Assembly (NCBI GenBank): GCA_029212615.1
Contig: JARGPJ010000004.1
Span: forward strand, 1 to 64,000
Source of the DNA: Verrucomicrobiales bacterium
Lineage (GTDB): Bacteria > Verrucomicrobiota > Verrucomicrobiia > Verrucomicrobiales > DEV007
Direction of reading: 5' to 3'
DNA length: 64,000 nucleotides
Numbering within the stretch: position 1 is the first letter of the stretch; each line of letters opens with the position of its first letter. Below the pieces are notes generated by a model that saw nothing but the letters and a program-made list of their open reading frames with translations, searched no databases and was not told the origin of the DNA. Below are positions 1 through 64,000 of the stretch, one piece after another. The translations under genes and the position numbers were made by a program.

Positions 1-106
1 TCTGATGTCACCTCAAGGCTCATTTTTATTGGCGAACGTTTGAGGAATCTCAGCCCGATCAGAGAGCGAGGCCTCGATTGGAGGATAAAGATTCAAATCA
101 GGGAAG

Positions 107-508
107 TCAATCAACTCGCGACGTGATCGGGCTTGAGATCTCCGGCTTGTTCGCGCCGTGTTTGTTGCGAAGTAACCGCTTCGGATGCCCCCAACCTGAT
201 ACGAGAAATAGAATCACGAGGATCGTTGTGGCAAAGAAGACGGTTAGCTGGAAGAGATCTGTGCTCAAGTCGCCGAGAACACTGAGGGGGCCTTCCGATG
301 TTCCCCAGTTAGAAGTGGCCTCTTGATTCGCCGAGTCATATTTCCACTGGGCAGTGAAAAGTCCGATGATACAGAGTGAGAGAATTAGGTAGGCACTCCA
401 AATCCACCGATAAAGTTGCGAATCCCGTCGGGAAAGGTAGAAGGGAACCAAAACCAAGGCCGCACAACCAATCGCAAAAAGAAGGGCGATAAATCCGATC
501 AGTAGCAT
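107..508 (-). CDS. small membrane protein, unknown function
   Basis: I do not recognise this protein. From the ATG at 508 it is 133 residues. The N-terminus is a strong hydrophobic segment (LLIGFIALLFAIG then VLVPFYL). A second segment follows around residues 35-52, and a third near residues 95-115 (VFFATTILVILFLV). The tail is short, polar and basic. This looks like a three-helix inner-membrane protein. An in-frame ATG at 571 would add 21 residues, but they are not membrane-like, they overlap a 10-bp palindrome (GTGATATCAC), and a purine-rich ribosome-binding stretch (GGAAATAGG) lies directly before 508, so I prefer 508. It faces the left window edge, and no neighbour suggests a role. Confidence 0.55.
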   Translation of the reverse strand: MLLIGFIALLFAIGCAALVLVPFYLSRRDSQLYRWIWSAYLILSLCIIGLFTAQWKYDSANQEATSNWGTSEGPLSVLGDLSTDLFQLTVFFATTILVILFLVSGWGHPKRLLRNKHGANKPEISSPITSRVD

Positions 509-926
509 CCTATTTCCAGCGCGAACAGTATTTATTAGTATCACCTCACGAAGTGATATCACGTCAGGCATTCACCAACCAGATTGTTCCGCAGCCCTTG
601 ATTTAGCAAGGTTTTTCCGGAGATGAATGCGTCTATCAGGCAGAATGATGACAAACATTGATCAGGTGTCTGCTCAAGCTGATATCACTTCGGGGAAGGT
701 TGGCTTTATCCCGCTTACGCCTGCTGAGTTACGATCAAGATTGTTCATTTCATTGTCTTTTTGAATGCGCATCGGATAGTGATTGTGCTGCCGGGGAATG
801 GCACGCTTGTGTACGGTCTTCGGCCCCGCAACAAACCTCATTGAATTTCGATTGCTCTCTTCCGGGCAGAGCGAAGAGTGTCGAACTACCTGGTTTTCCT
901 TCGACTCCTCCCGGTTTTACCCCCTC
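509..926. other. intergenic region between divergent genes
   Basis: No convincing gene is visible here. Short open frames at 658-930 and 783-926 lack ribosome-binding sites and protein-like composition; the second is only an upstream extension of the MATE gene. The one structured feature is a 13-bp sequence, CGAAGTGATATCA at 549-561, whose exact reverse complement occurs at 680-692. Each copy holds a TGATATCA palindrome. They may be paired operator sites between divergent promoters, but this rests only on the inverted repetition. Confidence 0.4.
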
Positions 927-2300
927 ATGACATTGCCCTCACGTCGCACCCTCCTTCACGAAGGAAGGGGAACGCTACTCCTGGCTTTCCCGCTCATTGC
1001 CGGACAGGTCAGCCAAATGCTGGTGGGTTTGTCGGATACGATGATGATCGGCCGACTCGGGGTGGTTCCGCTCGCAGCCTCCACCTTTGCCAACACGATC
1101 CTCTACATCCCTCTGATGATCGGCATCGGGATGACCATGGCGGTATCGATCCGCGTGTCACAGGCGCGCGGGGCCGGGGATCCAGCCATGGCCCGGGAGG
1201 CCCTCCGGAATGGCCTGCTGATCGCCTTCATCGTCGGCCTGATCACGGCGCTCGGAGCGATGGCGATCATTCCCTTTTTCTCTCTCTTCGGGCAGGAAGC
1301 TGAGGTGACCAACTCGGCGGGAGATTATTTCCTCATCGTTGCCGTTTCCATGATTCCGGCGATCGGGTGCATGGCGATCAAAAACCATGCTGATGCCATG
1401 AATCACCCCTGGCCGGCCTTCTGGATCAGCCTCGGAGGAGTCGTCTTAAATATCCTTCTAAACTGGATTCTGATCTACGGAAAACTCGGGGCTCCCGCCC
1501 TCGGACTGGAAGGAGCCGGCATCGCCACACTCACCGCCCGCACTGCCACTCTTGTCGCCCTGATCCACTGGTGCCGTGACTCGAAGACGGTACATGACTG
1601 GGTCCCTCGAAACTGGTTCCGAGCTCCCGACGGACCATCTATGCGCTCGCTCGTCAAAGTAGGTCTACCTGCCAGTCTTCAACTCCTCGCCGAGGTGAGC
1701 GCCTTCGTGATGGCGACCTTTCTGATCGGAACACTCGGGAAAGTATCACTGGCTTCGCATCAAGTCGCGATCACCTGCGTCGCCACTATCTTCATGGTTC
1801 CCCTGGGTCTTTCCATGGCGATAACGGTCCGGATGGGTGAAGCATGGGGCGCCGGGAACAGAGAACGGATGCGCCCCCTCGTCGTCAGCGGTTGGCTCAT
1901 GGGGAGTCTCTTTTCACTTTGCAGCGCCATTCTCGTGTTTCTTTTTCCAAATTTCATCGCCGGCTGGTTCGTGACCGAACCGGAGGCCCGGGCTCTTGCC
2001 GCCTCCCTCCTCGTGATTTCTGCTTTCTTTCAATTCAGCGACGCCATGCAGATCATCTCTATGGGAGCTCTGCGTGGAGTCGATGACGTCAATGTTCCCG
2101 CCTGGATTGCTGTATTCACCTACTGGGGCATTTCAATTCCAGTCGGGTGGTGGTTTGCCTTCAAACTGAATTGGGGCGCCTCCGGCATGTGGTGGGGAAT
2201 CACGATTGGGCTGACGATTACCGCCCTGTTTCTCGGGATACGGCTTTGGCTGAAAGTCAGTCATCGATCAAACACTGACATTTCGTCGTCTCCCGGTTGA
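927..2300 (+). CDS. MATE family multidrug/Na+ efflux transporter
   Basis: This is an integral membrane antiporter of 457 residues, the normal MATE length, with about twelve hydrophobic segments in two similar halves. The start of each half shows family features: FPLIAGQVSQMLVGLSDTMM with IGRLG near residues 18-40, and a matching GLPASLQLLAEVSAFVMATF stretch near 245. MATE proteins export cationic drugs or metabolites in exchange for Na+ or H+; substrate cannot be read from sequence. I start at the ATG at 927 because upstream in-frame codons give a polar, non-conserved leader. It is convergent with the small membrane gene at 2431-2637, separated by a strong GC-rich hairpin. Confidence 0.9.
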   Translation: MTLPSRRTLLHEGRGTLLLAFPLIAGQVSQMLVGLSDTMMIGRLGVVPLAASTFANTILYIPLMIGIGMTMAVSIRVSQARGAGDPAMAREALRNGLLIAFIVGLITALGAMAIIPFFSLFGQEAEVTNSAGDYFLIVAVSMIPAIGCMAIKNHADAMNHPWPAFWISLGGVVLNILLNWILIYGKLGAPALGLEGAGIATLTARTATLVALIHWCRDSKTVHDWVPRNWFRAPDGPSMRSLVKVGLPASLQLLAEVSAFVMATFLIGTLGKVSLASHQVAITCVATIFMVPLGLSMAITVRMGEAWGAGNRERMRPLVVSGWLMGSLFSLCSAILVFLFPNFIAGWFVTEPEARALAASLLVISAFFQFSDAMQIISMGALRGVDDVNVPAWIAVFTYWGISIPVGWWFAFKLNWGASGMWWGITIGLTITALFLGIRLWLKVSHRSNTDISSSPG

Positions 2301-2372
2301 CCGGCTTTCGGGGCAACATCGCGAAATCTCCGCATCCACCCGAAGTTCATCCCCCGGCCGGAAGAAAGCCCC

Positions 2373-2397
2373 CGCCCCCCTGAAAATCAGGGGGGCG
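2373..2397. terminator. GC-rich hairpin between convergent genes
   Basis: A perfect 11-bp stem (CGCCCCCCTGA at 2373-2383 with its complement at 2387-2397) closes a three-base AAA loop. It sits between the convergent ends of the MATE gene (2300) and the small membrane gene (2431), so it could stop or stabilise transcripts from both sides. No U-tract follows on either strand, so it is not a canonical intrinsic terminator. Confidence 0.5.
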
Positions 2398-2430
2398 AGT
2401 GACAAGGATCTTACCTTCTCACTCGGGGCA

Positions 2431-2637
2431 TCATTTCTTTTCGTCAGCCTCTCGCGTCAGGGCAAAGTAAATCACATAGAACCAGGAAAGTATTCCGGCA
2501 AGAATGGCCCAGAGGATGGACCGGTTGCGCTCCCACGAACAGACAACGGCGAGAGCGGAACCAAGACCGATTCCCGTTTGAGTAATTGTTTCAGTGGTGC
2601 GCCCCGTGATCTCAGCAACTTCAGCAAGTATAGTCAT
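2431..2637 (-). CDS. small two-helix membrane protein
   Basis: This is a 68-residue hypothetical protein. It has a weakly amphipathic N-terminus with a Thr-rich stretch (TGRTTETITQTG). Two hydrophobic segments follow: GLGSALAVVCSW near residues 24-35 and ILWAILAGILSWFYVIYFAL near 41-60. It ends in a charged tail (READEKK). The pattern resembles the many small bacterial proteins that sit in the inner membrane with charged ends in the cytoplasm. I cannot name a family. It lies 56 bp beyond the end of PPK2 on the same strand, so it may be the last gene of a PPK2 transcript. Confidence is moderate because it is short. Confidence 0.5.
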   Translation of the reverse strand: MTILAEVAEITGRTTETITQTGIGLGSALAVVCSWERNRSILWAILAGILSWFYVIYFALTREADEKK

Positions 2638-2693
2638 GACGACAGTTTGCGCTCATTTCCTCCGCCAGGGGATTCCAAAATCACGCTCTTTTT

Positions 2694-3716
2694 CTAATCC
2701 TCTACCGGAGTTCTCACCCTCTCTCCCTGTTCGTATATGGTTTTCGCAGACCCTACCACCAGCGGATCCATGTCGCTCAGGAGTGCCTCATCCTTCCCGC
2801 TGTAGGGAAGACTGTTCAGTAAATATTTAATCGCATTCAACCGGGCCCGCTTCTTGTCATCGGAACGAACGATCGTCCAGGGAGCATCTGCCGTGTCGGT
2901 ATAAAAGAGCATCGACTCTTTCGCTTCCGTGTATTCATCCCAACGTCCCAATGACTCAAGATCCATCGGGCTGAGCTTCCATTGCTTGAGCGGATCCTGC
3001 GCCCGGCTTAAGAACCTTCGCAACTGCTCCTCACGACTAACAGAGAACCAGAATTTGAAAAGCTTCACTCCACTGCGGGTGATCATGCGCTCGAACTCGG
3101 GTGCCTGTCGCATGAACTCGAGATAGTCTCTCGGGGGACAGAATCCCATGACCTTTTCAACACCGGCCCGGTTGTACCACGATCGATCCAGGAAAACGAG
3201 TTCACCACTAGTGGGAAGATTGGCGACGTAACGTTGAAAATACCATTGCCCCCTTTCGCGATCTGTCGGCTTAGGCAGAGCGACTATGTGAGCGCCCCGC
3301 GGATTCAAGTTCTCTGTGAACCTGGTAATAGTACCTCCTTTACCGGCTGCATCACGCCCTTCGAAGATCATCACGACCTTCTCCCCGGTCTGAATCGCCC
3401 AGGCCTGCATCTTGACCAGTTCGATCTGAAGCAACGCAATCTGCCGTTCATATTCAGCCTTCTTCATGACCCTGTCATAGGGGTAAACTGAACTGATAAT
3501 CTGCTTTTTGTCCTTGGTGCCTTTAACGCGCGCCACCAGTTCGGCCGGAATTTGCTTTTCCACTACTTCATTGATCAGGGAAACCATCGGATAGGCTTTC
3601 TCCATCGCGGAAGAAGTCTTCGCCCGTTTTCGTGGAGACTTCTTCGATACTGATTTTTTAGCCGTCGTTTTCCTGGCTGCTTTCGATTGAGTCGGTGTAT
3701 CTGTCGGAGAAATCAT
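2694..3716 (-). CDS. ppk2: polyphosphate kinase 2 family protein
   Basis: This cytosolic enzyme transfers phosphate between inorganic polyphosphate and nucleotides (PPK2 family). At 340 residues it shows the family signatures: Walker A GRDAAGKGG at residues 120-128, the lid-associated RFTENLNPRGAHIVALPKPT around 132-151, and the Walker B/DRS motif FLDRSWYNRAGVEKVMGF around 175-192. Residues 1-40 are a Lys/Arg/Ser/Thr-rich low-complexity extension not needed for catalysis, possibly for binding polyphosphate or nucleic acid. Whether it makes GDP/GTP or ADP/ATP cannot be decided from the motifs. It is divergent from the nitroreductase gene. Confidence 0.9.
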   Translation of the reverse strand: MISPTDTPTQSKAARKTTAKKSVSKKSPRKRAKTSSAMEKAYPMVSLINEVVEKQIPAELVARVKGTKDKKQIISSVYPYDRVMKKAEYERQIALLQIELVKMQAWAIQTGEKVVMIFEGRDAAGKGGTITRFTENLNPRGAHIVALPKPTDRERGQWYFQRYVANLPTSGELVFLDRSWYNRAGVEKVMGFCPPRDYLEFMRQAPEFERMITRSGVKLFKFWFSVSREEQLRRFLSRAQDPLKQWKLSPMDLESLGRWDEYTEAKESMLFYTDTADAPWTIVRSDDKKRARLNAIKYLLNSLPYSGKDEALLSDMDPLVVGSAKTIYEQGERVRTPVED

Positions 3717-3937
3717 GGTGTTCTGTCAGGTATTGACCCCTTGGCACCGTTTCGTATCACCTGCCGGAAGTCTTTTTATACTCACCGGATCGCTGCATAA
3801 TCTATGCCATCAAGAACGTGCATCGGCGCTCTTCCTTGCGCAAAATCCGGAAAACAAGTTTTGACCTCCTCCGTTTGTCGATCATGCTAAATCACTTCTC
3901 AAAGATTCGGCAAAGGCCCTCTCACTCACAAAATAAT

Positions 3938-4579
3938 ATGGATCCACTCTCTCCAGACACCATCCTCGACGCACTCAAGTGGCGATACGCGACGAAAACT
4001 TTTGACCCATCGAAAAAAATCCCCGCCGATCAATGGTCAGCCCTGGAGGATTCACTGGTCCTGACACCTTCTTCTTTCGGGCTTCAGCCATGGGAGTTTG
4101 TCATCGTGGAAAATCCCGAGATTCGTGAACAACTTGTCGCCCATTCCTGGAATCAACGTCAGGTCGCAGACGCCTCACACCTTCTGATCATCGCTTCGCG
4201 AACTGACATCGATGAAGCCTACGTCGACCACTTTGTGAAGCGCGTTGAGGAAGTGCGCGGCGAACCCGGCTTCACCGCCTATCGCGACATGATGGTTGGC
4301 TTCATCAACAACCTCGACAGCGAAGGGCTGAAACACTGGGCAAAGCAACAAACCTATATTGCGCTCGGTCAGTTCATGAGCGTCGCCGCGTTGATGGGAA
4401 TCGACGCCTGCCCGATGGAGGGATTCGTCGCGGAGCAGTATGATGAGATTCTCGGCTTCAAAGAGAAAAACCTCACCTCATCGGTGCTCTGCCCGGCAGG
4501 CTATCGATCAGGTGAAGACAAGTACGCGCACCTTCCCAAGGTGCGCTTTGAAAAATCCGATCTGATTTCCCGGATCTAG
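3938..4579 (+). CDS. NAD(P)H-dependent nitroreductase family oxidoreductase
   Basis: This is a flavoenzyme of the nitroreductase fold, 213 residues from the ATG at 3938. Family features are the FMN-phosphate-binding RYATKTFD stretch near residues 16-23, SSFGLQPWEFVIV near 46-58, and IALGQFMSVAALMGIDACPMEGF near 135-158, which lines the flavin pocket. Such enzymes act as homodimers and reduce nitroaromatics, quinones or related electrophiles with NAD(P)H. The physiological substrate is unknown. An upstream in-frame extension to 3818 is basic and not conserved in type, so I excluded it. The gene stands alone and converges on the sulfatase at 4639. Confidence 0.85.
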   Translation: MDPLSPDTILDALKWRYATKTFDPSKKIPADQWSALEDSLVLTPSSFGLQPWEFVIVENPEIREQLVAHSWNQRQVADASHLLIIASRTDIDEAYVDHFVKRVEEVRGEPGFTAYRDMMVGFINNLDSEGLKHWAKQQTYIALGQFMSVAALMGIDACPMEGFVAEQYDEILGFKEKNLTSSVLCPAGYRSGEDKYAHLPKVRFEKSDLISRI

Positions 4580-4595
4580 GCGGAAGCTATCTTCT

Positions 4596-4625
4596 GCGGG
4601 AGCCTCGTCAGCGACTGGCTCCCGC
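4596..4625. terminator. inverted repeat between convergent genes
   Basis: A perfect 9-bp stem (GCGGGAGCC at 4596-4604, complement at 4617-4625) encloses a 12-nt loop. It lies in the 59-bp gap between the convergent nitroreductase and sulfatase genes, which suggests a shared transcript end. No U-tract is present, so the assignment rests on position and symmetry. Confidence 0.5.
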
Positions 4626-4638
4626 AAGAGCGGGAGCA

Positions 4639-6834
4639 TCACCGCTCGCCGTATACAGGCGGCTTCCAGTCTTTCGGAAGTTTACCCTGTGGTCTTACCC
4701 CGTAGGCATCTGCCGGAATCGGATGATCTTCAGCGGTCTCCAGCGGTAGATCATCGGGAAGGTGTTTAATCTTAAAATCCTTATACTGAATTGTCATGGC
4801 CGGTCCGACGTGAACCTGGACCGCCAGAACCCCTTCTAGGGAACGCCCCGCTTCATCAAGATCGATAAGATCAGCGGTCTTATGCCCGTCAATCCAGTGC
4901 TGATGATGATTCCCCTCCACGAGCACACGATAATCATGCCACTCGTCCGCCGGAAATTCTTTTACCGGCATTTTACCAATGACCCACGGCTGCCCGTCCT
5001 CATCGACAATAACTTTCTCACCGGTATGGGATAAAATGCGACGACCTTTTTCCTCGTAGAGCATGCCATTGTAATCCGGATTGTTTGCCACGACATCGCA
5101 CTGATAGCCCGTCACAACATCGAGATCGATTTCCGGAGCGGATCGTCCCCTGTATTGAAGGCCGCTGTTTCCCCCTTTAGTCACTTTCACTTTCACCCGA
5201 AGGTCAAAGTTTTGAATCGTTGACCCCTTCCAGGTGATGAATCGATTCATCTTGAGTGATCCGTCAGTGACCCCTGTAAGAATCCCGCCTTTGAGCGACC
5301 AATAATCAGGATTTCCAGTCCACTGACCCCAGAGCCGATTGTTGGCCGGAAGAAGATTCACGAAGCCGTCAGGACCGGGCTTCACCGTGACCGCAGCAGA
5401 GGCTTCAGGATGAGGAACGGTTGAGGCAGTGAATGGCTGACGTGGAGGAGCGAACGGCCCTCCGAGTTCATTCACCCGTGCGGTGGTGCGATCGCGCATC
5501 TCTTTGAGCGTCTCCGCATAATCCGAATCATTCGCCAGATTCACCAACTCATCCGGATCATTTGCCAGGTCGTGAAGAAACTCGTAATTCTCATGATCAA
5601 AATAGCGGACGTATTTAAAGTCCGCATTCCTGAGTCCTTCAAAAGCAGGGATACGATGGCGCACCGCAAAGTGCTCGTGAAAGGTTTCAGTTCTCCAGTC
5701 TGCGGGGGGGATCGATTCGACAATCGGCTTGAGGCTGTGACCCTGGTAGCGCTCCGGAACTTCTGCTCCGGCCCAGTCAAGAATTGTAGCAGGGAGATCC
5801 AGATTCAGTGCCATTGATTCCGTAACCTTTCCCTTTTCCTCATCAGCAACGCGTGGATCGTGAATGATCAGCGGAACACGCAGAGACTCATCGTAATGTG
5901 ACCACTTGCCGGCAAATCCGCGATTGCCCATGTGATAGCCATTATCCGCGGAATAGATAATAATCGTATTTTCAGCGAGCCCGGCCTCTTCAAGCGCCTT
6001 CTGAAATCGACCGATAGCCCCGTCGATGCCCGTTACCATCCGGTAGTAGGCACGCATGTTCGTCTGGTACTTTTCATCGGTATTCCAACGCCAGAAAAAA
6101 CGCTCGCGGTTGATCGAATTCTTGAGAAAGTCCGGCTGACTGTTGAAGATCTCCGGATCATTGAGACGGGGCGGGTACATCTCGGTGTCTTCGTAAAGGC
6201 CGTCGACAGCGCGCGGCCAGGCAAAGTGACCGATCCCGGGGCGGCGATCACCATCTTCGGCGTGGCAGGCATTGAACCACATATTCAAGGCAAACGGCTT
6301 CCCTTTTGGCTGACGCTTCAAGAACTCAACGCCACGATCCACGATGACCTCTGTCTCATGGCGAAGCGAACCATCCGGCTGCTCTTTATAAAAAGGGTTC
6401 CGCCCGATCGCTTCGAACTCATCGAAATGGTCCGCCGGATCGTACCCCTTCGGCATCTTCGCATGCCACTTTCCGAAATAACCGGTTCGATAGCCGTTCT
6501 CACGGAGAATGTCTGAATAGAGCGTCTCAACCGCCTCAGGCTTCGCTTTTTCCGGATCCCCCGGCGTGCCGTAGCTACGACCGGTTAAGCCACTGAGAAT
6601 TGTCGTCCGGCTCACCCAGCAAATCGAATGGCTCACAAAAGCATTCTCAAAACGAACTCCGCCTCTCGCAAGGGCGTCAATATTCGGAGTTTGAACGATC
6701 GGATTCCCATAACACCCGATCGTGCTCGTGGTTTGATCGTCAGTGAAGAAGAAGACGATATTGGGACGATCATCAGTGAAGGCGCTGTTCAAGGAAACAA
6801 CGACAACCGCGAGGAAAGCGAAAAGGGATTTCAT
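4639..6834 (-). CDS. secreted sulfatase fused to a DUF1080 (LamG-like) domain
   Basis: This exported enzyme of 731 residues has two domains. Residues 1-19 are a signal peptide (MKSLFAFLAVVVVSLNSAFT). The sulfatase domain follows, with the metal-binding PNIVFFFTDDQ near 24-34 and the maturation site near 72-76. That site reads C-W-V-S-R, whereas the usual formylglycine motif is C/S-x-P/A-x-R, so the third position is atypical although the key Cys and Arg are kept. A second metal-binding region is YSADNGYHMGNRG with KWSHYDES. From about residue 485 to 710 there is a DUF1080/3-keto-disaccharide-hydrolase-like beta-sandwich (GFVNLLPANNRLWGQW, GNSGLQYRGR, EWHDYRVLVEGNHHQHWIDG). I infer sulfated-polysaccharide breakdown outside the cytoplasm. 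The upstream in-frame ATG at 6870 would spoil the signal peptide. Confidence 0.88.
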   Translation of the reverse strand: MKSLFAFLAVVVVSLNSAFTDDRPNIVFFFTDDQTTSTIGCYGNPIVQTPNIDALARGGVRFENAFVSHSICWVSRTTILSGLTGRSYGTPGDPEKAKPEAVETLYSDILRENGYRTGYFGKWHAKMPKGYDPADHFDEFEAIGRNPFYKEQPDGSLRHETEVIVDRGVEFLKRQPKGKPFALNMWFNACHAEDGDRRPGIGHFAWPRAVDGLYEDTEMYPPRLNDPEIFNSQPDFLKNSINRERFFWRWNTDEKYQTNMRAYYRMVTGIDGAIGRFQKALEEAGLAENTIIIYSADNGYHMGNRGFAGKWSHYDESLRVPLIIHDPRVADEEKGKVTESMALNLDLPATILDWAGAEVPERYQGHSLKPIVESIPPADWRTETFHEHFAVRHRIPAFEGLRNADFKYVRYFDHENYEFLHDLANDPDELVNLANDSDYAETLKEMRDRTTARVNELGGPFAPPRQPFTASTVPHPEASAAVTVKPGPDGFVNLLPANNRLWGQWTGNPDYWSLKGGILTGVTDGSLKMNRFITWKGSTIQNFDLRVKVKVTKGGNSGLQYRGRSAPEIDLDVVTGYQCDVVANNPDYNGMLYEEKGRRILSHTGEKVIVDEDGQPWVIGKMPVKEFPADEWHDYRVLVEGNHHQHWIDGHKTADLIDLDEAGRSLEGVLAVQVHVGPAMTIQYKDFKIKHLPDDLPLETAEDHPIPADAYGVRPQGKLPKDWKPPVYGER

Positions 6835-6983
6835 GACCGCAAATGAACCGGATTTCCCCCCTTCAATCAATCAGCAAAGTTGAACGCTATGAGCCATTTT
6901 TGGCAGGAATCGCAGAAATTGTGTCTCTCCACTAATGCCGGTTGCCTCACACCCCGTAAATTTCTTTCCCTTTTGAATCCCCC

Positions 6984-7379
6984 ATGTTTCATTCAGAAAT
7001 GACTTTGATCAACTCTCCCAATGCCCCCGCAGCTGTCGGCCCTTATTCGCACGCCGCTCAAGTTGGCAACCTCCTCTTCTGCTCAGGCCAGATTCCGCTG
7101 GACCCGGAAACGATGAAAATCGTGGACGGCGGTATCGAAGCACAAACCAAACAGGTCCTCGAGAACATCGGCGCTCTCCTCTCCACAGTAGGCGCCAGCT
7201 TCGGCAATGTCGCCAAATGCACGATCTTTCTGACGGATCTCGGCGACTTCGCTGTCGTGAACGGGCTCTACGAAGAAGCCTTCGGCCAGCACAAACCGGC
7301 CCGGTCAACCATCCAGGTCGCGGCCCTCCCTCTCGGCGCCAATGTCGAGATCGAGTGCATCGTCGAGATGCCCCTCTGA
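6984..7379 (+). CDS. ridA: RidA family (YjgF/UK114) enamine/imine deaminase
   Basis: This is a small cytosolic trimeric protein that hydrolyses reactive 2-aminoacrylate and related enamines released by PLP enzymes. It has 131 residues, or 126 if the second ATG at 6999 is used; the family normally starts close to the latter. Family signatures are NAPAAVGPYSHA, the FCSGQIPLDP strand, the VLENIGALLSTVGASF helix and the C-terminal ARSTIQVAALPLGANVEIE signature containing the catalytic arginine. It is first in a same-strand run with the SASA esterase (17-bp gap) and a sulfatase, which is probably positional rather than functional. Confidence 0.93.
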   Translation: MFHSEMTLINSPNAPAAVGPYSHAAQVGNLLFCSGQIPLDPETMKIVDGGIEAQTKQVLENIGALLSTVGASFGNVAKCTIFLTDLGDFAVVNGLYEEAFGQHKPARSTIQVAALPLGANVEIECIVEMPL

Positions 7380-7396
7380 TCCTGACCGCCATCTCG

Positions 7397-8155
7397 ATGC
7401 GCCTTGCTCTCAGCACACTCGCCGCGCTCCTTTTCATCCTTCCTTCATCGGGCGATGAAAAGGACATCGACGTCTACCTCCTCATTGGACAGTCGAACAT
7501 GGCGGGCCGGGCCGAGCTCAGCGAGGTGGATCGCGAAGCGATCAAAGGAACTTTCCTTCTCAACAGCGACAACGATTGGGAAGTGGCGAAGAATCCTCTC
7601 AATCAGTTTTCGACGATCCGGAAGAATCTCGAGATGCAGAGGATGGGACCCGGCTACGGTTTTGCAACCGCCATGCGGACCCTGGATCCCGATCAGACGA
7701 TCGGCCTTGTCGTGAATGCGAAAGGAGGAACCAGTCTGGCCGAGTGGCAACCCGGGCTGGATTTCTTCTCAGATGCGGTGACGAGGACAAAAATTGCGCT
7801 GAACGCGAAGGGAGCCACTTTGAAAGGAATTCTCTGGCATCAGGGCGAAGCTGATGTTTCCAATGAGAACTATCTCAAGGAACTGTCTGCCCTGGTCGCT
7901 GAACTTCGCCGGGAACTGGATGTCGGGATGGTCCCCTTTGTTGCCGGCCAACTCTTTGCCCCGGACAACCAGCCTGCTCGAATCGCTTTCAACAAAAGGC
8001 TCACCGCGATTCAACAATTCATTCCAAACTCAAGCTATGTGAGCTCTAAAGCGCTCACCGCCACGGACAAAGCTCACTTTGACTCTGCCAGCATGCGACT
8101 ACTGGGGCTCCGCTATGCCGAGCGAATGAAAACACTCCAGCGGGAGCAGCAATAA
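7397..8155 (+). CDS. secreted sialate-O-acetylesterase-like carbohydrate esterase (SASA/DUF303)
   Basis: This is a predicted exported carbohydrate deacetylase of 252 residues. It has a signal peptide (MRLALSTLAALLFILPSSG) and then an SGNH-type core. The nucleophile block is LLIGQSNMAGR with Ser33. The Gly/Asn blocks appear in VVNAKGGTS, and WHQGEAD at 147-153 is typical of SASA-domain proteins. The C-terminal Asp/His is probably the KAHFDS segment near 226. Relatives remove acetyl groups from sialic acids or plant and algal polysaccharides. The start at 7397 puts the signal peptide at the N-terminus; the longer frame upstream overlaps ridA and is not real. It sits before a sulfatase, which supports a role in stripping substituents from marine glycans. 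Confidence 0.85.
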   Translation: MRLALSTLAALLFILPSSGDEKDIDVYLLIGQSNMAGRAELSEVDREAIKGTFLLNSDNDWEVAKNPLNQFSTIRKNLEMQRMGPGYGFATAMRTLDPDQTIGLVVNAKGGTSLAEWQPGLDFFSDAVTRTKIALNAKGATLKGILWHQGEADVSNENYLKELSALVAELRRELDVGMVPFVAGQLFAPDNQPARIAFNKRLTAIQQFIPNSSYVSSKALTATDKAHFDSASMRLLGLRYAERMKTLQREQQ

Positions 8156-8213
8156 CAGGAACACCCCTCTTTGCGCCCTTGTCCATCGAAGTGACAGGCC
8201 ACAAACTCGGAAC

Positions 8214-9566
8214 ATGAGATTACTTCTCCCCCTGCTGACTCTCCTGATTTTCGCCCTTCCCGCCCGAGCCGAAAGACGCCCGAACATCGTGCTTATCATG
8301 GCGGATGATATGGGCTATGAATGCCTTGCTGCCAATGGCGGGGAAACCTATAGCACGCCGCGCCTCGATGCTCTCGCAGCCGGTGGAATACGATTCGAAC
8401 ATTGTCACTCCCAGCCGATCTGCACGCCTTCACGGGTTCAGATCATGACGGGGATCTACAATAACCGGAACTACGTCAAATTCGGCGTCCTCGATCCAGA
8501 AGAGAAAACCTTCGGCCACCTCTTTCAAAAAGCCGGCTACAAAACGGTCATCGCCGGCAAATGGCAGCTCGAAGGCGGCTTCACCGGACCTAACCATTTC
8601 GGGTTCGACGAATACTGTCTCTGGCAACTGACCCGGCGCCCCCCGCGTTTCCCTAATCCCGGCTTCGAGATCAACGGCAAGGAAGTCGATTATACGATGG
8701 GTGAATACGGACCCGATATCGCTTCTGACTACCTCTGCGAATTCTTCGAACGAAACCGTGACGAAGAATTTTTCGCCTACTATCCGATGATTCCCCCCCA
8801 CTTTCCCTTTCAACCAACACCGGACAGCGAAGAATGGGACCCTACCGAAAGCCGGGAATACCCGAAGAGTGAATGGCGCGACGAATGGTTTCAGGACATG
8901 GTCGCCTACACCGACAAAGTTGTCGGCAAAGTCGTGGATAAGCTCGAAGAACTTGGACTGCGTGAGAATACCCTCATTATTTTCACCGGCGACAACGGCA
9001 CCTACGCAGGGATGGAGTCCCGCTTTCAGGGCCGGACCTGGGTCGGAGGGAAAGGCAGTCCTATCGACAGCGGCACACGGGTTCCTCTCATCGTAAACTG
9101 GCCCGGTACCACGCCGGAGGGTGTTGTCAGCGAGAGCCTCGTTGACTTCTCCGACATGCTCCCGACCATTGCCCGCATTGCAGACATTGATGTGCCGGCA
9201 AAATGGAACATCGACGGCAAAAGCTTCGCACGGGAAATCAAAGGTAACGGCACCGCAGAGCGGGAGTACATCTACTGCTGGTACGAACGCGACGGTCGAC
9301 GCGAAAAATCAAGCGAACACACGCGGACTCAGCAGTTCAAGCTCTACGGAACCGGCCAGTTCTACGACATCATCAAAGACTTTGATGAAAAGAAACCGCT
9401 CGATGTAACCGCCCTTGAAGGAGGCGATCTGGAGACCTACGAAATGCTGAAAGCAGCGCTTGAGCGGCACATGACAGTGACCGATGAGTCGGATGAGGTG
9501 CAGGACAGGAAGCGGCACAAACTTGAGAGAGATTCGAAGAAACAGGCCGAACAAAAGAAAGCATAG
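8214..9566 (+). CDS. secreted arylsulfatase-type sulfatase
   Basis: This is an exported sulfatase of 450 residues. The signal peptide MRLLLPLLTLLIFALPARA is followed by RPNIVLIMADDMG (metal ligands D31 and D32) and the canonical maturation motif C-T-P-S-R at residues 70-74, in which Cys is converted to formylglycine. The conserved AGKWQLEGG and FTGDNGTYAG segments and the KGSPIDSGTRVPLIVNWPG block complete the active site. A Lys/Glu-rich tail (residues 425-450) follows the fold. No formylglycine-generating enzyme is present in the window. It is the third gene of a plus-strand run with the SASA esterase. Substrate class cannot be assigned without comparison to sulfatase subfamilies. Confidence 0.9.
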   Translation: MRLLLPLLTLLIFALPARAERRPNIVLIMADDMGYECLAANGGETYSTPRLDALAAGGIRFEHCHSQPICTPSRVQIMTGIYNNRNYVKFGVLDPEEKTFGHLFQKAGYKTVIAGKWQLEGGFTGPNHFGFDEYCLWQLTRRPPRFPNPGFEINGKEVDYTMGEYGPDIASDYLCEFFERNRDEEFFAYYPMIPPHFPFQPTPDSEEWDPTESREYPKSEWRDEWFQDMVAYTDKVVGKVVDKLEELGLRENTLIIFTGDNGTYAGMESRFQGRTWVGGKGSPIDSGTRVPLIVNWPGTTPEGVVSESLVDFSDMLPTIARIADIDVPAKWNIDGKSFAREIKGNGTAEREYIYCWYERDGRREKSSEHTRTQQFKLYGTGQFYDIIKDFDEKKPLDVTALEGGDLETYEMLKAALERHMTVTDESDEVQDRKRHKLERDSKKQAEQKKA

Positions 9567-9629
9567 CCTCCCGGTGTGGGCATCGATCAAATCAACACAT
9601 ACCGCATCCCCTCTCCCTGAATTTCCTCT

Positions 9630-10511
9630 CTACTCCTCAGGAGCACCGACTACCGCGTGAGTCAGAAACCAAAGCGTTGTCGCTGCCCTCGCCTTACCAT
9701 ATTCTGACTCCGGAATATACGGTTCATCTTTTTGAAACTTAAGTAAGGCAGCCTCTATCTCTTCAACCGGAACATCCTCCTCTTCATCCAGATAACCTGC
9801 TTTGTAGAGAATCTTTGAAAGGCCGGACTGCAGGCCCGGGTTGTACTCCTCATCGAGCTTCGGAATACGATAAATCTTCGTAGCCTTGTGAGGCTTCTTC
9901 ACCGAGTCAACGAAACTGGAATACACTTCCTCGTGCCCGACAAAAAGGTCCATGTGATCCCCAACAATGAGGCTTCCGACATCTCCAACCCAGAAATAAC
10001 CGCTCATCTTATTCCCGGGCGTAAACTCATATCCCTCTGCATCAGGAACATGGACCATCGAACCATAGGGAAACTCACTTTGATCAGCCGCGACGTGAAT
10101 TAAGGGCACGAGCGGATTGACCCGGTTGCCCATCCCCATGCTCCCAACGGGAAGTTCAACCCATTCCCCCTGATCAGCGCGATAGGCATATCGCTTTTCA
10201 CCTTTCCTGTCGACTCCAACTGCAACCGCTTCAACCTCGGCGCGCTCGTATGAATCGCCCGTGATTGAATACTGAACCTTCTTCCCTGTCGTGTCGGTAA
10301 AAGTAATTTCTTCGCCATCACCTCCGTCGGCCGCTTCAACCGGCGTAATATAGTAGGCGGTCCAGCGGATATCTATTTCGTGAGGATCACCATGGTGATT
10401 CATTCCCGGAGGAAAATCAGGCTCAGCTTCCTCTCTCTCCTCACCCGGAGAGACTGCTGTGAAAAGGGTGACAAAAATGAACAGACAATAGTTTCCGGAG
10501 CAAATTTTCAT
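9630..10511 (-). CDS. secreted 3D-domain (double-psi beta-barrel) protein
   Basis: This is a 293-residue exported protein. A signal-like segment (CLFIFVTLFTAVSPG) spans residues 9-23. Residues 45-58 (EIDIRWTAYYITPVEA) open the domain. The C-terminal part of the barrel shows the three-aspartate pattern that names the 3D domain: HVAADQSEFPYGSMVHVPD near 139-157, then VGDVGSLIVGDHMDLFVG near 175-192. In MltA and related proteins this barrel carries the acid that cleaves peptidoglycan; here no substrate is proven. A second 3D-type protein is encoded at 53091. It is downstream of the lipase-like lipoprotein gene on the same strand with a 21-bp gap, so both may be cotranscribed and act on the cell envelope. 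Confidence 0.65.
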   Translation of the reverse strand: MKICSGNYCLFIFVTLFTAVSPGEEREEAEPDFPPGMNHHGDPHEIDIRWTAYYITPVEAADGGDGEEITFTDTTGKKVQYSITGDSYERAEVEAVAVGVDRKGEKRYAYRADQGEWVELPVGSMGMGNRVNPLVPLIHVAADQSEFPYGSMVHVPDAEGYEFTPGNKMSGYFWVGDVGSLIVGDHMDLFVGHEEVYSSFVDSVKKPHKATKIYRIPKLDEEYNPGLQSGLSKILYKAGYLDEEEDVPVEEIEAALLKFQKDEPYIPESEYGKARAATTLWFLTHAVVGAPEE

Positions 10512-10532
10512 ACACCCATCACTTTCACCGAA

Positions 10533-12317
10533 TCAGAGCCCCGCATGCAAGCGGAGAATTCGTTTCAAATCATCAACTGCATTCGGATGCGTATACGTCG
10601 TGTGGCCGGTCGGAACAACTAATTCCGACTCAGCGCCATCCACATGCGAACTCCAGTAGTCGACAACGCCATCCGAACTGTCGGGAGTATCTCCTTTGCC
10701 CCGGTCTCCAATGATGGAATGATATTTTACCCCGGGCTGAAACGGCGAAGACATTAAGGCCACGGAAACCGGGGAATCAGGGCGTAGAGATTGCACACTG
10801 GTGGTCCGTTTAGAAATATCCACTTTCAAGCCCGAAGCCTTCTGACCCGAGTTTGGATCCAGAACATCAACCGTGGTACTCAGCGTCGTCACGAGAACAT
10901 CAGCCGGAAAACGCGCGAGGCGTGAAACCACATCTGCCGCCGACAAAGTCGCAAGTTCGGCCCCACCATGCGGCGTGGAAAGAAAGACGGCACGCCGCAC
11001 CGCTTTGTCGGGCTCAAAGTAGACCTGATCCCGAATTTCAGCACGGGCCTCCTCCGGCACCGCCAACTTCTCCAGCGGGACATCTGCAATTTCATTCCAA
11101 AGTCGATCACCGATATCCGCAACGAGAAGATGGGTCAACACTCCGCCCATCGAGTGTCCCATCGCGACAATATTTCTTGAAAGTGGATCATTTCCCTCAG
11201 GGTCATAAGTCTCCCTCAAGGCTTTCAATTCATGCCGGAACAACTGAGCCGACTCCGGAATCGGGAAAGAACTCGGATAGGTAAAAACCATGAATTGATA
11301 ACGCTTCGCAATATCCGGTTCTGACATAAACTCGGGAATAATGTCGCGCCAGATGATCGGAACAGAAATAAGACCGTGAGTGAGAATCACCGGAATGCGA
11401 GCCGGATCATAGGGCTCAGTCAGATAAATCCCGGACTTCTCAATGCGATCTTTGGCATCAAAGAAACCTTCCAGGCCCCAGATCACTTCATTCCTCCCTT
11501 TCAGGGTCATTTCCATCGGAGCCGAAAAATCAGCCGCTAGAGGGTAAGTCTTATCTCCTACCCGAACTGACTCCCGCTGCACCGGATTAAAAAGCGAAAC
11601 CGATACAATCTGCCGGTCTTCAATTGTCTCAATGCGATCAATCGTCAATGAGACCGGAACATACAATCCTCTCTCAGGAAACCGGGAAAGTTCTGCCGCT
11701 CGCTCCGGTTTCTGTTCACGAATACCGACAAGGGAAGCTCCGAACCCGGCGCGATGCTTATCTGCGACACCCTTTCCTTTGATCGAAGCCGTCGCCACTG
11801 CGCGATCAAAATAATGACTGTCGTAATCTGAATTCGGACTCTGCCTGATTTCAAAAACTTCCCCCCGATACTCAAAGCGATATGGCCCGGGCTTCAGGCG
11901 ACGGGGATCGTTTGACCAAATCTCCGCAAATCTGGCAAGCGAGTGATTGTGAAGGTCAATCAGTTTCTCTTCCTCCACCGAACCGGGAATCGCACCTCCG
12001 CTTTCCATCAGATGCTTCGCCTCGACCGCCGCCTTCAAATACCCGGCCGCCGCGTTTTCTCGGACACCAAAAATTTCCTGACGCTTCGCGTCGCGTAAAA
12101 GCTGAATGCAACGTTCACATCCTTTCGCGATTGACGAATTTTCGTGACGCCCGAGATTTTTCAGTATCTTTGCTGATTTCAAACTCTCGCGGGAGAGAGC
12201 TCCTTTCTCTGTCCTCACCTGTACTGTTGAGCAACTTGTCGCCATCAACATAATCGCAATTGCGAACAGAAAGGGGAGTCCACGACGAACCGAAGGCCTG
12301 ACTAAAGAAAGTTTCAT
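10533..12317 (-). CDS. alpha/beta-hydrolase lipoprotein, lipase-like
   Basis: This is a 594-residue predicted lipoprotein. The signal peptide ends in a lipobox (MLMATSC, Cys29), so it should be anchored to a membrane. Residues 30-290 are a poorly recognisable N-terminal region. The hydrolase domain starts near residue 305 with IPVILTHGLISVPIIWRDI and has the nucleophile elbow AMGHSMGG with Ser389; the later GAE and KYHSIIGD/GHTTYTHP segments should supply Asp and His. Closest in type are PGAP1/lipase-like esterases that act on lipids or acyl groups at the cell surface. The ATG at 12317 fits the signal peptide; a GTG at 12335 is possible. It is followed by the 3D-domain gene. Confidence 0.8.
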   Translation of the reverse strand: MKLSLVRPSVRRGLPFLFAIAIMLMATSCSTVQVRTEKGALSRESLKSAKILKNLGRHENSSIAKGCERCIQLLRDAKRQEIFGVRENAAAGYLKAAVEAKHLMESGGAIPGSVEEEKLIDLHNHSLARFAEIWSNDPRRLKPGPYRFEYRGEVFEIRQSPNSDYDSHYFDRAVATASIKGKGVADKHRAGFGASLVGIREQKPERAAELSRFPERGLYVPVSLTIDRIETIEDRQIVSVSLFNPVQRESVRVGDKTYPLAADFSAPMEMTLKGRNEVIWGLEGFFDAKDRIEKSGIYLTEPYDPARIPVILTHGLISVPIIWRDIIPEFMSEPDIAKRYQFMVFTYPSSFPIPESAQLFRHELKALRETYDPEGNDPLSRNIVAMGHSMGGVLTHLLVADIGDRLWNEIADVPLEKLAVPEEARAEIRDQVYFEPDKAVRRAVFLSTPHGGAELATLSAADVVSRLARFPADVLVTTLSTTVDVLDPNSGQKASGLKVDISKRTTSVQSLRPDSPVSVALMSSPFQPGVKYHSIIGDRGKGDTPDSSDGVVDYWSSHVDGAESELVVPTGHTTYTHPNAVDDLKRILRLHAGL

Positions 12318-12694
12318 GTGATCTGTGTTTCGCACTGAGCGGTGAAGATCAGCGATGAGAAGAGATAGGTTCGTGAAGGCCTGCTTTCAAGAGGCAATGC
12401 ATTTATCCCGGGGAAGCAATAAAGGAAGCTTGAATACTATGACCACCCGTCTATTCCGTCATCTGTGAACTTGAGAAGCACTCTCCGCCTCTTTCACCAT
12501 TTCCCGGGGGGAGAGAAAATCAGCCTATCAAAAAAAGATTCTCACGAATGGACTTCCTTTTCCTTCAGCGCTTTTTGCACCCGAAGTCCCCGCCAGAAGA
12601 AACATCCAAACACAATCGCGAACAAACCAAGCGTCCCCGGCCCGTCGACTGCCGACGCCTTGAATCATTTCGACTCCTGAACTACCCGTTTCAA
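12318..12694. other. intergenic region between divergent lipase and redoxin genes
   Basis: This 377-bp spacer between divergent genes should hold both promoters; I could not pick convincing -35/-10 boxes. On the minus strand an open stretch at 12542-12664, without a good start codon, would encode DGPGTLGLFAIVFGCFFWRG followed by a basic tail. It resembles the C-terminal hydrophobic anchors of PEP-CTERM-type sorting signals. It is probably a remnant or a chance frame. Confidence 0.35.
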
Positions 12695-13267
12695 ATGCCC
12701 AAGCTGCCCTTTCTCCTCACTGTCTTCGTAACCTTCACCCTTTTACCTGCCCCCGCTGTATTCGGTGACAGCGACATTTCCCTAACCGATTTACATGGCA
12801 ACTCGGTCAACCCTCTCAAGGTCTCGGGCAAAAGTGCGGTCGTCCTTTTCTTCATCTCCCCCTACTGCCCGACTTCAAATACCTTCGCACCCTACATGAA
12901 AGACATTTCCGAGGCTTTCGAAGAAAACTTTACATTCTTCTCGATTCACTCTGACACCTCCGTCACTGACCAGGACCGTGCCACGCACGCGCAACTGATG
13001 AAGATCAACCACCCGGTGTTGAAAGACGGTGAACAGCTCCTTGCAAAGAAACTCGGTGCGACAACCACTCCCGAAGTGGTCGTGATCGATGCGGAAGGAA
13101 AAACACGCTATCAGGGCCGTATCAACGATCTCTACCTTGGACCCACCCAAAAACAAAAAGAACCGACCAGCCACGACCTTCGCGATGCGCTTGAAGCGAT
13201 CATTCATGGCAAACCTGTCCCCGCCCCGAGAACCGAAGCGACCGGCTGCTCGATCAGTGGGGTGTAA
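12695..13267 (+). CDS. secreted redoxin / thioredoxin-fold protein
   Basis: This exported thioredoxin-fold protein has 190 residues. A signal peptide (MPKLPFLLTVFVTFTLLPAPAVFG) precedes a redoxin core: AVVLFFISPYCPTSN places a single cysteine (Cys58, CPTS) at the thioredoxin active site, with the cis-Pro region at TTTPEVVVID and a C-terminal helix. The lack of CxxC suggests a peroxiredoxin-like or one-cysteine reductase role rather than disulfide formation; another Cys (TGCSISGV) lies near the C-terminus and could resolve a sulfenic acid. Homologues are common next to secreted enzymes in Planctomycetes and Verrucomicrobia. The start at 12695 is preferred because the 49 residues upstream in frame are polar and not signal-like. 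Confidence 0.8.
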   Translation: MPKLPFLLTVFVTFTLLPAPAVFGDSDISLTDLHGNSVNPLKVSGKSAVVLFFISPYCPTSNTFAPYMKDISEAFEENFTFFSIHSDTSVTDQDRATHAQLMKINHPVLKDGEQLLAKKLGATTTPEVVVIDAEGKTRYQGRINDLYLGPTQKQKEPTSHDLRDALEAIIHGKPVPAPRTEATGCSISGV

Positions 13268-13361
13268 AGAGAAGCCTCTCAACCGGATCACTCAACGAGT
13301 GCTGCAATCCCGGGCAAATTGACTCGTGCATCGAGGCCAAAGCTATGGTTTGCTTCTCAGA

Positions 13362-13754
13362 ATGAGCCGTCAGAGGAAGAAGAACAAAGGAGCAGAAAAC
13401 AGCCCTCCCGCGCAAAATCCTTTCGGGGCCCTCTCTGAGCTCGAGGGGCTCCCTGAAGGCGAAATCTCCCCGCCGCGCCCGACATCACGACGCGATCGCA
13501 AAAACACGAATCGCGGACGTCTTGATATCACCCGCGAAACCGCTCACCGGGGCGGTAAAGTCGTCACCGTGGTTTCGAATTTTAAAGGAATCGGCCTGCC
13601 GGAAAAACAAGCCCTCGCCAAGTCGATTCAGAAATCCTGCGGCGTCGGCGGAACCGTCAAAGACGGACGAATCGAGATTCGCGGCGACCTTCGCGACAAG
13701 GTGAAAGAAATTCTCGAAGAAGCAGGGTTTAATCCGGTCTTTGCCGGAGGTTAA
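13362..13754 (+). CDS. yciH: SUI1/eIF1-like translation factor (YciH family)
   Basis: This is a cytosolic 130-residue protein. Residues 1-50 are a basic, Pro-rich, probably disordered extension (SRQRKKNKG). Residues 55-130 form the SUI1 domain: RGGKVVTVVSNFKGIGL, then KSIQKSCGVGGTVKDGRIEIRG with the conserved CGxGGxxK pattern, then the final helix DKVKEILEEAGF. In eukaryotes and archaea SUI1/eIF1 checks start-codon choice. Bacterial YciH is non-essential and its job is unclear. The last 26 bp overlap the 3' end of the convergent esterase gene, so both stop codons lie inside the neighbouring reading frame. Confidence 0.88.
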   Translation: MSRQRKKNKGAENSPPAQNPFGALSELEGLPEGEISPPRPTSRRDRKNTNRGRLDITRETAHRGGKVVTVVSNFKGIGLPEKQALAKSIQKSCGVGGTVKDGRIEIRGDLRDKVKEILEEAGFNPVFAGG

Positions 13755-15702
13755 GCCAGTTCTGCAACGCCCCGGTCACCGGTGCCTCCTCTCCCGCCCC
13801 GGAGAGTGTCCAACAGCCTGCGACCGAAAGCCCCGCTTCGAGATCCACTGCCAACCAGGCGCGATGCGATCCCAGCGAGCCTGAATGCGATAAACGAATC
13901 GTTTTCCCGTTTCGCTTCACCACCTTCCAGCCGAGCCCGTACTGACTCCGCTCACTCTTCGACGTTCCCGCCTCAACTATCATCTCTGAAGGGATCCCCG
14001 GAAAGCCACTCCCGCTTTCATTCCAGCCCTCAGCAACCGCCAGCCCGAACCGCGTCATTTCCTCCGCCGTCGAATAGAGACTACCACCGACGAGGGCAAG
14101 ACGGTGCTCGTGTCCGAAGAGATGAGGGGAAGCCTTCAAAGGAAGTCCCGTCGCAATTTCCTCAATCGGAAAATGCCGTGCCGGGAAGTAGGTCGTACGC
14201 TTCAAGCCCAAAGGTGCGCAGACCCTCTCTTGAAAAATTTCCTCAAACGATCTTTCTCCAACCAGTTCAACAGCCCTGCCAAGCACACAATATCCAGCTC
14301 CACTATAGGCAAATTCCGATCCCGGATCTGCTGAGAGCGGTACCGAAACAATCCCCTCAACCGATTCTTCAAGGGTCAGCGTATGGTCTCTGATCCATCG
14401 CAATTCTGCTGCGGTCAGTTTAGATTTCTGACTGTAAATGCCGGCCCGATGTGATAAAAGCTCGGCCACCGTGGGGGAGCGAGCGGCGACCCCTCCGGCT
14501 TTGAGGCGTGCTGATTCAAAACCCGGAAGCCAGCGACTGATCGGAGAATCCAGTTGAATAGGAACCTCCTGATCAGCGACAAGAGCGAGAACACAGGCCG
14601 AAGCAAAAGGCTTGGAGCATGAGGCCACAAGGAAAAGTGTCTCTTCATTCACCTTCTCCCCACCCCGGGCTGACGCCGTTCCGTACGCGGCGGAATAAAG
14701 CAGCCCCGACGCATCCCGAATGGCCACCTGCAACCCGACAAGCCCACTCTCCTCTTCGAGATCCTCCAGATTTTTTCGAAGTCGTTGCACCCCCTCAGGA
14801 ACCTTGCCACCCTCTCGACTTGGTTTACCGCAGATGCCTTCGATAAATTCGAGGACGAGTGGTTTTTCAGCAGGGTAATCTTTCCATCCGTGCTTAGCAC
14901 CCTCAACCACTTCGAGATCCACCTCAAGACCAGCTGAACGATAGCGCTCTTCGAAGAGCTCCGACTGATCCAGGTAAACTGTCGTATCCCGGTCTCCGTG
15001 AAAAATGAGAAGAGGCGGATCTCCCTCTCCGATATAGGTAGCCGGGCTGGCCGCACGTGCCGCCTCCAAATTTTCTTTCACCGCTCCGCCGATGAGTTGG
15101 AAGACGCTTCCCTCAGGCACATCCGTTTTCGCAGGTTGATTCCCGGAACGCATCACAAAGTCACTCGGGCCATAGTAGTCGATGACGCCCTGAACGAGGG
15201 AAGACTGACCAAGGTTTCCCCCGGTCCTCCCTTCAAGCCCGGCCACTCCGCCACTCGTCCCCATCAAGGCGGCGAGATGCCCTCCGGCCGAAGTGCCGGA
15301 TACGACGACCGTAGACGCATCATATCCATACGTTTCAGCATTTGCCCGAAGCCAGCGGAGTGCTCCTTTACAATCATGAATTTGAGCCGGAAAGACAGCT
15401 TCCTGGCTGAGGCGGTATTCAATGCTCGCCACCGCGTAACCGTGCTCAACGAGCCAACTGAGTCGACACTTGGCGCGACTGCCATTTCTCCATCCCCCCC
15501 CATGGATAAACATCACGAGCGGAGGCCTCTCAACCTTTTCAGGAAGGTAAAGATCAAGGAAAAGTTTCACCCCGCCAGGCTTTGCAAAGAGAATGGAATC
15601 ATGACGGATTCCCTCTGCAGCATGAGCGCCTTGAAGAACCAAGAAAAGCATCACCGTGGCGAAGGCCCGGAAGGTACGAAGAATCCAATAGGGTTGTGTC
15701 AT
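13729..15702 (-). CDS. secreted fusion of BD-FAE-type esterase and serine beta-lactamase-like hydrolase
   Basis: This is an exported two-domain protein of 657 residues. A signal anchor (ILRTFRAFATVMLFLVLQGAHA) comes first. Domain 1 (about 35-295) is an alpha/beta hydrolase of the BD-FAE/hormone-sensitive-lipase type with HGGGW at 67-71, the elbow GTSAGG (Ser138), FHGDRDTTV and a final His in GAKHGW. Domain 2 (about 300-650) is a class C beta-lactamase/EstB-like domain with S-C-S-K at 361-364 (the SxxK motif), LLSHRAG, and Y-S-G at 466-468 in place of the more usual YxN. Both are probably ester hydrolases; fusion suggests successive removal of acyl groups from one substrate. The start at 15702 is the first ATG that gives a signal peptide; a GTG lies at 15726. 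Confidence 0.85.
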   Translation of the reverse strand: MTQPYWILRTFRAFATVMLFLVLQGAHAAEGIRHDSILFAKPGGVKLFLDLYLPEKVERPPLVMFIHGGGWRNGSRAKCRLSWLVEHGYAVASIEYRLSQEAVFPAQIHDCKGALRWLRANAETYGYDASTVVVSGTSAGGHLAALMGTSGGVAGLEGRTGGNLGQSSLVQGVIDYYGPSDFVMRSGNQPAKTDVPEGSVFQLIGGAVKENLEAARAASPATYIGEGDPPLLIFHGDRDTTVYLDQSELFEERYRSAGLEVDLEVVEGAKHGWKDYPAEKPLVLEFIEGICGKPSREGGKVPEGVQRLRKNLEDLEEESGLVGLQVAIRDASGLLYSAAYGTASARGGEKVNEETLFLVASCSKPFASACVLALVADQEVPIQLDSPISRWLPGFESARLKAGGVAARSPTVAELLSHRAGIYSQKSKLTAAELRWIRDHTLTLEESVEGIVSVPLSADPGSEFAYSGAGYCVLGRAVELVGERSFEEIFQERVCAPLGLKRTTYFPARHFPIEEIATGLPLKASPHLFGHEHRLALVGGSLYSTAEEMTRFGLAVAEGWNESGSGFPGIPSEMIVEAGTSKSERSQYGLGWKVVKRNGKTIRLSHSGSLGSHRAWLAVDLEAGLSVAGCWTLSGAGEEAPVTGALQNWLNLRQRPD

Positions 15703-15762
15703 CGGCCCTACTCTATTAAATCTCACGGAGAACCAAAGCCTTCGATTGACCTGAAAGAAGCC

Positions 15763-15787
15763 ATCCCGGTTCGAATAAAGCCGGGAT
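15763..15787 (-). terminator. hairpin between two minus-strand esterase genes
   Basis: A 7-bp inverted repeat (ATCCCGG at 15763-15769, complement at 15781-15787) with an 11-nt loop lies 24 bp after the stop of the EF-hand esterase and before the fusion esterase gene. It may end or attenuate the upstream transcript. No clear U-tract follows. Confidence 0.35.
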
Positions 15788-15810
15788 CTACTTCTGATCT
15801 ATCCGCCGGC

Positions 15811-16932
15811 TCACTCCCCTGCCGCAACCGTCTTATCCTCCAATGTCATCGCCTCACCGAGAAGGTGATGATTCAGGAATTCGACCACTGCCTCCTGCAC
15901 GGTCGGACCAAAGCCTCTTCCATGCCCCCCGCCTTCGACGGACAGAAAAATGGTCGGAACACCCGCCTCTTCGAGTGCTTTTTCCAGGTCTACTGACTGT
16001 GGATAAGGCACCACTTCATCCTTTGTCCCATGAACGATAAGTGATGGCTGATCAGCCCCGGAGACCCAGTGGATCGGGGAGGCATTTTTTGCGATGTCAG
16101 GATTCTCCTGCAAAGGACCACCAACGAGCCTCGATTCGGGTGAACCCGGAGCGTCGTGATCGAACTTGCCCGGGTGCTCACTCATCGTCAGCAATTCGGA
16201 AGGACCGTAGAAGTTCACGACACATGTCACTTCCGAAGAAATCCCAACGTGATTCCCGACTTCTCCATCAAGTTCCCCGACATCGCCCGTCACGCCTAAC
16301 ATCGCCACTAAGTGCCCGCCGGCCGAGGACCCCCAGACACCGATACGGTCAGGATCGATCCCATGCCCGTCGGCATTCGCACGAAGCCAGCGAATCGCCG
16401 CCTTGCAATCATGAATCTGAGCCGGCCATTGCGCTTCGCCAGAGAGGCGGTAGTTGATCGATGCAGCGGCAAACTTTCCCTCCTTCACCCATTCGCTGAG
16501 GCGGTTTCCTCCGGAAGCTTTATCTCCGTTGGCCCAGCCACCTCCATGAATGAAAACAATGAGTGGCAGGGGCTCAGAATCTTCTCCGTGCCCTTTCGGG
16601 AGAAACAAATCGAGCGCCTGAATCGGGTTGCCCTTTCCCGCGTAGTCAATGTCTCTGATCGCAGTTACGTCCTGCGATTTCCCCTGATCCTTTTTCTTTG
16701 CTTTTCCCATTCCGGAACGACTGCGAAAGGCTTCATCCTCTTCACGGGAAATAAATCCATCCTCATCCCGATCAACAAATTTAAAGTTTTTGCGAATCGG
16801 CTCAGGCATCTCCTCGATAGACACCTTGCCGTTCTTATCTTTATCCCACGCATCAAACGGAGACGGCCTTTGCGCCTGCAGAGACAACGAGGAAAAAATC
16901 AGGACCACGAGAGCAATTGAAAAACGTTGCAT
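15811..16932 (-). CDS. secreted EF-hand plus BD-FAE-type esterase
   Basis: This exported protein of 373 residues has a signal peptide (MQRFSIALVVLIFSSLSLQA) and two EF-hand loops right behind it: DKDKNGKVSIEE at 30-41 and DRDEDGFISREE at 54-65. After a Lys-rich linker, the alpha/beta hydrolase domain begins near residue 90. It has HGGGW at 129-133, the elbow GSSAGGH (Ser203), the VHGTKDEVVP acid loop and GGGHGRGF with the catalytic His. The calcium loops may dock or stabilise the enzyme outside the cell. It belongs to a run of minus-strand secreted hydrolases (13729-19426) that also contains an MFS carrier. Its hydrolase domain is similar to domain 1 of the neighbouring fusion, suggesting duplication. 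Confidence 0.88.
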   Translation of the reverse strand: MQRFSIALVVLIFSSLSLQAQRPSPFDAWDKDKNGKVSIEEMPEPIRKNFKFVDRDEDGFISREEDEAFRSRSGMGKAKKKDQGKSQDVTAIRDIDYAGKGNPIQALDLFLPKGHGEDSEPLPLIVFIHGGGWANGDKASGGNRLSEWVKEGKFAAASINYRLSGEAQWPAQIHDCKAAIRWLRANADGHGIDPDRIGVWGSSAGGHLVAMLGVTGDVGELDGEVGNHVGISSEVTCVVNFYGPSELLTMSEHPGKFDHDAPGSPESRLVGGPLQENPDIAKNASPIHWVSGADQPSLIVHGTKDEVVPYPQSVDLEKALEEAGVPTIFLSVEGGGHGRGFGPTVQEAVVEFLNHHLLGEAMTLEDKTVAAGE

Positions 16933-16996
16933 ACGAAAGTAGACACCATGGATCGCGCGAAGTTGCGAACATATTCAAAAGCTCCCGCGGCAAAGC

Positions 16997-18304
16997 TTAT
17001 TTTACGTACTCGTCAGGAACCTTGCGATGCACGCGAAGAAAGTAATAAGCGAGAAAGGCGGTGAAGAAGGCAATGAATACCCACGGCAGCCAGTGGAGAC
17101 TCTGCCGAAACACTTCGTTTCTTTCCCCGGTTTCCTCAAAGCCCTGCGAACGAAGATGCCTGAGTATGCCGCCGTAGATCAAACTGACAGCTGCGAACCC
17201 GAGGTTCAACGCAAGTCCTCGAAAGCTGAGGACCGTGGCGCGTCGTTTTGAATCAACTTCCGCATTGAGATAATGCGATCCAAAGAAGTTGAGAAAGCCG
17301 TGACTGATACTGAAAAAGACAACAATCAGGACCCCCCAATGAGGAATCGCAAGGGTGATTCCAAACAGGCCCAGAAGGGTAAAGAGGGAGACGAGCGAAT
17401 AGTTTGTCCTGATCGAACGGTTCACGACAAGCCACTCAGCAATCTTCGGGGTGAAAATACCGAGCCCCGCAAAAGACGCTCCGATGACTCCGAACCACAC
17501 CACGGGAATATCGATCAGACGATAATACTCCGACGCTGTCGTAAGGAAAATACGAACGACACTATCATGGACGAGAGCCGCAAGGATAAGAGCGTACACG
17601 AAAGGGGATTTGAGAATCCATTTTCCAACTTTAAAAATATCACTCCACAAAGAACACGAAACATCATGCCCGGAGTCCCGGCGTGGTTCCTTCATGCAGA
17701 GACTCACGATCAGAGCGACTATGCCGGTGGTCAGGGTGAGATAAACGGGAAAGCGAATCACCGTTTCTTTTTCGAAAACCAACTCAAAGCCCATCCAGCT
17801 GATCGCACGATTCATGAGCCCCGGATCGTAAACCGCAGATCCGACCAGCATCGCCACGATAAAAGCACAGGAGGAAAGAGACATGAGGCGGGAAAGCACT
17901 TTTGGCCATCGCACCTTCTGTTCGGCCTCCGGAATCGAATCATAGGCGAGCGCCTCGTCGGCTCCGCTGGCGGCGGCCTCCGCCGCTCCCGAGAGGATTC
18001 GGTTAATGACCCATGCCCAGAAGACGAGGGTAGCATTTCCAAACGGCACGAAGGCGATCACCCCCATCTCCACGACCATCAGGGCCGCCGCAAGAACCAC
18101 CATGCGTTTACGACCAATGCGATCCGCGAGTGCCCCGGATGGCACCTCCAGTAAAACAATGGAAACGGCCCAAATCGCGTTCAAAAGCGCGAACTGCGAC
18201 ATCGTGAGACCGTAATCAAGTTGGATCACCGCGAAGACCGGATAGTAGAATCGCGCATTAAAAAGAAGCCGGAACGCAATGAAAAGCGGGATATTTTTAG
18301 CCAT
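16997..18304 (-). CDS. MFS transporter
   Basis: This is an inner-membrane carrier of 435 residues with about twelve hydrophobic segments. The N-terminal half carries the MFS loop 2-3 signature in the form PSGALADRIGRKRMVVLAA (near residues 54-72), and the QFALLNAIWAVSIVLLEVPSG helix precedes it. The two halves are separated by a cytoplasmic loop containing CMKEPRRDSGHD (near 205-215). The family imports or exports small solutes with protons; the substrate is unknown. It lies between two esterase genes on the same strand, so uptake of a released sugar or acid is possible but unproven. I use the ATG at 18304 because the longer frame begins at a TTG. Confidence 0.85.
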   Translation of the reverse strand: MAKNIPLFIAFRLLFNARFYYPVFAVIQLDYGLTMSQFALLNAIWAVSIVLLEVPSGALADRIGRKRMVVLAAALMVVEMGVIAFVPFGNATLVFWAWVINRILSGAAEAAASGADEALAYDSIPEAEQKVRWPKVLSRLMSLSSCAFIVAMLVGSAVYDPGLMNRAISWMGFELVFEKETVIRFPVYLTLTTGIVALIVSLCMKEPRRDSGHDVSCSLWSDIFKVGKWILKSPFVYALILAALVHDSVVRIFLTTASEYYRLIDIPVVWFGVIGASFAGLGIFTPKIAEWLVVNRSIRTNYSLVSLFTLLGLFGITLAIPHWGVLIVVFFSISHGFLNFFGSHYLNAEVDSKRRATVLSFRGLALNLGFAAVSLIYGGILRHLRSQGFEETGERNEVFRQSLHWLPWVFIAFFTAFLAYYFLRVHRKVPDEYVK

Positions 18305-18424
18305 GATCAGCAACAGGGAGACACTCTCCGGGCCGTCTCCGCGTATTGACGAGCAGCCGGGGCTTTCCTTTCCTCAGACCATGTCTTCTCTCAAAGGGTT
18401 CGTCATCTACTTCTTCCTGAAAGC

Positions 18425-18457
18425 GGCCGGTTCAAACCAATCATTCGGAACCCGGCC
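18425..18457. other. imperfect inverted repeat
   Basis: GGCCGGTTC at 18425-18433 pairs with GAACCCGGCC at 18448-18457 (one bulged C), giving a 14-nt loop. It lies in the spacer following the esterase gene at 18503 on the minus strand. It may be a transcript-end hairpin; no U-tract is visible. Confidence 0.3.
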
Positions 18458-18502
18458 ATCTGAGCACCTTCGCCCCGGCCAGCGTTCCGGACACGATACA
18501 AG

Positions 18503-19426
18503 CTAAAGGTACCTCTTCAGAAATTCATCCACCGCCTCCACGGTCGGACCAAACCACTCCCGCATGTTCCAGAAAGGATGCGGAGCATCAGGCATCAGGA
18601 CAAACTCATGGGGAATCCCCAAATCGTCCATCTTCTTCCAGAAATCAGGGTAGCGGAGCTTCGGACTGTCATTCTCCCCATCGATAAACAGCATAGGAGG
18701 CGAAGCCTTGCTTAAATGTGTCAGCGGAGAGGCTTCGCGATAAAGATCGGCATCCTGTGAGGGAACGACTCCCCCCATGAAATCAAGAATCGCATCTCCG
18801 GTTTCACTCTTTGCACCCGCCTCGACACGTTCAGCCACTCCCCCCGCAAGCATGTTCATCGGCCCGCACATCACGATCGAAGCCTGCACTTCCGAAGACA
18901 CTTCCCGATGCTCACCTTCTCCTTCAAAACGATCTATCCCGTTACTCGCCCCCATAAACCCTGACAAATGTCCACCGGCAGAGCCGCCCATGGTAGCGAT
19001 GCGGTCCGGATCGATCGTGAGCCGTTTCGCGTTCTTTCGCGTCCAGCGAATCGCAGCCTTGGCATCATGGATCGCAGCCGGAAACGGAGCTTCGCCGGAA
19101 AGACGGTACTCAGGAACAAGGCAAACATAACCCCGCTGAGCGAGTGCCTGGGCCAAAGGGGCAAAGAGAGCAGGACGCCCATTCTGCCACCCTCCTCCGA
19201 AATAAATCACGATTGCAGGATGCGGCCCCTCACTGTCAGCAGGTCTGTAAACATCAAGAGAGAGACGGCGGCGCTTCTTTTCGTCCACATAATTGAAGAC
19301 CGTAGAGCCATCCATGTGGATCCCTTCGGTCATGTCAGGCTTTACCTTCGTACGATCAATGGTTTCCTGCGCAATCACTGGAAAGACAATGGAGAGCAGA
19401 CACAGAAGAGAAAAAAGCTTTTTCAT
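18503..19426 (-). CDS. secreted BD-FAE-type esterase
   Basis: This is an exported alpha/beta hydrolase of 307 residues with signal peptide MKKLFSLLCLLSIVFPVIAQ. The oxyanion motif reads YFGGGWQNG, so the usual His of HGGGW is replaced by Phe while the glycines that form the hole are kept. The elbow is MGGSAGGH (Ser149). FIDGENDSP provides the acid region and DAPHPFW the His. It is the third related esterase in this stretch, after those at 13729 and 15811, and like them is preceded by the DIHD-type segment AAIHDAKAAIRW. It probably cleaves acetyl or feruloyl-like esters on carbohydrates. The in-frame extension to 19465 would precede the signal peptide and is rejected. Confidence 0.87.
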   Translation of the reverse strand: MKKLFSLLCLLSIVFPVIAQETIDRTKVKPDMTEGIHMDGSTVFNYVDEKKRRRLSLDVYRPADSEGPHPAIVIYFGGGWQNGRPALFAPLAQALAQRGYVCLVPEYRLSGEAPFPAAIHDAKAAIRWTRKNAKRLTIDPDRIATMGGSAGGHLSGFMGASNGIDRFEGEGEHREVSSEVQASIVMCGPMNMLAGGVAERVEAGAKSETGDAILDFMGGVVPSQDADLYREASPLTHLSKASPPMLFIDGENDSPKLRYPDFWKKMDDLGIPHEFVLMPDAPHPFWNMREWFGPTVEAVDEFLKRYL

Positions 19427-19477
19427 ATCGACGATTGAATGACACCCTAGCGAGGGAGACAACACCTGATTCTCTCG

Positions 19478-19966
19478 ATGCGCGCCATGAAGACTGCTTT
19501 AAGAACATCCCTCATTCTATCCGTGATGCTATCTGCCCTCAGCGCCTGCCGCACGCTCGAAGATCAAACCGTCGCATCGGCCAAAATGACCCGGGCGACT
19601 TTCGCCATCGCCGATTCCAACAGTGACGGGAAGCTAAGTAAAACCGAGCTCGCTGAACACAAACACAGCGAAGCTCTCGCTGAATTCGATCTCGACAACG
19701 ACGGAAAAATCTCATCCACCGAGTGGGCGGCGGCACGCCCTTCCGCCGGCGAAAACGATCCTTATTTTAATGCCGTGGATAAGAACGGCGATGGCTCCAT
19801 CACTCAGGACGAGGCCATTCTTTTCATCTCCGAGCATGTGAGCTTCGGGAACATGTTCGAAGACGTCGATAAAAATGGAGACTTCAGTCTCCATTGGAAG
19901 GAGATCGATGAGGCCGCGCCAAGTTCCCTGAATGTGACCCTCTTTTCGTTCCACCCTGACGCCTGA
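19478..19966 (+). CDS. EF-hand lipoprotein (four calcium loops)
   Basis: This is a predicted lipoprotein of 162 residues. The signal peptide ends in LSALSAC (Cys24). Four EF-hand loops follow at regular spacing: DSNSDGKLSKTE at 46-57, DLDNDGKISSTE at 71-82, DKNGDGSITQDE at 101-112 and DKNGDFSLHWKE at 131-142. The last has Phe where the sixth-position Gly normally stands, so it may bind calcium poorly. The arrangement resembles calmodulin-like bacterial proteins of unknown function. It is divergent from the esterase at 18503 and upstream of the FadL-like porin. A role as a calcium-dependent envelope protein is inference. Confidence 0.85.
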   Translation: MRAMKTALRTSLILSVMLSALSACRTLEDQTVASAKMTRATFAIADSNSDGKLSKTELAEHKHSEALAEFDLDNDGKISSTEWAAARPSAGENDPYFNAVDKNGDGSITQDEAILFISEHVSFGNMFEDVDKNGDFSLHWKEIDEAAPSSLNVTLFSFHPDA

Positions 19967-20037
19967 TATGTAAAATTCAGCGATCCTTTAAATTTCAGTG
20001 TTGTTTAATATTGGAATTAAAGTAATTTATTGAAATT

Positions 20038-21270
20038 ATGAGAAGGATCATACTAATCATCTTCCTGACAGCTGCCCCTTTGTTTGGGTTTTCAGCTGAA
20101 GGCCTAAGGACGCTTCCCGATACCGCTGAAGCCATCGCCCTGGCTGGAGGGCGCCTCCTCCTTCTCGACGACGCCTCAGTGGTGCGGACCAACCCCGCGA
20201 CCCTGACTGACTTCGAGGACACAACTCTTACGGTAACGTATCAGGGTTGGCATGGGAAAATCGACTATGCCGGACCCGGCGGCAGATCCGACTCCATGAT
20301 CGATCCCATGAAGCATCTGGGAAGCATGTATATCGCACACCCGATAAGCGACACGCTCTCTGCAGGCCTCGGATTCTCGGCGCCATACGGACTTGAAATA
20401 AACTGGCCGGCAGAAGGTGCCTTCAAGTATTCAGGGGCCTCCTCCGTTAACCTGAAAACTTACGCAATCAACCCGGCACTCGGGCTGAAGCTGAATGATA
20501 AAGTCTCTCTCGGGGTTGGACTGGACATCTTTAAATCCTCCCTCCGTATTCAGCAGAAATTTCCATGGGCCCTCGTTGCCGGTGCGCCGGTTCCCGATGG
20601 AAACATGGAATTCGATGGGGACGGATGGGGCGTCGGCGGCTATGCGGCGATCAATTTCGACCTCAATGACCGCCATCACTTTGCCCTGACCGGACGACTG
20701 CCTGTCAGCGTCGACTACGAGGGGGATTTTTCGATCACGAACATCCCCGCTCCCGGAGTAGGACTTCCCGGCACGCCCTTCGATTCCGAAATCGAATATC
20801 CCGGCAGCATCGGGGCCGGTTATGCCTTCGATGTTTCAGAGAAGCTTTCCGTTGGAATCGATTTCGAATGGACTAACAACAGCAGCCACGATGATCTGCC
20901 ACTCAACATTGGAGCCAACCAGGCCCTTCTCGGAGGAAACGATGCGGTGATTTTCGATTGGGAAGATTCCATCACCTTCGGTATCGGTGCCGAATATGAG
21001 TGGACCGAATCCCTGACCCTTCGCGGAGGCTATCAGTACGCTGACTCACCCATGTCCTCAACGACATGGAATCCTTCGATCCCGGCAGATGATCGTCATA
21101 TCCTCAGTGTGGGTGCCGGATACGAATGGGGCCTTCACTCAATCGACTTGGCCTACAGCAAGATCCTGATGGGCACGACCAGTGTCAGCGGAAACCTGAA
21201 ACCCGCCTTTAACGGAAACTACACCTCAGACTGGGACATCATCACTCTCAGTTACACACGCCGCTTCTAA
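20038..21270 (+). CDS. FadL/TodX family outer-membrane transport protein
   Basis: This outer-membrane beta-barrel of 410 residues belongs to the family that takes up long-chain fatty acids and other hydrophobic compounds. It has a signal peptide (MRRIILIIFLTAAPLFGFSA). The FadL-type N-terminal hatch region includes AGGRLLLLDDASVVRTNPATL, the NPA motif near residues 57-59. Repeated amphipathic strands follow, ending in an aromatic-terminated final strand (DWDIITLSYTRRF), typical of barrel insertion. An AT-rich stretch at 19995-20036 directly upstream probably holds the promoter. The next gene, 23 bp downstream, is an alpha/beta hydrolase, so the two may import and process an acyl compound. Confidence 0.9.
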   Translation: MRRIILIIFLTAAPLFGFSAEGLRTLPDTAEAIALAGGRLLLLDDASVVRTNPATLTDFEDTTLTVTYQGWHGKIDYAGPGGRSDSMIDPMKHLGSMYIAHPISDTLSAGLGFSAPYGLEINWPAEGAFKYSGASSVNLKTYAINPALGLKLNDKVSLGVGLDIFKSSLRIQQKFPWALVAGAPVPDGNMEFDGDGWGVGGYAAINFDLNDRHHFALTGRLPVSVDYEGDFSITNIPAPGVGLPGTPFDSEIEYPGSIGAGYAFDVSEKLSVGIDFEWTNNSSHDDLPLNIGANQALLGGNDAVIFDWEDSITFGIGAEYEWTESLTLRGGYQYADSPMSSTTWNPSIPADDRHILSVGAGYEWGLHSIDLAYSKILMGTTSVSGNLKPAFNGNYTSDWDIITLSYTRRF

Positions 21271-21293
21271 ATTTTTCTCTCCTTATACCTCTC

Positions 21294-22265
21294 ATGGCTG
21301 ACATCGTATTTATTCACGGCATGTGGAGCCACGGCAACGTGGCTGCCCCACTGAAGGAGTTTTTTGAAAAGGCCGGCCACCGTTTTCACGCGCCTGATCT
21401 ACCGGGACACGACAGGGAATCCGGATTATCCCGGATGACCCAGTCACCACTTTCGATCAAAAGATACGTCAGCTCAATTGAAGCATTCATTCTCAATGAA
21501 CGCTTCGAAACTCCACCGGTTATCATCGGACACTCTATGGGGGGACTCGTTGCCCAACTCGTTTCTGCACGCATTGAGACAGGCCCTCTCATTCTCTTGA
21601 ACTCAGCAGCTTCAAGCGGCATCAACCACCTGTTTCCCTCTACGGCACTCACAACCCTGAGTGTCCTTCTCAAGCCATTCTTCTGGCGACGAAATCACCG
21701 TCTCAACGCCCGTCTCGGAAAATACGGGATCTTCAATTGTGTTCGACCGGAAAAAGCCGGCGAAATCATCAACACCTTGAAGCCGGAATCCGGACGCTGC
21801 TTTTTTGAAGTTGTTTTCTCCATGCTGGATCGATCAAAGACAACTCAAGTTGACCCTGAATCAATCAAGACACCGATTCTTGTCGTTTCCTCGATGGAGG
21901 ACAAAATCATCCCGCCAAGAGTAGCTCGAGCAATCTACGATCACTATCCACAGGCTGAATACCACGGCTTTGCCGGGCACGGCCACTGGATCTTCCACGA
22001 ATCCGGGAGTGAACGCGTCTATCAGGCACTCAGCGACTGGCTCGAAGCGCTCGATATTTCTTTCGTAACCAATGAGGAGGAGAACGGTTCTATCGAAGAA
22101 CCCCTTCAAACTCATCATAATCGCCCTCAACTTTACCCAACCACGAAGAAGGTTCCGACACCGAAGCGCTCTCGCCTCATCCCTTTTCCTGTCAGCGCCG
22201 GACGCTTTCGCAGAGGCACTCTCACGGAGACCTCGACAGACGGAGGAGCCGTGCTACCCCGATAA
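21294..22265 (+). CDS. alpha/beta-fold hydrolase
   Basis: This is a 323-residue hydrolase without a signal peptide, so cytosolic. It has the HGMWSHG oxyanion segment near residues 8-14, the elbow IIGHSMGGL with Ser81, the acid loop VVSSMEDKIIPP, and GFAGHGHWIFHE with the catalytic His. Homology-like sequence seems to stop near residue 260 (LSDWLEAL). The last 60 residues are basic, Pro/Arg-rich and look like translation of non-coding sequence. A TGA in another frame at 22073 overlaps an ATG at 22072, which suggests a recent frameshift may have lengthened the protein. It lies 23 bp behind the FadL-type porin gene. Its substrate is unknown; a lipid ester is plausible. Confidence 0.8.
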   Translation: MADIVFIHGMWSHGNVAAPLKEFFEKAGHRFHAPDLPGHDRESGLSRMTQSPLSIKRYVSSIEAFILNERFETPPVIIGHSMGGLVAQLVSARIETGPLILLNSAASSGINHLFPSTALTTLSVLLKPFFWRRNHRLNARLGKYGIFNCVRPEKAGEIINTLKPESGRCFFEVVFSMLDRSKTTQVDPESIKTPILVVSSMEDKIIPPRVARAIYDHYPQAEYHGFAGHGHWIFHESGSERVYQALSDWLEALDISFVTNEEENGSIEEPLQTHHNRPQLYPTTKKVPTPKRSRLIPFPVSAGRFRRGTLTETSTDGGAVLPR

Positions 22266-22631
22266 GCTGCCTCTCAATAAAGGCAATGACCTCATTCACT
22301 ATAAATGATGAGGTAACACCTGAAGTCGGAGAGATCGCCTGCTTAGGGGACTCTGTGAGGACTGTTACAGAGAGCCCTATCCGAAATGCCCTCGCCGAAA
22401 TCCGGCAAGCCGACCGGGGTTGAGCACACCCCGCAAACTTGCGGGAACTTCAGCGACTTTAAACCCGTCTCCGATTCAGCAACAGGTGAACTCGCCTCAC
22501 ACTTCGACAACATATTTGGCCTAACCCGGGAGGATTAAGCGTCAAGTTACGTTTAATTGTGTCAGTCCTGCCTTTACGAACTCTGATCCAGAGACGTAAC
22601 TGTTAACGGCGGTATTGTCGCCCCCGACAAA
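22266..22631. other. structured intergenic region upstream of RND efflux genes
   Basis: No convincing gene is present in these 366 bp. Several inverted repeats cluster here: ACCTCAT/ATGAGGT around 22289-22315; AGGG-CTCTGT (22345-22356) with ACAGAG-CCCT (22367-22378), broken by a 2x2 internal loop; GGGGT/ACCCC around 22416-22432; and CCCGCAA/TTGCGGG around 22430-22445. They might fold as a leader RNA for the efflux operon, or the stretch may be decayed sequence. I could not match it to a known riboswitch core. Confidence 0.35.
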
Positions 22632-23711
22632 ATGAGCTTTAAATACTTCCCCCTCCTCTTAGGCCTGACATTCATCACAGGATGTGATGAGAAAGGCGGC
22701 GGCTCTACCACAACAACAGCATCACCTCCTGTCCCTGTCAGGGTTACTGCTGTCGAGAAACGCGAGCTTTTTGATGAAACCGTCGCGATCGGAACGCTCC
22801 GTTCACAGGAATCAGTCGATGTCTCCTCAAATGTCACCGACCGGGTTGAAAGCCTCCACTTTGATGACGGGCAGGAAGTTAAAAAGGGCCAACTTCTTGC
22901 ACAGCTCGCAAGCGACGAAGAAACCGCTGCGATTAAAATGGTCGATGCGGAACTCGCCGAGGAACGCCGTGAAGTCGCCCGTCTCGAGGTTCTCGCGGAA
23001 CGCGATGCGATCGCCGGAGTGACCCTCGACGAACGCCGCACCCGCAGCGAAATCGCCATCGCCAGCCTCGCTCGAATGCAGGCAATGCTCGACGACCGGC
23101 GCATCGTCGCGCCTTTCGACGGCATCGTCGGACTGCGCCGCATCAGTCCCGGAGCAATGGCTGAGCCCGGCACTATCATTACCACCATCGATCAAATCGA
23201 TCCGATGAAACTCGACTTTCAAGTGCCTGAAGTATTCCTCACCGAACTATCCGCCGGAACCAAACTTCAAGCCAACTCAGCGGCATTCGATGGCGAAACA
23301 TTTGCGGCGACGGTAAGCACCATCGATACCCGTATCGATCCAGTGACGCGCTCAGTCACGGTAAGAGCACTGATTCCCAACTCAGAAAAGCGCCTTCGCC
23401 CCGGAATGCTTTTAACGGTCAAACTGAAGCGAAACCAGAGAACCACACTCGTCATCCCTGAGAGAGCTGTCGTCTCAGTCGGTTCAAACCAGTCGGTATA
23501 CCTTCTCAATGATGGAATCGTAAACCTCGTTGAAATCAAACTCGGATCGCGAATTCCGGGCTACGTTGAAATTACCGACGGTCTCGTTGAAGGGAGACAA
23601 ATTGTGACAGATGGAGTCCTGTCCCTCGAAGACGGAGCGAAAGTCACCGTTGCAGGTTCCTTTGAAGGCGTCACCCCCGCTTTCGATCCCACCGCTACTC
23701 CCACATTCTAA
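22632..23711 (+). CDS. RND efflux periplasmic adaptor lipoprotein (MFP/HlyD type)
   Basis: This membrane-fusion protein of 359 residues bridges the inner-membrane RND pump to an outer-membrane channel. The signal peptide ends in a lipobox, LTFITGC, with Cys18. The barrel-sandwich/lipoyl halves are VDVSSNVTDRVESLHFDDGQEVKKGQLLAQL (near 55-88) and DDRRIVAPFDGIVGLRRISPGAMAEPG (near 150-180), flanking a short alpha-helical hairpin. Beta-barrel and membrane-proximal domains follow (LRPGMLLTVKL, VIPERAVVS). It is 3 bp upstream of the RND permease gene, so the pair forms one operon. No outer-membrane factor gene is adjacent, so the pump must borrow a TolC-like protein encoded elsewhere. Confidence 0.92.
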   Translation: MSFKYFPLLLGLTFITGCDEKGGGSTTTTASPPVPVRVTAVEKRELFDETVAIGTLRSQESVDVSSNVTDRVESLHFDDGQEVKKGQLLAQLASDEETAAIKMVDAELAEERREVARLEVLAERDAIAGVTLDERRTRSEIAIASLARMQAMLDDRRIVAPFDGIVGLRRISPGAMAEPGTIITTIDQIDPMKLDFQVPEVFLTELSAGTKLQANSAAFDGETFAATVSTIDTRIDPVTRSVTVRALIPNSEKRLRPGMLLTVKLKRNQRTTLVIPERAVVSVGSNQSVYLLNDGIVNLVEIKLGSRIPGYVEITDGLVEGRQIVTDGVLSLEDGAKVTVAGSFEGVTPAFDPTATPTF

Positions 23712-23714
23712 CCA

Positions 23715-26700
23715 ATGGTGCTCTCCGACATTTCCGTACGCCGCCCCGTCCTGGCGAGCGTCATGAGCCTGCTGCTCCTCGCTTTCGGCGCAGTATCCTA
23801 CCTCAGACTCCAGGTCCGGGAGTATCCTGATATTGATCCACCAATTGTCAGCATTCAAACCACATACCCCGGCGCTTCTGCGGCCGTCGTCGAAAGGCGC
23901 ATCACGCAGCTGGTCGAGGATCGTATCAGCACCGTTGAAGCGATCAAAAATATTTCGTCGACGAGCATTGATGAAGTTTCAGAAGTGAGCGTCGAGTTTC
24001 TCATCGACCGCGACATCGATGCTGCCGCAAACGATCTTCGCGAGGCGGTTTCCGGCCTCCTCGACAATCTGCCTGACGAAGCCGATCCTCCGGAGATCAC
24101 GAAGGAGGACTCTGCCACTGAAGTCATGCTTTGGCTGAACCTCACCGGCGAGGGGATGTCACCTCTCGAACTGGCCGACTACGCTGACCGCTATCTTGTT
24201 GATCGACTCTCAATTCTTCGGGGTGTCGCTCGCATACGCATCAGCGGTGCCTCACGCTATGCGATGCGGGTATGGCTCGATCGTGAAGCACTCGCGGCCC
24301 GCAACCTCACCGTGACTGACGTCGAAGATGCTCTCAGAGAACAAAACGTGGAGTTCCCCGCAGGCACGGTACAGTCCCTCGACCGTCAATTCACGGTCAG
24401 GCTTCAGCGTGAGTTTCGAAGTGAAGCTGACTTCAGAAGCCTTGTCCTTAAGAGGGGAGAAGACGGATATCAAGTTCTCCTCGGAGAAGTCGCACACGTC
24501 GAACTTGGCGGAAGTCAGCCGCGTCTCTCATTCCGTGGCAATGCCGTTCCCATGGTCGGTCTCGGTATTATTAAACAATCCCGTGCTAACACTCTCGATG
24601 TCGCTCGAAGCGCCAAGGCCGAGGCCGATCGAATCCGGAAAGTACTCCCGGACCACATGAAGCTTGAACAGAGCTACGACACTTCCACTTTCATTGAATC
24701 CAGCCTGAGCGAAGTGCGTAGCACCCTCCTAATCTCCGTCGTTCTTGTTGTCCTCGTCATCTATCTTTTCCTCGGAAGCGTTCGTGCCACACTCGTCCCC
24801 GCAGTGACCGTTCCCGTGTCTCTCGTCAGCACCGCGATCCTGCTCTACTCACTTGATTTCTCAGTCAATGTTCTCACTCTCCTCGCCCTTGTGCTCGCGA
24901 TCGGGCTTGTCGTTGATGACGCCATTGTTGTGCTTGAGAATGTCTATCGACGAATCGAAAAAGGGGAAACTCCCCTCCTCGCCTCATTCCTCGGCGCGCG
25001 CCAGGTTGCCTTTGCGGTGATCGCAACCACCCTCGTGTTAGTTTCCGTTTTCCTTCCCATCACTTTCCTTCCCGGTGAGACAGGTAAACTCTTCACCGAG
25101 TTTGCAGTGACGCTTGCGGTGGCAGTCAGCTTCTCCAGCTTCGTTGCCCTGACATTGTGTCCAATGATCAGCTCCAAACTGCTGCGTCAAGGGGACGCAA
25201 CACGATCCAACCTCGTCACACGCACGGTCGAAGCCATTTTCACCCGCCTTGAAGTGGTCTACCGGAAAGTCCTCGAGAAAACAGTGGGTGCAGTCTGGCT
25301 TAGTGCCCTTCTCATTATTGGCATTCTTACAGGGGGATGGTTCCTTCTCAAATCCATTCCAAGTGAATTCACTCCGACTGAGGACCGGGGCGCATTTTTC
25401 ATCATTTCAAAAGCACCTGAAGGGACGACCTACGGATACAGCCTCGATATCGCCCACCAGGTGGAGGAAAAACTGATGTATCTTACTGAAACCGGGGAGA
25501 TTCAGCGCCTCCTCGTGCGTGTTCCAAGGGGATTCGGAGATGCTCTCGATTACAACCAGGTGGTCTCCATCATCAACCTCAATGACTGGTCGGAACGACG
25601 CCCTGCCGATGAAATCATGGCAGAAGCGAAAGCTAAACTGTCGGAGATTCACGGCGTACAACACTTCATTATCATGCGCCAGGGCCTTTCACGAGGCCTC
25701 TCAACGAAGATTCAGTTTGTTCTCGGCGGTCCTGACTACGAAACCCTCGCTGAGTGGCGGGACCTCATGCTCGCTGAGGTGGCGAAGAATCCCGGCATCA
25801 CCGGGATGGACTACGACTACAAAGAGACAAAACCTCAGATTGGAGTCGATATCGACCGGACCCGCGCCGCCGATCTCGGCGTCCCGATTGATGCCATCGG
25901 CCGGACGCTTGAAACACTGTTAGGATCCCGGCAGGTCACCACCTTTACCGATAAGGGTGAAGAATACGACGTCATTATTGAAGGAAAATGGGATCAGAAA
26001 CGCTCTCCCGGCGACCTTCAAAATATCTTTGTCCGATCCGAAACAACTGACCAACTCATCCCTCTTTCCAATCTCGTCAAAACCCGGGAGTTCGCGGACT
26101 CAGGTTCACTGAACCGATACAACAGAATTCGGGCAATCACGCTCGAAGCAAACCTCGCCCCTGGATACAGCCTTGGTGAAGCACTCGATTTTCTCGACGA
26201 AGCCGCAGCGAGAGTTCTCCCGCACGAAGTGGTTATTGATTACAAAGGAGAATCCCTTGAACTGCGGGATTCCAGCGGATCAGTCGCTTTTATTTTCATT
26301 CTCGCTCTCCTCGTGGTCTACCTCGTGCTTGCTGCTCAATTCGAGAGTTTCGTTCATCCCTTCACGATCATGCTTGCTGTTCCGGTCGCGGTGGTGGGCG
26401 CTCTCTTAGGCCTCTATCTCACCGGGCAGGCTCAGAGCATCTACAGCCAAATCGGAATGATCATGCTCATCGGACTCGCCGCGAAAAACGGCATTCTCAT
26501 CGTCGAGTTTATCAATCAGTTGCGCAGCGAAGGCGTCGACTTTGACACGGCTGTGATTGACGGATCCGTGCTCCGTTTCCGACCCATTGCAATGACAGGA
26601 CTCACCACGGTGATGGGTTCATTGCCCCTTGTCCTTTCCAGCGGGGCAGGAGCCGAAACCCGGTTCGTCGTCGGCATCGTCATCCTTTTCGGTGTCGCCC

Positions 26701-26816
26701 TCTCGGCACTCTTCACCCTCTTTGTCGTTCCCGTGACCTACCGACTCGTCTCACGTCACTCAGGCAGCCCAGGTGATCGCAGCCGTGAAGTCGACGAAGC
26801 TCTTGCCGCCCGGTAA
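23715..26816 (+). CDS. RND superfamily efflux permease (AcrB/MexF-like)
   Basis: This proton-driven inner-membrane pump of 1033 residues has the full AcrB-like length. It opens with LSDISVRRPVLASVMSLLLL (TM1). Two large periplasmic porter regions flank TM2-6 and TM8-12. TM4 carries the paired proton-relay aspartates in GLVVDDAIVVLENVYRRIE, and TM10 carries the relay Lys in GLAAKNGILIVEFINQ. The family exports drugs, bile-salt-like compounds or metabolites. It is tightly coupled to the adaptor gene upstream. The substrate cannot be deduced; the cluster has no regulator gene. Confidence 0.95.
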   Translation: MVLSDISVRRPVLASVMSLLLLAFGAVSYLRLQVREYPDIDPPIVSIQTTYPGASAAVVERRITQLVEDRISTVEAIKNISSTSIDEVSEVSVEFLIDRDIDAAANDLREAVSGLLDNLPDEADPPEITKEDSATEVMLWLNLTGEGMSPLELADYADRYLVDRLSILRGVARIRISGASRYAMRVWLDREALAARNLTVTDVEDALREQNVEFPAGTVQSLDRQFTVRLQREFRSEADFRSLVLKRGEDGYQVLLGEVAHVELGGSQPRLSFRGNAVPMVGLGIIKQSRANTLDVARSAKAEADRIRKVLPDHMKLEQSYDTSTFIESSLSEVRSTLLISVVLVVLVIYLFLGSVRATLVPAVTVPVSLVSTAILLYSLDFSVNVLTLLALVLAIGLVVDDAIVVLENVYRRIEKGETPLLASFLGARQVAFAVIATTLVLVSVFLPITFLPGETGKLFTEFAVTLAVAVSFSSFVALTLCPMISSKLLRQGDATRSNLVTRTVEAIFTRLEVVYRKVLEKTVGAVWLSALLIIGILTGGWFLLKSIPSEFTPTEDRGAFFIISKAPEGTTYGYSLDIAHQVEEKLMYLTETGEIQRLLVRVPRGFGDALDYNQVVSIINLNDWSERRPADEIMAEAKAKLSEIHGVQHFIIMRQGLSRGLSTKIQFVLGGPDYETLAEWRDLMLAEVAKNPGITGMDYDYKETKPQIGVDIDRTRAADLGVPIDAIGRTLETLLGSRQVTTFTDKGEEYDVIIEGKWDQKRSPGDLQNIFVRSETTDQLIPLSNLVKTREFADSGSLNRYNRIRAITLEANLAPGYSLGEALDFLDEAAARVLPHEVVIDYKGESLELRDSSGSVAFIFILALLVVYLVLAAQFESFVHPFTIMLAVPVAVVGALLGLYLTGQAQSIYSQIGMIMLIGLAAKNGILIVEFINQLRSEGVDFDTAVIDGSVLRFRPIAMTGLTTVMGSLPLVLSSGAGAETRFVVGIVILFGVALSALFTLFVVPVTYRLVSRHSGSPGDRSREVDEALAAR

Positions 26817-26850
26817 GATAGAATTCTCCTCCCCGGCAGAAGCAAGGAAA

Positions 26851-27243
26851 TCACTCTTTCTCAACTCGATTGAGGAGGATTTGAAGTGCTCCACCCGAGC
26901 ACCAGATTTCCAGGGTAAGAAACACGAGCGAAAGCCCCATGAGGACCAAAGCGGTGACAAATACCACCATCCCGGTCACGGTATAATTCGCAACCACGGC
27001 GACCATCGACACCACGCAGAGAAGAAGACTCACCGCGCCAAGGAGCTGCATCCAGCGAATCAGCTTCAAGCGCCTTCGAAGGTTATTAATCTGTGCACGG
27101 AGTGCTTCATCTTTCAGCTCAATCCAGTCACGATGGAGATTTCTAATCAGCGCCGCAAGATGAAGAAATCGATTCGTGTATGAGAGAAAGAGCAGGCTGA
27201 CCGCCGGAAAAAGCAGCGCCGGAGTGGAGATATCAAGAGTCAT
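26851..27243 (-). CDS. DUF2721 family membrane protein
   Basis: This 130-residue membrane protein matches the DUF2721 pattern. It starts with ISTPALLFPAVSLLFLSYTNRFLHLAALIRNLH. A charged helix follows, RAQINNLRRRLKLIRWMQ, and then two hydrophobic helices, QLLGAVSLLLCVVSMVAVVANY and GMVVFVTALVLMGLSLVFLTLEIW. The function of the family is not known; members are often found in marine bacteria. I use the ATG at 27243 because the longer frame (to 27300) overlaps the MOSC gene and adds polar residues. The gene converges on the RND permease with a 34-bp gap. Confidence 0.75.
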   Translation of the reverse strand: MTLDISTPALLFPAVSLLFLSYTNRFLHLAALIRNLHRDWIELKDEALRAQINNLRRRLKLIRWMQLLGAVSLLLCVVSMVAVVANYTVTGMVVFVTALVLMGLSLVFLTLEIWCSGGALQILLNRVEKE

Positions 27244-27296
27244 GAAAAAGTGAAGTTCGTCGCACCGATGAATATTCAGAAAGCTTGTGACCGCCC

Positions 27297-27752
27297 TCAC
27301 TCTTTCCGCAACACGCCGCCCTCGAGGATCCTGGCGCGCAAACCGCCTTTACCGACGAGAAATTTCAACGCCCCTTTGCAAAGAGCTTCCTCCATCCAGA
27401 AACAGGGCTTGGCCTCCTCGGTGCCGATAAATCTCAGGCCTTGAATCTCAAACTCCTGCCCGATGAACTCATTCAGGTCCTGTCCTTCAACAATGACATT
27501 TCGGCGGTAGCTCTCGGGACCTTTGTCAAAAAGGCCGAATTCTTCACAGAGCCGGTCGTGAGTCTCCTGCTCAAAAAAGGTGATCTGCCCTTTAAAATCC
27601 GGCTTGTAATCAAAATATCGATCATTCCTGATCCCGCTTCCGGCAACGCATTCTATCTCATCCACCTCAATAATGGGATTTGTCCCTGCAGGACCGCCAT
27701 AATGACCAACGTAGTTATGATCCGGGGAAATGAAGAAGCGCGCGATTTTCAC
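27297..27752 (-). CDS. MOSC-domain protein
   Basis: This is a 151-residue stand-alone MOSC-like protein. Characteristic stretches are IECVAGSGIRNDRYFDYK (near residues 33-50), ITFFEQETHDRLCEEF, SYRRNVIVEGQDLNEFIGQEF, and IGTEEAKPCFWME, in which the conserved Cys sits; it ends with GLRARILEGG. MOSC domains bind molybdenum cofactor or transfer sulfur in Moco enzymes such as YiiM and the mARC proteins. No other Moco gene is near. Translation probably starts at GTG 27752, directly after a strong purine-rich ribosome-binding stretch (GGAAGG). It overlaps nothing once the DUF2721 start is set at 27243. Confidence 0.78.
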   Translation of the reverse strand: MKIARFFISPDHNYVGHYGGPAGTNPIIEVDEIECVAGSGIRNDRYFDYKPDFKGQITFFEQETHDRLCEEFGLFDKGPESYRRNVIVEGQDLNEFIGQEFEIQGLRFIGTEEAKPCFWMEEALCKGALKFLVGKGGLRARILEGGVLRKE

Positions 27753-27840
27753 CCTTCCAAGGTACTCTTAATTTCCCTGCTGGCAATTCGCCCTCAGGTG
27801 GATACGGTCGGGCTGAGTTTTTATCTCCACTTTTAAGACC

Positions 27841-29367
27841 ATGGCCAAAGGACCCAAAAACGCGATCTCACCCACCCGTGACGAAAATTTCCCGGAGTGG
27901 TATCAACAAGTCGTACGCGCCGCCGATCTCGCCGAAAATTCGGAAGTGCGCGGCTGCATGGTGATCAAGCCCTGGGGTTACGGTCTCTGGGAACAGATCC
28001 AGAAGCAGCTCGACCAGTGGTTCAAAGACACCGGACACAAGAACGCCTACTTTCCTCTCCTCATTCCCGTCAGCTATCTCGAAAAAGAAGCGACGCACGT
28101 TGAAGGATTCGCGACCGAATGCGCCGTCGTCACTCATCACCGCCTCGAACTGAAAGATGGTAAAATGGTGCCCGCCGGCGAGCTGACCGAACCCTATGTG
28201 ATCCGCCCGACCTCCGAAACGATCATCGGCGCTGCCTTCGCACGCTGGGTTCAGAGCTACCGCGATCTTCCCCTCCTCATTAACCAATGGGCCAACGTAA
28301 TGCGTTGGGAAATGCGCCCCCGCCTTTTCCTGCGCACTGCCGAGTTCCTCTGGCAGGAAGGTCACACCGCGCACGAAACCGCGGAAGAGGCGATGGTGGA
28401 AACCACGAAGATGCACGAGGTCTACGAGCGTTTTCTCACCGACCACCTTGCGGTGCCCGTTATCGCCGGAGAAAAAACCGAAGCCGAGCGATTCCCCGGT
28501 GCGCTCAACACCTTCACGGTCGAGGCGATGGTTCAGGATCGGAAAGCGATTCAGGCAGGCACCTCACACTTTCTCGGACAGAATTTCTCCAAGGCCGCCG
28601 GCATCGAATTCGAAGGGCGTGAGCAGGGGCGCGAATTTGCCTGGACGACAAGCTGGGGGGTGAGTACCCGCCTTATCGGCACACTACTCATGGCGCACTC
28701 CGACGACGACGGGCTCATTCTCCCTCCACGAGTTGCCCCGACACAAGTGGTGATTGTCCCGGTGACACCCAAGCCCGAACACGAAGCACCGGTTCACGAA
28801 GCCTGTGAAAAACTGGCCGCTGAGATCAAAGCGCAGCGCTTTCACGATGAAAAGATCTCTGTCGAAATCGACAAGCGCGACCTCGGTGGCGGCGTAAAGA
28901 CCTGGGAGTGGATCAAGAAAGGCGTTCCCGTTCGCATCGAAATTGGACCACGCGACCTTGAGAAAGGATCCGTCGCCATGGCTCGCCGAGACCGTGCTCC
29001 AAAGGATAAACAATTCATCCCGAACGAAGAAGCCGTCTCCGGCATCGTCGAAACGCTGCAATCGATTCAGGACACCCTTCTCAAACGTGCGCTCGATTTC
29101 CGGAAAGAGCACACCGTTGAGATTTCCTCGATGGATGAATTCCGCGCTTTTTTCACTGCAGAAAACAAAAAGCAGCCTGAGATCCACGGAGGTTTCGCCC
29201 TCGTTCACTGGGCGGGAAGTGTCGCCGACGAGGAAGCGCTCCAACAGGAACTGAAAGTCACCGTACGCTGTATTCCCAAGGACTCAACGCTGCGCGGAGA
29301 AGCCGGCACCTGCATCTTCACCGGAAAGCCGGCCGAAGGCCGCGTCATTTTTGCAAAGAGCTACTAG
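27841..29367 (+). CDS. proS: prolyl-tRNA synthetase, archaeal/eukaryotic-like type
   Basis: This class II aminoacyl-tRNA synthetase charges tRNA-Pro. At 508 residues it is the short form that lacks the bacterial editing insertion. Motif 2 is MRWEMRPRLFLRTAEFLWQEGHTAH, with RPTSETIIGAAFARWVQSYRDLPLLINQW before it, and motif 3 is in GVSTRLIGTLLMAHSDDDGL. The anticodon-binding domain begins near residue 300 (APTQVVIVPV). The C-terminal zinc-like domain, present in this subtype, ends with a terminal Tyr (FAKSY). Many bacteria, including Verrucomicrobia and Bacteroidetes, use this type. The start lies 4 bp after a T-rich stretch with no other candidate. Confidence 0.95.
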   Translation: MAKGPKNAISPTRDENFPEWYQQVVRAADLAENSEVRGCMVIKPWGYGLWEQIQKQLDQWFKDTGHKNAYFPLLIPVSYLEKEATHVEGFATECAVVTHHRLELKDGKMVPAGELTEPYVIRPTSETIIGAAFARWVQSYRDLPLLINQWANVMRWEMRPRLFLRTAEFLWQEGHTAHETAEEAMVETTKMHEVYERFLTDHLAVPVIAGEKTEAERFPGALNTFTVEAMVQDRKAIQAGTSHFLGQNFSKAAGIEFEGREQGREFAWTTSWGVSTRLIGTLLMAHSDDDGLILPPRVAPTQVVIVPVTPKPEHEAPVHEACEKLAAEIKAQRFHDEKISVEIDKRDLGGGVKTWEWIKKGVPVRIEIGPRDLEKGSVAMARRDRAPKDKQFIPNEEAVSGIVETLQSIQDTLLKRALDFRKEHTVEISSMDEFRAFFTAENKKQPEIHGGFALVHWAGSVADEEALQQELKVTVRCIPKDSTLRGEAGTCIFTGKPAEGRVIFAKSY

Positions 29368-29393
29368 TGCCCATTGAAGATTAGCAGACTGAA

Positions 29394-29612
29394 ATGAAAC
29401 CTCCGGCCTGCGCAGTCTGTGATCGCGAGCAGCGGGACCATCCTGAGCTCGATTTCGATCTCGTCCGCTTCAGGGACTTCAAACCACTCGATCGCCCCGG
29501 ACACCCGAAAGGCCTTCTCTGGTTCTGTGCCGATCATATTGAGGCGGCTCGAGAATGGCAGCACAGCGACAGCGCCGTGGTCCGCAAAGAATTAAGAGCG
29601 AGGGAAAGCTGA
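29394..29612 (+). CDS. small CxxC protein, possibly zinc-binding
   Basis: I do not recognise this 72-residue protein. It begins CAVCDREQ (Cys6, Cys9), followed by a charged region, and then WFCADHIEAARE (Cys44 and His47). The two pairs form a CxxC...CxxH arrangement that could hold one zinc ion, like a small treble-clef or HNH remnant without a visible nuclease motif. It starts 27 bp after proS on the same strand and may be cotranscribed. A hairpin with a U-tract follows at 29666-29692. Its composition is protein-like, but confidence is moderate because of its size. Confidence 0.6.
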   Translation: MKPPACAVCDREQRDHPELDFDLVRFRDFKPLDRPGHPKGLLWFCADHIEAAREWQHSDSAVVRKELRARES

Positions 29613-29665
29613 GCATTTAGCCCGGGCCAATCCCCGCTCGTCGGGGGCAGAATTCTGTTCAGGAC

Positions 29666-29692
29666 AAAAGCGAACAGTCCTGCTTCGTTTTT
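29666..29692 (+). terminator. rho-independent terminator
   Basis: AAAAGCGAA (29666-29674) pairs with TTCGTTTTT (29684-29692) with one G-U pair, closing a 9-nt loop and ending in five U residues on the plus strand. On the minus strand the A-rich arm gives the matching tract, so it can serve both the proS-small protein transcript and the convergent L,D-transpeptidase gene ending at 29706. Confidence 0.6.
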
Positions 29693-29705
29693 AAGGCCGT
29701 CGGAC

Positions 29706-30410
29706 CTACGGAACGAACCTCGCTATCTCTTCACTTACGATTGAATACAATTCTTTCTCCCATTCAACTGCTGAAATCTCAGGAAACTCATTTGAGATTC
29801 TAAAATCACCCGGAGCCAAAATGACTTTCACTTCCGATGGCCCTGTCTGAGCAATGATCGTGAACAGGTCCTCAATTGCTTCGTCGCCTATCGGAATACA
29901 TCCAATCGTGACCGCCCGCCCGTGGATAAAAATGTCTCCCCCGAGAAACTCACGGTCGTCTTCTCTCCCTTTCGCACGATCAAACGCGTTCGGATAGTTC
30001 AACTTCACCGATAAGTGATAACTACTCCGCGGATTGAGATACTCGACCTCATAAACCCCCTCCGGAATCTGCAAATCCCCTTCCCGCAACTTCGGACCTG
30101 ATTTCCCGGAGAATGCGGTAAAGGGATAACCGCGAATTTTTTGATGCTGACCTTCCTCATCAGTAATCCAAACCTCAAGAAGCCGTTCTTTTTTCAAACC
30201 GATCAGCGTGACACTCTTCGTAATCTCCGCTTCCTCCGGCGACAGCCCCTTCCCCTTCGCAACTAACCCGGCGACCACTGATTTGACGGTTCTTTCCCCC
30301 TTTACTTCGGCATACAAAGGGCGCCAAACCGACCCTGCCGACCGATAAAGCATCGCGGCCACCCCAACGAATAGAAGAACCGTGAGCAAAAATCGAAGGC
30401 GCGAAGTCAT
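29706..30410 (-). CDS. L,D-transpeptidase (YkuD/YafK-like) family protein
   Basis: This is a membrane-anchored or exported protein of 234 residues with an N-terminal hydrophobic segment (RFLLTVLLFVGVAAMLY). The catalytic motif is IHGRAVTIGCIPIGD near residues 166-180, giving the HGxxxxxGC arrangement of YkuD-fold L,D-transpeptidases with Cys nucleophile and His. Preceding features are GDLQIPEGVYEVEYLNPRSSYHLSVKLNYPN, as in YafK-type proteins. The family remodels peptidoglycan cross-links or releases attached lipoproteins, in the periplasm. The ATG at 30410 puts the signal segment first; the long upstream frame enters a repeat region and is rejected. Confidence 0.82.
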   Translation of the reverse strand: MTSRLRFLLTVLLFVGVAAMLYRSAGSVWRPLYAEVKGERTVKSVVAGLVAKGKGLSPEEAEITKSVTLIGLKKERLLEVWITDEEGQHQKIRGYPFTAFSGKSGPKLREGDLQIPEGVYEVEYLNPRSSYHLSVKLNYPNAFDRAKGREDDREFLGGDIFIHGRAVTIGCIPIGDEAIEDLFTIIAQTGPSEVKVILAPGDFRISNEFPEISAVEWEKELYSIVSEEIARFVP

Positions 30411-30875
30411 CGCCGGTATCCTATCAAACCGGTTGCAACTCGTCACGCTTTTCGCCCAGCGCAGCTGAGTGATAAACCACAGCGCCGATGACTGTAGGTC
30501 TGTCCCTCTATTCTTTGCGCTCAATTTTTACCGCCTGCCTCGTAACGTCTCCGACACTGTCGTATTGGAGGTCTGTCCCTCTATGTGAAAACCCCGACAC
30601 TGTCGTATTGGAGGTCTGTCCCTCTATGTGAAAACCCTGTCAAATTAGAGGTCTGTCCCTCTATGGATAAACAATCTCTCTCAATTTTTTGTCAGGAGCT
30701 TTCACGATAAACGACTTTAAGGAACAACCTGCGGAAAGGCTTACGGAAACCACCCCCGGCCCGAAAAGGGAGACGGACCGTTTCAATACACCCTCGAAAT
30801 AATCGAGATCACGAGTCTTCCGTTTGAGACATTTTTACGATTGATTCAACCCCTATTACCCCGCACATTCCGCCC
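30411..30875. other. intergenic region with short-repeat cluster
   Basis: This is a 465-bp gene-free stretch upstream of trxB. Its first half contains four copies of the GGTCTGTCCCTCTAT repeat described separately. Beyond 30672 I see no repeat or gene; sequence there is ordinary and includes a likely promoter for trxB just before 30876. The repeat part is unlike the surrounding sequence, consistent with insertion of mobile short elements. Confidence 0.5.
30496..30671. repeat. cluster of GGTCTGTCCCTCTAT short repeats (candidate REP-like elements)
   Basis: The core AGGTCTGTCCCTCTAT occurs four times, at about 30496-30511, 30569-30584, 30612-30627 and 30649-30664. Two of these lie in a perfect 43-bp tandem duplication (30551-30593 and 30594-30636), followed by a diverged third unit. 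A fifth copy, with T for C (CCCTTTAT), lies at 37400-37417, 50 bp before the start of the Y1 transposase gene. This pairing suggests the repeats are non-autonomous targets or scars of that transposase. Confidence 0.7.
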
Positions 30876-31805
30876 ATGGAAAACGTCATTATCATCGGTA
30901 CCGGTTGCGCCGGTTGGACTTCAGCGATCTATACGGCACGCGCCAATCTGAATCCACTCGTCCTCGCCGGCGAACAACCTGGCGGCCAGCTCACCACGAC
31001 CACTGAAGTCGAGAACTTTCCCGGTTTTCCCGAAGGAATTCAAGGACCGGAGCTTATGATGAACATGCAGAAACAGGCTGAAAAATTCGGTACACGAGTC
31101 GAATACGACCTGGTCAGTTCAGTTAAAAAGGAAGACGAAGGGCACTTCACTCTCGAAACGCAGGGCGGTACAACTTACGAGGCGAAGGCAGTCATCGTCG
31201 CGACCGGAGCAATCCCACGCTATCTCGGCCTCGAAAACGAAATGTCACTGATCGGACATGGAGTAACTTCCTGCGCGACATGCGACGGAGCTTTCTATCC
31301 CGATGTTCCCGTCGCTGTGATCGGTGGGGGAGACTCTGCCTGCGAAGAAGCTGACTTTCTCACCAAATTTGCGAGCAAAGTTTACCTCGTTCACCGACGT
31401 GATCAGCTTCGCGCCTCGAAGATCATGGGCGACCGGGTCCTCACAAACGACAAGATCGAACCCGTCTGGAACTCTGAAGTGTCGGAATACCTCACGGACG
31501 ACGAAGGCGAAGTTCGGGCAGTGACGCTCTTCAATAATCAGAGCAACGAAAGCTCTGAGCTCGAAGTGAAATGTGTTTTCGTAGCAATCGGCCACGATCC
31601 GGCGACCGGGTTTCTCGACGGTTCCGGTGTCGCCCTCGACGACGAAAAATACATCATCCAAAACGGACATGACACGAAATCGAACATTGCCGGCCTCTTT
31701 TCCGCAGGTGATGTCTCCGACCATGTTTACCGCCAGGCGATCACGGCTGCCGGCAACGGCTGTCAGGCAGCCCTCGATGCCGAACGTTATCTTGCAGCTC
31801 TCTGA
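30876..31805 (+). CDS. trxB: thioredoxin-disulfide reductase
   Basis: This cytosolic FAD enzyme of 309 residues uses NADPH to reduce thioredoxin. It starts at the dinucleotide-binding IIGTGCAG; the usual Pro of GSGPAG is Cys here. EQPGGQLTTTTEVENFPGF follows, and the redox-active pair is CATC at 133-136. NADPH binding is at VIGGGDSACEEADFL, and the C-terminal FAD segment is GLFSAGDVSDHVYRQAITAAGNGCQAAL. Its length and motif order match TrxB. It stands alone with an upstream region rich in short repeats. The replacement of Pro by Cys in the first FAD loop is unusual, but the fold should tolerate it. Confidence 0.95.
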   Translation: MENVIIIGTGCAGWTSAIYTARANLNPLVLAGEQPGGQLTTTTEVENFPGFPEGIQGPELMMNMQKQAEKFGTRVEYDLVSSVKKEDEGHFTLETQGGTTYEAKAVIVATGAIPRYLGLENEMSLIGHGVTSCATCDGAFYPDVPVAVIGGGDSACEEADFLTKFASKVYLVHRRDQLRASKIMGDRVLTNDKIEPVWNSEVSEYLTDDEGEVRAVTLFNNQSNESSELEVKCVFVAIGHDPATGFLDGSGVALDDEKYIIQNGHDTKSNIAGLFSAGDVSDHVYRQAITAAGNGCQAALDAERYLAAL

Positions 31806-31878
31806 GACCCGGAAGCTCCTTGCTTCGATCCGTGGATTGGCTTGCCACTCCGCCGCTGTGCCCGTATTGTAGTCACTC

Positions 31879-32754
31879 ATGCGCTGGATAATGAGTGGAC
31901 GGAGAATCAAGACGGTGGGGCTGTTTTTTTCAGTGGGAATGACTTTTTCCACTGCCCACTCTCAGTTTCACAACAAAACCCCGACCGGACAAGCCGCGGT
32001 CAACCAGCAGGCAATCCAGCAGGCGCGGCAACAAGCGGCAGGGTCGCATTCCATGGCCGGGGGCACGTCCTCCGGAAACGACGGCGCGGGTGCCGCCTAT
32101 TCGGGCGGCGACATGATCCTTCCAGAGGGAAAGCGTCAGGCCCTCGGGCAGTACAATCCACGTATCAGCCGGATGAATGGCAAGAATGCCGATATCTGGG
32201 GTCGTGCTATCCACCACACCGACGGTTCCTACACGGAGTCCAAACAGGACAATCTTTCCAACACACTCGAGCAGGAAACGAAAAGCAAGAACGGCGTTCG
32301 CCTCCAGCGGCGTATAGTCATGCTCGACCAGTCCGGACGCCCTGCCGAGGTCATGATCTACGACGGTCGGGATCAATTTAAATATCGCGGGCTCCTTCTC
32401 TACGACGCCTTCGGCCGTTTCGTCGAAGAACAGGTCTATGACGCCGCGGGAACCCTGATCCGTCGAAAAGTTCAGGAGTATACGCCACAGGGCTTGAAAA
32501 AACCGGCACGCAGCTGGGACTATGTCGAAAATATCCCGTCCGATCTCAAACTTGTCATCACACAGGAAGAACTTCCTGACGATGCCAAGCCCAATACAAC
32601 AGTGGTCAAAAGAGGCTTATTCGGCCAGGTCAAAACACCGCAGGATGAAAAACAACCTGAGGAATCTGCACCGGTACAAAATAGCTCCGCCGCCGAAACA
32701 AGCCCTGACAAGCGCAAAGGGCTCGGGCGCCTTTTTGGTAAAAAAGACAAATAG
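31879..32754 (+). CDS. secreted protein of unknown function
   Basis: This is a 291-residue hypothetical exported protein. A signal peptide (RIKTVGLFFSVGMTFSTAHS) ends near residue 28. A Gln/Ala-rich stretch (QAAVNQQAIQQARQQAAG) and a Gly/Ser region follow. Residues 85-200 are more globular, with repeated strand-like units such as RRIVMLDQSGRPAEVMIYDGRDQFKYRGLLLYDAFGRFVEEQVYDA that resemble YD-repeat-like or MORN-like turns. The C-terminus is Lys-rich and disordered (KRKGLGRLFGKKDK). I cannot name the family. It is followed 18 bp later by a membrane-anchored coiled-coil protein, so the two probably form an operon. Confidence 0.65.
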   Translation: MRWIMSGRRIKTVGLFFSVGMTFSTAHSQFHNKTPTGQAAVNQQAIQQARQQAAGSHSMAGGTSSGNDGAGAAYSGGDMILPEGKRQALGQYNPRISRMNGKNADIWGRAIHHTDGSYTESKQDNLSNTLEQETKSKNGVRLQRRIVMLDQSGRPAEVMIYDGRDQFKYRGLLLYDAFGRFVEEQVYDAAGTLIRRKVQEYTPQGLKKPARSWDYVENIPSDLKLVITQEELPDDAKPNTTVVKRGLFGQVKTPQDEKQPEESAPVQNSSAAETSPDKRKGLGRLFGKKDK

Positions 32755-32772
32755 AGAAGCCTCCCGGAAACG

Positions 32773-33087
32773 ATGAAGCTGACTCCCATCCAGTCTCTTG
32801 GAGTGCTTATACTGATCAGTCTGTCGATTTCGGGATGGTTCTACGGCGTCTATTGGAAACGCGTTGCAAGCGGAAGCCTCTTCACCAAAGAAGAGAGCGT
32901 TATGATCAGACTACAGGATCAAATTGAGGTCCTAACGGAGAAAAACACGGAGCTGACCAATCAATTGCGCCGTTTAAAGAATCCTGACGATCCCGAGGTT
33001 GCCGAAGAAAAAGATGCAGCACCGATTTCGGGAGGGGTAACCGCTCCCTTCGAGAAAGTTGAATTGCCGAAGAAAAACCGCCTCTAG
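32773..33087 (+). CDS. membrane-anchored coiled-coil protein
   Basis: This 104-residue hypothetical protein has one N-terminal transmembrane helix (SLGVLILISLSISGWFYGVYW). A heptad-like coiled coil follows, MIRLQDQIEVLTEKNTELTNQLRRL, near residues 44-68. The tail is acidic and then basic. The layout resembles small FtsL/FtsB-like or LptC-like single-pass anchors, but nothing specific is conserved. It is 18 bp downstream of a secreted hypothetical gene. Its stop overlaps by 4 bp the stop of the convergent LolA-like gene. Function unknown. Confidence 0.6.
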   Translation: MKLTPIQSLGVLILISLSISGWFYGVYWKRVASGSLFTKEESVMIRLQDQIEVLTEKNTELTNQLRRLKNPDDPEVAEEKDAAPISGGVTAPFEKVELPKKNRL

Positions 33088-33758
33088 AACTTTGTTTCCT
33101 TATAACCGGTAAGGTCCGGTGTGAAAAGATCACCCGGTAAACCGATATTCGGGATTACCCGATCGAATGCGGTTTTGACAAAAGATCCATCGTCCAGATA
33201 GATCTCCATGCCCCGGAGTCGGTAGTCATCACGACCGACCATAAAAATGAAAGTCTTCACTCCACGACCTTCCTGTCCTTTTGGTTGCGTCACAATTCGG
33301 AAAGCACTGCCGACTACCTCAATAGTTTGAACGCTGTACTTTCGCTGAAACTCGCTGGTAGAACGGGGAAACCCGGTTGCCATCGCCATAAGCCCCGGAG
33401 GAACATCACCGGATCCGGCGGCACGCTTTTCATACTTCTTCATCTGCGTCCGAATAATGAAAAGGTTCCCGCGAAACTTGGTCACAATCGTCTGAGCAGG
33501 ATCTCCCACCTGCCAGCGAAACTGATTTGAACCATAGTTCAACCAAAGTGATCCCGATTGACGAATCGGCATTTTAATCGACCGCATCGTCCGAGTCTGC
33601 GTGAAGTCTATCCTGATCGAATGGATCCCGCTATTCGTCGCCATCCATCGATCGACCACTGACATATCGGCAGCATGGGAAAACGTCGCCGCGCAAGCGC
33701 ATAGAACCAAATAAAACCGGACGTTGCGCAGGAAGGATCGGCTGGAGGATACCATCAT
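33084..33758 (-). CDS. LolA-like outer-membrane lipoprotein carrier protein
   Basis: This is an exported periplasmic protein of about 224 residues. A signal peptide (RFYLVLCACAATFSHA) is followed by a LolA/LolB-type half-barrel: IDFTQTRTMRSIKMPIRQSGSLWLNYGSNQFRWQVGDPAQTIVTKFRGNLFII, with paired aromatic strands. The family carries lipoproteins or lipids across the periplasm. It sits 30 bp downstream of an MMPL/RND-type exporter on the same strand. LolA-like proteins paired with MMPL exporters are known from lipid-export gene sets, so this may be a lipid or glycolipid carrier rather than the housekeeping LolA. Starts at 33755 and 33758 are both possible. Confidence 0.75.
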   Translation of the reverse strand: MMVSSSRSFLRNVRFYLVLCACAATFSHAADMSVVDRWMATNSGIHSIRIDFTQTRTMRSIKMPIRQSGSLWLNYGSNQFRWQVGDPAQTIVTKFRGNLFIIRTQMKKYEKRAAGSGDVPPGLMAMATGFPRSTSEFQRKYSVQTIEVVGSAFRIVTQPKGQEGRGVKTFIFMVGRDDYRLRGMEIYLDDGSFVKTAFDRVIPNIGLPGDLFTPDLTGYKETKF

Positions 33759-33788
33759 GCACAATGATAAACTTATCTTAACTATTTG

Positions 33789-36212
33789 TCAGCCGGAAAG
33801 GTGGTGCAGCCTCTGATACCACCTTGGAAGTAACCACACCGCTACCACCATATTAATAAGAATTCCGACAGCACAAACGAATCCAAGACTGGCAAGACCA
33901 TAAGCCGAAGCGCTTGCCAATGAACCAAAACCGATCGCTGAAGAAGTCCCGCAAAAGAGCAGGGCCTTACCGATGCCGTCGCGTGCCTCGACAACATCAC
34001 CACTGCTCCGGCGCAGCGCAAAAATCATGTGAATGCTGAAGTCGAGACCGGTCCCGAACAAAAGCGGAAGGCCGCAGATGTTAAACGAGTTCCAGCTCAT
34101 GGGCGTCCACACCGTTAATATAACGATGACACAACCGGTGAAAAGCAGAGCAAAGAGACTCAGCACAAGATCTTTCCAATTTCGAAAGACGACACCAAGC
34201 ATGATTGAGAGGACCACCATCATCGGAACAAAAACACGAAGAACATCCTTTCCAATACGCTCGTTCAGAGCTGTCCCAAGTGACCCGAGACTGGCAACTA
34301 CCGTATTCGAATTGCAGATGGCGGCAACCCATTCCCGATCACGTGGCTCCGCCGGCTTAACCGTCGCGAGCGCCGCGTAGACGCCCTCTTTTTCAGCGAA
34401 AAGCCGATCAATCGACCACTCCGCGAGTTTGCCGCCTGGCTCCGCAACCTGACCTTTCTCCAGCTGCCCCGCGTAATCAGCCCAGGCATTCAACACCGTT
34501 TGCGTTAACTCCGCCCCCTCTTCGGAAAATCCGGCCTCGTTGATTTCCGCAAGTAACCGGTCTTTCTCAAGAAACAGCTTTCTAATCGCAGGAAGATTCT
34601 TCCGCTGATGAACCGGATCGGGAATGAAAGCAAAGGGCATCACAGACTGAACGAGAAGACCTTTCTCCTCTGCCATGACCATCCTCTCGTTCGCGGCTGA
34701 AAGTTCCTCACGCAGTTCAGCAATCGATGTCCCCGTGACCACTGTGGGTACCGAATTTTCTCTTCCCGCCAATTCAGACTGCAGTTGCTGCCAGGCAACC
34801 ATTGAAGGACTCTCCCGAATTCGAAAAGGATGAAAGTTCGCCTCTAGATGAGGCATCTCTTTCACCGCCATCGAGATCGCGGCGAGAACTGGAATCAAAA
34901 TCGCAAGAATGCCCGAGGAGAAACGGGTAGCCCCTCTTCCGGTCAGCTCAAATCCACTTTTCCGGGCAACACCTTTATTGAAACTGACCGCGACAGGACC
35001 AAAGCCATAGAGCATCACCAACGCTCCCACGACAACACCCATGGCGACAAGATTCCCCATTTCCGCGAGCCCGGGGAGAGAACTCAAATTAAGCGAAAGA
35101 AAAACCACCGCCGTGGTTGCCGCCGCCCAGAAAATCCCCGGCCCCACCGAACGACGGAGTTCCCTCGCATCACCGCCTGAATCCATCGCCTCCCGGTAAA
35201 GCACGATGCCGTAATCCACGGCTAAACCCATGAGGATGGCAGCGAAACCTGCACTCATCACACTGAGGTCTCCAAAGATTACCCCCCCGATCAAAATAGT
35301 AATAGCCAGGATCGCCAGCATTGCCGAAACAAGCCATGAAAGGGGGCGTGTCTGCCGGTGCATGATCCAGAAGAGCAACGAAATCAGAAGCATCGTCGCG
35401 ACGACCGAAACCGTCATATCCTTCTCCATTTCTGTCCCCACCTCCGCCATGAAAGCAGGAGTTCCGGTAAGGCCGACCTCCATCAAGGCACTCTCCCCAT
35501 GTATCGCAATCCATTCCTGCCTCCAGCTCTCCACGAGCTGCTTAACCTGATTCAACCAAACTTCCGCGTCTCTATAATTTGAGAAATCAACGCCGCTACC
35601 TTCGACATACATGACCTGAAAGGTCCCGTCCGGAGAGGTCATCGGATCCGGATTTGAAGAACTTCCCTCCCGGTCGAGAAGATCTCCTATCTTAGAGAAT
35701 CCCAAGGGATCGTAGCTCGTCACCACTACATCCTGATCAAAAAAACCATTCTGAAGGGAATCCATCGCCCCGGCGAGCGCGACGCGGGAACCCTCCGGCG
35801 ATAGTCGAGCCTCCAGCTCCGACAAATCTTCCGGAGAACCATTCATCCAAAGCCAGGCCAGAAGCCCTCCCCCATCCGTGACCATTTCCATCAGAGAAAG
35901 CTCACGGAACACATCGCCAATCAATTCAGGGGTTTCCTCGAGGGTTTCGGACAACGAAACGATCGCCTCCTCTGCAACAAATGCCTCCTCTGCTTTCACC
36001 GTTACGATGAGCTGCCCGTCACGGCTGAAGTATCGGTTGAGACGATCCATCCCCTGAACCTCCGGGAGATCTGCCGGCAACATCTCGTAAAGCGTCGCCG
36101 AAAATTGCACCCGCATGATACAAAAAGCGGCGATCGCGCCGATCACGGTCACCACGATGATAGGATGCAAACGAGTCATGCGATGGGGGGCTCTCAATGA
36201 GGTTTCCACCAT
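33789..36212 (-). CDS. MMPL/RND-superfamily lipid exporter
   Basis: This inner-membrane exporter of 807 residues has two symmetric halves. Each half has an isolated helix (IVVTVIGAIAAFCIM near 18; AILIPVLAAISMAV near 430), a large periplasmic domain, and a five-helix bundle. The first bundle contains GLAVDYGIVLYREAM and the second LLFGTGLDFSIHMIFALRR, matching the relay-residue TM segments of MMPL/HAE proteins. It is shorter than AcrB-type pumps and fits hopanoid or lipid transporters such as HpnN. With the LolA-like gene 30 bp downstream it probably moves a lipid to the outer membrane. The carotenoid cluster nearby may be unrelated. Confidence 0.85.
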   Translation of the reverse strand: MVETSLRAPHRMTRLHPIIVVTVIGAIAAFCIMRVQFSATLYEMLPADLPEVQGMDRLNRYFSRDGQLIVTVKAEEAFVAEEAIVSLSETLEETPELIGDVFRELSLMEMVTDGGGLLAWLWMNGSPEDLSELEARLSPEGSRVALAGAMDSLQNGFFDQDVVVTSYDPLGFSKIGDLLDREGSSSNPDPMTSPDGTFQVMYVEGSGVDFSNYRDAEVWLNQVKQLVESWRQEWIAIHGESALMEVGLTGTPAFMAEVGTEMEKDMTVSVVATMLLISLLFWIMHRQTRPLSWLVSAMLAILAITILIGGVIFGDLSVMSAGFAAILMGLAVDYGIVLYREAMDSGGDARELRRSVGPGIFWAAATTAVVFLSLNLSSLPGLAEMGNLVAMGVVVGALVMLYGFGPVAVSFNKGVARKSGFELTGRGATRFSSGILAILIPVLAAISMAVKEMPHLEANFHPFRIRESPSMVAWQQLQSELAGRENSVPTVVTGTSIAELREELSAANERMVMAEEKGLLVQSVMPFAFIPDPVHQRKNLPAIRKLFLEKDRLLAEINEAGFSEEGAELTQTVLNAWADYAGQLEKGQVAEPGGKLAEWSIDRLFAEKEGVYAALATVKPAEPRDREWVAAICNSNTVVASLGSLGTALNERIGKDVLRVFVPMMVVLSIMLGVVFRNWKDLVLSLFALLFTGCVIVILTVWTPMSWNSFNICGLPLLFGTGLDFSIHMIFALRRSSGDVVEARDGIGKALLFCGTSSAIGFGSLASASAYGLASLGFVCAVGILINMVVAVWLLPRWYQRLHHLSG

Positions 36213-36294
36213 AGCGCAAATAGTCCAATGTCGACAGATATCGATCAGCGACGTCCCGTATCAAAGATAATTTCATCACCGGAATGACCGTTCT

Positions 36295-37350
36295 TCAGGT
36301 GGGAGGACTGGAAATCACTTCCTTCTGTAAATTCCGCAAGACCCGCAACTCGCCCCAGTCAGCCCCTTTCATGATCCTCGCCCCGGTTTTGCGCTTTACT
36401 CCATATCGCTGCCGCTGTTTTTGCTCGCGCGTGAATACCGCATCCACAAATTCAGCTGTCCCGAGAATAGCGCCGTCACAAAAATATCTCACCCGTCGGC
36501 GTAGAATCTGGCGTACCGGAACAGCCCTTTGCCCGGGTAACGCTTGATCCCTCCTTCCGTTCCTATCTTCGCAACGATCGTCACTCCCCCCTGCTTCTTC
36601 AGCAGAATCTCCCAATTCACCGTCATAAAGATAAAGCCGATAGCAGTCCTGCGTTCGATGCCAGTCCACTTTAAAATCAGGATCCGACAACGATGCACTC
36701 AACACCGTCCCGAGTCCGGCCCGGGCCTGCTTCGCCCCTCGCGACGCTGAAACAGCTTCCGCATAGCCACCCCAACGATAATCCTCCGGCCTCTCAACCA
36801 TCCCGGCCCGCACCGGGTTTAAATCGATATATGCTGCCACGGTGACCAGGGCTGTCTCACTCCCCTCCACTAAAACACTCTTGTAACGCCCTTCCCACAG
36901 GGTCCCCGTACGATTGAGACGTTTGTTCATGTAGAGAGTGACACGTTGTTTCAAATCCTTGAGAAAAAGTCCCATGTCACCCCGGCGCTTCTCATAACGG
37001 AACAGTATCTCCTCTCGCCACGTCTCATTTCCGGCAAGGCGCGCCCGCTCCAACTCCTGTTTTACCCCCAATACGGTAAAAGAATCATAGAGACCCGGAA
37101 GAACACTCAAAAGGTCATCCTCAGATAAAGGCTTCAGTTCACCCTTCCCGGGCACATCGAGGAGGAGATGAAAATGATTCGTCATCAGGCAGTAAGTCAC
37201 TACCCGAACACCGGTAAAGGCCTCCAGGCTCCGCATGATGTTTCGAAAAACCTCTTTGTCCCCGGCCTCAAAAATCATTCGCCGATCCACGACCCGCGAC
37301 ATCACGTGATAGAAGGAACGCCCCTCCCCGAGCAATCTAGCTGTCCTCAT
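36295..37350 (-). mobile_element. REP-associated Y1 (HUH) transposase (RAYT/TnpA_REP)
   Basis: This is a single-strand transposase of the REP-associated tyrosine type, with 351 residues. The HUH metal site is TNHFHLLLD with His59 and His61. The N-terminus (RTARLLGEGRSFYHVMSRVVDRRMIFEAGDKEVF) and GTLWEGRYKSVLVEG, with the region for the catalytic tyrosine further on, match the family. It is longer than classic RAYTs because of a C-terminal extension of about 130 residues. A copy of the short repeat GGAGGTCTGTCCCTTTAT lies 50 bp before the start codon (37400-37417), and related copies cluster at 30496-30671. No classical terminal inverted repeats are visible. Confidence 0.85.
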
Positions 37351-37399
37351 GAAACAACCATATTAACTGTTCATAAGAACATTTCAAGGTTAATAAACT

Positions 37400-37417
37400 G
37401 GAGGTCTGTCCCTTTAT
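37400..37417. repeat. short repeat upstream of the Y1 transposase
   Basis: GGAGGTCTGTCCCTTTAT matches the cores at 30496-30671 except for T in place of C. It lies 50 bp upstream of the transposase start, in the position where RAYT genes normally carry their cognate REP element. Confidence 0.65.
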
Positions 37418-37485
37418 TGGTGTTCGCTGTAACGTTGATGAGACGTCGGCGGGACTTGCGGGGAAACGGGAACGATCGTTAGCTT

Positions 37486-38757
37486 ATGGGTATGTCGAAC
37501 TTCTTCTGCGGTACTGCGGCTGTTCTGATCTTTGCTTTCAATGTCCTGGAATGGTCTTTCGGAGCTGAAGAGGAGTTCAGCTTTTCTGACATCAAGGCGC
37601 CGGAGCACGGGTATTGGGAACGGCCTCTAAACGATCCTTTTTCACGAATCATCGCGGACCTGGAGGAAGGAAAACTGAAACTTAATTACTCCAGCGAGAA
37701 ACAATTCTTAACCAGCCTGTTGAAAGCGCTGAATATTTCCGAGTCGTCACAGATGCTGGTCTACTCGACGACGAGCCTGCAACTCAGCCTTATTTCTCCT
37801 GAAACTCCGAGGGCGTTGTATTTTAACGAGGACATCTATCTCGGCTACGTCCAGGGCGGCCGCATTGAGATTGTTTCCATTGATCCCGAACTCGGGGGTA
37901 TTTTCTATATTTTCGACATCCCGCGTGGAGGCAACCGGCCCGTCATCGAACGCTCAAAGCGGTGCATGAATTGCCATTCCGGAGAAGATACTTTCGAAGT
38001 GCCGGGGATTGTCATCAAGTCAGTCATTCCGGGCCCGAGAGGCGGCAGTTTAGACTCTTTCCGACGCGGGGAATCCGGTCACGGAGTCCCGTTGGAAGAA
38101 CGCTTCGGGGGCTGGCATGTGACCGGGGCTGACGGGCTGGCCTCACATTGGGGAAATCTAACCGGGAGGTTTACCCCGGACGGAATTGTGACTACGCCAC
38201 TTCCCCCGGGGAAGGAATTTAATTGGGCAAAATTCCCGGTCGCAAGCAGTGATATTCTCGCCCATCTCCTGCATGAACATCAGGCAGGTTTCGTGAACCG
38301 GGTCGTCCAGGCTCATTACCAGATCAGAACAGCTCTGAAACACGGGCGGGGGCAATTTCAGGAAAAAGACAAGGCTGCCATGTCTCAACAGGTGGAACTG
38401 ATCACCCGGTATTTGCTTTTTGCCGATGAGGCAGACTTACCGGAAGGCGGAATCTCAGCTGACAGCCGATTAAAAGAAGATTTTTTAACGGCCCGGAAAG
38501 TCGACAGCAAAGGAGACTCACTCCGCGATTTCGACCTTCAGAAGAGCCTCTTCCGAAACCGTTGCAGCTACATGATTTATACCCCTGTCTTTCAGCACCT
38601 GCCCGACGGCTTCAAGAAGCTGATTTACCGGCGGATGAAAACCGCACTCGCGCCCGATGGTCAAGACCCTCAATTCACTTATCTATCCGAAGAGGAGAAA
38701 GCAAGAATCCGATCCATTCTCGCTGAAACCATTTCAGATCTACCGGCTGACTGGTAA
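37486..38757 (+). CDS. secreted protein with a single c-type haem motif
   Basis: This is a 423-residue exported protein of unknown function. A signal-like hydrophobic stretch (FFCGTAAVLIFAFNVLEWSFGA) precedes the mature part. One covalent haem site, C-M-N-C-H, occurs at residues 160-164, in SKRCMNCHSGEDTFEVPG. The remainder has no other CxxCH, so it would carry a single haem c in the periplasm. Blocks such as ALYFNEDIYLGYVQGGRIEIVSIDPELGGIFYIFD before the motif, and RFGGWHVTGADGLASHWGNLTG after it, suggest a conserved enzyme-like fold. Redox partner and substrate are unknown. The gene ends just before a bidirectional terminator. Confidence 0.75.
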   Translation: MGMSNFFCGTAAVLIFAFNVLEWSFGAEEEFSFSDIKAPEHGYWERPLNDPFSRIIADLEEGKLKLNYSSEKQFLTSLLKALNISESSQMLVYSTTSLQLSLISPETPRALYFNEDIYLGYVQGGRIEIVSIDPELGGIFYIFDIPRGGNRPVIERSKRCMNCHSGEDTFEVPGIVIKSVIPGPRGGSLDSFRRGESGHGVPLEERFGGWHVTGADGLASHWGNLTGRFTPDGIVTTPLPPGKEFNWAKFPVASSDILAHLLHEHQAGFVNRVVQAHYQIRTALKHGRGQFQEKDKAAMSQQVELITRYLLFADEADLPEGGISADSRLKEDFLTARKVDSKGDSLRDFDLQKSLFRNRCSYMIYTPVFQHLPDGFKKLIYRRMKTALAPDGQDPQFTYLSEEEKARIRSILAETISDLPADW

Positions 38758-38767
38758 CTGGACCGAA

Positions 38768-38802
38768 AAAAAGCGTTCCTGCACACCGCAAGAACGCTTT
38801 TT
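38768..38802. terminator. bidirectional rho-independent terminator
   Basis: AAAAAGCGTTC (38768-38778) pairs perfectly with GAACGCTTTTT (38792-38802) around a 13-nt loop. It lies between the convergent haem-motif gene (ends 38757) and rhodanese gene (ends 38837). The A and T runs at its ends give U-tracts in both directions. Confidence 0.8.
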
Positions 38803-38836
38803 AAGAGAATTTTTCAGTTAACTGAAAAAAAGCAGA

Positions 38837-39232
38837 TCACCCTTCGGCGTCAGCTTTCTCCGTTGGCTTTCCTGCCTGCAACCAACCGGAAATTCCAGCT
38901 GAGAGGTGTTTGATGTTGGTGAAGCCGGCTTTTTCCGCAGCAGTGGCACCCGCTTTGTAAGCTGCGCAGGAAGGACCGCCACAGTAAGCAACAACGAGCT
39001 TATCTTTGTTATCACCCAGAGCAGCAGCGAGATCCAATTCATCTGATCGGAAGTCAACAGCACCCGGAATGTGACCTTTTGCATAGGAGGAAGATCCGTT
39101 TACATCGAGGAGGATCACTTCCCCCTCTTCGATTGCTTGTTCAAGTTCGGTGATGCTGATGTCAGGATATTCTCCTGCAAAAGCAACGGAAGCGAAGATC
39201 GCACAAGTGAGTGTAGCCAGTAGTGTTTTCAT
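38837..39232 (-). CDS. secreted rhodanese-domain protein
   Basis: This is an exported 131-residue single-domain rhodanese. It has signal peptide MKTLLATLTCAIFASVAFA. The rhodanese core follows: LLDVNGSSSYAKGHIPGAVDFRSDEL, then VVAYCGGPSCAAYKAGATAAEKAGF, with the nucleophile Cys84 in the loop CGGPSC. The last part, HLSAGISGWLQAG, is the typical rhodanese end. It could move sulfane sulfur or detoxify sulfide or cyanide in the periplasm. The start at 39232 is supported by the signal peptide; the frame continues upstream to 39298 without signal character. The next gene on this strand is far away, so it is probably monocistronic. Confidence 0.88.
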   Translation of the reverse strand: MKTLLATLTCAIFASVAFAGEYPDISITELEQAIEEGEVILLDVNGSSSYAKGHIPGAVDFRSDELDLAAALGDNKDKLVVAYCGGPSCAAYKAGATAAEKAGFTNIKHLSAGISGWLQAGKPTEKADAEG

Positions 39233-39514
39233 TTTTAGTTTGGTTTTATTTTTAATTTGCCGGATCACGTGAACCCGACTCGAATCGTAATTTAGCAATA
39301 GTGCGCTAAGCCACCAATCGAGATAGTTGACGCGATTGAGGCGGGATAATTACAACCGAAGCTTTCGACAATGGCTACCCTCAAAATGTTCGAGGAAAAC
39401 TTCGGAAAATGATCTCTTTTCAGCCATACCGGGTCGCGCCGGCGCTCCTCTTGTAAATGAGCTACCATCAAATTTACCCGTCCTTGAGCGAGAAAACCAG
39501 GTGTGAGACCGACG

Positions 39515-39988
39515 CTAGGATTTCAAAAACGCCTGCAATCGCGCCCGGTTGAATCGCTGTAATATCAAACAAGGGAGATTGGAAAAAACCGCGTAAACAA
39601 TGATGACCATGGCGGCAACCGGCCAGGGATTCCAGATAAGAGTCAGCATGATCCCCGGAATCTGAGCATAATGAGCCGCTTCTCCACGACAGGTTTCAGC
39701 GATAAATTTTCGAAAATACTCAGAATCTTTGTCCGTGAGCCTACCTTTGGCAAATCCATCGAACCAAGGAGCGGCATCAGGAAGGAAATGCTTCCAGCTG
39801 CGAATGCGAAACATGGTTTGATAAGTTTTCCCCTTTTTCTCCCAGGCGCGCTGCCGGAAAAGCGGTGAGCCCGGATCGAAACGATCACGGGGCATCCGGG
39901 TGTAGGCCCATGAAATACCGAGATGAATCGCGGGGATCCCGATGAGATTGAGAAGAATGATCCAATGATAAGCAAGATCAACCAACAT
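39515..39988 (-). CDS. crtO: CrtO-like acyltransferase (glycosyl-carotenoate acyltransferase)
   Basis: This is a small integral membrane protein of 157 residues, the size of Staphylococcus CrtO. Matching blocks are RQRAWEKKGKTYQTMFRIRSWKHFLPDAAPWFDGFAKG near residues 42-80, between N-terminal helices (WIILLNLIGIPAIHLGISWAY) and C-terminal helices (AAMVIIVYAVFSNLPCLIL). The family joins a fatty acid to the sugar of glycosyl-4,4'-diaponeurosporenoate in the last step of staphyloxanthin synthesis. It overlaps crtQ by 11 bp, so translation is coupled. The ATG at 39988 is preferred to the longer frame at 40018, which reaches 41 bp into crtQ. Confidence 0.82.
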   Translation of the reverse strand: MLVDLAYHWIILLNLIGIPAIHLGISWAYTRMPRDRFDPGSPLFRQRAWEKKGKTYQTMFRIRSWKHFLPDAAPWFDGFAKGRLTDKDSEYFRKFIAETCRGEAAHYAQIPGIMLTLIWNPWPVAAMVIIVYAVFSNLPCLILQRFNRARLQAFLKS

Positions 39989-41087
39989 GACGCCCCTTCC
40001 ATTCAACCGCTCCACCATGCTTCCTCCGCTCCAATGCTTTAAAAAAGACCCCCTGGTAAAAAGCGAGGCTTAGCGGAAAGAAGAGAGCATTGAGAACACT
40101 GAATGTTCCTGCGTTCTTCATCAGATAGAATGATTGAATCGCGCTGAGAAAGTAAGTGCCGGCGATCCCGTACAGCACAGCCTTCGAAGCAAGAGGGATG
40201 AATGTCAGGGCGATAACACTCATGATGAGTCCGGAGAGCCAAATCGAAACTCCGATGAGTGCGCTCTTTGGTGTGTTATCTGCCCCGGAGACGAACCCCT
40301 TGCTCCAACCCGCCACAAGATCTTGAAGATTTGTCGGAAACATTCTCATCCATATCGTGCCCCGCCCTAGATAGCACCGGCAGGTGTAACCGGCCTCCGT
40401 CAGAAATCGGGAAAGATGAAAGTTCTCAAGCACTTCACTTTTCACCGGCTCATGACCACCCACTCCTTCGTACTGTTCGCGAGAAAGAAAAAGCACCTGA
40501 CCAAAAAGCCCGATCTGTTTTGCGGACGACCCTCTCATGGTAAAAGCGTTCATCCCCAGAATCATGATGATATTAAAGAAGGCGGAAAGCTGCTCATAAG
40601 AGTGCTTAACGCGATGATGAGGACAGATGGAGTGCACGCTCGACGGATCGTTTGAGAGGTCGGCAATACGAAGCAGCCCCCCCGTCTCGAGCACGGTATC
40701 AGCATCAAGAAAAAGATACCACTCACCGGTGGCAGCATCCGCTCCCTGCTGACAAGCCCACGGTTTGCCGTACCAACCGGGTGCGAGCGCCCCTCCATTG
40801 ATGACGCGGGCGCCATACCGCTCCGCCAGTCCCGCCGTGTCATCAGTTGACTGATCGTCGACAACGATGATTTCATGAGCCGCGAAATCCTGCTCCTTGA
40901 GTGATGGGAGGAGGCGGGAGAGATTCTCCTCCTCATCGCGCGCCGGAATGATGATGGAGATCTTTACGATGGGCTTCGGCGCTCCAGGCGCAAGTGACGG
41001 CACGACCCGGAACCGGGCTGAGATGACCCAGCCAACAACCCAGCATAGGAGGGTGATGAAAAGAAAAATCCAGATGAAAAGATCCAT
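39978..41087 (-). CDS. crtQ: CrtQ-like carotenoid glycosyltransferase (GT2)
   Basis: This is a membrane-bound GT2 family glycosyltransferase of 369 residues. An N-terminal helix (FIWIFLFITLLCWVVGWVI) is followed by the GT-A fold: VKISIIIPARDEEENLSRLLPSL, the VVDDQST nucleotide site, and LFLDADTVLE with the DxD pair. C-terminal membrane helices end with GGAVEWKGRHVG, very like the end of Staphylococcus CrtQ. The enzyme adds a sugar to the carboxylate of a C30 carotenoic acid. It lies 74 bp after crtP on the same strand and overlaps crtO, so all four crt genes probably form one transcript. Confidence 0.88.
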   Translation of the reverse strand: MDLFIWIFLFITLLCWVVGWVISARFRVVPSLAPGAPKPIVKISIIIPARDEEENLSRLLPSLKEQDFAAHEIIVVDDQSTDDTAGLAERYGARVINGGALAPGWYGKPWACQQGADAATGEWYLFLDADTVLETGGLLRIADLSNDPSSVHSICPHHRVKHSYEQLSAFFNIIMILGMNAFTMRGSSAKQIGLFGQVLFLSREQYEGVGGHEPVKSEVLENFHLSRFLTEAGYTCRCYLGRGTIWMRMFPTNLQDLVAGWSKGFVSGADNTPKSALIGVSIWLSGLIMSVIALTFIPLASKAVLYGIAGTYFLSAIQSFYLMKNAGTFSVLNALFFPLSLAFYQGVFFKALERRKHGGAVEWKGRHVG

Positions 41088-41161
41088 AGAAGGTTTCGCT
41101 GGACGTGATTACAAACAGGAAGCACCGGCGGTCTGAACCGATGAAACACCTCGGCCACGTA

Positions 41162-42679
41162 CTAAGACATTTTTGCTTCCTGCTTGAGCACACGATCGGC
41201 GACTTTCTGGCCGCAGAGTACAACCATGGGCATTCCGCCACCGGGATTCACACTGCCGCCGGTGAAAAAGAGATTCCGATACTTCGATGACTGCTTCGGA
41301 GCCTTGAAGGCCTGATTCTTTTTCCAATCACTCACGACTCCGTAGATAGATCCCCGATTGGAGGAGTACATCGACTCGATATCAACCGGCGTGAGGACAT
41401 CTTCAACAACGATATGCTTGCGAAGGTCTGTCAACCCCATGCGCTCGAGCTTGTCGATGACCCGTTCTTTCAAGGCCATGTATTCCTCATGAGTGTGTGG
41501 CTTGTCAGGATTGATTGGCGGAATGTGAGGAAGAATCTTAATATTATCGTGACCCTCCGGTGCTTTCGTGGGATCCGTCCGGGTCGGAGCGACGAGATAG
41601 ATTGTCGGGTCTTCCGGAAGCTCCCCCTTTTGAAAGACGGTATCAAAATGCTTGTTTTGATCCTTCGAGTAGAAAAAGTTATGATGCGCGAGCTGCTCGT
41701 AGATTCGATCGGTGCCCAGATGAATAACAAGCCCGGAACAGGCGGGCTCGAACTTCTCAAGCTTTTTCATGAAAACCGGCGGCTCACTGAGCAGCTTCCG
41801 ATAGGCGGGCAGCACCTCCATATTACAGACAACGTAATCGGCTGCGAGGGTCTCCCCGTTTTTCAGGGTCACGCCTGTCACCTCTTTACCCGCATGATTA
41901 ATCGCTGCAACCTCGCTGTTGAAACGCGTCTGAATCCCGAGATCCGTGACGAGTTGATCGAGGCCGCGAGCCAGATTGTACATTCCCCCCTTCACATACC
42001 AGAGACCGTAGTCGAACTGGATCAGAGACATCATGTTCATGTAGCCGGGAGCATCCTTCGCCGAGGAGCCGACGTACTTGATAAAATATTCAAAAATAAG
42101 ACGGAGGTATTCGTCATCGAATTTGTCGTAAATGGACTCCGACATGGTGTGCCCGTGATCCATTCTAAACATGAGGCGCCACCCATAGTGACGAAGCATT
42201 TCCCAGACATTATCAAGCCCCTTTGCAAAATAACCTTCATCAGTAAGGGCATACTGCTCACGACCGTATTCGAGAAAGGCCTGAAACTGAGCCCAGTTTT
42301 TGTCGATCTCTCCCGGAAGCTTTTCGAGCTCCGTTTTCATGAGGTCCATTTCCTCGTATAGATCGAGGACGAGTCCATCTTCGAAGAAATTCCGCCAATG
42401 CGGGCTCACTGATTCAAGCTGAACATAGTCCTCCATCCTTCTCCCGGCGCGGGCCCAAAGACTTTCGAAAAACTGAGGGAGGGTAAAAATGGAAGGACCG
42501 AGATCAAAGCCGAAGCCGTCTATCTCTTTGAAATTCAGCTTCCCTCCGACCTTCTCATTTTTCTCAACGATCTCGACATCGAAGCCTTCACTACGCAATG
42601 AAACGGCAGCTGACAGCCCTCCGAGACCGGCTCCGACGACGACGACTTTTTTCCCCCCCGGGGAAGCGTTTTCGCTCAT
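41162..42679 (-). CDS. crtP: CrtP-like C30 carotenoid oxygenase (diaponeurosporene/diapolycopene oxidase)
   Basis: This CrtI-family flavoprotein has 505 residues. The Rossmann motif is VVVVGAGLGGLSAAVSL at 11-27, with GFDLGPSIFTLPQFFESLW near 55-75. The C-terminal part reads DKLERMGLTDLRKHI, then SNRGSIYGVVSDWKKN and FFTGGSVNPGGGMPMVVL, matching Staphylococcus CrtP far better than CrtN. CrtP oxidises terminal methyl groups of C30 carotenes to aldehydes. Its start codon overlaps the crtN stop by 4 bp (ATGA), so the two are translationally coupled. The plus-strand aldehyde dehydrogenase gene supplies the next step. Confidence 0.9.
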   Translation of the reverse strand: MSENASPGGKKVVVVGAGLGGLSAAVSLRSEGFDVEIVEKNEKVGGKLNFKEIDGFGFDLGPSIFTLPQFFESLWARAGRRMEDYVQLESVSPHWRNFFEDGLVLDLYEEMDLMKTELEKLPGEIDKNWAQFQAFLEYGREQYALTDEGYFAKGLDNVWEMLRHYGWRLMFRMDHGHTMSESIYDKFDDEYLRLIFEYFIKYVGSSAKDAPGYMNMMSLIQFDYGLWYVKGGMYNLARGLDQLVTDLGIQTRFNSEVAAINHAGKEVTGVTLKNGETLAADYVVCNMEVLPAYRKLLSEPPVFMKKLEKFEPACSGLVIHLGTDRIYEQLAHHNFFYSKDQNKHFDTVFQKGELPEDPTIYLVAPTRTDPTKAPEGHDNIKILPHIPPINPDKPHTHEEYMALKERVIDKLERMGLTDLRKHIVVEDVLTPVDIESMYSSNRGSIYGVVSDWKKNQAFKAPKQSSKYRNLFFTGGSVNPGGGMPMVVLCGQKVADRVLKQEAKMS

Positions 42680-44217
42680 ACAGAAACTTGTGTTTTGGAA
42701 TAAGATAATCCGAAGGAATCGGAAATGAGATTCGACGAAATGCGGGCCGATTCAAAAATAGTCGGCAGCCCACTGCCGGGATGTGTGCCTCCCCCGACGA
42801 GGTAACAGTTCTTAAATTCCTCAAAGCGATTGCGCGGTCTCATGAAGGCAAGCTGGCTGAGGCAGTGTGACAAATTAAAGGTCGCGCCTTTGAAAATATC
42901 GAGCTCGCTCTCCCAGGTCTTCGGCGTGTAAATTTTTTCCACCTCAATGTGCTCTTCGAGATCATCCATTCCAAGGCGCTCGGCGAGAGCGCGCATCGTC
43001 AGATCACGATAGCGGGTCTGCGCCGTTTCCCAGTCGATCTCACCATCGAGGTTCGGCGTGGGAACGAGAACGTAGAGGCTCGATTTCCCCTCGGGCGCAA
43101 GCGTTGGGTCGGTGACACTGGCGTTTCGAAGGTAAAAGGAAATATCAGCTGATTCCCGCCCGGAATTAAAAATTTCGGTGATGTTCTTTTTGTAGTCCTT
43201 CGCAAAGACAATCGTGTGATGGGGAAGGTCGTAGACCTTTTTGACACCGAGATGCATCATAAAAGTCGAACAACTGTATTTCATCGAACTCAACTTTTCG
43301 GCCGTGTACTTTTTCAAGGCCCCGTCGGGGACAAGCTGCGACATTGCCTGGGCGAAATCCGCATTGATAATGACACTGTCGGCAGTGATCTTTTCGCCGT
43401 TCTCAAGTTCCACTCCGGCGACTTTTCTACCGTCAAGAATGAGCTCTTTCACCGGTGTCCCCGTGTGGATGTTCGCCCCGCATTCAGCGGCCGCTTTTCC
43501 AAGTGCTTCGGGAATCTTACTGAGACCGCCAATGGTGTGAAAAATTCCATGCTCGTGCTCCATATAGGAAAGCATCGCAAAAGCGCCCGGGCACTCCCAG
43601 GCTGACATGCCCAGATACTTCGACTGAAACGAAAAAAGAAGGGCCAGCTTATCGTCCGTAAAGTATTTCTTCAGGTTGTCGAAAACAGTCGTCCCGAGTG
43701 AAAGATGCGGCAGCGCCGGCAATAAGGCAGGATCCAGCACTCTTGCAGGATTGGAGAAATCACGCTCAAAAGCGGGGAGTAAGCGATTGAGCCGGGATCT
43801 CTCACGCTCAAGGAAACGATCCATGCCCTCAGACTGACCCGGAAAGAGCCGTTCGATTTCTTTCTTCGTGTCTTCGACGTTGTCACCCGCACGGAAGATC
43901 TCATCATCGTATCGGAGCTCATACATTGGATCGAGCCGGACAAAATCGAGATAGTCCTCTGAGGATTTCCCGGCCTCTGAAAAAATTCGATCGAGAAGCC
44001 CCTTCATCATGAGAAAGGTCGGTCCAATATCGAACTGATACCCTTCGATCTCATGCGCCGCGGTGCGACCTCCGAGACGATCCTGTTTTTCAAAGAGATG
44101 CACCTCGACCCCGCGGCTCGCGAGTAAAAGAGCGCTGGCAACGCCTCCGGGCCCGCCACCGATGATGATCACTTTTTTCCGGCTACTGCCTGACCCATCA
44201 GAATCTGGTCCTCTCAT
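42676..44217 (-). CDS. crtN: CrtN-like C30 carotenoid desaturase
   Basis: This CrtI-family flavoprotein of 513 residues heads the carotenoid operon. It has VIIIGGGPGGVASALLLASRG at 16-36, GYQFDIGPTFLMMKGLLDRIF near 63-83, and the C-terminal CYLVGGGTHPGSGLPTIFESARI. FDIGPTFLMM and the MKYSCSTFMMHLGV stretch resemble Staphylococcus CrtN, which dehydrogenates dehydrosqualene to diaponeurosporene. In bacteria without CrtM the enzyme can start from squalene. No squalene or dehydrosqualene synthase is in the window. It is divergent from the aldehyde dehydrogenase gene with about 170 bp between start codons, a likely two-way promoter. Confidence 0.88.
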   Translation of the reverse strand: MRGPDSDGSGSSRKKVIIIGGGPGGVASALLLASRGVEVHLFEKQDRLGGRTAAHEIEGYQFDIGPTFLMMKGLLDRIFSEAGKSSEDYLDFVRLDPMYELRYDDEIFRAGDNVEDTKKEIERLFPGQSEGMDRFLERERSRLNRLLPAFERDFSNPARVLDPALLPALPHLSLGTTVFDNLKKYFTDDKLALLFSFQSKYLGMSAWECPGAFAMLSYMEHEHGIFHTIGGLSKIPEALGKAAAECGANIHTGTPVKELILDGRKVAGVELENGEKITADSVIINADFAQAMSQLVPDGALKKYTAEKLSSMKYSCSTFMMHLGVKKVYDLPHHTIVFAKDYKKNITEIFNSGRESADISFYLRNASVTDPTLAPEGKSSLYVLVPTPNLDGEIDWETAQTRYRDLTMRALAERLGMDDLEEHIEVEKIYTPKTWESELDIFKGATFNLSHCLSQLAFMRPRNRFEEFKNCYLVGGGTHPGSGLPTIFESARISSNLISDSFGLSYSKTQVSV

Positions 44218-44386
44218 GTTCGCTGAAATGCCTCTCGGATATTTTTCCAGTTTCCCTCATTCTTAAGGTAAAAAGGAATGCTTATTCTTCGATTCAGGAG
44301 TGGTTGAAGTCGACTATTTTTTTCGACGACAGCTCCGTAAAGGGCTATCGATGGGGAGGTTTCCGCTGTTTACGTACTCCTCGCCT

Positions 44387-45775
44387 ATGTCCGCCCCGTT
44401 ACCTGACCCTCACGATTACGATTTGAAAGCGCTTTTGGAAGCTCAACGTGCATATTTCCGTCAGGGCTCGACTCGAAAAGTTGCTTTCCGCAAAGAACGC
44501 CTCCGGGGTCTCGAGAGATTACTGGTTCAACGCAGCGACGATCTGCTGGAGGCGCTACACGCGGATCTTGGGAAGCCCGCGCTGGAAGCCTATGTCTCTG
44601 AAGTCTATTTCAGCCTGGCTGAACTGAGGCTCGTTCTAAAGAAACTGACAACCTGGGCAAAACCAAAACGTGTCGGAAACCCTTTCTATTATTGGCCGGC
44701 ACGAAGCGAAATCAGGAATGAACCGTTCGGTAACGCCCTCATCGTAGCACCGTGGAATTATCCGGTACAACTATCACTCAGCCCCCTCATCGCCGCCGTT
44801 GCCGCAGGAAACACGGTCGTCCTGAAGCCTTCAGAACACGCCCCGGCCTCCTCGGCCATGTTGACCGAAATCATCACGGAAGCCTTCAACCCCCAGCATG
44901 TCGCCGTCGTCGAAGGCGGCCCCGAACTGGGTAAAAAGCTACTGGAACAATCCTTCAACTACTGGTTCTACACCGGAAGTGAACAGGTAGGAAGACTCTA
45001 CGCCGAAGCCGCCGCGAAATCTCTCGCCCCGGTCACCCTGGAACTCGGGGGAAAATGCCCGGTCGTGATTGCAGACGATGCCCCTGTCGAAAGAAGCGTC
45101 GAAAGAATCATGACAACGAAATTTTTCAACGCGGGGCAGACCTGTATTGCCCCCGATTTTGTTCTCGTCCCGAGCCATCGTCACGAAGCCTTCGTCAAAG
45201 CCGCAACGGCCTTTCTAAAATGCGCCTATGCCGAAGAGCCAAAGGAGAACATGGCCAACATCGTGAATGACTCCCACTACAAACGGCTGCAGAAACTCAT
45301 CCCGGTAGAGGCGACCCGCATCGGTGATGACGACGATGAAACGCACTTCATTGCTCCCACCCTAATCCCCTATTCAAACTGGGAATGCCCTGCGATGCAG
45401 GAGGAAATCTTTGGCCCGATTCTACCCATCATTCCCTATCACGATATTGATGAGGAACTTGATCGTCTTAGAAGAATGCCCTCCCCTCTCGCCCTCTATG
45501 TATTTTCGGAGCGGCAGGATTTCCTCGAGGCTGTCGCTTCGAGGATTCAATCCGGTTCAGTCTGTTTCAATGACGTGATCAAACAAGCCACGAACCTCAA
45601 ACTGCCCTTCGGCGGCGTCGGGCACAGCGGGATGGGGCGCTACCGCGGTAAAGCCGGATTCAACACCTTTTCCTACGAACGGGCGATAACGAAACGATGG
45701 TTCTGCAAAGACCCCTTTCTCGTGAAACCGCCATACGCAGACAAGCTCTCCAGGCTGCGAAAGCTAATGAAATAG
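44387..45775 (+). CDS. aldH: class 3-like aldehyde dehydrogenase, AldH of the C30 carotenoid pathway
   Basis: This is an NAD(P)-dependent aldehyde dehydrogenase of 462 residues. Active-site features are ELGGK with Glu219, and FFNAGQTCIAPD with the nucleophile Cys253. Cofactor binding is at APWNYPVQLSLSPLIAAVAAGNTVVLKPSE. GSVCFNDV and the HSGMGRYRGKAGFNTFSYER C-terminal block follow. The sequence resembles ALDH3-type enzymes, including Staphylococcus AldH, which oxidises diaponeurosporenal to the acid. Its position next to crtN-crtP-crtQ-crtO supports that role. The start at 44387 leaves out an upstream stretch that is not conserved. A perfect 7-bp hairpin follows its stop, and the selenoprotein gene starts 33 bp later. 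Confidence 0.88.
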   Translation: MSAPLPDPHDYDLKALLEAQRAYFRQGSTRKVAFRKERLRGLERLLVQRSDDLLEALHADLGKPALEAYVSEVYFSLAELRLVLKKLTTWAKPKRVGNPFYYWPARSEIRNEPFGNALIVAPWNYPVQLSLSPLIAAVAAGNTVVLKPSEHAPASSAMLTEIITEAFNPQHVAVVEGGPELGKKLLEQSFNYWFYTGSEQVGRLYAEAAAKSLAPVTLELGGKCPVVIADDAPVERSVERIMTTKFFNAGQTCIAPDFVLVPSHRHEAFVKAATAFLKCAYAEEPKENMANIVNDSHYKRLQKLIPVEATRIGDDDDETHFIAPTLIPYSNWECPAMQEEIFGPILPIIPYHDIDEELDRLRRMPSPLALYVFSERQDFLEAVASRIQSGSVCFNDVIKQATNLKLPFGGVGHSGMGRYRGKAGFNTFSYERAITKRWFCKDPFLVKPPYADKLSRLRKLMK

Positions 45776-45801
45776 AAACCCATTCAAAATCGCGGGGTTT
45801 C
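45775..45801 (+). other. hairpin between aldH and the deiodinase-like gene
   Basis: GAAACCC (45775-45781) pairs with GGGTTTC (45795-45801) around a 13-nt loop. It begins at the last base of the aldH stop and reaches 8 bp before the ATG of the next gene. With no U-tract it is unlikely to be a full terminator; it may damp ribosome access to the deiodinase-like gene or protect the aldH mRNA end. Confidence 0.4.
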
Positions 45802-45808
45802 AATCCGC

Positions 45809-47167
45809 ATGACAGCATTGAAATTCTGCCTTCTCGCCGCCTTCGGCGTCTCCATCTGCTTTCCCCTTTCCGCTCAGGAGCGGGGTTCAAAGGGAAAGGG
45901 GAAAGGAAGTCCGATGACCCTTCAGGGGGAACCGCTCCCCGATGTCTCCGGATTCGATGAAGAAGGAAACGCTTTTCCCCTCCGGCAAAAACTGAAAGGC
46001 CGGCACGGTGTCATTGTTTTCGGCTGTCTGACATGACCCCCTTTCATGAATAACGTCCCCGGTCTGGAGGCGATCTATCGTGACTACAAAAGCAAAGGCG
46101 TCGATTTTTACTTTATCTACAAATCGCTCGCTCATCCCGAACGTGACGGCCTCGTTCAGCCGGTGACGATCGACGAACGTCTTGCCCACATCAAAAAAGC
46201 TAAAGTGCAGCTAAGCACGACGATCCCCTGGATCGCCGACTCGATGAGCAATGAATTGAAAAATGCGCTCGGGAACCGAAACAACTCGGAGATTGTTGTC
46301 TCACCTGACGGAACCATGGTCGTGGCCCGCGACTGGAGTGACCCTTCGGCGCTTCGACTCGATCTTGAGCGACTCGTCGGAAAAGCAGAGACCTTGACTG
46401 AAGTTACTGATCTCAAGGCTCAAGCGCCCGCTGCCGGAGACGGCCACGCGGCGATTCCACGAGGCATCGTTCCCCGCGTCGAACGTCCTGATTCATCAGA
46501 GCCCCTTATTGTCACCACCAAAGGCGATGAGCCATTCTACTTAAAACTTCGGGCCGAAGCGGAAAAGAGTGTCGCGAGAGAGAGTAAAGGAACGCTGCAT
46601 CTGTCCTTTCAACTCGATCCTATTCACGAAGTTCACTGGAACAACCTCGCCCCTCCCATGAGGTATTCGATCGCGGTTCCCGAAGGGGCAATATTCACCC
46701 CCTCTTCCGGCGAAGCGGCGAAAGTTAGCGCTGCCAAAGCGGACATGGACCCGCGGGAGTTCCTTGTCGAACTCGATCTGAGCACGGTCGAAGCGGGGAC
46801 ACCGATTATCATCTCGGTCGACTACTTCGCCTGCGACGACGCCGACAGATGGTGCAAACCGGTCACCCAGACATTTGAAATCTCTCTCGAAACCGATCGT
46901 GATGCCGGCCGGGTTCAGATACCCGGCGGTGGCCGCGGCGGCACGAAAGGAGGCGGCATGAAGGGCCGTGGAAAAGGATCCGCGGGTCCCGGTCGCGGCA
47001 TGCCAAGTGCTGAAAACATTCTCAGCCGGTTCGACACCAACGAAGATGGTGCCCTGAGCCGCGAAGAAGCGACAGGCCCGATGGCACAACGCTTCGATCA
47101 AATGGACACGAACCGGGATGGCTCCGTCAGCATCGAAGAACTTGAAGCCCGCCTTGCAAGACGTTAG
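45809..47167 (+). CDS. secreted deiodinase-like selenoprotein with DsbD-N-like domain and EF-hands (UGA at 46034 read as Sec)
   Basis: I read this as one 452-residue protein with an in-frame TGA at codon 76 (46034-46036). Before it are a signal peptide (MTALKFCLLAAFGVSICFPLSA) and the start of a thioredoxin-like domain. After it the same frame continues without a stop. The sequence around it, VIVFGCLT-U-PPFMNN, corresponds to the catalytic SCTUPPF region of iodothyronine deiodinases. YKSLAHPERDG (His109) matches their conserved AHPSDG block. Residues about 225-365 resemble the DsbD N-terminal domain, with Cys342 and Cys349. A Gly/Lys-rich linker leads to two EF-hands, DTNEDGALSREE at 409-420 and DTNRDGSVSIEE at 433-444. 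A gene finder that does not know Sec would call two genes, 45809-46036 and 46046-47167. A nonsense mutation or sequencing error is the alternative. Confidence 0.8.
46054..46072 (+). promoter_or_regulatory. candidate bacterial SECIS hairpin
   Basis: A stem of six pairs with small bulges (C54-G72, G55-C71, bulged U56, C57-G70, C58-G69, bulged A68, C59-G67, C60-G66; last two digits of position) closes a five-base loop GGUCU at 46061-46065. The loop begins 24 nt after the UGA, inside the range used for bacterial SECIS elements. As I recall, the E. coli fdhF SECIS also has GGUCU in its loop and a bulged U in the 5' arm. It would recruit SelB and Sec-tRNA. Confidence 0.65.
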
Positions 47168-47176
47168 CCCGCTCTC

Positions 47177-47764
47177 TTAACCGCGAGAACGCTCTAGCAA
47201 AACCATCATCAATGTCGAAAGCATGACACGAAGTTGATCGCCGTCATCAATCGAACCAAGCTGTTCGAGGACAAATTTTCCCTCCCAGAAAGCAGGCTGC
47301 TTTTTCACACGGACCATGACCTCACCCGTATCGATGCACTTGATGAGATAAGTCGGGTTAAAGAAGTAACCGGCAAAGGCACCAATGATCGGCAGCTCAC
47401 CGAAAAAGCTGTCCATCACTTTGACCCATCCGTTTTCCTCGCGAATTTCGAGCTCGGGCGTTTCATGATCGAGAATCTCGTAGTGCGCTTTCCAGATCGA
47501 CCGCATCCCCTTCCGCCGAATCGCCCCGAAGGCTTCGTCATTCGTTGTGAAAAAGGTGTACTTCGCTGAGAAATCGATAATGCGGTCTGCTTTGATTTCA
47601 CAAAGTTTCTCGGTTCGCGTCTCATCCGTGAACACTTCCACTGCCTCCTTGAGCTTGAACATTTTCTGCTTCACATAGCAAACCGTCTCTCCGGCGGCAT
47701 CCGTCACCTTAAGCTGGGGAGCGAGGGCGACAATTTTGAAAGACAACTCGAGGGGGTAATTCAT
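47177..47764 (-). CDS. LURP-one-related / tubby-like fold protein
   Basis: This cytosolic protein has 195 residues. Strand patterns MNYPLELSFKIVALAPQLKVTDAAGETVCYVKQKMFKLKEAVEVFTDE and later DRIIDFSAKYTFFTTNDEAFGAIRRKG resemble the LURP-one-related (LOR, former DUF567) barrel, which shares the tubby/scramblase fold. A hydrophobic helix, FGELPIIGAFAGYFFNPTYLI, near residues 125-145 would be the buried central helix of that fold. Function in bacteria is unknown. The frame opens with a GTG at 47779, but the ATG at 47764 is better placed. It converges on the deiodinase-like gene with only 9 bp between stops. Confidence 0.65.
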   Translation of the reverse strand: MNYPLELSFKIVALAPQLKVTDAAGETVCYVKQKMFKLKEAVEVFTDETRTEKLCEIKADRIIDFSAKYTFFTTNDEAFGAIRRKGMRSIWKAHYEILDHETPELEIREENGWVKVMDSFFGELPIIGAFAGYFFNPTYLIKCIDTGEVMVRVKKQPAFWEGKFVLEQLGSIDDGDQLRVMLSTLMMVLLERSRG

Positions 47765-47840
47765 GGGGAACTGAATCACAGGGGTTCACGAAAAGCGATT
47801 TCCAATTTCGTTTCACAGCTCAATCTGCTATGACGGACAG

Positions 47841-49325
47841 ATGCCGGATTCAACCCTGTTCACTCCCCGACTCAACCCTCTTAAGTGGCTGCTCTTCAGC
47901 CTTGCTCTGATCGCGGCGCCTTTGAGAGCCGACGAAAAACCAAACGTCCTCTTCATTTCAGTCGATGACCTCGCTGCTTCACTGGGCTGCTACGGCGATC
48001 TCATCGCTAAAACACCCCATATCGACCGCCTCGCCGCGACAGGAGTTCGCTTCGACCGGGCCTACAATCAGCTGCCGCTTTGCAATCCGACTCGCGCCAG
48101 CGTCATGACGGGGCTCCGGCCTGATACGATCAAGGTCTACGATCTCGATCAGCATTTTCGTGAAGCCGTTCCGAATGCCGTCACGCTGTCCCAGCAGTTC
48201 ATGAAAGCAGGCTATTTCGCCGGCCGGGTCGGAAAAATTTACCACTACAATGTGCCGGCAAGCATCGGCACCGATGGATTCGATGACCCTCCCTCCTGGG
48301 AACGAACCGTGAATCCGAAAGGACGCGATAAGGATGAAGAGGATCTGATTTTCAACGCAGAACCACACCGTCAAATCAGCGGCGCCCTGAGCTGGCTCGC
48401 TGCGGACGGAGCCGACGGGGAGCAGACCGACGGCCTGATCACCACTGAAGCCATCAAGATCATGGAGGAGAAAAAGGACGAACCCTTTTTCCTCGGCGTT
48501 GGATTCTTCCGGCCGCACACCCCTTATGTCGCTCCGAAAAAGTACTTCGAAATGTACCCCGTCGAAGAGATGCGCCTTCCTTATGCACCCGCCGACGATC
48601 GCGATGACATTCCCACCGCGGCCTTTGCCCACAACTGTCCGGTCCCGAACTATGGACTCGATGAGCCCACTTTGCTTAAAGCGCTCCAGGCCTACTATGC
48701 CTGTGTTTCTTTCATCGACGCGCAGGTAGGCCGCCTTCTCGACTCTCTTGAGAACCTGGGGATCGCCGAAAAAACCATCGTCGTTTTCTGGAGTGATCAC
48801 GGCTATCACCTCGGCGAACACAACGGGATCTGGCAGAAGCGAACGCTTTTCGAGCAGTCATCGCGTTCCCCGCTGATCTTCCGGGTTCCCGGCGCCAAAG
48901 GCAACGGAACGCCAAGCCCTGCCATTGTCGAATTTGTCGATATCTACCCCACCCTCACAGAGGCAGCCCGCCTTGAAACTCCCGACGGGCTGGAAGGGCG
49001 AAGCCTCATGCCATTGATCGCCGACCCCAATGCTGAATGGGACGGGTATGCGATCACACAGATTTTACGCCCCGCCGACGACCGTCTCGAAACACCGGTA
49101 ATGGGTACCAGCATTCGCACCGACCGCTGGCGCTACACTGAATGGGCGGAAGGAGCTGCGGGCGTCGAACTTTACGATCACTGGGCCGATCCCATGGAAT
49201 TCGACAACCTTGCAGTCGATACCTCAGCGGAAGACCAAAAAGTCATCGAGCGATTGCAGCCCCTCCTGCGGGCAAAAGCGAGCGGAAGAATTCCGGAAAC
49301 GCCGTTCAATCAACCGCGCCTGTAG
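47841..49325 (+). CDS. secreted iduronate-2-sulfatase-like sulfatase
   Basis: This exported sulfatase of 494 residues has the signal peptide [15 protein letters not shown] after a basic N-terminus. Metal binding is at [20 protein letters not shown], and the maturation motif is C-N-P-T-R at 81-85. The later active-site segments are [49 protein letters not shown] and YATQ-like YAITQIL. The GYHLGEH and WQKRTLFE blocks are typical of iduronate-2-sulfatase-type (S1_7-like) enzymes. It should cleave sulfate esters of glycosaminoglycan-like or algal polysaccharides, after formylglycine modification by an enzyme not in the window. The next gene downstream is convergent with only 2 bp between stops. 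Confidence 0.9.
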
Positions 49326-49327
49326 AA

Positions 49328-50254
49328 TCACTCAGGCGTCGTCGGGGCCGATGACGCCGATCGAATAATGAGCGGCGGGCGCTTGGCATCGTTCAAGTCG
49401 ATCGTGGATCGGAAGTCTCCCTTGGCCGGAGGGATGTAGTAGATGCTCGATTTCGGCATCGGATACTGCATCGGAAATCCAACCGACCCGGCAGGAGCAA
49501 TTACCTTTTTGCGCGCTTCCCGCGCAACCCGGGTGTCCCCCTGTTGACTGAATTTCGATTCGTCGAGCTCAATGGCACGGTTCGGCTCCCAGCTGTCATT
49601 GATGACGACCTCCCCCGGAGCGATGCGTCGCTCATCAGTCGTGTCGATCGGCACCCCGTTTTCCAGGCTGCTCTCATCAGCATCGCGGGATTCTTTCGGA
49701 ATGCGAACATCATCCGGCTTGTGATACGTGATCTTTTCATCCGAGACATGCTGCTCCGGCCATAGCTTCCCTTCCACCTTTGCGGACATACGGGCGATCG
49801 CTTCCCGAATCCCGTCATCGAGATCGTTCGCTTCAGGCGGCATTTCAACAAGAGCAGGCACGGGGCGGGCGACCGCAGCTACAGGTTCTTTTTGCTCCGG
49901 CTGCGAAAAGAACGCTTCCCGAATCAAGTCTGACTGATCGGGGACAACACTCAGGGCCAGCTCTGCGAAAGAGGTCTGCTCGCCGGGAAATTCCTGACGG
50001 GCGATGAAAAGAACTTTCTTGAGCTGCTCCGGATCATTCAATGAAGACTCCATCGCAAGGCGAAGGAGATCACGACGACAGCCGGGATTCGTTCTCAAGG
50101 CATCAAGAAAGAGCATCGGACCCTGCTTCGGGTTTGCTTCCAGCCCGGCCATGAGGACTTCATTCGCCGAACCACAATCAGAAGCGGACTCGGAGGCCAA
50201 GAGGGCAGCCGAAGAGAAAATGGCAGAGGCCAGAAAACAAAATGCGAGCTTCAT
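49328..50254 (-). CDS. secreted protein of unknown function
   Basis: This is a 308-residue hypothetical exported protein. A signal peptide (MKLAFCFLASAIFSSAALLA) is followed by a helical stretch (about residues 25-115) with repeated short helices such as LMAGLEANPKQGPMLFLDALRTNPGCRRDLLRLAM. A charged, Pro-rich and probably disordered C-terminal half follows. Two cysteines in the helical part may form a disulfide. I cannot assign a family. The gene starts 17 bp downstream of the tRNA-Gly gene on the same strand, so it could be read from the tRNA promoter. The ATG at 50254 is chosen because anything upstream would be translation of the tRNA itself. Confidence 0.6.
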   Translation of the reverse strand: MKLAFCFLASAIFSSAALLASESASDCGSANEVLMAGLEANPKQGPMLFLDALRTNPGCRRDLLRLAMESSLNDPEQLKKVLFIARQEFPGEQTSFAELALSVVPDQSDLIREAFFSQPEQKEPVAAVARPVPALVEMPPEANDLDDGIREAIARMSAKVEGKLWPEQHVSDEKITYHKPDDVRIPKESRDADESSLENGVPIDTTDERRIAPGEVVINDSWEPNRAIELDESKFSQQGDTRVAREARKKVIAPAGSVGFPMQYPMPKSSIYYIPPAKGDFRSTIDLNDAKRPPLIIRSASSAPTTPE

Positions 50255-50271
50255 AAGAATGTTTGAAGAAG

Positions 50272-50345
50272 TGGAGCGGGTAGTGGGAATCGAACCCACA
50301 TAACTAGCTTGGAAGGCTAGGGCTTTACCACTAAGCTATACCCGC
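50272..50345 (-). tRNA. tRNA-Gly (anticodon TCC)
   Basis: On the minus strand the sequence begins GCGGGTATAGCTTAGTGG at 50345. It has a seven-base acceptor stem (GCGGGTA/TACCCGC), a D-arm, an anticodon loop CTTCCAA with anticodon TCC, and the T-arm GGGTTCGATTCCC. The discriminator is T, usual for bacterial tRNA-Gly. The CCA end is encoded at 50272-50274. No intron is present. It is the only tRNA found. Confidence 0.95.
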
Positions 50346-50380
50346 ACTCGCATAAGGTGCCTGAATTTTATAAAACTTTC
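50346..50380 (-). promoter_or_regulatory. probable tRNA-Gly promoter
   Basis: On the minus strand TATAAAAT (50365-50372) lies 20 bp before the tRNA 5' end, the right place for a -10 box with a short leader. The sequence beyond it is very A+T-rich, but I cannot fix a -35 box. Confidence 0.4.
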
Positions 50381-50516
50381 AATTAAATTTTAGAAATTCT
50401 AAATATTAATCAAACTTTTTTAGTTCAGCACCAACTCCGATTGGTGACCGGAGCGGACGTGAAATGTAGCGATGTCTTTGAAAATGCCAACCTCATTTTT
50501 TGAGAAATCTTCCTGA

Positions 50517-52916
50517 ATGAAGTTTTCCTGCTCATTTTTCCGGTTATTGAGCCTCGAAAACCTGATTCGACGCGCCCCGCTGGTGGTAGTAGCGGTGGCT
50601 GCACTTCTCGGGATCACCTTCGCAGACATGGCCTCGTGGCCTGGACCCGGGCTCATTTCCATCACATTTGCGATCTTCAGCCTGATTCTATGGCGAAAAC
50701 AGAGAGCCTCAGCCACCATCCTGACAGGAGGAGCGCTCGCCGCGGCCGGGTTTGCAACGCTGCACTATCAGCGTTGCCATGAGATAAATGCCTTCCCCCT
50801 CGCCACGGAACTGCAAAAGAGAGAGTTCATTGAAATTTCCGGAAAAGGATGGATCGCAGATCGTGTTACTACCGGCAGAAGAAGTGTTTCGACCAAACTT
50901 CATCTCCAAACGATTCGCATCAGAGGGGTGGAAGTCCCGTGCGACCATCGTGTCCCCGTTTGGATCCAGGAAAAGAAGACCGGCCTCGTCTACGGTGAAC
51001 GGGTGGAATTCTCCGGCCTGCTGCGTCCCCTTGACCGGGCGAAAGCTCCCGGTGGATTCGATCCGGCATCGTTCTACTACCGGGAATCCGGCTCGCTTGC
51101 CCGTCTCGAAGTTCGCAAAGGCGATCTTCTGAAACGACTCCCCGGTAATGCCGGCTCGCAAACGGTGCGTCTTGCGCAAAAGCTGCGGGACCATTTTGAG
51201 AAAGGACTGTTCAGCGGGATGAAATCAGAGGACCTGCCCTACGCCCGGCTCATCGCAGCGATGTCACTGGGAGCGCGGGAAAACACCCCCGAAGATCTCG
51301 AAGAAGCCTTTCAGCGAAGCGGGACGATGCATCTCTTCGCCGTTTCCGGCCTGCACGTCGGAGTCGTCGCCGGCATTTTCTTCGGAGGCCTCCTCCTTTG
51401 CCGGGTTCCCCGTCGCACCGCCGTACTCATCGTGATTCCACTAATCCTTTTCTATGCCGTCCTCACAGGGCTCCGCCCATCGGCGATGCGGGCCGCTCTT
51501 ATGCTCTCGATCGTCCTCGCAAGCTTCACGGTAAAGGAACAGCCACGACTCCTGAACAGTCTCGCGCTGGCGGCCCTGCTCCTCCTCGGATTTGACACCC
51601 AGCAGCTCTTCCTCCCCGGCTTCCAGCTTTCATTCTCGGTGCTTCTCTTCATCGCGCTCTTTGCCGGACCTCTGCAGGAGAAACTCTCTTTCCCCTGGCT
51701 GACCGATCCCTTCATTCCGAAAACACTTCGGGGGCCGCTCAAGCGCACCAAAGACCGATTCGTCACTGGTCTGGCCATGACACTGGCGGTTTCTCTCGTT
51801 TCCTGGCTGGGTTCTCTGGGGCTGCTCGTCTGGCATTTTCAGAGTTTTGCCCCGGTCGGTGTCCTCGCCAATATCTTCATGGTTCCCCTGGCCTCCCTCG
51901 TCGTGACTCTCGCGGTCTTTTCTATTGCCTGCTTCAGTCTTCACGGGATCTGGATAAGTTCACTCATCAATCAACTCAATGTCGGGCTCACGATTTTTCT
52001 AACGGGACTGGCTCAGTTCTTCGGAACCCTCCCGGGTGCCTATCAGAACAGCGGCAGCATCGATCAGAACCCGAAACCAGCCAGCGACACCATCACCCTC
52101 GACGTCATGGGCGAACGGGGGGGAAGTGCCATGCTCCTGACATTTCCCGAAAGAGAGAGAACCAGGAGGTCACTCTGGATGATCGACCCCGGCGGCTCCG
52201 AAACCTACCGCCGGCAAATGCTGCCCCTCCTCCGAACGCGGGCCGTGAACCGCCTCGATGCGCTGGTCCTGACGCACGGCGATATCGATCACATCGGCGA
52301 AGCCCCCACGGTACTCTCCCACTTTCAGCCTGATCTGCTCTTCGAATCGTCGCTTCCAAATCGATCACCTGTTTATCCGGAAATCGATCAACTCGCCAAT
52401 GATCTCGCGATTGAAAGAATTGTCCTCGCGCGCGGGCAGCGTCTCTCACCCTATCCGGACGCAACCCTGCGGGTCCTTTCCCCTCATCGGGAAGCTCCCG
52501 GAAGACTGGCCGATGACCGGGCCGTCGTTCTGCTGCTTCAGTTTGGGGAAATGAGCCTTCTCCTCACTTCCGATGCAGGCTTCGAAACCGAAAAAAATCT
52601 GCTCAATGCCGGCGTCGATCTCTCCGCCGATGTCTGGATACGCGGCCAACATATTGAAACGCCTTCGACACTCCCGGCCTTTGTCGATGCCGTTTCCCCA
52701 CAGCTTGTCATCTCCAGCTCAGCCGACTTTCCTACCACTCAACAGATTCCACCTTCACTGCGCGGAATCCTTGAGGAGAAAAAAGTTCCTTTGCTCGAGC
52801 TGAACCGAACCGGAGTCATTACTCTTTCCCTCACCAAGAACGGGATTCAGATCGATCCCTTTGCTGAGCCGGCAAATTTCATCCACTTGAAGACCAAAAG
52901 TTTTCCTAAGAAATAG
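50517..52916 (+). CDS. comEC: ComEC/Rec2 DNA-uptake channel protein
   Basis: This inner-membrane protein of 799 residues should carry single-stranded DNA into the cytoplasm during natural transformation. N-terminal helices and an OB-like DUF4131 region (residues 1-215) precede the Competence domain, marked by MSLGARENTPEDLEEAFQRSGTMHLFAVSGLHVGVVAGIFF and GLRPSAMRAALML. The C-terminal metallo-beta-lactamase-like part starts near residue 515 and has LVLTHGDIDHIGEAPTVL, with the HxDxDH-type metal motif (here HGDIDHIG), and LLTSDAGFETEKNLL. The full domain set is intact. Other competence genes are not in the window. Confidence 0.92.
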   Translation: MKFSCSFFRLLSLENLIRRAPLVVVAVAALLGITFADMASWPGPGLISITFAIFSLILWRKQRASATILTGGALAAAGFATLHYQRCHEINAFPLATELQKREFIEISGKGWIADRVTTGRRSVSTKLHLQTIRIRGVEVPCDHRVPVWIQEKKTGLVYGERVEFSGLLRPLDRAKAPGGFDPASFYYRESGSLARLEVRKGDLLKRLPGNAGSQTVRLAQKLRDHFEKGLFSGMKSEDLPYARLIAAMSLGARENTPEDLEEAFQRSGTMHLFAVSGLHVGVVAGIFFGGLLLCRVPRRTAVLIVIPLILFYAVLTGLRPSAMRAALMLSIVLASFTVKEQPRLLNSLALAALLLLGFDTQQLFLPGFQLSFSVLLFIALFAGPLQEKLSFPWLTDPFIPKTLRGPLKRTKDRFVTGLAMTLAVSLVSWLGSLGLLVWHFQSFAPVGVLANIFMVPLASLVVTLAVFSIACFSLHGIWISSLINQLNVGLTIFLTGLAQFFGTLPGAYQNSGSIDQNPKPASDTITLDVMGERGGSAMLLTFPERERTRRSLWMIDPGGSETYRRQMLPLLRTRAVNRLDALVLTHGDIDHIGEAPTVLSHFQPDLLFESSLPNRSPVYPEIDQLANDLAIERIVLARGQRLSPYPDATLRVLSPHREAPGRLADDRAVVLLLQFGEMSLLLTSDAGFETEKNLLNAGVDLSADVWIRGQHIETPSTLPAFVDAVSPQLVISSSADFPTTQQIPPSLRGILEEKKVPLLELNRTGVITLSLTKNGIQIDPFAEPANFIHLKTKSFPKK

Positions 52917-53090
52917 CGGTAATCCTCCGTCTTCAACTCGACCACTTTGTCATCGGAAGACGGAACTCGGGATTCCCCTTCTATTAGAAAAGAGATTAAA
53001 CCCCTCGATTATTCGAGATTATCCTTAAAGAGACAGTGTTGAAGCATTTGACTATGACGCTGTTTCCGGATAGGAAAGACATGCCTAACG

Positions 53091-53843
53091 ATGCAAAGTG
53101 ACGCCCTCCATGTTCCTTTCTGGATGCTTGCTGCCGGAGCCGCAATGGTCCTCCCGCTGACAAGTTGCACGACGACGTCAAATTTATCGTCGCTGACAGC
53201 AACGCAAGCAGCCTCCCGGAATTCGGTTGATCGCGCCACGCCGATTGAGCTCGTTGGGGAGGAAGCGACTGCCGACGATCTCAAAGCGGAGAAGCCTGAT
53301 CTTGAGGAAGAAGTTGCTCAGGCCAGCCCGGCCGTGACAGGACCGCCCATCGTCTTGACCTCTGTTCCTCTTACTTCGGTCGAAAACCGTCCCACCAATC
53401 AAATCATGATGGTGCGGACCACCGCCTACAGCCACCTCCAGGCGGACAGCCTCCCCTACGGTCGGAAAAGTGCTGCGGGAAACAATCTCATGTATGGATC
53501 CGAAGTTCGCAGCGCCGCAGCGGACTGGTCCAAGTATCCTCTGGGAACGAAATTTCAGATCGAAGGCCTGCCCTACACTTACGTTGTCGACGACTATGGC
53601 AGCGCCCTTTGCGGGACCGAGACCATCGACATTTACAAACCGGATCTCAGCGGAATCGGTCGATGGGGCGTGCGCAATATTCCCATCCGCGTCCTTGAGT
53701 GGGGAAGCTTTGAAGAAAGCCGGAAAATTCTCGATGGCCGCAAGCACGTGAAGCATGCGCACCATGTGCGGACGATGCTCAACGAGATTGAGAAGAAGGG
53801 AAAAGCCGGCTACCTCAGCAAGCCATCCGGCGGCAGCGCCTAG
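53091..53843 (+). CDS. 3D-domain lipoprotein
   Basis: This predicted lipoprotein of 250 residues has a lipobox at VLPLTSC (Cys25). An acidic linker follows. The 3D domain lies near residues 105-210: MMVRTTAYSHLQADSLPYGRKSAAGN, LGTKFQIEGLPYTYVVDDYGSALCGTETIDIYKPD. This contains the aspartates of the double-psi barrel. Related proteins include the catalytic barrel of MltA and Rpf-like or YabE-type factors that act on peptidoglycan. The last 30 residues are basic. It is 6 bp upstream of nth and probably cotranscribed, though a joint function is unlikely. It shares the domain type, not the overall sequence, with the protein at 9630. Confidence 0.78.
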   Translation: MQSDALHVPFWMLAAGAAMVLPLTSCTTTSNLSSLTATQAASRNSVDRATPIELVGEEATADDLKAEKPDLEEEVAQASPAVTGPPIVLTSVPLTSVENRPTNQIMMVRTTAYSHLQADSLPYGRKSAAGNNLMYGSEVRSAAADWSKYPLGTKFQIEGLPYTYVVDDYGSALCGTETIDIYKPDLSGIGRWGVRNIPIRVLEWGSFEESRKILDGRKHVKHAHHVRTMLNEIEKKGKAGYLSKPSGGSA

Positions 53844-53849
53844 GTCGGT

Positions 53850-54500
53850 ATGATTAAGGCCGAACGCGCCGCTCACGTTCTCGAACGGCTCGAGGGACTC
53901 TACCCCGAGACTCCGATCCCACTGGATCACAAAGATCCCTATACCCTTCTCATTGCCGTGCTTCTCTCGGCACAATGCACCGACGAACGGGTAAACAAGA
54001 TCACCCCCGCCCTTTTTGAACTCGCGGATACCCCGAAGGGAATGGCGCTCCAACCGGTGGAGAAAATCCGGGAAATCATCAAACCATGCGGCCTCTCCCC
54101 CCGGAAGTCCGTCGCGATTTCAGAACTCTCAAAAATCCTCGTCGACAAATATGAGGGACAGGTTCCGGAAAACATGGAAGCGCTTGAGGAGCTGCCCGGC
54201 GTAGGACACAAGACGGCCTCGGTCGTCATGAGCCAGGCTTTCGGCGAGCCCGCCTTCCCTGTCGACACCCACATTCACCGCCTCGCGCAGCGCTGGAAAC
54301 TCACGAACGGGAAAAACGTGGTCCAGACGGAGAAAGACCTGAAGCGGGCCTTCCCCCGCGAACGCTGGAACAAGCTGCACCTTCAAATCATTTTCTACGG
54401 GCGCGAATACTGCACCGCACGGGGCTGTGACGGCACCGTCTGCCCCATTTGCCGCGAACTGTTTCCGGATCGAAAGCGGGCCGTGAAAACGAAAAAGTAG
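53850..54500 (+). CDS. nth: endonuclease III (DNA glycosylase/AP lyase)
   Basis: This is a cytosolic base-excision repair enzyme of 216 residues. The helix-hairpin-helix reads LEELPGVGHKTASVVMSQAFG with the catalytic Lys121, and the conserved Asp139 follows in FPVDTHIHRLAQRW. Near the C-terminus four cysteines (188, 193, 198 and 201; C-x4-C-x4-C-x2-C) stand where the 4Fe-4S cluster loop belongs. E. coli Nth has C-x6-C-x2-C-x5-C, so the cluster geometry here is different or absent. The gene follows the 3D lipoprotein gene by 6 bp. It lies 133 bp before argG. Confidence 0.92.
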   Translation: MIKAERAAHVLERLEGLYPETPIPLDHKDPYTLLIAVLLSAQCTDERVNKITPALFELADTPKGMALQPVEKIREIIKPCGLSPRKSVAISELSKILVDKYEGQVPENMEALEELPGVGHKTASVVMSQAFGEPAFPVDTHIHRLAQRWKLTNGKNVVQTEKDLKRAFPRERWNKLHLQIIFYGREYCTARGCDGTVCPICRELFPDRKRAVKTKK

Positions 54501-54633
54501 ACCTTTCCCGGCCATGAGGAGAAACAATCGCGAAGCGCCGGCTCTCCCTGAAACAACGCCCGCTTGCAATCCCGTTTGCACTCCCGACACGCGCACGTAA
54601 AATGCGCCCAGCGAAACACGCATCTATTTTCCC

Positions 54634-55938
54634 ATGAGCGAGAACATCAATAAAATCGTCGTCGCCTACTCCGGTGGGCTGGATACTTCAGTCCTACTCA
54701 CCTGGCTGCGAGACACTTATCAAGCTGAAGTGATCGCTTATTGCGCTGACGTCGGCCAGCAGGAGGAACTAGACGGCTTAGAAGAGAAAGCCCTCAATAC
54801 CGGAGCTTCCGCCTGCGTCATTGATGATCTCAAAGCAACCTTCGCCAAAGATTTCATCTATCCGATGATTCAGGCCGAAGCGATCTACGAAGGGCAGTAT
54901 CTCCTCGGCACCTCGATCGCCCGCCCCTGCATCTCCGAAGGCATGGTCAAAGCAGCCCGCGAGTTCGGCGCCGATGCGATCGCCCACGGAGCGACCGGAA
55001 AAGGAAATGACCAGGTCCGCTTCGAGCTCTCCGTCGCCTCACTTGCTCCCGACATCGAAATGATTGCCCCCTGGAGGCAACAACGTTTCCGTGACCAATT
55101 CCCCGGCCGCGCTGAAATGATCCAGTACGCCGCCGATCACAATATTCCGGTGCAGGCTTCCGCCAAAAAATCCTACTCAATGGACCGGAACCTTCTTCAC
55201 ATCAGCTTCGAAAGCGGTGTTCTTGAAGATCCATGGTATGACGCAACCGGCGATGCCGATCGCGACATGTATGTCCTCAGTGTTTCTCCCGAAGAAGCTC
55301 CCGACACTCCCGAATATGTTCAGTTCCTCTTCGAAAAAGGAAACTGCATCGGACTCGCGGTCGAAGGCCTCGACGACGTGATCTCCAAGCTCGGTGACGT
55401 CACCAAAGAGGGTGAGCAGGGCGACTACACCCTCCTGACTCCCTACGGCGTCATGCGCGTCCTCAACTTCCTCGGTGGAAAGCACGGAGTAGGTCGTATC
55501 GACATGGTCGAAAACCGCTTCGTCGGCATGAAGAGCCGCGGTATCTACGAGACGCCCGGTGGCACGATCCTGATGAATGCACACCGTCAGATGGAAAGCC
55601 TCACCGTCGATCGTGAAGTCATGCACATTCGCGACGGTCTCATTCCCAAGTACGCTCAGCTTGTTTACAACGGTTTCTGGTTCGCTCCAGAACGGGAAGC
55701 CCTCCAGGCACTCGTAACCGAGTCTCAGAAGTCTGTTTCCGGTGAAGTTCGCACGAAGCTCTACAAGGGGAACATGATCACCGCAGGTCGTCGCTCTGCC
55801 CTGAGCCTCTACAACGAAGACGTCGCCACGATGGAAGGCGGCGCCGAGCACGCCTACAATCAGGACGATGCGACTGGATTCATCCAGCTGAACGCGCTGC
55901 GCTTGAAGAGCGAAGCGAGCCGGCGTTTGTCGGAGTAA
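54634..55938 (+). CDS. argG: argininosuccinate synthase
   Basis: This cytosolic arginine-pathway enzyme of 434 residues joins citrulline and aspartate with ATP. The PP-loop is [17 protein letters not shown] near residues 8-24. [18 protein letters not shown] contacts citrulline and aspartate, and [34 protein letters not shown] and [14 protein letters not shown] are family blocks. It is a type-1 ArgG of normal length. No other arginine gene is adjacent. A 7-bp hairpin at 55946-55965 just beyond the stop is a likely terminator. Confidence 0.96.
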
Positions 55939-55945
55939 GCGATTC

Positions 55946-55965
55946 GAAGGCGTAACCCCGCCTTC
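55946..55965 (+). terminator. probable argG terminator
   Basis: GAAGGCG (55946-55952) pairs with CGCCTTC (55959-55965) around a 6-nt loop, 8 bp after the argG stop. A T-rich run (TCGTTTTT) comes soon after, but inside the first fic operator, so termination and regulation may overlap here. Confidence 0.5.
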
Positions 55966-56011
55966 TGTAATCGTTTTTACATGGATTAGCGGAATTGTAA
56001 TCGTTTTTACA
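55966..56011. promoter_or_regulatory. twin palindromic operators upstream of fic
   Basis: TGTAATCGTTTTTACA occurs twice, at 55966-55981 and 55996-56011. Each is an inverted repeat (TGTAA-N6-TTACA). The copies are 30 bp apart start to start, about three DNA turns, so two dimers could bind on the same face. A weaker related sequence (CGTAATCCTTTT) follows near 56047. They precede the GTG start of the Fic gene by 54 bp. Confidence 0.65.
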
Positions 56012-56065
56012 GTTTCGTATGCGTTTGTGTGATACATTCACGCTTCGTAATCCTTTTCGTCTCCG

Positions 56066-57604
56066 GTGACCTTCCAACTTGATATCCCGCATGATGCGAT
56101 CCCGATCGGGTATTCCTGGCTTCGGAAACAATATGAACTGAATCCCCTGCCGCACTGGGTGGAATCCTACGTCGGCACAGCAGCAGAGAAAAGAGAAGTC
56201 GAACGGGATGGCCGCTCTCTCCGCATTCTTCCGAAGCGCACTCGAATTCCGGAGTCCTGGCTGGGACAGCTGGAATTCGCGATTCGAAATGAGGGCCTCG
56301 ATCTCCCGCTCCTGAGGCAGCTGTTTCGCAAAATCGATCCCGCCTCAATCGTTTCAAGCATTCAGGAACATCCCACTTCCAAACACCTTCGGAAAATCTG
56401 GTATCTCTATGAAGAGATCACCCAGCAGGAGCTGATGCTTCCCGGATTGAGCCAGGGGAACTACGTCGATCTCCTTGATTCAAAAATCTACTTCGCGGGA
56501 AGTGCGGTCAAATGCCCGCGGCAACGTATCAATGTGAATCTGCTGGGAGACCTGGAGTTTTGCGGCTTCGTCCGCCGAACCCCCTCGCTCGAAACCAGGG
56601 TCGAGACTGATTTGGTCGCTCAATGCCGCGAAGTGATTGCCCGGTTTCCACCGGAGCTTTTCGAGAGAGCGATGAACTATCTCTATCGGAAAGAAACCAA
56701 ATCCTCTTTCGAGATTGAAAACGAAAAACCGGATCAAGCCCGATCCACCAAGTTTCTTGCAATGCTGAAAACGGCAGGTCGGGTCGAAAGTCTACGGCCT
56801 GAGTTTCTGATTGAGCTTCAGAACCTTATTGTTGATCCGCGGTTCGCGAGTCCGGGCTACCGGGATGCAACAGGAGAACAAATCTACGTGGGACAGTCGG
56901 TCGGGCTCGGGAAAGACCTCGTGCATTTCGTAGGACCTAAGCCGGAGGATACCTCCGAACTCATGGAGGCGTGGATGAATGCCTCCAATCAAATCCTGAA
57001 CGATACAAAAAGTCACCCCATCGTCGGGGCTGCGATCATTGCCTTCGGGTTCGTTTTCATTCACCCGTTCAATGACGGAAACGGACGGATTCATCGTTTC
57101 CTCATTCACCATGTTCTCGCGAAACGGGGCTTTGCCCCTGACTCGATGGTCTTTCCTGTATCGGCGATTATGTTGAAGCAACCCCGTGCCTACGACACCG
57201 CTTTGGAATCTTTTTCGATTCCACTGATGGAACGCGTCGAATATGAACAGGACGGCTTTGGAACGATGACCGTGACCAATGAAACCGCCGACCTCTACCG
57301 GTCGATCGATTATACGGTAATCGTGGAAGCCCTTTTTGACTTCGTCGCCGAAACGATCCGAACCGAACTTCCCGGCGAGTTCGAATTTCTTGAATCGTAC
57401 GATGCCGCCAGAACGAAGATGAAAGAGATCGTCGATCTGCCTGACCGCGTCGCCGATCTCTTCATTCGTTTGCTACTCCAGAATCGGGGCTCACTTTCCC
57501 GCAGCAAGCGGGACGCCCACGGATTCGAGCGCCTTGAGGACAACGAAATTCAAGAGCTCGAGAAAGCGGTGCGTGCAGCTTTCCAAATGAGCTCAGATTT
57601 GTAG
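56066..57604 (+). CDS. Fic family protein (putative AMP-transferase, self-inhibited type)
   Basis: This is a 512-residue Fic protein starting at GTG 56066. The Fic core carries HPFNDGNGRIHR at 333-344, with the catalytic His333, Asp337 for Mg2+ and the phosphate-binding Asn and Arg residues, so AMP transfer from ATP to a target protein is plausible. An inhibitory-helix motif S-F-E-I-E-N (S/T-x3-E-G/N type) stands at 214-219, N-terminal to the core, as in class II Fic enzymes whose Glu blocks ATP in cis. Residues 1-200 are an N-terminal domain I do not recognise. The C-terminal 100 residues are helical and may bind DNA or a partner. Two palindromes upstream suggest regulated expression. Confidence 0.88.
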   Translation: MTFQLDIPHDAIPIGYSWLRKQYELNPLPHWVESYVGTAAEKREVERDGRSLRILPKRTRIPESWLGQLEFAIRNEGLDLPLLRQLFRKIDPASIVSSIQEHPTSKHLRKIWYLYEEITQQELMLPGLSQGNYVDLLDSKIYFAGSAVKCPRQRINVNLLGDLEFCGFVRRTPSLETRVETDLVAQCREVIARFPPELFERAMNYLYRKETKSSFEIENEKPDQARSTKFLAMLKTAGRVESLRPEFLIELQNLIVDPRFASPGYRDATGEQIYVGQSVGLGKDLVHFVGPKPEDTSELMEAWMNASNQILNDTKSHPIVGAAIIAFGFVFIHPFNDGNGRIHRFLIHHVLAKRGFAPDSMVFPVSAIMLKQPRAYDTALESFSIPLMERVEYEQDGFGTMTVTNETADLYRSIDYTVIVEALFDFVAETIRTELPGEFEFLESYDAARTKMKEIVDLPDRVADLFIRLLLQNRGSLSRSKRDAHGFERLEDNEIQELEKAVRAAFQMSSDL

Positions 57605-57643
57605 TGGCAAAAAGGCAGGGGTTACCACTACCTTTCCGGTATC

Positions 57644-58195
57644 ATGCGAGCCACCCTCATGCTGCTTCTCGGAGGCGGAGCCTTTATCGGGCTCGTTCTC
57701 ATTTTCATCTACAACAGCCTTGTCGCGAAACGGAACATGGTCCGCAACGCATTCAGCAGCATTGATGTGAACCTCCGGAAACGGCATGATCTCATCCCGA
57801 ATCTCGTTGAGACCGTGAAGGCCTATGCTTCACACGAAAAGGAGACGCTCACCAAGTTGATCGAAGCTCGTCAGGAGGCGAGTCGCACCGATCTGTCTGA
57901 GTCGGAGCGCCTCCGGGCGGAAGCGAAAGTCGGACCGCGCTTACAACGGGTGGTGGCTCTTGCTGAGAGCTATCCGGATCTGAAATCCAGCGAGCACTTC
58001 CTGAATCTGCAAAGGAACCTGACCGAAACAGAGGCGCAGATTTCGGCTGCGCGGCGGGCCTACAACGCAGCGGTCTATCAGATCAACAACGCCGTTGAGA
58101 GTTTTCCTTCAAACCTCATCGCCGGCGCGTTCGGATTTCAGCGTCATGATTTCTTTGAAGCAAACGGTTCTGAAAGAGGATCTGTAAACATTTGA
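57644..58195 (+). CDS. lemA: LemA family protein
   Basis: This is a 183-residue single-pass membrane protein. The N-terminal helix LMLLLGGGAFIGLVLIFIYNSLV is followed by the family block VAKRNMVRNAFSSIDVNLRKRHDLIPNLVETVKAYASHEKETLTKL near residues 28-72. A long helical body and ETEAQISAARRAYNAAVYQINNAVESFPSNLIAGAFGF complete it. LemA proteins form helical bundles anchored in the membrane. Their cellular job is unclear; some are linked to stress or envelope functions. It overlaps no gene and is followed 4 bp later by the DUF3137 gene, a common LemA partner. Confidence 0.93.
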   Translation: MRATLMLLLGGGAFIGLVLIFIYNSLVAKRNMVRNAFSSIDVNLRKRHDLIPNLVETVKAYASHEKETLTKLIEARQEASRTDLSESERLRAEAKVGPRLQRVVALAESYPDLKSSEHFLNLQRNLTETEAQISAARRAYNAAVYQINNAVESFPSNLIAGAFGFQRHDFFEANGSERGSVNI

Positions 58196-58199
58196 AACG

Positions 58200-59171
58200 A
58201 TGAAATCCGTTGGCGAGATAATTTCCGATCTGACTCCCACGTTGGAAGAACTGGAACCTGACCGGCTCCTCTACCGGAAGAAATCGTCAACCTATCTCCT
58301 CGTCATCTTCCTCCCTCTGATCGGAATCGCTATTGCCGCCATCTCGCTGAAGGCAGCGATGCCCTTTATGATTGGCGGCATGATATGGCTCGTTCTCTCG
58401 GTGATCCTTTATCAAATCAAAGCCGGAACGATCGCGAGTCGCTACAAGGCCCGCTACAAAGCGACGATCATCCCTCAACTACTCAAAACAATTGACCCTC
58501 AACTTTCCCACGCGCCGGAACAGGGCATTCCCTCTTCCGCCTTCGTTGAAAGTGAATTGTTTAAGACAAAACCGGATCGTTACCAGACGGAAGATCTCAT
58601 CCACGGAATCTATGGAAAGACTCTTCTCCAATTGGCAGAAGTCAATGCGCAGCAGCGCCAGACCTCGACCGACAGCAACGGCCGCTCCCGCACCCGCTAC
58701 GTCAGCTATTTCGACGGTCTTCTTCTAATTGCCGACTTCCACAAACACTTCGAAGGGCGTACCTTTATTTTCCCCGACAAAGCAGAAAAAACATTCGGGG
58801 GCTTCGCACGATTCTTTCAAAAAGCAGGCGGAAGAAAAGAGACCCGTCTCATCCAACTGGAGAATCCGGACTTTGAATACCAATTCAAAGTTTATGCGAC
58901 AGATGAGGTCGAAGCCCGCTATATCCTCAGCACCTCGATGATGCAGCGAATAGCTGCGATGCAATCACGGTTCGGAAAAGACGTTCGTATCGCCTTCAAG
59001 GATTCAAGGCTTATCCTCACCGTGCCGCATAGCAAACCTTTCCTGGAGCCCAACACCAAAACAGCCGCAACTGACCCTGCTCAGATCGAAGACATGCTGA
59101 AAGACTTGGTGTTCTTCCTCGATACGATCGAGGAACTGGACCTCAACACACGAATCTGGACGAAAGCCTGA
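58200..59171 (+). CDS. DUF3137 family membrane protein
   Basis: This is a 323-residue protein with two adjacent transmembrane helices (TYLLVIFLPLIGIAIAAISLKAAM and PFMIGGMIWLVLSVILYQIKAG) near residues 31-76. A soluble C-terminal domain follows. Family features include KTLLQLAEVNAQQRQ and FDGLLLIADFHKHFEGRTFIFPDKAEK. The segment ENPDFEYQFKVYATDEVEARYILSTSMMQRI is the conserved DUF3137 core. The domain resembles proteins near LemA in many genomes, and its function is unknown. It is 4 bp downstream of lemA, so the two are cotranscribed and likely act together at the inner membrane. Confidence 0.88.
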   Translation: MKSVGEIISDLTPTLEELEPDRLLYRKKSSTYLLVIFLPLIGIAIAAISLKAAMPFMIGGMIWLVLSVILYQIKAGTIASRYKARYKATIIPQLLKTIDPQLSHAPEQGIPSSAFVESELFKTKPDRYQTEDLIHGIYGKTLLQLAEVNAQQRQTSTDSNGRSRTRYVSYFDGLLLIADFHKHFEGRTFIFPDKAEKTFGGFARFFQKAGGRKETRLIQLENPDFEYQFKVYATDEVEARYILSTSMMQRIAAMQSRFGKDVRIAFKDSRLILTVPHSKPFLEPNTKTAATDPAQIEDMLKDLVFFLDTIEELDLNTRIWTKA

Positions 59172-59201
59172 CCTTCACTATCCTCACGCAAATCAAATCA
59201 C

Positions 59202-62200
59202 TCACCAGGTGAAAGTAATGACTTTCTGTTGATGTCGTGACGTCGCAGTCGACACGATTTTCAACCAGATATCATCAGTGGCGGTTTCCACATAATAACT
59301 GGTTGATGTCGCATCGAGAAGATCACCGTAGGTCATTTCCTCAGTCGCATTCCCGACCACTGCCCCGATCAGATCCATATCTATAAAACGAAGCAGCGCC
59401 TCGTCACCTGCTTCACTATCGCGGTAATGAAGGTTTACCCCTCCATCAGCAACGAGACCAGTTGGAAAATCTACCTGGGTCCAATGATACCCACTACCGG
59501 AGAAATCACTGTTCGCGGCGATTACAAAACACCGGTTTCCGTGAGCATATTCTTCATTTGTTGATCCCTCTGTCAATAATCCCATCCCTTCCTTACCCAG
59601 ACTCATCGTCATTTCGGACGCGGTAATATTGACATCGTATTCATCCTTAAAGATAAAATTCGTCGAAATATATTCCAATGACGTTATATGAGCCTCGCTC
59701 CAGTTTGTGGGCTGAACATACTCGTCAGTGGTTGAACGAAGAGAACCATGCGCGGTCGTAACCCTGGCCCCGCCGGAAACACCGGTAAGACTCCCGTCCA
59801 AATCCATAATCACATCCATTTCGTGCGCGACCAACCCTGAGGTGCTTACCGGGGAGAATGCCATATTCGGAAGCCCAACATGATCGTAGGTGTTACCGGA
59901 GAAAATCCAGTTTGAGCGATTACCCGCTCCCCCAAAGTTGCGAACCAGGGTGCTTGTCCCCTGGTCGTAACCATCGTAATGATTATCTATAAAACGACCG
60001 GGTCCATCATATAAAACAACTGCGGTGGTGACGGTCGATCCACCGTCAAGTAATTCGTCAGTGTAGTCCACAAACAAGCTTTCCCGCAAGGTCTGATAGG
60101 AAGCCAGCATCGTCTGCCACTTGTTATCGAGCAATCTTGCATTAAGAAATTCAATTTCACCGTCCTCTGAACCCATGCCTGTGTAGATAGCTGTATTATT
60201 TCCGACGGTGGTGAAACCTTCCAGGATCTGAAGTTCACCGGGCGTCCAGGGAACATTTTTGATGATGGCGAAAGTAACAGGATCAATCGAGTCATTTATA
60301 TCAATACCCAATGCGCTACTGAAAGATTTGTTGTCGGCGAATGAAACAATACTGTTCTCTCTCGGCTTGATGGTATCGAATCGGTCATCGCCGGCTGAAG
60401 GCCCGGTAGGGTTCTCCGGCAAAGCAAACCAATAGCCTGACCCCTCGGTACCCGCCGCAATATTGTCATCGATCGTATTCTTCGGATTCGTGATCCAGAA
60501 TGACGACGGGCTCCGGTTCTGATCTTCGTTATGTGAATTATCACTCGGTATGACTTCATCACCCGGGTCAGGCTGGATCGTCCCCAAAACGAGATTTTCA
60601 CGAATGAAATTGTCTTCCTCAGACCCGTCTTCAAGAAAAATTCCGTGACCGAGATGATCATAGGCAACATTTCGATCCACCTCGACTTTATGTGTGCCGT
60701 GAATCGTGATCGCCCGATTGTAGGATTCGTGAACGCTGCAATCCCGGATGAATTGTCCTTCTCCGTCTTCTCCTAACATATGCCAATGAAACGGGTAGCG
60801 ACCAAGCATACGTTTCTGACCCATGCTGAACAACTGGACCCCGGAAAGACGTCCGATGCCATAACCGCCCATTCCATCATGCGCACCCATGATCATGATA
60901 TGCCCACCAAAATCAGGCTCGGTTCCGATGTACCCTTCTACTTTCAGATTACGTGTCAGTAAACCAACATACGCCCTCGTTTCGACATCCCATGGATCCT
61001 CACCGGGTCTTGTAAAAGTCCGCGTCACTCCGAGATGATCATAATCAAGATCGGAATCCAAAACGAACTCGGTCACTTCGCTCGAAATGACGTTGATTGA
61101 ATCAATCGTCCTGACCTCAGCTTCATCCCAGCCAAAACTGGCTGGCGTAGGGCTGACAATCCCACTTTTTGTCGGTGTAATCACAATTTCGTCGCCAACC
61201 CGCCAGCCACTGACGTTACGAACTCGAATCGTATCATTATCTTCCGACACCGTTACGTCGAGGAGCCCCCAACTTGTTGCTTCGCGTCCATGAAGGTCCA
61301 GTACTCCACCCATCTGTGCTCCGATAAATTTAGTCCCGAAATCCTCGATATTTTGTGCGGTGTTATTCCCTTTAAGCAATATTTCAAAATCTTCTTCATG
61401 TCTGACGTTCTCAGTTCCGACTTGAAACCTGGCCTCAGACCCATCGATCAGAATCATCCGCGTTTCGAGACTGGTGGCTTCCTCGAGAACTCCGAGATGA
61501 CCCTTTACGAGTATATATCCCGCAAGGGCTTCCTCATCTTCCGGTATCGCGACGCTGACGCCTTCAGGAATTTCAACCACATCAGCCCAGTCATCCGGCG
61601 CCCCTGACTCCTCCCAGGTCGAATTGGATGTCCAATCGCCCACGGTGTCGGCCCATACTCGATCAATAATGGCGGAGTTGGGACCATAAGTATGCCCTTC
61701 AATGCGAACCGTCATGGTTCCTCCTGAATGCCGAAAAGGACGACTGGAGTATTCACGGATTGAATCATCTGCCAAAACCTCGTCGAACACCGTGACACCA
61801 TCCACTTTCACCCGGATTTGCTGCTCCTCGTCTGTATCACGCTGTACTCCCTCAAAACGAATCTGATAGATACCTGCTGTTTTGGATGGGCTGACTTCCA
61901 CCCACGATATGTCTCCCTGAAGAAAGAGCGCATATTCAAGACCCGGTATGTCAGCGAAATTTTCGGCGAAAGCGTACCCTTCTTTCGTAATTCCCGACCC
62001 CCACGGAGAAAAGGTCCAGCCATTCCAGACTGCATCATGAAGGTATTCAAAGGAAGTAATGTCATCTTCTTCAAAGTTACCTCCAGTGAACATTGCGCTT
62101 CCTCCAATGTCCTGGGCAGTGAAAGTGGTAGTAGGAAATGGCGTCGCCGCCAGTGGCAAAGCAAAAAGCCCGAAGACGCTGCAAGCTGTCAATGCAGACA

Positions 62201-62228
62201 AGCATTTGATCGTGTTAGTATTGGTCAT
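59202..62228 (-). CDS. secreted G8/parallel beta-helix protein related to animal CEMIP/TMEM2
   Basis: This is an exported protein of 1008 residues. A signal peptide (SALTACSVFGLFALPLAA) spans about 11-28. Residues 35-190 look like a CBM/PA14-like sandwich (GIYQIRFEGVQRDTDEEQQIRVKVDGVTVFDE). Residues 197-320 fit a G8 domain: GDWTSNSTWEESGAPDDWADVVEIP, then GYILVKGHLGVLEE and GGVLDLHGREATSW. Residues 340-700 match CEMIP/TMEM2 in order: GWRVGDEIVITPT, VGLLTRNLKVEGY, GHIMIMG, SMGQKRMLGRYPFHWHMLG, ITIHGTHKVEVDRNVAYDHLGHGIFLEDGSEEDN, PSSFWITNPKN and GSGYWFALPENPTGPS. Those animal proteins degrade or bind hyaluronan. I infer a polysaccharide-active enzyme or adhesin. The catalytic residues are not established. 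Confidence 0.82.
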   Translation of the reverse strand: MTNTNTIKCLSALTACSVFGLFALPLAATPFPTTTFTAQDIGGSAMFTGGNFEEDDITSFEYLHDAVWNGWTFSPWGSGITKEGYAFAENFADIPGLEYALFLQGDISWVEVSPSKTAGIYQIRFEGVQRDTDEEQQIRVKVDGVTVFDEVLADDSIREYSSRPFRHSGGTMTVRIEGHTYGPNSAIIDRVWADTVGDWTSNSTWEESGAPDDWADVVEIPEGVSVAIPEDEEALAGYILVKGHLGVLEEATSLETRMILIDGSEARFQVGTENVRHEEDFEILLKGNNTAQNIEDFGTKFIGAQMGGVLDLHGREATSWGLLDVTVSEDNDTIRVRNVSGWRVGDEIVITPTKSGIVSPTPASFGWDEAEVRTIDSINVISSEVTEFVLDSDLDYDHLGVTRTFTRPGEDPWDVETRAYVGLLTRNLKVEGYIGTEPDFGGHIMIMGAHDGMGGYGIGRLSGVQLFSMGQKRMLGRYPFHWHMLGEDGEGQFIRDCSVHESYNRAITIHGTHKVEVDRNVAYDHLGHGIFLEDGSEEDNFIRENLVLGTIQPDPGDEVIPSDNSHNEDQNRSPSSFWITNPKNTIDDNIAAGTEGSGYWFALPENPTGPSAGDDRFDTIKPRENSIVSFADNKSFSSALGIDINDSIDPVTFAIIKNVPWTPGELQILEGFTTVGNNTAIYTGMGSEDGEIEFLNARLLDNKWQTMLASYQTLRESLFVDYTDELLDGGSTVTTAVVLYDGPGRFIDNHYDGYDQGTSTLVRNFGGAGNRSNWIFSGNTYDHVGLPNMAFSPVSTSGLVAHEMDVIMDLDGSLTGVSGGARVTTAHGSLRSTTDEYVQPTNWSEAHITSLEYISTNFIFKDEYDVNITASEMTMSLGKEGMGLLTEGSTNEEYAHGNRCFVIAANSDFSGSGYHWTQVDFPTGLVADGGVNLHYRDSEAGDEALLRFIDMDLIGAVVGNATEEMTYGDLLDATSTSYYVETATDDIWLKIVSTATSRHQQKVITFTW

Positions 62229-62262
62229 GATGTTAGGAGGAGAGGAAAAGTAAAATCAGGTC

Positions 62263-63153
62263 TCAACGTTCATAGGTTGAGTCACCCTGACGCCGCTGAA
62301 ATGCTTCGTAGTCTTGACGCGAAGTCACTTCAAACGTCCACGAGCCCCCTTCCGGGATGTCTCCGACGAAGTTGCGCAAGTCCGTTTCGAGGCGTTCGCC
62401 GGCAACACCCGAAAGGTAATCACCATCTGCGAGCAGAGCATAAATTCGCAGGCGAACCCCGTCAGATCGTTGCTCTGCACGTTCCATCGCAATGCGGGCA
62501 AACGACTCTGCGTTTCGCAATTTCGGCAATTCTTCGCGCACAATGATTTCTGCATGCTGATCAGAAATACTGGCCATCATTCCTGAAAAAACCGGTGTCG
62601 TCGGATTCTCTTTGAATTCGGTCATCCACGATCGGGTGACAAATTTATTCTCTTCAAAAATAATTTGCCGCTCCATGTAATTCACTGCTCGCTGAGGATC
62701 GTCGAAGATCTTGGCAAGAGCCTCACGCTCTCGAATTCGCAGATTGTTATTTACAACGTCATCGTCCACCCCCGGAGAAAGACGGGGCCATTCCAATCCG
62801 GCAGCCTTCAGAATTCTCGCCGCCTCATCAAAATCAAAATGATGAAGGTGAGAATGCGAATAGTTGGAGAACGAGACTTCTTCCTCATCAGCCTCATCAA
62901 CTTCATCACCACGAACCGGAGTGACGACAGAAATGCAAACGTCGGAGTCATCAGATTCCAATAAGGTAACCGCCCCATCCCCGGGGGAAAGCGCTCCCGA
63001 AACGGCCTCGCTCTCCTCAGCAACTTTATCCTTCGCAGGCTTAAAGACAGCTAAGCCAACACCAACAATCAGACAGATGAGCGGGAGACCAATCCGCCAA
63101 TCGAACCACCTCCCACTGCGTAAAATCCCACGAGGATATTGTGCTTGCCCCAT
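62263..63153 (-). CDS. membrane-anchored protein of unknown function
   Basis: This 296-residue hypothetical protein has one transmembrane helix near residues 21-38 (RIGLPLICLIVGVGLAVF). An acidic, low-complexity linker follows, rich in Asp and Glu (DEVDEADEEEVSF). A His/Phe patch (SHSHLHHFDFDEAARILKAAGLEWPRL) leads to a helical C-terminal domain with repeated charged helices (REREALAKIFDDPQRAVNYMERQIIFEE). No catalytic motif is visible. It lies 34 bp upstream of the G8 protein gene on the same strand, so it may be cotranscribed with it. I cannot name a family. Confidence 0.6.
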   Translation of the reverse strand: MGQAQYPRGILRSGRWFDWRIGLPLICLIVGVGLAVFKPAKDKVAEESEAVSGALSPGDGAVTLLESDDSDVCISVVTPVRGDEVDEADEEEVSFSNYSHSHLHHFDFDEAARILKAAGLEWPRLSPGVDDDVVNNNLRIREREALAKIFDDPQRAVNYMERQIIFEENKFVTRSWMTEFKENPTTPVFSGMMASISDQHAEIIVREELPKLRNAESFARIAMERAEQRSDGVRLRIYALLADGDYLSGVAGERLETDLRNFVGDIPEGGSWTFEVTSRQDYEAFQRRQGDSTYER

Positions 63154-63266
63154 GGGAACATGATCAGACCACCAATCGCCACAACTGTGAATGCCTTACT
63201 CGGCCAATTAAATATCCCTAACAGAAATCAACTGCTAACAAACAGCTCAAAATACTTCTAACCGAC

Positions 63267-63965
63267 CTACAATCCCCAGGCCCCGCGATCGGCCTTTTGC
63301 GCTTTTCGCTCGAGATCCCTGAGCATGTCCCGATGATCAAAGAACTTCTTTCCATCGGGAGTGGGAACCGGATTCTGCTTGGATCCCGGCCCTTTGGTGT
63401 GAATGCGGGCGAGCCCGTTTTCAACGAGCTTTGAGCCGAAGTAGCTGCCATCCGCGAGTTCGACAAAACCGTAGTAGCGATCCCCATCGTAAACTTCTTC
63501 CCAGTAAGTGTAGACGGTGAAATTCTTACCTTTCAACTCCCGCTCCATGAACAGCTTAGCGGCTTTTCCCACCTCGACAGCCTGTTCCGATGAAATGCCG
63601 CCCATTTCCCGGGCCTGATCGGCGACGCGGCGCTGCTGATTTTCGTATCGATCACTGAGATACTTTTCGGGAGCATCCACAAAGTAGAGCCTCAGCTGAA
63701 TCTTCCGCCCACCGAGATCGACGAAAAAACTGTCCCCGTCGTTCCCTTCATCGTTGATGAGTTTCGCTCCCGCAAATTTGTCGTAGCCGTTTACCTTAGC
63801 CGAAGCAGCCTGGCCGCCGAGCGGATCTTTCTTAAGTACCGCTGACCCACTATCACTCTGCGAAGACGTGCTGGTCGTGCCACCGGTTTCCTGCCCGCGC
63901 TTAAGATAGACAACACCGGCGACCACGAGAATAACGACGAGTCGGATAATACGGGCCTTTTTCAT
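63267..63965 (-). CDS. membrane-anchored staphylococcal-nuclease-like protein
   Basis: This is a 232-residue exported or anchored nuclease-like protein. An N-terminal helix (ARIIRLVVILVVAGVVYL) is followed by a Ser/Thr/Gly-rich linker. The SNase fold then follows: INDEGNDGDSFFVDLGGRKIQLRLYFVDAPEKYLSDRYENQQRR with the substrate-binding Asp and Arg, YTYWEEVYDGDRYYGFVELADGSYFGSKLVENGLARI with the second conserved Glu and Arg, and a Trp/Gly-rich end. Calcium-dependent thermonucleases share these blocks, so it may degrade nucleic acids outside the cytoplasm. The ATG at 63965 is chosen over a frame that opens at 63977. Confidence 0.85.
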   Translation of the reverse strand: MKKARIIRLVVILVVAGVVYLKRGQETGGTTSTSSQSDSGSAVLKKDPLGGQAASAKVNGYDKFAGAKLINDEGNDGDSFFVDLGGRKIQLRLYFVDAPEKYLSDRYENQQRRVADQAREMGGISSEQAVEVGKAAKLFMERELKGKNFTVYTYWEEVYDGDRYYGFVELADGSYFGSKLVENGLARIHTKGPGSKQNPVPTPDGKKFFDHRDMLRDLERKAQKADRGAWGL

Positions 63966-64000
63966 CACTTGAAACAATTCAGTCTTTCTTCTCCTGGACT

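Follow-up and report, generated by a model that had tools for sequence, protein, structure and literature searches.

The question raised by this locus is whether the TGA that interrupts a long frame of the window (the whole stretch of 64,000 nucleotides analysed here, C3:1-64000 of the 4.55 Mb assembly G000, 93.84% complete) ends a protein or encodes selenocysteine (Sec) and, if the latter, what such a protein would do. The frame (frame 1, forward strand) opens at 45809, counts 452 codons, ends with a TAG stop at 47167 and has a single in-frame TGA at 46034-46036, its codon 76, all as given in the preliminary description of the locus. That description had also placed the TGA at the Sec position of a GCLT-U-PPF motif followed by an AHPxxDG block, which holds: the context of codon 76 is VIVFGCLT-U-PPFMNN, then FYFIYKSLAHPERDG, and the block reads AHPERDG. 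With a probability of about 0.9, we consider that the locus encodes a full-length exported selenoprotein in which UGA 76 is read as Sec by means of SelB and a downstream hairpin, and which would act as a thiol/selenol oxidoreductase of the thioredoxin fold. The features of the locus are collected in Table 1.

Table 1. Features of the candidate selenoprotein locus, in positions of the window
Feature	Position	Strand	Basis or remark
Selenoprotein CDS	45809..47167	+	452 residues if UGA = Sec at codon 76, TAG stop; homologues of similar extent
Likely signal peptide, residues 1-23	45809..45877	+	By inspection; predicted helix 2-16, low confidence
Thioredoxin-fold, deiodinase-like domain (Redoxin match, residues 39-172)	45923..46324	+	Pfam, Dio3 alignment, ResA-like fold
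Cys73, proximal Cys of CxxU	46025..46027	+	34/34 members; Asp in 8 distant rows
UGA codon 76, putative selenocysteine	46034..46036	+	Codon in the family: TGA (26 distinct long-form genes), Cys (10), Asp (8 distant rows)
Bacterial SECIS-like hairpin	46054..46072	+	Loop GGUCU at 46061-46065, 24 nt between UGA and loop
Ig-like beta-sandwich domain, ca. residues 230-362	46496..46894	+	AlphaFold; DsbD-alpha-like weakly by sequence
Cys pair C342...C349 of Ig-like domain, end codons included	46832..46855	+	Conservation
EF-hand loop 1 (DTNEDGALSREE)	47033..47068	+	Pfam EF-hand families
EF-hand loop 2 (DTNRDGSVSIEE)	47105..47140	+	Pfam EF-hand families

The in-frame TGA and its counterparts in homologues

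TGA is an ordinary stop codon in this genome region, where it ends three of nine neighbouring ORFs. Five stop-to-stop frames of at least 430 codons with exactly one TGA occur in the window; in four of them the TGA lies within the first 20 codons, ahead of the listed ORF starts, and only the 45809-47167 frame has it in the interior, which indicates more than chance. ORF listings give 46046-47167 alone, a 373-aa piece: an ORF finder unaware of Sec starts the protein after its active site, so that the family is easily missed.

Homologues were searched in four overlapping sets of genomes (188 of the class, 36 relatives, 387 of the phylum and 386 of the order), the class set giving matches in 43 genomes, many of them to EF-hands only, and codon 76 was read from the fetched loci. 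Long forms with the same domain order comprise 28 rows with TGA that correspond to 26 distinct genes including that of the window, with the identical proteins L059 and L022, and likewise L096 and L023, counted once. At exactly codon 76, a further 25 distinct long-form genes have TGA (a full alignment covers 23, with protein identity down to 44%), the sequence being conserved on both sides, and 10 distinct long genes (L024, L027, L056, L062, L067, L119, L120 and L068-L070) have a Cys codon, TGC or TGT. One of these Cys genes is a paralogue from the genome of the window itself (C18:5969-7051, 38% identity). Among shorter, partial or frame-broken relatives, 13 have TGA, L038, L041 and L077 included, and one (L065) has Cys; the copies of G802 (partial, one TGA) and G659 (no stop) were kept outside the codon counts.

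A true stop or a sequencing error, which would leave a gene either broken or restarted at ATG 46046 as a shorter cytoplasmic protein, agrees with what the ORF listings give, but we regard it as extremely improbable and reject both internal restart and error on account of the TGA shared by the 25 further genes, of the conservation on its two sides and of the restart codon itself (codon 80), which is ATG in only 4 of 25 distinct sequences; the third bases after the TGA are moreover under extra constraint (see below).

In eight distant rows (L072-L076 and L093-L095), codon 76 stands for Asp and the motif reads GDLTD, with Asp in place of Cys73 as well. All belong to a single family of the phylum (f69), are 30-39% identical and have frames of 734-848 codons; three of their genomes (G239, G373 and G388) additionally hold a CxxC copy. 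These DxxD relatives apparently represent a non-redox version of the same active site, and Asp at both positions would mean that the fold can do without redox residues. Trp was not seen at codon 76 among the homologue rows read. Decoding of the UGA as Trp, or by near-cognate read-through, has the open frame in its favour and nothing else, and was rejected as hardly any more probable than a stop: the TGA-free long homologues have Cys (10) or Asp (8 distant rows), TGA terminates ORFs nearby, and both Sec machinery genes and a hairpin of SECIS type are present, as detailed in the next section.

In a quick tree of 46 rows, the Sec and Cys labels need 2 changes versus 10.1 when the labels are shuffled, and one branch (SH-aLRT 91, not starred) separates the 10 long Cys rows from all others; several long branches leave the deep part of the tree unsure. 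The Asp rows are absent from this tree, and L105 (runs of N), L038 (frame break), L041 (second TGA) and L077 were left out of it.

The closest relatives with named records, L022 and L023, come from Verrucomicrobiales MAGs in which the neighbouring genes have ca. 60-93% protein identity to those of the window, and L059, whose protein is identical to that of L022, belongs to a genome of the same genus as the window; a host within the Verrucomicrobiota is accordingly very likely. A further long form, L118 of G571, has TGC at the Sec position, retains a SECIS-like hairpin and shows a frame break directly after the codon; either a recent loss of Sec or a faulty assembly would account for it, and it was counted neither as a Sec nor as a Cys gene. 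Three of the Cys forms (L068, L069 and L070, from G388, G239 and G373, respectively) are 888-895 codons long because of an added N-terminal Lcl_C domain, after which the same order of deiodinase-like domain, Cys pair and EF-hands follows. In viral contigs, none of 17 stretches with the pattern proved to be a relative.

Selenocysteine machinery and the hairpin after the UGA

The genome contains selA, selB, selD and a gene for tRNA-Sec (selC). The three protein genes each score above their NCBIfam cut-off (402 bits for selA), and the tRNA-Sec was found both by RF01852 (61.5 bits versus a gathering score of 47) and by ARAGORN, with anticodon TCA. On one strand of C18 are found selD, selA, a TIGR04553-like protein, a PhnC-like ATPase, two PhnE-like permeases and selB, with tRNA-Sec located ca. 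23 kb beyond selD.

The phosphonate-type ABC transporter genes between selB and selA (4218-7700 of L020, i.e. of G000:C18:476000-490000) perhaps have a role in selenium uptake: the substrate-binding protein is barely above the cut-off of TIGR04553, a putative selenate ABC transporter (252 versus 250), and the ATPase and the two permeases are each below their own NCBIfam cut-off. In the same region, selD (L020:9339-10430, minus strand) has one in-frame TGA and on that ground probably encodes a selenoprotein as well. Short deiodinase-like Sec genes with a GSxTU motif occur ca. 2-3 kb from selA in three genomes of one family (L028, L029 and L030, from G020, G003 and G038), a placement which hints that they are connected with selenium metabolism or its regulation.

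SelA is above the cut-off in all 26 genomes with a long TGA gene, the family being matched only in part in G583, G611 and G647 (in the first two near or at contig ends), and is also present in G802 with its partial TGA copy. When the only long copy is free of TGA, SelA occurs in 2 of 8 genomes (G203 and G610) and is lacking in G179, G734, G659 (codon not read), G239, G373 and G388. The difference between 27/0, including the one partial TGA copy, and 2/6 gives a Fisher p of 1.7e-5 with relatedness ignored, against a background of SelA in 9 of 16 same-genus genomes with no homologue match and in 4 of 15 further genomes of the order. Among genomes with shorter or partial TGA forms that were read, 9 of 11 have SelA, the exceptions being G211 and G054 (83% and 75% complete); among 12 more with a shorter match and one TGA by count, the codon being unread, 10 have it, the exceptions being G673 and G663 (53% and 59% complete). 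The genome of the one short Cys form (G192) has no SelA. These counts exclude G475, G363, the genome of L024 and the f69 genomes G249, G273, G300, G321 and G516.

Downstream of the UGA, the nucleotide sequence is conserved at the RNA level. Among 24 aligned Sec genes, the mean third-base entropy reaches its minimum over 342 five-codon windows at codons 83-87. Of 374 degenerate codons, only 84, 85 and 86 have a third base that never changes, even though Pro and Ser alternate at residue 84, and Gly and Ser at residue 85 (L105 and L117 are outside both this analysis and the long-form alignment). These codons fall in a hairpin whose loop reads [GA]GU[CU]U in all 25 distinct sequences compared (L115, with the same 48 nt as L114, was not used), G29 and U30 of this NGU loop being invariant. 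Pairs 22-38, 26-34 and 27-33 never vary, pair 23-37 is UG or UA, pair 24-36 is CG, UG or UA, and pair 25-35 is UA in 14 sequences and unpaired in 11, including the window gene (C-A). RNAalifold returns the same hairpin, without pair 25-35. In register, 92.7% of cells pair, versus 33-71% when slid (50.7% for slide +1). The covariation score of 0.177 is reached by 2 of 500 shuffles, but slide +1 scores higher (0.209). Only one pair has changes on both sides, a number that 318 of 500 shuffles reach as well.

In the bacterial SECIS model outlined in a 2026 review (PMC13188914), the loop has 3-9 nt with G in the first two places and lies 16-37 nt from the UGA; according to the legend of its Fig. 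2, the upper stem has 4-16 bp and the MFE is -7.5 kcal/mol or lower. The loop GGUCU and the spacing of 24 nt agree with this model, and stem and energy are borderline: the upper stem of the window gene has 6 bp including one C-A mismatch, and the stability alone (-6.3 kcal/mol for 42 nt, z +1.09; -11.4 for 52 nt) is not above that of shuffled sequences. The interval 46034-46090, proposed earlier for a SECIS prediction, does contain a hairpin of the bacterial type with constrained third bases, but its stability is unremarkable. The SECIS-like loop is absent from the 10 long Cys genes, and an Rfam scan of 45500-47500 gave two chance matches only. Shorter Sec relatives differ in sequence at this place: one group has CC-AGGUU-GG, and another a stem around CGUGC that by eye changes on both sides, for example CAGGC/GCCUG in L064 versus CAAGC/GCUUG in L063.

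With the sel genes, the exchange of TGA for Cys codons at codon 76 and the conserved hairpin, the candidate selenoprotein of the preliminary description has gained substance, and Sec at this codon is strongly supported, about as well as sequence alone allows.

Domain architecture and active site

The product would begin with a signal peptide, as had been noted before; by inspection, its N-terminus looks like one (K, a hydrophobic stretch, then SAQ). In Pfam, the first domain matches Redoxin (30.9 bits, cut-off 26.6) and passes T4_deiodinase (PF00837) barely, with 27.1 bits versus a cut-off of 27.0; EF-hands are matched at the C-terminal end. The NCBIfam model NF038285 (deiodinase_rel) gives 52.4 bits, below its cut-off of 250. 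Among 34 long members (24 Sec and 10 Cys; matches counted at E 0.1 or better), Redoxin is found in 33, T4_deiodinase in 28 and EF-hands in 30, the four members without EF-hands all being Cys forms, the paralogue of the window's own genome among them. EF-hand-like repeats were seen by eye on the N-terminal side of shorter deiodinase-like genes (L042, L047, L064 and L065), and EF-hands may thus have joined the deiodinase-like fold more than once.

Alignment of the first domain with mouse Dio3 (4tr3, E 1.6e-5) and Dio2 (9h48, E 1.7e-4) places codon 76 on the catalytic position, where the Cys of the crystal chain stands for Sec. The domain shares with DIO1-3 the thioredoxin fold, the Thr-Sec-Pro-Pro-Phe stretch, the AHP and DG of the block and a proximal Cys before Sec. 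That Cys is, however, located at -3 (CxxU) rather than at -2 as in the animal deiodinases (CxU), the position of the deiodinase proton-relay Glu is occupied by Leu, and the multidomain build with a likely signal peptide is particular to the protein described here. Cys73 is invariant in the 34 members, as are Thr75 directly before Sec and the Sec or Cys at 76, which defines the active-site motif as CxxU.

The model of the whole protein has low confidence (pLDDT 59.0), with the first domain mostly at 60-88 and below 50 at 106-118. In the fold search, the modelled first domain resembles ResA-type proteins (TM-score by target of 0.78-0.85 for ResA chains). ResA has a CxxC in which the first Cys is the nucleophile. 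The fold of the N-terminal domain and the spacing of the redox pair by two residues are common to the window protein and to the TlpA/ResA oxidoreductases, but in the former the second position, which aligns with the deiodinase Sec, would itself be Sec. C-terminal domains of DipZ, which occupied the first rows of the whole-protein fold search with 353-370 columns but an rmsd of 14-16, were taken into account for the thioredoxin part alone.

For residues 230-362, folded separately with four sequences, AlphaFold predicted an Ig-like beta-sandwich with a pLDDT of 79.7, in which C342 is conserved in 33 and C349 in all 34 long members; two Sec genes, L114 and L117 (the latter outside the 34), lack part or all of this Cys pair. 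In DsbD, too, the N-terminal domain is a beta-sandwich whose Cys pair comes late, and a DsbD gene is present in the genome, but the profile similarity is weak. PF11412, which describes that domain, matches only 3 of the 34 full-length members at E 0.1 or better, with weak E-values (best 0.042), and 2 of 10 fragments (best E 0.004). Against the genome's own DsbD, hhalign gave E 0.002 with a probability of 14%, and a wider profile gave a match over 35 columns that outscored 99 of 100 shuffles. HMMER gave 4.4 bits, the best of 500 shuffles reaching 3.8. A PDB profile search of the middle domain returned no relative (best E 0.066). Its fold search returned weak Ig-like matches (E 0.009 or worse, TM ca. 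0.3-0.5), with no DsbD N-terminal domain among the 50 matches listed. NEAT heme domains came first in that search, which was not accepted as a sign of heme binding. The likeness to the DsbD N-terminal domain is a weak lead only.

Proposed activity, alternatives and genomic context

According to an account of DIO1 (PMC9141512), the proximal Cys124 becomes bonded to residue 126, Thr125 is essential and Glu156 takes part in a proposed proton relay. That the protein acts on iodinated aromatics as a true reductive deiodinase or dehalogenase would account for the bare pass of PF00837, for the alignment of the active site with Dio3 and Dio2 and for the Thr that precedes Sec in 34 of 34 members. We nevertheless consider it improbable, since residue 107, which by alignment and by spacing from Tyr153 corresponds to Glu156, is Leu in all 34 members; the proximal Cys is moreover at -3, not -2, and no halogen-related gene was noticed by eye among the neighbours. 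Deiodination, which the preliminary description had been careful not to imply, is therefore an unlikely activity, the spacing of the Cys and the change from Glu to Leu bearing out its caution.

There is similarly little chance of a structural, metal-binding or regulatory role for the protein, with Sec used for binding and not for catalysis. EF-hands in 30 of 34 members, the metal binding that the 2026 review mentions as suggested for some other selenoproteins (PMC13188914) and the eight distant relatives with Asp for both Cys73 and Sec76 could be explained in this way, but Cys73 and the Sec or Cys at 76 are kept in all 34 nearer members and EF-hands are missing in four of them.

For the preferred reading, an exported selenoprotein with redox activity, the following scheme is proposed. 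The ribosome would meet the UGA at codon 76, and SelB carrying Sec-tRNA(Sec) would bind the hairpin, with its loop 24 nt downstream, and insert Sec. The product would leave the cytoplasm and act as a thiol/selenol oxidoreductase of the thioredoxin fold, with Sec76 attacking an oxidised substrate (a peroxide, a sulfenic acid, a disulfide or an organic halide) and Cys73 resolving the intermediate as an Se-S bond. The oxidised pair would then be re-reduced from outside, perhaps via Cys342/Cys349 and the DsbD of the genome. A Sec-dependent reductase of thiol or peroxide type is our best guess as to function; the identity of the substrate and an internal electron relay are speculative, and the relay is a weak idea because the Ig-like domain as a DsbD-alpha is just a lead and because two Sec genes are without the full Cys pair. 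The EF-hands probably bind calcium, for stability or for placement.

Deiodinase-like proteins with Sec and with Cys have been in print for bacteria since 2005, in the Sargasso Sea set (PMC1088965), and the table of the 2026 review has a deiodinase-like family (PF00837) with the motif UxxC (PMC13188914). The locus is thus less novel than the preliminary description implied. The main text of that review contains neither the string Verrucomicrob- nor EF-hand in a word search, and a literature search by title and abstract start, which left subscription papers largely outside, gave no description of this Verrucomicrobiota form among the matches listed. The protein resembles the published set in being bacterial and PF00837-like, in having Sec and Cys forms and in its putative bacterial SECIS; as that set is described, it is set apart by CxxU in place of UxxC and by the added Ig-like domain with its Cys pair and EF-hands. 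As judged from domain build and CxxU motif, the subfamily is new within the already known bacterial deiodinase-like selenoproteins. A bolder and rather doubtful reading is that of an unreported, Verrucomicrobiota-centred class of exported selenoenzymes with a reduction arm of their own: a CxxU head of thioredoxin fold, akin to the thyroid-hormone deiodinases, an Ig-like domain whose Cys pair would pass electrons to it, a calcium-binding tail for placement at the cell surface, an NGU-loop SECIS type of its own and, in the same genome, a Cys twin for selenium-poor conditions. The candidate selenoprotein itself had been proposed in the preliminary description, which missed the CxxU motif, the Ig-like Cys pair, the EF-hands, the Cys paralogue and the Asp relatives.

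The family offers natural Sec/Cys pairs of a protein that is probably exported, and in two cases (G000 and G194) both partners share a genome; its 26 genes constitute a comparative set for SECIS recognition in bacteria. The CxxU, CxxC and DxxD versions of one site, side by side, are a clue to the origin of the deiodinase active site among bacterial redoxins.

The gene context gives no function for the selenoprotein. Upstream, 39978-45775 of the window holds two phytoene-desaturase-like genes and a glycosyltransferase-like gene (named by eye) as well as an aldehyde-dehydrogenase-like gene that ends 33 bases before the selenoprotein start. These genes are kept beside L022 and L023 with the exception of the glycosyltransferase, which was seen in part in L023 and not in L022, whose analysed stretches end there; besides the aldehyde dehydrogenase, a LURP-type gene and a sulfatase are kept beside both. 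In 13 other Sec/Cys loci (mostly with ca. 1.4 kb of flank, and with L059, equal to L022, left aside), the aldehyde dehydrogenase occurs in none, the LURP gene was found in L061 alone, and weak sulfatase matches (25-27%) were found in L056, L097 and L099.
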